Assembly (NCBI GenBank): GCA_030620115.1
Contig: JAUXFG010000091.1
Location: 1-15,464, forward strand
Direction of reading: 5' to 3'
DNA: 15,464 bases
Source of the DNA: Candidatus Fermentibacterota bacterium
Lineage (GTDB): Bacteria > JAFGKV01
Shown: piece by piece, positions 1 through 15,464 of the stretch
Layout of the letters: the number at the start of each line of letters is the position of its first letter
Position numbering within the stretch: position 1 is the stretch's first letter
Notes under the pieces: generated by a model
Seen by the model: only the letters and a program-made list of their open reading frames with translations
The model's database searches: none
Told to the model about the DNA's origin: nothing
Program-made: the position numbers and the translations under genes

Positions 1-490
1 ACAGCGGCTCATCCAAGAGGAGAAGATCCGGATCGTGCATCAATGACTGTGCGAGCTTGACCCGCTGCTTCTCTCCCTTGCTCATGGTGAGCGGCTCGCG
101 ATCCGCCAGAGCAAAAATCCCCAACTCGTGGAGAAGCTGCTCGGCCCGTGTCTTTGCCGCGCTGCGTGTCATGCCTGAGAGTCTGCCCATGAAAACCAGG
201 AATCGGATGGCACTCATGGCCGGGTAGAAGGGCTCGCCTTCAGGACAGATGCCGATGCGCGCCCGGAGCTCTGGCGAACCAGGCGGAACCTCCCCGAATA
301 CTTCCACTCGGCCCGCAGATGGGTGGAGGAGACCGACGAGGAGGCCCATCATGGTGCTTTTTCCCGCCCCGTTGGGCCCGAGCAGGCCCACGACGCCACC
401 TTTGTCGAGTTCGAGATCCACCGCGCTCAGACCAAGGACTTCGCCGTACCATTTGGATGCGCGCGTCAAAGAGATAACGGGGCTAAACAT
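1..490 (-). CDS. ABC transporter ATP-binding protein (3' end cut by window edge)
   Basis: ATPase subunit of an ABC exporter, expected to power the adjacent ABC-2 permease at the inner face of the cytoplasmic membrane. The 163 visible residues begin MFSPVISLTRASKWYG. They contain Walker A GPNGAGKS (about 38-45), a Q-loop region reading CPEGEPFYP in which glutamate stands where many families have glutamine, the signature MSKGEKQ (about 136-142) and Walker B LLLLDEPL (about 156-163). The frame then runs off the window, so the D-loop, H-loop and C-terminal part are unseen. The ATG at 490-488 overlaps the last 8 nt of the permease gene, which indicates translational coupling. The PEGE-type Q-loop and SKG signature are typical of drug/antibiotic-type ABC-2 ATPases and are shared with the ATPase at 1337-2245. 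It could pair with that ATPase as a heterodimer. The substrate is unknown. Confidence 0.92.
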   Translation of the reverse strand, partial: MFSPVISLTRASKWYGEVLGLSAVDLELDKGGVVGLLGPNGAGKSTMMGLLVGLLHPSAGRVEVFGEVPPGSPELRARIGICPEGEPFYPAMSAIRFLVFMGRLSGMTRSAAKTRAEQLLHELGIFALADREPLTMSKGEKQRVKLAQSLMHDPDLLLLDEPL

Positions 491-1334
491 CTGCAATGTG
501 ACGAGCCCCCCTGATCAGTCCAAGCACGGAAAGCAGGAGGAGAAATCCAAGCACGACCACTGCCCCGTATCCACAGTCACTGTGCCTGAGCTGATTCTCC
601 AAGACGAGGCTCGATATCTGGTCCAAATTTTCCGGCACGCTGATACATCGGGCGAATTTGCCGCCAAGGCCGGTGCCTCTGGCAATACTTCCTATGATAT
701 CCGTCCCGAAGTAGAGCAAGAGCCAAAGCATGGTTACTCCCCGGCGGGAGTTCCCCGCGGCGGAAAGGCTGATAACGATAAGGCTCATGAAGCCCGAGAC
801 GAGAAAACTGAAGGCCATGATCCGAAGGAGGCCAATCCACGGCAATGCAGCCAGGAGCTCCGGCGAGATGACCAGCCGTGCGAACAGGAACAGCATGGTG
901 AGCGGGACGAGCGTGGTGAACAGGAGAATCACCGCCACTACAAGCCAGTGGCCGAACAGGAATTCCCATGCGGACATGGGGCGGATAATATGGAAATGGG
1001 TGGCTCCCGCGCGTCGCTCACCCGCCAGCGCGGCGGGACCAACCACGGCGGCCAAGATTGCCGCACTCAAAACAAAACTGTCGACAAATGGCCTGGCGAG
1101 GCCGAGCTCGATGGTGGGGATCACCTCTGAAAACGGACCTCCGTGGAGCTTGCCCTGGCCTATGAGATAGAGGAACACTGCCCCCACCACAGTGGGGATA
1201 TTGGCGATGAGAAGCAGGATTATGACACTCTTGCGCCGGATCTGTTTCCTGAAGTACATACCAAAGAGCGCGAGCCATGGACGAGGAGATGGTTGGGGAG
1301 GAGTAGGGAGCGATTCGTAGGGGAATGCCGGCAT
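483..1334 (-). CDS. ABC-2 type transporter permease
   Basis: Integral membrane subunit of an ABC-2 exporter, 283 residues. I see about six hydrophobic segments, near residues 36-57, 86-105, 130-152, 168-192, 200-217 and 257-275. Between the second and third lies a cytoplasmic loop reading GERRAGATHFHIIRPMS, the hallmark 'ER..G....l.RP.s' stretch of the ABC2_membrane_2 permeases. The 35 or so residues before the first segment are proline-rich and without recognisable function. The ATG at 1334 is supported by an AAGGA about 9 nt upstream, within the end of the preceding ATPase gene, whose stop lies 2 nt away. The gene sits between two different ATPase genes, so one permease may serve a heterodimeric ATPase, or a second permease may lie beyond the left edge. 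Its place in a glycan operon suggests export of a glycan-related or envelope substrate; this is inference from context only. Confidence 0.88.
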   Translation of the reverse strand: MPAFPYESLPTPPQPSPRPWLALFGMYFRKQIRRKSVIILLLIANIPTVVGAVFLYLIGQGKLHGGPFSEVIPTIELGLARPFVDSFVLSAAILAAVVGPAALAGERRAGATHFHIIRPMSAWEFLFGHWLVVAVILLFTTLVPLTMLFLFARLVISPELLAALPWIGLLRIMAFSFLVSGFMSLIVISLSAAGNSRRGVTMLWLLLYFGTDIIGSIARGTGLGGKFARCISVPENLDQISSLVLENQLRHSDCGYGAVVVLGFLLLLSVLGLIRGARHIADV

Positions 1335-1336
1335 CT

Positions 1337-2245
1337 CTACGTATCCTTGCTCACGAGTCTGGTGAAGACTTCCTCCAGGCTTTCCCGCAGGGGGACAAGG
1401 CGTCTGATCTGCACACTCTGGGAAACCGCGTGCTGGATAAACTGATCTGCGGCGCCTCGCGACAAGGCGATCTGTCCCTCGCCATCCGTATCCACATCCA
1501 CCTTGAAGCCATGTGATTCCAGAAAGTCGATGAACGGCGGAATCGGACCTCTCATTGTCACTGCATAGAGATCAGTATCCTTACCCTGCATCTCGATGTC
1601 GACCAGACCCATCTTTCGACCCTGGGATAGAACCAATACGCGTCGGCATACCCGTCGGACGTCATCAAGAAGATGGGTGCAGAGGAGCAAGTCTTTTCCA
1701 TGATCATTGCCAAGTTCCTTGAGGAGGTCGAGCATTTCGTCGCGAGCCTTAGGATCCATGCCGTCAGTGGGTTCATCCAGGATGAGAAGCTTGGGGTCAT
1801 GGACCAAGGCCTGGGCCAGCTTCAACCGTTGGCGCATCCCCTTGGAGTACCCATCGATTTTCCTGTAACGATCACCCCCAAGGCCTACGTAATGCAGCAC
1901 CATGTGGGCACGGTCCATGGCCTCGGTGCTCGAAAGTCCCGAAATCCTCCCTGCATAGGCGGTGTATTGCACTGCCGTGATATCAGGCACCAGGATCTCT
2001 CCCTCGGGTACCAACCCGATCACTGCCTTCAATGCCTTCGACTCGGTGGCGACTTCCCGACCATGCACCCTCAGCTTGCCTTTTGGAATTCGCAGCAGGC
2101 CCATGATGATACGGACAAACGTCGTTTTGCCCGCACCGTTGGGCCCGAGAAGGCCGGTGGCTCCATTGGGGAGCGAGACGGTGAGGTCGGAGAGAGCGGG
2201 CGTATTCCCGTAGGAAAAGCTCAGGCTGTGGGCTTCAAGGAGCAT
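1337..2245 (-). CDS. ABC transporter ATP-binding protein
   Basis: Complete 302-residue ATPase of an ABC-2 exporter. Motifs in order are Walker A GPNGAGKT (34-41), a PEGE Q-loop variant (80-83), the signature YSKGMRQ (133-139), Walker B LLILDEP followed by the D-loop GMDP (153-164), and the H-loop histidine in CTHLL (about 191). The C-terminal 80 residues, from about 220, form the extra domain usual in DRA/CcmA-like ATPases. They lack the Wzt-type carbohydrate-binding extension, so this does not look like a classical O-antigen Wzm/Wzt exporter. The start is ATG 2245 with GAGG about 5 nt upstream. It overlaps the end of the preceding glycosyltransferase gene by 11 nt, and its stop is 2 nt before the permease start. 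All catalytic residues appear intact, so it should hydrolyse ATP. Confidence 0.95.
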   Translation of the reverse strand: MLLEAHSLSFSYGNTPALSDLTVSLPNGATGLLGPNGAGKTTFVRIIMGLLRIPKGKLRVHGREVATESKALKAVIGLVPEGEILVPDITAVQYTAYAGRISGLSSTEAMDRAHMVLHYVGLGGDRYRKIDGYSKGMRQRLKLAQALVHDPKLLILDEPTDGMDPKARDEMLDLLKELGNDHGKDLLLCTHLLDDVRRVCRRVLVLSQGRKMGLVDIEMQGKDTDLYAVTMRGPIPPFIDFLESHGFKVDVDTDGEGQIALSRGAADQFIQHAVSQSVQIRRLVPLRESLEEVFTRLVSKDT

Positions 2246-3443
2246 GCGAGCCTCGAGATGCCTGTGTCAGCATCAGTTCTTGCCACGCGGATTCAAGATC
2301 CCGGGCACTACTATCCCACGAGTAGCCCTGTTCGACGATGCGCCGTCCTTGTCTCCCCATTTCTTGCCCAAGGCCGGGCTCCCGCAGGATTCCGAGTACC
2401 GCGTCAATAAGGCCTCGCGTATCGTCAGCCACAAGCCCCGCGCTTTCCGCGCCATGGATGCCTTCGATGCCGATGGAAGAGGTGACAAACGGGAGGCCGC
2501 ACGCCATGGCCTCAAGTATTTTGAGTTTTGTCCCGCTCCCTGTTCTGAGAGGCGCCAACAAGAGGGTGGCCTTTTGGAGGAAGGGGTGTAGCTCGTCAAC
2601 TTCCCCCAATATCTCGACCCCGGGGATGTTGATTCGCGGTGGTCGCTCACCGATGACTTGGAGCACGACTCCGGGCTGTTGTCTCTGGACCTCGGGTAGA
2701 ATCTCTTTGATAATATAGGCCAACGCGTCCCTGTTCCCGAAAAACGAGAAGGTACCCACAAAGAGGATTATCGGGTTGCTCGCGCGGGCCCTTGTGACCG
2801 GTTTGAATCGCTCCAGATCCACACCATTACGTACGATCCAACACAAGGGAAGAGGGTGGACGCGGGAAAGAAGCTCCCTGTCCTTCTCCGAGACCAAAAC
2901 AAGGCCATCCGCCTGGGCGCATGCCTGTGTTTCGTAGTGTCTTGCCTTGGCCAATTCGATCCGTAGCCCGGCCCACCGCAGTGGGGAATGGTGTACGCGC
3001 AGGAATCGTTCCGTGACAAGGAATTCGAGACCTTGCTGTGAGAGGAGGACGGGAGGCCAATGGGCTGTCTTCGCCTGGGTGAGATTCCTCCACATGTGGA
3101 AGTGCTCACAATGCACAAGGTCGGGTTTCTCGGTCTTTACCACGTGGCGTAATGTGTCAACCATACGGCTGTTGAAGCTATTCGCCACCACCATGAAGGG
3201 CCATGGGCTCACGGCCCAGAGCAGCGGATTCCAAGGGCTTCGGGTTGGTCTTCGTTCTATCAGGTGCAAAGAGGAGATCAAACCCTCCAGCTCCTTGATG
3301 ACATGTTCGGGCTCTCCCCTGTGGTATGCGACCAAGATGATCTCATGGTTTCCGGAAAGCCTGGAGATCAGGTTCTTGACTCTACGCCTGCCGCCGGTGG
3401 TCACAGGCAGGGGAGGATAGGGGAGAAGCCAGACGATCTTCAT
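2235..3443 (-). CDS. Glycosyltransferase family 4 (GT-B fold)
   Basis: Predicted cytoplasmic or membrane-peripheral retaining glycosyltransferase of 402 residues, transferring a sugar from a nucleotide donor to a lipid-linked or other glycan acceptor. The N-terminal Rossmann domain opens KIVWLLPYPPLPVTTGGRRR, where the GG loop lies near the donor/acceptor cleft. The linker reads IVRNGVDLERF, and the C-terminal Glycos_transf_1 domain contains GSGTKLKILEAMACGLPFV. In that motif the first glutamate of the usual EX7E pair is replaced by the G-S-G-T-K form seen in the subgroup associated with exopolysaccharide (EpsH/PEP-CTERM-type) loci. The ATG at 3443 lies one nt after the upstream stop, with GGAAGAG as a plausible ribosome binding site. 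The donor and acceptor cannot be read from the sequence. Confidence 0.92.
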   Translation of the reverse strand: MKIVWLLPYPPLPVTTGGRRRVKNLISRLSGNHEIILVAYHRGEPEHVIKELEGLISSLHLIERRPTRSPWNPLLWAVSPWPFMVVANSFNSRMVDTLRHVVKTEKPDLVHCEHFHMWRNLTQAKTAHWPPVLLSQQGLEFLVTERFLRVHHSPLRWAGLRIELAKARHYETQACAQADGLVLVSEKDRELLSRVHPLPLCWIVRNGVDLERFKPVTRARASNPIILFVGTFSFFGNRDALAYIIKEILPEVQRQQPGVVLQVIGERPPRINIPGVEILGEVDELHPFLQKATLLLAPLRTGSGTKLKILEAMACGLPFVTSSIGIEGIHGAESAGLVADDTRGLIDAVLGILREPGLGQEMGRQGRRIVEQGYSWDSSARDLESAWQELMLTQASRGSHAP

Positions 3444-3444
3444 G

Positions 3445-4980
3445 TCACCGCTCTTCCGTTATTCCTATGCCTGTGGGAATCCTGAACTCGTTTACCATGA
3501 TGCCTTGCCGCGTCCATGTACTGTCATTCCGCATGACAAGGGAGAGAAGCCCTAACATCCGTGCCCCGTATTCATCGTGACTCATCACGACCCAGAGACG
3601 CCTCCCCCCCCGCTCGCGGAATTCGGTAACCACTGAGTCAGCCACCGTGCTATCGGGGAGGAATGTTGTGCCTGAGGCCAGTCTCTCCGGTCTGAAATCA
3701 AGGTAGCGGTCCAGACAGGGGGCAGTGTAGTGCCTCCGCTGCAGCAGAAGATCACCTGGTTCCCAGCGCTCTTGGAGTAGTGCTGCAACGGTGCGCCAGT
3801 CCTCTTTCCAAGGGATGGCCTCCATATGGAATCTGGAGGCCGAGACCAGAAGAGCTCCCAAGGCCACGATGCAGAGGATCTTTCCCATGAAGCGGGAAAG
3901 GCTCCATCGTGCACCTGCGGCCACGAGGATTGCCCACCATGGCGCGACGAAAGAGACATACTTCGTATCATAGACATTGGCCTGGTGCAAACCTGAGGCA
4001 ATGGCGCCGCCTACGGATATCAACCCAAGTGTGATGATGACTCCGCGAGACGTGAGGGCTGTGCCCGGCAATCGACGGCCTAGCTCGCGGATGCCCATGA
4101 CGGCAAGAAAGATAAAGACGAGAAAGGAGAAATGCTTGAAAAGATCGGGGAGATCCAAGCCCAGTTCGCCGGCCAGGAGCACGTATTTGCCCGAGGAGAA
4201 ATCAAGGATCGTCCAGTAGAGGTCTCTGCCGAGGTGTAACGCCAGATGGGCTATCCCCGAGAACGGATCGATGAGGCCCTCGCCCCATCGGGCTCTATGG
4301 CCGCTCTGAACCAGAAGTGCATGCCCCCAAAGACCCAGGAATAGGGAGATGGGGAAGATAACCGCAAAGCGGATCCCCCGGCTCCTTGTGCACCAAGACG
4401 AGAGCACCAACTCACCTGCCAGGAGAAGTAACATATGATAGTGGGAAAAGAGCCCCACCACGGCGCTCACTACCAAAAGCGCGAACCACTTCCTCGTGCC
4501 GTCTGTGGTGAACCTGATGAAGGAGATGAAGTGCACCGTTCCGATGACCGCTAACCACGCATAATGTCTCCCCTCCTGGCTGAGATAGAGGTGGTAACCG
4601 CCAAAGGTGATCATGACCGCAGCGAGAAGAGCCACCACCCGGTTCTTGGTGAGAATCAATGCGGCCCACGCAGTCAGCGGTATGAGCATTATCCCACAAC
4701 AGAGCGGGAGGAGGCGAACGGTGAAGTCGGAATCCCCGAACAGGTCCAACCAGGCTCTCAGCAGAAGTGCGTACACGGGGGGATGGAAATCCTGGTGCAC
4801 CATGTAATCCACCACATCGCCTATGCCGGGTGCTTGCGCGGCCTGGACGAACAGCGCCTCGTCGAGCCATAGGCTTTGATCATCGAGGTGCCAGAGCCTA
4901 AGACCCGCGCCCATCAGGATGAGGAGAACAAGTGCAAGCGGATAGAGCATCCGAGGCCATGGCCGTGTCCTTGAGGTCAT
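3445..4980 (-). CDS. GT39-like integral membrane glycosyltransferase (PMT/ArnT type)
   Basis: Predicted polytopic GT-C glycosyltransferase of 511 residues. This family uses polyprenyl-phosphate-linked sugars and works on the outer face of the cytoplasmic membrane. Family signatures are SLWLDEALF near residues 36-44 (the catalytic-type acidic pair D40/E41 in the first extracytoplasmic loop), HPPVYALLL near 66-74, and LSQEGRHYAW near 133-142. At least eight strongly hydrophobic segments follow before a soluble C-terminal domain of about 130 residues. The open frame extends another 82 codons upstream, but that stretch overlaps the methyltransferase gene and lacks family features. The ATG at 4980 forms a 4-nt ATGA overlap with the methyltransferase stop, so I choose it. 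It could add a sugar to a lipid-linked glycan, lipid A-like anchor or protein; the substrate is open. Confidence 0.87.
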   Translation of the reverse strand: MTSRTRPWPRMLYPLALVLLILMGAGLRLWHLDDQSLWLDEALFVQAAQAPGIGDVVDYMVHQDFHPPVYALLLRAWLDLFGDSDFTVRLLPLCCGIMLIPLTAWAALILTKNRVVALLAAVMITFGGYHLYLSQEGRHYAWLAVIGTVHFISFIRFTTDGTRKWFALLVVSAVVGLFSHYHMLLLLAGELVLSSWCTRSRGIRFAVIFPISLFLGLWGHALLVQSGHRARWGEGLIDPFSGIAHLALHLGRDLYWTILDFSSGKYVLLAGELGLDLPDLFKHFSFLVFIFLAVMGIRELGRRLPGTALTSRGVIITLGLISVGGAIASGLHQANVYDTKYVSFVAPWWAILVAAGARWSLSRFMGKILCIVALGALLVSASRFHMEAIPWKEDWRTVAALLQERWEPGDLLLQRRHYTAPCLDRYLDFRPERLASGTTFLPDSTVADSVVTEFRERGGRRLWVVMSHDEYGARMLGLLSLVMRNDSTWTRQGIMVNEFRIPTGIGITEER

Positions 4981-6008
4981 CGTGGGATCCCCGTCCTTTT
5001 CTCTGCGATCAGACAGACATTCATTCCAAGGAGGAGTTGGATAATAGCCGTTCCTGTGCGTGTGTAGACTAGCCGCTTCAATGGTGATCTCCAGATCAGC
5101 CGCGCGAGCTTGGTCAACCGCGTAGAAGAAACCGAGCGTCCTGTCTGTTCCTGAAGCATGGCGGCGTAGTAGGGCGGGAAGAGGAAAACGGGGGACAGGG
5201 ATGCGCCTCGGAGAGCACGCCGCCACTGAAAGTAGTTAAAACTCTGTTCATTGATCCCGGGGTTGTCTTCGGCGGCCTGGTCAATGAATCGTTTGCCGCT
5301 GCGCCGCAAGAGCCCGTGCATGGGTTCATTGATCACTACAAGCCTTCCCCCAGGTTTCAACACACGTGCCGCCTCGCACAGGCTCGCCCCTAGATTCTCC
5401 GCATGGTGAAGCGAGGCGGAGACGAACACAAGGTCGAAGCCCGCGGCAAATGGGAGGTCAGTCATATCGGCAAGGACCCGATCGAAGTAGACCCTCCGTT
5501 GTTTCATGATGAGGGGCGACAGATCGAGCTTCAGATCCTTCGAGATATCGGTGGCAACGCAAGAAAGGCCAAGGGCCGCCCAACGGCTTGTCAGCCACCC
5601 CGAACCCGCGCCAAGCTCCAGGAGCCACATGCCGGGCAGGGGCCGGACATGCGGGAGAATGCCCTCCAAGTTCAGCTCGGAAGTCAGCTGGAACTGTTCG
5701 CCCGTATGTTCCATCAGCGCGATCCTTCGCAGCTCTATTTCCTTTGTTGCAGGCGCCAGAGCTTGAATCCGCGCGGCGACTTCTTCTTTGCTCTTCGCGT
5801 AGGCTTCCCGTTCGTTCAGGACCGTGGGCGAGGGGTCCGCGATGAGATCGGGTATGCCCTCCGAGAGCGGATAGGAAGCGCCGCAGGCGCTGCAGCGAAG
5901 AGAGCCTTCCCATAGCTTGTCTTCTCGAATGTGCATACGCTGGGGCGATAGCGAACCATCCCGCCGACAAGACGGGCATCGAAGGAGCTGGAGTAGTTCC
6001 TTTCTCAC
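4977..6008 (-). CDS. Class I SAM-dependent methyltransferase with N-terminal Trm112-type zinc ribbon
   Basis: 343 residues. The first 60 form a Trm112-like zinc ribbon, with cysteines 11, 14, 39 and 42 in CPSC...CSAC followed by YPLSEGIPDLI. A Rossmann methyltransferase domain follows, with SAM motif I LLELGAGSGWLT (129-140), an acidic residue in VATDIS (about 154) that would bind the ribose, and VFVSASLHHAEN as the motif IV region. The C-terminal 100 residues are basic and partly hydrophobic. The start is GTG at 6008. It makes a GTGA overlap with the upstream stop and has AAGGA 9 nt before it, which makes GTG convincing. In glycan loci such enzymes commonly O-methylate a sugar or cap a chain, but acting on a lipid or small molecule is equally possible from sequence alone. 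Confidence 0.9.
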   Translation of the reverse strand: MRKELLQLLRCPSCRRDGSLSPQRMHIREDKLWEGSLRCSACGASYPLSEGIPDLIADPSPTVLNEREAYAKSKEEVAARIQALAPATKEIELRRIALMEHTGEQFQLTSELNLEGILPHVRPLPGMWLLELGAGSGWLTSRWAALGLSCVATDISKDLKLDLSPLIMKQRRVYFDRVLADMTDLPFAAGFDLVFVSASLHHAENLGASLCEAARVLKPGGRLVVINEPMHGLLRRSGKRFIDQAAEDNPGINEQSFNYFQWRRALRGASLSPVFLFPPYYAAMLQEQTGRSVSSTRLTKLARLIWRSPLKRLVYTRTGTAIIQLLLGMNVCLIAEKRTGIPR

Positions 6009-7147
6009 GGGAGCAGTTCCTTATAGAGCGAGAGAATCGCATTTGCTTGAACCATAGGGGAGTAGCGCGTTCGCACCAGAGGAGGCCCTAATTCCTGTGC
6101 CGCCTTGTGGATCTCCTTATTCGTTATGGTTTCCCTCAAGGCGGCGGCCAACCCGGCGGCGTCGTGCGGCGGAACCAGCACGGCGCCCTGAAAACCACGG
6201 AGTATCTCAGCCGGACCTCCTGAATTGCATGCCACTACCGGGATACCCCGGGAGAGGGCCTCCAGTACCACCAGCCCGAATGGTTCCCGTGGGGAGGGAA
6301 GGATGAACAGATCGATGGATGCATAGAATTTATCGAGATCCGAAAGTCGTCCGAGAAAGCGGACCCGGTGGTCGATCCCCCAAAGCCGAATATGGCTTCG
6401 CCAGAACGACAGCGCGGAATCACCATGGAAGGGCGAATCTCCTGCCAGCAGCAGATAGAGGGATGAGTCAAAGGAATCGAGCAGTCTCAGGGCCTCGAGC
6501 AGTGTCCCGAGTCCCTTTTCCTCGTCGAGTCGTCCTGCATAGCCTCCTACAAGTGCCTCTGGCGGGATGCCAAGCTGGTGCCGGAGGCTCTGCCCGTATG
6601 TCTTTTCCTTGGCGGGGAAGGTCACTGCATTGTGTATTACCGTAACGCGGTGGTCACCGAATACCTCATGTGCAACATCCCGAGATACAGCCGCCATGGC
6701 ATCTGCGGAGTGGATGGCGAGCCTTCTCCAAACCTGTCTGAAGGCGCCCAACGGCAAGTAGTCGTGCACATGCCAGAGGATCAGGAGGCGGTGGGATCTG
6801 CCCACGGCCAGACGTGCGAGGATTGCGGCCTTGGCGCTGTGCGCATGAATAATGTCTGGTGAGACTTTACGGATGATCCGTCGCAGATCGCGGAGGATCG
6901 AAGGACCAGCACGCAAAGCCGGAAGCACGATTCGTGGATCATATGAGCGGCGAAGCGCAGCGAATGGCAGCGGGAAAAACCGAGCTCCCTGGTTAATGAT
7001 GGCCTTGCCGAGAGGACCATTGGGGGCGGCAACCGTTTGGTTGACGGACTCCTTAGGGAGCCATGCAACGATGTTCTCAACCACTTGCTCCGTGCCTCCG
7101 GGTCCTGGCGTGTGGACCAGGTGCAAGATGCGCATGACCTGACTCAT
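6005..7147 (-). CDS. Glycosyltransferase family 4 (GT-B fold)
   Basis: Predicted retaining glycosyltransferase of 380 residues. It begins MSQVMRILHLVHTPGPGGTE, where the GGTE loop marks the N-terminal Glyco_trans_4-like domain. VIHNAVTF is the inter-domain linker, GYAGRLDEEKGLGTLLEAL opens the nucleotide-sugar-binding domain, and EPFGLVVLEALSRGIPVV carries the EX7E pair. The open frame extends 39 codons further upstream, but that part lies inside the preceding gene. ATG 7147 forms an ATGA overlap with the upstream stop and begins four residues before the first conserved strand. A second ATG at 7135 is possible. Its stop overlaps the GTG start of the methyltransferase. It probably builds the same glycan as its neighbours; sugar specificity is unknown. 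Confidence 0.93.
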   Translation of the reverse strand: MSQVMRILHLVHTPGPGGTEQVVENIVAWLPKESVNQTVAAPNGPLGKAIINQGARFFPLPFAALRRSYDPRIVLPALRAGPSILRDLRRIIRKVSPDIIHAHSAKAAILARLAVGRSHRLLILWHVHDYLPLGAFRQVWRRLAIHSADAMAAVSRDVAHEVFGDHRVTVIHNAVTFPAKEKTYGQSLRHQLGIPPEALVGGYAGRLDEEKGLGTLLEALRLLDSFDSSLYLLLAGDSPFHGDSALSFWRSHIRLWGIDHRVRFLGRLSDLDKFYASIDLFILPSPREPFGLVVLEALSRGIPVVACNSGGPAEILRGFQGAVLVPPHDAAGLAAALRETITNKEIHKAAQELGPPLVRTRYSPMVQANAILSLYKELLP

Positions 7148-8340
7148 GTGAGATCCTGAACCAGGGCATCCAGAGCCGAGGCCATATTCTCCCAAGAGAA
7201 TCCGCAGGCAAAAGCCCGGCATGCTTCGGGGAGATCCTGACACATGGCAAGGAGATCGATGCATGCAGCCGCCATGGTTTCCGGGGAATGTGGGGCGACG
7301 ATCCTTGTGATCTCATTTGCTTCGCCAAGCAGAAGGGGTGTCTCACCGATGTTGGTGGCCAGAACGGGAACTCCACTTGCCAACGCCTCCAAAGATACGA
7401 GGCCGAACCCTTCCAACGCGGTACTGGGGAGCACAAATACGTCAGCCGCTCGATAGTATTTCGGCAGGTCATTTTCGGGCACAAACCCGGTCAACCGCAG
7501 ATTCGAGGCCAATCCTGCGGCATCTGCCCGCGACTGCAGCCGTCCGGCTAAGACGCCTTGTCCCACGATGACAAGAAGTATCCGCGGATGTGTCGCCGCC
7601 ACCATCAAGAGCATGTCCAGTAGTGTATCAAGACCCATTCGAGGCACAAGCCGACGGACGGTCAGGAGTACCGGGCGGTCCGGCTCGATACACACATCCG
7701 TTTTGGCGGAACGCTTGTCTGAAGGTGGGTGGAATCGCTCGAGGTCCACACCGGGCCTCATGACCACGATCTCAGGGCTCCTGGTTCCCAGCAGGTGCTG
7801 AACCTGTTTTTTGCTGTATGATCCCAAGACCACGACCTTGGAAGCACGACGCAGGCTGGCCCGCTGCATGGCCCGCAGGAGTGGTGGAAAAACTGCTGCC
7901 AGTAGAGGTGATACGGTCCTGCGGGTCAGGTCTTTCGTCGTTCCCCGCCACTGGAGAAGCCACTCTTCGTCGACTGGACCGTAGAAAAAGCTCACGGTCT
8001 GTCGATTTTTCAAATGACCTGTCGAAGAAGCAGTCCAACCTGAGATCGCATGATGGAGGAGCACTACGCCATCACGGACCGGGATGGGGAGCGCATCCAG
8101 ATGCCTCAAGCGAAGATATGTGGTGATTGCCAGGAGGGGCAACGGCGACAGGGCGACAGGGTAGCGCCACTCGGGTATCGGGTCCTGTGAATCAGGGTAT
8201 TGCCAGCTGCTCCCCCCGGCAAGGATACCAGGTCTGTGACCAAGGGTTCGAAGTGCCCGGGAGAGCTCATCGATGACTCGCTCCGAGCCGCCGTGTCGCT
8301 CCGGCGGGTAGAGATCAGCAATGGACAGATAGTGCCGCAA
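7144..8340 (-). CDS. Glycosyltransferase family 4 (GT-B fold), TTG start
   Basis: Predicted retaining glycosyltransferase of 398 residues. The N-terminal domain starts HYLSIADLYPPERHGGSERV, with the usual PP...GG.E loop. The linker is VMRPGVDLERFHPP. The donor domain reads VLLTVRRLVPRMGLDTLL, then ADVFVLPSTALEGFGLVSLEA, which contains an intact EX7E, then SGVPVLATNIGETPLLL. The predicted start is TTG at 8340. An in-frame stop lies about 30 nt upstream, no ATG or GTG occurs between it and the first conserved strand, and the first in-frame ATG falls far inside the protein. The ribosome binding site is weak (AGCAGG only 3 nt away). The stop overlaps the next gene by 4 nt (ATGA). It is separated by about 140 nt from the upstream ligase-like gene, unlike all later junctions in this operon. 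Confidence 0.9.
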   Translation of the reverse strand: MRHYLSIADLYPPERHGGSERVIDELSRALRTLGHRPGILAGGSSWQYPDSQDPIPEWRYPVALSPLPLLAITTYLRLRHLDALPIPVRDGVVLLHHAISGWTASSTGHLKNRQTVSFFYGPVDEEWLLQWRGTTKDLTRRTVSPLLAAVFPPLLRAMQRASLRRASKVVVLGSYSKKQVQHLLGTRSPEIVVMRPGVDLERFHPPSDKRSAKTDVCIEPDRPVLLTVRRLVPRMGLDTLLDMLLMVAATHPRILLVIVGQGVLAGRLQSRADAAGLASNLRLTGFVPENDLPKYYRAADVFVLPSTALEGFGLVSLEALASGVPVLATNIGETPLLLGEANEITRIVAPHSPETMAAACIDLLAMCQDLPEACRAFACGFSWENMASALDALVQDLT

Positions 8341-8480
8341 CGGCCTGCTACCGAGAAGTCCGGGCTAGCCTGCAACGATGCCGGTGTTTTCTTCGTCGGA
8401 GGGCTGCACGAGAGAATCTGCGAGAGATGCAGGAGGGGGCCGACAGATTATGTCTTTGCCACACATTCACCATGGGATCA
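8341..8480. other. Intergenic gap inside the glycan cluster
   Basis: This 140-nt non-coding stretch separates the ligase-like gene from the eight tightly coupled downstream genes. On the minus strand it contains CATAAT, a 5/6 match to a -10 box, near its upstream end, but no convincing -35 at the right distance. It may hold an internal promoter or simply be a degraded spacer. I see no hairpin followed by a T-run, so termination is not indicated. Confidence 0.4.
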
Positions 8481-9920
8481 CTAGCTGATCCTATAGGGCG
8501 CGGGAGGGCCGTGTGCACGTTCCATCTCTTCCACTTCCTTGGAGCGCGCTTCGACCTCTGGGAGCGAAACAAGCAGCCCGGCAAGACACCAGTAGTAGAG
8601 ATCCAGGGGGAAGGCATCAAAGGCAACGCCAATCATGTTCCCTGCCGTGACCTCCATATTCACGGCCAGGGCGGCCAAGGCGATTGCCTTGAGAAAAGGA
8701 TCGCTGAGTTTCCGGAAGATAGCGAAGCCCGTGGCGAAAAACTGCACGAAGATCCAGACGAAGAGTGCAAGACCGGGAAAACCCATCTGAATGCCGATGT
8801 GGAGGTAGCCGTTTTCCGTCCCACCCTCCAGGCGTTGGAACTCACCCGTTAAGCCGGTAACCTGTGAGAGCCCAGAAACCACGCCATAGTTGAATCCCCG
8901 AGTAGTACCCAGTCCGGCGCCAAGCGGATGTTGAATCATGTCGGGTATTCCCACGTTGAAGAGGAACCACGTGCGAAACTGAAAGCTCGAGTCCTCTTCT
9001 CCGAACGTCATGGCGGCACGTTCTCTGAAGGCGGCGGGGAAGATCAGGAGAATGGCGAGAACCCCCAGCAGCATGAGTAGGAGTGGGCTCTTCCGACCGC
9101 TGAAGTGGCTCATTGCTATCATGCCCAGGCCAAATAGAAGTGTTGGCCCCCTCGACATGGTGAAGACCAGAGAGGTAAACAGGATGACCATGATGAAGAA
9201 AACAAGGCGCTTGCTAATCTCGCTATCTTTACTCACAAAGAGCGCCGAGGCGATGAAGAGGTATACGAGTACATTCGCCGCGAAGAAGCCCGGCCCTCCG
9301 AACGTAGACCAAACCCTGAGGAAGTTGGAATTGGGGAACGCCACATTCCGCCCGACGTACATCAGGTTGTGCTCGATGAGCCACCCGCCTCCCGCGAGCC
9401 TTTGGCCGATGGCAATGACTGCGGTAAATGTACCAACTGCAAGAAGTCCCCAGATAATCTTTTTCAATTGGCTCTTGGTGAGAGGATTGTTCGCGACGAA
9501 GTAGAAGATCGGAATAAAAGGAACCATCTTCTTGAGCTCGTATAATCCTTGAAGCAGCGTGGGTGAAGTGAATGCATGCATGACGGCCAAACCGGTGAAG
9601 AGCCCAATGGGTAAGTTTAGCCCATTGGGCCGGAGCTTCTGCCGGTGCACGATCTGTCGTGCCAGCCAACCGATGGCGAGACACACCGCAAGAAACTCTT
9701 TCCAGAGCGCGGATGAGGGGCCAAGGAGATACGCCCTCAGAACGCCGTGGAATGGCGCCAGCACGAGCAGCAACATGAGGACCACGAATGGCTTGGAAAA
9801 GCTCGCCAGAACGCCGACAAATGCCAGAAGACCGATTACTACACGGGGATCTCCCGCGGAGAGATTTGTTCCCAGGAAGTAACCGGCAATGGCGATTACC
9901 GCCAAAATGATCAACTGCAT
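8481..9920 (-). CDS. O-antigen ligase/polymerase-like membrane protein (Wzy_C family)
   Basis: Predicted polytopic membrane protein of 479 residues with roughly a dozen hydrophobic segments. Family landmarks are STFGGPGFFAANV (205-217), TMSRGPT (254-260), RTWFLFNVG...HPLGAGLGT across the long extracytoplasmic loop (316-339) and ENGYLHIGIQMGFPGL (369-384). These match the O-antigen ligase (WaaL)/polymerase (Wzy) superfamily, which joins undecaprenyl-linked glycans to a lipid acceptor or polymerises repeat units in the periplasm. Sequence alone does not separate ligase from polymerase, or from protein O-oligosaccharyltransferase. The ATG at 9920 has a strong GAGGTGA 4 nt upstream. This is the first gene of the minus-strand cluster. 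Its C-terminal 25 residues are charged and probably cytoplasmic. Confidence 0.87.
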   Translation of the reverse strand: MQLIILAVIAIAGYFLGTNLSAGDPRVVIGLLAFVGVLASFSKPFVVLMLLLVLAPFHGVLRAYLLGPSSALWKEFLAVCLAIGWLARQIVHRQKLRPNGLNLPIGLFTGLAVMHAFTSPTLLQGLYELKKMVPFIPIFYFVANNPLTKSQLKKIIWGLLAVGTFTAVIAIGQRLAGGGWLIEHNLMYVGRNVAFPNSNFLRVWSTFGGPGFFAANVLVYLFIASALFVSKDSEISKRLVFFIMVILFTSLVFTMSRGPTLLFGLGMIAMSHFSGRKSPLLLMLLGVLAILLIFPAAFRERAAMTFGEEDSSFQFRTWFLFNVGIPDMIQHPLGAGLGTTRGFNYGVVSGLSQVTGLTGEFQRLEGGTENGYLHIGIQMGFPGLALFVWIFVQFFATGFAIFRKLSDPFLKAIALAALAVNMEVTAGNMIGVAFDAFPLDLYYWCLAGLLVSLPEVEARSKEVEEMERAHGPPAPYRIS

Positions 9921-10271
9921 AGAATCACCTCAGGCCTCACGCGCCCAGACCAACTCTTCGGCCGGATATGTATGACGTCTCGTAAATTCGCCAACTCCTT
10001 AGCATGCCATGTCTTCTGTGCCAACTCAGCCTCGATCTCCCTCCCCCCAGATTCTTCGGTCGCGTCGCTCCCTCAGAATGACACGCGGTGCATCCTCTCT
10101 TCATCCGCCACAGTCACGTCCATCTGCGCACTACCCCTGTCATTCTGAACAACCACAGGGAGCGAAGAATCTCTCCTGCGTCCCAGTTCCATCATCTGTA
10201 CGCTCAACGCTGAACACTCTCTCCTCTCCCTTCCCCCATTCCAACGCCCCAATTGCGTAGCGTAGCAAACA
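9921..10271. other. Intergenic region, no gene seen
   Basis: 351 nt between the first glycan gene and the end of ychF. No open frame with coding character was found. Its centre carries the inverted REP-like repeats listed separately, and 10211-10245 is a pyrimidine-rich tract. A minus-strand promoter for the glycan operon should lie in 9921-10020. TTGGCG (9994-9989) and TACATA (9972-9967) with a 16-nt spacer is the only pairing I noticed, and it is weak (about 3/6 matches at the -10). Confidence 0.5.
10049..10172. repeat. Inverted pair of REP-like dispersed repeats
   Basis: Two degenerate copies of a palindromic intergenic repeat face each other. On the left arm AGATTCTTCG (10049-10058) and TCAGAATGACA (10073-10083) are matched by TGTCATTCTGA (10138-10148) and CGAAGAATCT (10163-10172) on the right arm. 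The spacer is about 54 nt, and the inner parts of the arms (GGGAGCGACGCGAC versus ACAACCACAGGGAG) have diverged. The 'CATTCTGAG...GAGCGAAGAATCT' type recurs in intergenic DNA of many bacteria. Transcribed, the pair could fold into a long imperfect hairpin. Confidence 0.8.
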
Positions 10272-11360
10272 CTAGGTCCGGAAATGGATAAAAAGAACAT
10301 CAGCATCGCAGATCTTATAGTCTTTGCCTTCGCTTCTCAACCTCCCCGCTGAACGAAGCTCAGCTACGGTTCCGTGCGCCAGGAGATCACGGGCGGTGAA
10401 CACATCCGCTCGAATGAAACCAGCGGCCATATCACTATGGATCCTTCCTGCCGCCTCCAGGGCCGAGCTTCCCTTCCGTATGCGCCACGCGTGGAGTTTG
10501 TTCCTGGCCATAGTATAGAACGTGATCAATCCCAGGAGATCAAAGCCGGCCCGCAATAATGCAGGGATCTTGCTTTCCTCGAGCCCGAGTTCTTGAAGAA
10601 ACTGCTCCTTCTCCCCGGCATCAAGCGGCGCCAGCTCCGCTTCAAGCCCTGCGGGGAAGGGTGCTACCGGCCGCGGTGCAGAGACAGCGACGAGCCCTTC
10701 AAGGGCTTCGCCGGAGATATCATCAACATCTTCATCCACATTCGCCACCACGAGGCTTGGTTTCGCCGTGAGGAAACGGTCGCCTTGAACCATGCACCAG
10801 TCGCGGCTCGAAAGGTCCATGGTGGCCAAGGCTTTATCTCGGGCGAGATGTGCCTTGATCTGCTCGTAAAGGTGAACCTCGGATGAAGTGGCGCCTGCCA
10901 GGGATTTCGCCTTTCGCCGTTCCTGAGCCAACCGCCTGACGGCAACCTCCAGGTCGGCGAGCACAAGTTCCGTATCCACGAGCTCAAGATCGCGGACCGG
11001 ATCGGAGCTGCCTGCCACATGAGCCACATGGGGATTGCCGAAACAACGGACCACGTGAAAGACCGCATCCACCGATCGGATATCCTCAAGGAACTTGTTG
11101 CCAAGGCCTTCGCCCTTGCTCGCACCTTCTACTAATCCCGCGATATCAATCACTTCAATGGTGGTTGGGACAACCTCCTCTGGACCCAGAAGACGGGCCA
11201 GATCTTCCAGCATGGCGTCCGGAACCGCAACCGCCGCAACATTCTTCTCCACCGTACAGAATGGATAGCTTTCCGCCGGCGCCGCAGCGGAAGCCAGTGC
11301 GTTGAATACCGTTGTTTTGCCAACATTCGGCAGTCCTACAAGACCTATTGATGTTGCCAC
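10272..11360 (-). CDS. ychF: Redox-/ribosome-associated ATPase YchF (OLA1 family)
   Basis: Obg-type P-loop NTPase of the YchF/OLA1 family, cytoplasmic and ribosome-associated, which prefers ATP over GTP. The 362 residues match the usual length of about 363. Motifs are G1 GLPNVGKTT (9-17), the family stretch YPFCTVEKN (32-40), G3 DIAGLVEGASKGEGLGNKF (72-90), and NVDE (207-210) in place of NKxD, the change that explains ATP preference in this family. A C-terminal TGS domain runs from about 278 to 361, with AAGRIHSDMAAGFIRA and EGKDYKICDADV. The open frame extends 11 codons upstream from another GTG (11393). I choose GTG 11360 because AGGAG lies 5 nt before it and the protein then begins like its relatives. 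It is a housekeeping gene, functionally unrelated to the flanking loci as far as can be seen. Confidence 0.97.
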   Translation of the reverse strand: MATSIGLVGLPNVGKTTVFNALASAAAPAESYPFCTVEKNVAAVAVPDAMLEDLARLLGPEEVVPTTIEVIDIAGLVEGASKGEGLGNKFLEDIRSVDAVFHVVRCFGNPHVAHVAGSSDPVRDLELVDTELVLADLEVAVRRLAQERRKAKSLAGATSSEVHLYEQIKAHLARDKALATMDLSSRDWCMVQGDRFLTAKPSLVVANVDEDVDDISGEALEGLVAVSAPRPVAPFPAGLEAELAPLDAGEKEQFLQELGLEESKIPALLRAGFDLLGLITFYTMARNKLHAWRIRKGSSALEAAGRIHSDMAAGFIRADVFTARDLLAHGTVAELRSAGRLRSEGKDYKICDADVLFIHFRT

Positions 11361-11630
11361 GACAACTCCTGAATGAGGGTTGCGACGAAACACAGTGACG
11401 GGAAGGAAAATAGGCGTTCTTGCGGTGCTTTGCCAGAGAAGTGGCGGATTAGGGGTTCAGGATTAGGGGTTCAGGGTTCGGAGCTCACCGGCTAGACCTG
11501 TGAGTGTCTATCTTTTGCGATAGATCGCGCCGATAGTCGCTAACGGCCTTGTCACAGGAAGATGGAGTACATGAATTGTGTTCATCTATTGGCCAATTCT
11601 CACTCAATGCAGAGAGGAAAAGGACGGACA
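11361..11630. other. Divergent intergenic region between ychF and the GTPase operon
   Basis: It must contain promoters for both directions. For ychF, TTGCCA (11430-11435) and AAAATA (11407-11412), read on the minus strand as TGGCAA and TATTTT with a 17-nt spacer, are a weak candidate. For the plus strand, TTGTCA (11549-11554) has an acceptable distance only to poor -10 boxes. The segment from about 11570 to 11630 is visibly richer in A+T than the coding DNA that follows, which suits a leader. A 14-bp tandem repeat lies in the middle. Confidence 0.5.
11447..11481. repeat. 14-bp tandem direct repeat with GGGTTCAG core
   Basis: GATTAGGGGTTCAG occurs twice without interruption (11447-11460 and 11461-11474). 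A degenerate third core, GGGTTCGG, follows at 11474-11481. Related cores recur downstream of the GTPase pair at 15062-15086. It lies between divergent genes, so it could be neutral slippage or a dispersed intergenic repeat. No coding or binding function can be read from it. Confidence 0.85.
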
Positions 11631-13340
11631 ATGCCCTGTGGTGACCACGGAATTTTGCGAGACTTCAAGCGTCTGATGGAGGGTGTTACCCTTGTTGCCG
11701 GAGGCGCCGCAGGGCGAGAGGCGCGTCAGCTGCAAGAGGAGGTTCAGTCTCTTCTGCGCGACAAGATCATCTTCGAGTCGGCGAATTCGAGGCCCCTGGT
11801 GATTGCGGTAGTGGGAGGGACGAATGTAGGGAAAAGCACGGTGGTGAACCTTGTGGTGGGGGAAGAGAGGTCAGCGATCTCGGCATTGGCGCGGGGCACG
11901 AAGACGCCGGTTGTCTGTGCTGATGAGCCAACACTGCAGGAGTTGGAGGATCAGGGCTTTATTCATGACGTCACACTGGCACGATCAAATGGCCCCACGG
12001 GGCTGCAGGCCGCCAAGCTTCCGACAGTTATGCTTTCCAGAACGCAGGGATTTCCACCCCCCGGCGTGCTGCTGGTGGACTCGCCGGACATGGATAGCGA
12101 GTTTGCCCGGAACAGGGCGTGGGCTCACCGACTCCTGAATGTGGCAGATGCCATCATCGTGGTGGTCACGCCCGAGAAGTACAATGACGAAGTTGTCATT
12201 CAGTTCTTGAAAGCGGCGGTCTCCCGAGGCCGCGAGATGGCGGCGGTGTTCAACAAGAACCAAGAGGATGATGCCTACGAAGACTTCTTGAGGACCGTGT
12301 GGCGAGAAAACGCGGGGAATACACCGGTGGTCGATATTCCCTGGTGCACAGACGGGGTATGCCCCGTGGACCGAGGCAATCCAATTCGGGAGATTATCGA
12401 ACTATGGGCCTCACAACGTGTAGCTGTCAAGATCCGCGCATTGGACGGATCCATCAATGAGCTGAAAAGGGGAGCCGAAACGCTATGCGATTTCTTCATG
12501 CGCGAGCAGGAATGGTTATTGGATATGCTTAGGGCGTTCGATGGCGCGCTTGCCGGGGTGACCGAGGCATACCGAGGGGACATATCTGGTGAGAAATTCG
12601 CCGAACTGGATCGAGTGTTTGCGCGGCTTCTTCAAGATCTTCGCATCCCTGTGCTTGATGATTTTTACGGCGGAATTCGTGCTATCGGACGGACCGTTTG
12701 GTCAAGACTTGGCGCTCTCGCTGGTTTTTCCACTATGAAAGAGCAGGAGGCGTCCGAACGACGCGCGCGGGAACGAGATCGTATCAGGGATGCCTGCGAA
12801 CTGCTCAGGACAGGATTGCAGCGCACTGTTCAGGAAGTACCCCTGGCAATGAGATCAGCCGCCGATGATTGGAGCAAAGCCATCCCCCCCTCGCCGGGAA
12901 GAGAGAAGGTGGCGGCATATTTGAATGAGGTGGATATGGGGGTGGAACGTTGGGTGGAGGAGGAGACCGAGGCCATGGCAAGAAAGCTCGCTGATAAACC
13001 TGGGCTTCGAACCTTTCTCGTCGCTTCCAAGGCCACACTCCAGATAGGGTCCGGCGTGCTGGGCGCCGTACTCACGGGGGGGCTCGATCCTACTGACTTG
13101 GCGCTGATTCCCGCATTCGAGCGGCTCAGTGCATACCTGATCGAGCGAGGCATTGGTTATTCTCATTTCAGGAGATGCCGGGCGCGTTTGCTCGATCTTC
13201 GTGCCGGTTGTCTCGAAGAATTCCTTGCCAAGTCCCTGGTGAATGCGGTTCGGGCTGAAGTACCCGCACCCAGAGAAGAATTGGCAGATGAGCTCAGCCG
13301 AGCAATCGAAGCTTTTCCCCAGGCTCGGGAGCTTCTCTGA
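11631..13340 (+). CDS. Large P-loop GTPase, first of a tandem pair (dynamin-like arrangement)
   Basis: Predicted GTP-binding protein of 569 residues in no family I can name. Visible motifs are G1 GGTNVGKST (62-70), a likely switch I in RGTKTPVV (88-95), G3 as DSPDMDS (150-156) where DxxG is usual, then IIVVVTPEKY and an altered G4 FNKNQ (207-211). Residues from about 260 are mainly helical, with a charged stretch EQEASERRARERDRIRD (371-387) that may form a coiled coil. A hydrophobic patch, GSGVLGAVLTGG (473-484), could be a membrane-touching region but is short for a transmembrane helix. I chose ATG 11631 because AAAGGA lies 6 nt upstream and earlier in-frame ATGs (11562, 11571, 11607) sit in A+T-rich leader DNA with poorer ribosome binding sites. 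The gene may start at 11562, giving 592 residues. Its TGA shares one base with the next ATG. The overall layout recalls bacterial dynamin-like proteins; a role in membrane remodelling is inference. Confidence 0.82.
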   Translation: MPCGDHGILRDFKRLMEGVTLVAGGAAGREARQLQEEVQSLLRDKIIFESANSRPLVIAVVGGTNVGKSTVVNLVVGEERSAISALARGTKTPVVCADEPTLQELEDQGFIHDVTLARSNGPTGLQAAKLPTVMLSRTQGFPPPGVLLVDSPDMDSEFARNRAWAHRLLNVADAIIVVVTPEKYNDEVVIQFLKAAVSRGREMAAVFNKNQEDDAYEDFLRTVWRENAGNTPVVDIPWCTDGVCPVDRGNPIREIIELWASQRVAVKIRALDGSINELKRGAETLCDFFMREQEWLLDMLRAFDGALAGVTEAYRGDISGEKFAELDRVFARLLQDLRIPVLDDFYGGIRAIGRTVWSRLGALAGFSTMKEQEASERRARERDRIRDACELLRTGLQRTVQEVPLAMRSAADDWSKAIPPSPGREKVAAYLNEVDMGVERWVEEETEAMARKLADKPGLRTFLVASKATLQIGSGVLGAVLTGGLDPTDLALIPAFERLSAYLIERGIGYSHFRRCRARLLDLRAGCLEEFLAKSLVNAVRAEVPAPREELADELSRAIEAFPQARELL

Positions 13341-15034
13341 TGCTGGAAAGAATGGCCAAGGTCCGAGCTGCCATAGCCGCGCTTCGAAGCATTGCCAATG
13401 CCTGTCCGTTTTTTCCTTCGCTCTCCCATGGAGAGGGGCAGCTTGCTGCGTTGTTGGGACAGGTCCAACACGGCCTGGAGGCGCCGGGTCGACCATTCCG
13501 GATTCTGCTCACTGGTGGCACGGGAGTGGGAAAATCGACGCTCCTGAATGCTTTTGCCGGCGCCACCATTGCGACAACGGGAGCGCGAAGACCGACAACT
13601 ACGGGATTCAGCATCTATCTCCACCATTCGGACGTGGATCCCTGGCTCGAAGCACTCGACCAGGGGGAGATCATCAGGCATAGTCGCCCGGAGCTCTTGG
13701 GCAAGGTACTCTTGGATTCCCCCGATGTGGATAGTGCCATCACCGAACATCGAGCAGTTCTGGAGAGAGCACTGGCGTTGGCAGACCTGGCACTCGTGGT
13801 GGTTACCGGGGAGAAGTACGTCTCTGAGAGCCTCTTCAGCCTTTTGAGGGAGTATCACGAAGGAAGAGCCTTCGCTTTTGTGTTCAACAAGACTGATCTC
13901 TCACCTGAATCGTCTCTGATACAGGACTTTCGGGATCAATTAGATACGGCAGGTTACCACGGGAGCCCCGTTTTTGCACTTTCCGCGAGGAATGCCCTTA
14001 CCAAGCACTCCGAGGAGGGAGTACGGCTGGATGATGATTTTGGGGAGCTGGTTTCCTATATCGGGGAGGAGCTCCATGCCAGTCGGATCCGAGAGATCGA
14101 ACAAAGCAATGTCAGAGAGCGGGCCGGTATTGTGACCTCCTTTGTGCGCTCCCTCCTCCCTGGTGCGTGGGAGCAAGCCGCGCAGGAGTGGAAAGATGGG
14201 TGCGGGATGCTCTTCTCTGAATTCCTGCAGGAAGTGACCGTGTCGCTCCAGCGACTGGTGCTGCGTGAAGATGAACTCGCAGTCGCCATTGCCTCAGCGC
14301 GGGGGTCTTCGTTCGAGGGGCCATTCGGTTTTGTTGCAGAACTGGTCTACGTCATGCGACGGCTGCGGGGCAACAGCCCACGATTCACGACGCCGGGCGA
14401 AGTCGGTGAGTGGTTGCGGGCAAGGTTGAATTATGGCTTCTGGGCACGGCTCGAAAGGCGAGAGAAGCTGCTCTTAGAGGCATGTGCGCAATTGGGGCCC
14501 GCCAATGGTCTGGCATCGGATGCATTGAGAGAGGAGTTGGAGGAGTTAGAGCCCGAGAGTGATGGAATCGTTTCGTGGTTCAGAGACCATCTTGCGGGAT
14601 CACTGGCTTCAGGATGGCGGCAGCATGTAGATGCACCCGGGCATCTGCTGAACTGGTTGGTCAACCTTCCCGCATGGGCCTGGGGACTCTACTGGATGTA
14701 TCGGCTGATCCAGCCAGTGCTGAAGGGCCAGTCACCCCCCTGGGAGGCTATTCCGGGCGCAGCCGTGGTCTTGGTGGTATTCCTTCTAATCGAATGGTCA
14801 TTGGTCCATCGGCTGCTCAGACGAGACGGCGCGGGGAGAGCAAATAGGATGGTCCTTTCGGTGCTCTCCGATCTGGATGCGGAGTTTTACGGTTCTCGAG
14901 GTCGTTCAGTGGCGACGGTGGCCGCGAGAATTGCGCAGTGCACAGAGCAGCTCTCAACCGCGCTTGCTGCGTTAGATGCAGTAGCTGATAGCTCATGGAC
15001 ACCCCATGGGGAGCGAAATTCAAGAGATCCGTGA
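13340..15034 (+). CDS. Large membrane-anchored P-loop GTPase, second of a tandem pair
   Basis: Predicted GTPase of 564 residues, paralogous to its upstream neighbour. Motifs are G1 GGTGVGKST (59-67), switch I in RRPTTTGFSIY (83-93), G3 DSPDVDS (126-132), VVVTGEKY (153-160), a canonical G4 FNKTD (182-186) and a G5-like SARNA (215-219). A long, mostly helical middle region follows. Two hydrophobic segments near 436-457 and 471-491 flank a short GQSPPWE loop, so the protein is probably a membrane hairpin with both ends in the cytoplasm. A short helical tail follows. ATG 13340 overlaps the upstream stop as TGATG, which couples translation. An ATG four codons later (13352) is an alternative. A stalk-like helical region plus a paired membrane hairpin after a GTPase head is the plan of bacterial dynamin-like proteins such as IniA or BDLP. 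I did not recognise closer homology, and the function is unknown. Confidence 0.83.
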   Translation: MLERMAKVRAAIAALRSIANACPFFPSLSHGEGQLAALLGQVQHGLEAPGRPFRILLTGGTGVGKSTLLNAFAGATIATTGARRPTTTGFSIYLHHSDVDPWLEALDQGEIIRHSRPELLGKVLLDSPDVDSAITEHRAVLERALALADLALVVVTGEKYVSESLFSLLREYHEGRAFAFVFNKTDLSPESSLIQDFRDQLDTAGYHGSPVFALSARNALTKHSEEGVRLDDDFGELVSYIGEELHASRIREIEQSNVRERAGIVTSFVRSLLPGAWEQAAQEWKDGCGMLFSEFLQEVTVSLQRLVLREDELAVAIASARGSSFEGPFGFVAELVYVMRRLRGNSPRFTTPGEVGEWLRARLNYGFWARLERREKLLLEACAQLGPANGLASDALREELEELEPESDGIVSWFRDHLAGSLASGWRQHVDAPGHLLNWLVNLPAWAWGLYWMYRLIQPVLKGQSPPWEAIPGAAVVLVVFLLIEWSLVHRLLRRDGAGRANRMVLSVLSDLDAEFYGSRGRSVATVAARIAQCTEQLSTALAALDAVADSSWTPHGERNSRDP

Positions 15035-15061
15035 AGCTGCCTATTTCACGTAGCCGTTCAC

Positions 15062-15086
15062 GGGTTTCAGGGTTCAGAGTTCAGGG
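15062..15086. repeat. Short GGGTTCAG-type tandem repeat
   Basis: Three imperfect units follow each other: GGGTTTCAG, GGGTTCAG and AGTTCAGG. They share the core seen at 11447-11481 in the same orientation. The two sites bracket the complete two-gene GTPase operon. This may be coincidence if the repeat is common in the genome. Confidence 0.7.
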
Positions 15087-15226
15087 AAAACGATTCTGAT
15101 CAATGCATGGTATCGCCCCCATGCAGTACATCGGAATAAGGGTTCGCCCAGGAATAATTTCACATTTCGACATCCCATCTTCACCCCATCTAGAGCGCGG
15201 ATCTCTCACCAATCTTCTACTTTCCC

Positions 15227-15359
15227 CTTTGGAGTGCGGTAGCCATGCTACCGCTTTTCCCGAGTCCCGCGTACTGCGCGGGATTGCCCATCGAACAGTC
15301 TGCAATGAGCGCGGGGGCATGGCTTCCGCAGAACAAAGCGCAAGCATCGCATTCCAAAG
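15227..15359. repeat. 133-bp palindromic element with terminal inverted repeats (MITE/REP-like)
   Basis: CTTTGGAGTGCG at 15227-15238 is answered by CGCATTCCAAAG at 15348-15359, an 11/12 inverted match. Inside the left end is a perfect hairpin, GCGGTAGC-CAT-GCTACCGC (15236-15254). The reverse complement of 15311-15329 matches that hairpin at 16 of 19 positions. A third hairpin, CCCGCG/CGCGGG, lies at 15266-15282. The whole is therefore a nested palindrome with no open frame. It resembles short non-autonomous or REP/BIME-type elements. No target-site duplication is obvious at its edges. Confidence 0.75.
15236..15258 (+). terminator. Possible intrinsic terminator within the palindromic element
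   Basis: A perfect 8-bp G+C-rich stem (GCGGTAGC/GCTACCGC) with a 3-nt loop is followed directly by TTTT. This has the form of a rho-independent terminator for the plus-strand GTPase operon about 200 nt upstream. The T-run is short and the hairpin is also an integral part of the repeat element, so termination may be incidental. Confidence 0.35.
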
Positions 15360-15392
15360 TTTCCACACTCAACCTTGGACTACGTCTCCCGA

Positions 15393-15412
15393 GGGCACGG
15401 CATGCCGTGCCC
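15393..15412. repeat. Perfect 20-bp palindrome
   Basis: GGGCACGGCATGCCGTGCCC is its own reverse complement with no spacer. It is followed by CTAC, while the left side reads CGAG, so the symmetry stops there. G+C-rich palindromes of this sort occur as dispersed intergenic repeats in many bacterial genomes. An operator function cannot be excluded because no downstream gene is visible. Confidence 0.8.
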
Positions 15413-15464
15413 CTACATGCGGGACTGAGACCCGGGAACGGCTCCCTCGTCTGTTGAGTTCCGG

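Follow-up and report, generated by a model that had tools for sequence, protein, structure and literature searches.

A conserved tandem pair of dynamin-like GTPases, most likely of the DynA/DynB type, in Candidatus Fermentibacterota and other bacterial phyla

Paired genes are the usual arrangement for dynamin-like proteins (DLPs) in bacteria, and to our knowledge few such pairs have been studied. In Streptomyces, DynA and DynB form a side-by-side pair that interacts in vivo and in which DynB carries two transmembrane segments (PMC8748795, PMC6104087, PMC5827413). The tandem genes described here, designated P1 and P2, resemble this system (S. venezuelae, dynB = vnz_12105) in that two dynamin-like partners are adjacent and one has two predicted transmembrane segments; they differ in origin, belonging to a candidate phylum that lies a long way from Actinomycetota. 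Over half of its length, P1 shares 28% identity with an actinobacterial relative (Nonomuraea). An operonic, unequal dynamin-like pair is also known from Campylobacter jejuni, Cj-DLP1/Cj-DLP2, but P1 and P2, with only ∼50 residues ahead of their G domains, lack the N-terminal assembly domain of Cj-DLP1, which measures 119 residues (PMC6104087). Mycobacterial IniA/IniC constitute a further adjacent dynamin-like pair; unlike that locus, no iniB-like neighbour was seen beside P1/P2. The cyanobacterial BDLP 'HSR1' and 'Tandem A/B' clades share the tandem organisation, and in the former a DLP is followed by an HSR1-type GTPase (PMC5827413): likened by description, this layout may be the same arrangement as P1/P2.

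The window, that is, the whole stretch of DNA analysed, comprises 15,464 nucleotides from a Candidatus Fermentibacterota bacterium (contig JAUXFG010000091.1 of a draft genome). The sequence-only reading of this DNA had reported two open reading frames of 569 and 564 residues joined at a TGATG, and their positions and lengths were verified (Table 1). The TGA stop codon of P1 ends, and the ATG start codon of P2 begins, at position 13340, one base being common to both; this overlap is likely to couple the translation of the two genes. At the L009 and L010 loci the junction is a 4-base overlap instead. An alternative in-frame ATG at 11562 would extend P1 to 592 residues, but the homologues agree better with the start at 11631. 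No further close relative of P1 or P2 was found elsewhere in the window genome. To the left of P1 lie ychF and a cluster of glycosyltransferase, O-antigen-ligase and ABC-transporter genes, which is not kept near the pair in other genomes. A DUF456 gene is located 3' of P2 in sister genomes only. A search for neighbour genes common to the pair across phyla, sought as a functional clue, found none.

Table 1. Positions of the P1/P2 genes and their predicted features in the window
Feature	Residues	Coordinates	Strand	Basis
P1, dynamin-like GTPase, DynA-type upstream partner	569 aa	11631..13340	+	Dynamin_N, homologues, AlphaFold model
P2, membrane-hairpin dynamin-like GTPase, DynB-type downstream partner	564 aa	13340..15034	+	Dynamin_N, AlphaFold model
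TGATG stop/start overlap between P1 and P2		13338..13342	+	ORF coordinates
P2 two-helix hydrophobic hairpin, predicted membrane anchor	∼435-490	14642..14809	+	Hydropathy and model
P1 weak hydrophobic paddle-like hairpin	∼463-508	13017..13153	+	Hydropathy and model
P1 G1, GGTNVGKST	62-70			
P1 G3, DSPD	150-153			
P1 G4, NKNQ	208-211			
P2 G1, GGTGVGKST	59-67			
P2 G3, DSPD	126-129			
P2 G4, NKTD	183-186			

Both products match Pfam Dynamin_N (PF00350) above the gathering cut-off of 27 bits, P1 at 32.9 bits and P2 at 28.7 bits. AlphaFold2 models, built from small, shallow alignments, reached a pLDDT of 76 and a pTM of 0.69 for P1, and of 80 and 0.62, respectively, for P2. In each, N-terminal helices lead into the G domain; long helices come next and are followed by a hydrophobic hairpin, after which comes the last long helix. 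BDLP ranked first in Foldseek for both models, with IniA, the Campylobacter DLP pair (chains 5owv and 5oxf), Drp1 and mitofusins near the top. The best VIA-align match of the P1 model was Fzo1 (Z 21.8, 318 residues, 4.4 Å, aligned range 1-567) and that of the P2 model was Mfn1 (Z 21.9, 305 residues, 4.2 Å, aligned range 1-556). These alignments span the N- to the C-terminus and thus take in the neck as well as the G domain, and a hydrophobic hairpin precedes the last long helix in mitofusins too; Mitofusin/Fzo1 are eukaryotic and 12–14% identical to P1/P2. Simple GTPases, in contrast, aligned over the G domain (Z ∼14–17), and IniA matched the G domain of the P2 model (Z 19.3, 185 residues, 2.6 Å). 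Despite this match in fold, PDB sequence searches with P1/P2 returned no IniA and yielded mainly P-loop matches. A neck bundle of the mitofusin/BDLP type, made up of N-terminal, post-G and C-terminal helices, is present in both models; superposition on full-length BDLP gave a large rmsd, the trunk angle not being fixed by the models. P1 and P2 are therefore both dynamin-like proteins with a predicted mitofusin/BDLP-type fold. As G3 and G4 are in part off-consensus, the assignment rests on the fold: consensus G1, G3 (DxxG) and G4 (T/NKxD) motifs are typical of the dynamin superfamily without defining it. The models thus bear out the dynamin-like structure that had been anticipated, and neither consists of a simple Era/TrmE-like GTPase joined to an unrelated domain.

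The two partners are homologous across the G domain, chance similarity being excluded: BLASTP aligned them at 34% identity over 176 columns (E 4e-11, G domain), and profile-profile comparison with hhalign gave a probability of 99.7 over 208 columns covering the N-terminus and G domain. This agrees with the earlier suggestion of a duplicated and diverged pair. No sequence similarity was detected between the C-terminal halves, which are nonetheless alike in architecture. The motifs GGTxVGKST, DSPDxDS, VVVTxEKY and FNK do follow one another in the same order in both proteins, as had been proposed, but their spacing is somewhat unequal because the stretch between G1 and G3 is longer in P1. G1 is intact in both partners and G4 in P2, whereas G4 of P1 is devoid of the guanine-specifying aspartate. 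The G3 motif reads DxPD in 37/37 P1s and 37/37 P2s (L072_P1 and L170_P2, misread by a simple pattern, were inspected by eye), in contrast with DTPG in the eight other, classical DLPs sampled. Mitofusin and Fzo1 have the canonical glycine in G3. Given that G3 and G4 depart from the dynamin consensus, the two proteins may hydrolyse GTP poorly or not at all.

A distinction between one soluble and one membrane-anchored partner had also been drawn, and it holds in part. The hairpin of P2 is clear by both hydropathy and model, with a peak Kyte-Doolittle value of 2.34 and a second helix that continues into the last long helix; other P2s examined likewise have a strong hydrophobic segment (peaks 1.84–2.52). 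The solubility of P1 is doubtful, as a weaker hydrophobic segment (residues 463-481, Kyte-Doolittle 1.41) occupies the site that matches the P2 hairpin. The paddle-like hairpin to which it belongs also precedes the last helix, has low pLDDT and bears a conserved GGLxxxDL turn. At the matching site approximately 15 of 17 P1s reach 1.3 or more, most of the P1 relatives falling between 1.4 and 2.6. IniA purifies as a soluble protein in spite of a predicted transmembrane-like segment in the same region (PMC6715688). In view of the weak segment and the IniA precedent, P1 is better termed 'probably peripheral' than soluble.

The pairing is conserved well beyond the window. P1 is followed by P2 in all three genomes of the window's phylum that were examined. 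Outside this phylum the P2 profile matched 27 of 383 genomes; in at least 12 of them P2 is immediately preceded by a P1-type gene, and several of the remaining matches are classical DLPs with GEFNxGKS. The P1 profile detected 25/119 genomes of the G111 phylum (by inference Actinomycetota), where P2 follows at 21/21 assessable loci, and 51/68 genomes of the G279 phylum (33/38 of good quality), where P2 follows at 26/28. Planctomycetota, the phylum of G275, contributed 23/119 genomes and P1-P2 adjacency is seen there too; four of its genomes (G138, G630, G635 and G653) possess both genes, apart from each other, which indicates that tight co-expression is not universal. Scans of genome contigs returned five loci with the P1 alignment and no match with a single P2 sequence. 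Adjacency is hence a shared property of the window's phylum, Planctomycetota, the Actinomycetota-like phylum and others, and homologues that usually occur singly, the contrary expectation, were not seen.

A G-domain tree was constructed from 36 pairs and eight other DLPs, with L060 omitted on account of very long branches. A branch supported at 95/98 has all P1s, from every phylum, on the same side; the P1 and P2 subgroups largely correspond, and support for P2 monophyly with respect to other DLPs is 40/28. Distance matrices of P1 and P2 correlate with r 0.80, the best of 5000 permutations reaching 0.32, a correlation that includes shared species history, which may partly explain the matched trees. 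Genome G650 harbours two pairs: both L185 members are nearest to L176, and both L171 members fall elsewhere. The simplest reading of the tree is that P1 and P2 were paired once, long ago, and have since been passed on together, by descent or by transfer. Together with the adjacency across phyla, the correlation upholds the view of P1 and P2 as matched, unequal bacterial dynamin-like partners.

Three of the paired genomes are streptomycete: G247, G479 and G500 represent one genus with large genomes, and the ettA gene flanking the pair in G247 is 89.3% identical to that of Streptomyces and no more than 82% to those of other genera. Their pairs fall among the P1s and P2s in the tree, and the P2 of G247 has two hydrophobic segments. 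In G247 and G479 Dynamin_N matches one gene only, namely P1, and P2 adjoins it; G500 encodes three classical DLPs in addition to the pair. As the pair thus provides the only Dynamin_N-type genes in two of the three genomes, the streptomycete P1/P2 are most likely DynA/DynB themselves, an identification made by elimination. The sequence-only reading had cited DynA/DynB as a contrast and had set the pair outside the named families; this part of it is not sustained.

Considering gene structure, homology, model fold, cross-phylum pairing, matched evolution and motif changes, we regard it as probable that P1 and P2 assemble, as its two subunits, into a heterotypic complex of bacterial dynamin-like proteins of the DynA/DynB type. 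P2 would anchor in the cytoplasmic membrane through its two-helix hairpin, the counterpart of the mitofusin/BDLP paddle; P1, co-produced with P2 from the overlapping genes, would be brought in by contacts of the G domain and the neck/stalk and would touch the membrane by its weaker paddle-like segment. On binding and hydrolysing GTP, the complex may then change its hinge angle, and the curved inner membrane would be stabilised or remodelled as a result. As P1 is without the G4 aspartate, the nucleotide cycle is probably mainly that of P2. The division site is a possible place for such remodelling, a role in cell division being the least certain element of this proposal.

The alternative that survives best is a heterotypic dynamin-like pair that works independently of division, tethering, repairing or stabilising the inner membrane, such as has been suggested for Campylobacter DLP1/2 or for DynA of B. 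subtilis. An FtsZ model search was run on pair carriers inside and outside Planctomycetota. FtsZ was detected in none of the 21 Planctomycetota carriers, four of which are single-contig genomes with 99% completeness and in two of which (G631 and G640) only the P1-type gene was seen; outside this phylum FtsZ exceeded the cut-off in 12/13 carriers, the exception being an 82% complete genome, and it is present in the window genome. The lack of ftsZ in Planctomycetes was already known (PMC4164004). Since the pair persists without FtsZ, Z-ring stabilisation is not its sole role. Campylobacter dlp1/2 knockouts are likewise without an obvious division defect (PMC6104087), and no conserved division gene lies beside the pair across lineages, although missing neighbours are weak evidence. 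Against a division-independent function stand Streptomyces DynA/DynB, the only experimentally studied likely relatives, which work at the divisome (PMC8748795). On balance this alternative is a serious contender, falling somewhat short of an even chance.

A second alternative modifies the DynA/DynB-type complex rather than replacing it: P1 might serve as a regulatory subunit that is weak in catalysis or does not use guanine nucleotides, leaving P2 as the sole true GTPase. The G4 aspartate, tallied by hand with any residue accepted between N/T and D, is kept in 7/36 P1s as against 28/35 P2s, and the NKNQ of the window P1 conforms to this pattern. Yet G1 is intact and G3 conserved in P1, and the G3 change affects both partners alike. 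Moreover, the asymmetry is not fixed: it is partly reversed in the G279 phylum, whose P1s often have NKAD and whose P2s mostly lack the aspartate. A regulatory P1 is accordingly conceivable and slightly less credible than a division-independent pair. At least one partner retains the aspartate in 32/35 pairs, a proportion not clearly above the expectation under independence. A bolder combination, in which the cross-phylum matched pairs, with the G3 glycine replaced by aspartate in both partners, divide guanine recognition between the subunits and lend FtsZ-independent, membrane-based aid to budding or division in FtsZ-less Planctomycetota, appears unlikely.

The stress- or phage-response system envisaged by the sequence-only reading fares worse. 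Precedents exist in B. subtilis DynA, which gives phage tolerance (PMC8844932), and IniA, which is tied to drug tolerance (PMC6715688), and in PADLOC the G-domain region weakly matches LeoA (E 5e-7) and LeoBC (3e-6). These matches are partial, mainly over the P-loop region, none being full-length; a PHROG search gave no match, viral contigs scanned twice contained no relatives, and defence genes are not among the neighbours. The near-core occurrence of the pair in good-quality genomes of the G279 phylum is also unlike that of defence islands. An anti-phage or envelope-stress function is for these reasons improbable. Least credible is the notion of two ribosome-associated or other Era/Der-like GTPases merely side by side, as the above-cut-off MMR_HSR1 match in P1 and P2 and the Der and Era hits in NCBIfam and PDB sequence searches might suggest, for the NCBIfam matches do not exceed 35 bits, far under the curated cut-offs (Era/Der/TrmE), and cover part of the G domain, the models fit dynamin-family proteins through the neck too and P2 has a membrane hairpin; Era/TrmE-type identity was largely ruled out by the dynamin-like fold of both models.

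The pair is real and well conserved, and most likely represents the DynA/DynB type far beyond Actinomycetota. If so, this type would not be an actinobacterial speciality; it would be an old two-subunit module, matched across several phyla. The shared DxPD and the loss of the G4 aspartate in P1 lead to clear predictions on nucleotide use. Specialists would look to the DxPD signature, to how unevenly the G4 aspartate has been lost and to the occurrence without FtsZ. The presence of the pair in Planctomycetota without detectable FtsZ sets its basic function at the membrane apart from the Z-ring, and in this phylum, whose mode of division is unresolved, it supplies a named candidate.

The gene pair encoding the upstream dynamin-like GTPase, P1, and its downstream partner, P2, is flanked on either side by short tandem repeats of the heptanucleotide GGGTTCA. 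With at most one mismatch allowed, a 14-mer of this repeat occurs 235 times genome-wide, as opposed to twice for the reversed control. The window also harbours a cell-surface polysaccharide-type cluster, which comprises an ABC transporter, several glycosyltransferases, a methyltransferase and an O-antigen ligase family protein.

In the two sister genomes from the same phylum (loci L009 and L010), P2 is succeeded by the gene for a DUF456 membrane protein, the Pfam assignment deriving from L010 alone; unlike both, the window has no DUF456 gene directly after P2. In two genomes of a further phylum, that of genome G279, the gene following P1 is not P2 (after position 3168 in L140 and below position 688 in L156): judged from its sequence, it reads like a putative bacterial PH-domain membrane protein.

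Other GTPase genes are also arranged in tandem. The smaller proteins encoded at locus L076 display the motifs GKTGVGKST (422 aa) and GITGVGKST (385 aa). The streptomycete genome G500 contains three classical dynamin-like genes, located apart from its own P1/P2 pair, and the Planctomycetota genome G650 accommodates two separate P1/P2 pairs, L171 and L185, which lie on different branches.

Coordinates of features in the window and in relatives
Feature	Location	Remarks
Polysaccharide-type cluster	window 483-9920	minus strand
GGGTTCA repeats	window 11466-11479 and 15062-15082	
DUF456 membrane protein gene	L010 3221-3709; corresponding position in L009	directly after P2
Tandem of smaller GTPases	L076 6979-9397	
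Tandem of three classical dynamin-like genes	G500:C1:6512468-6516813	loci L202, L206, L207
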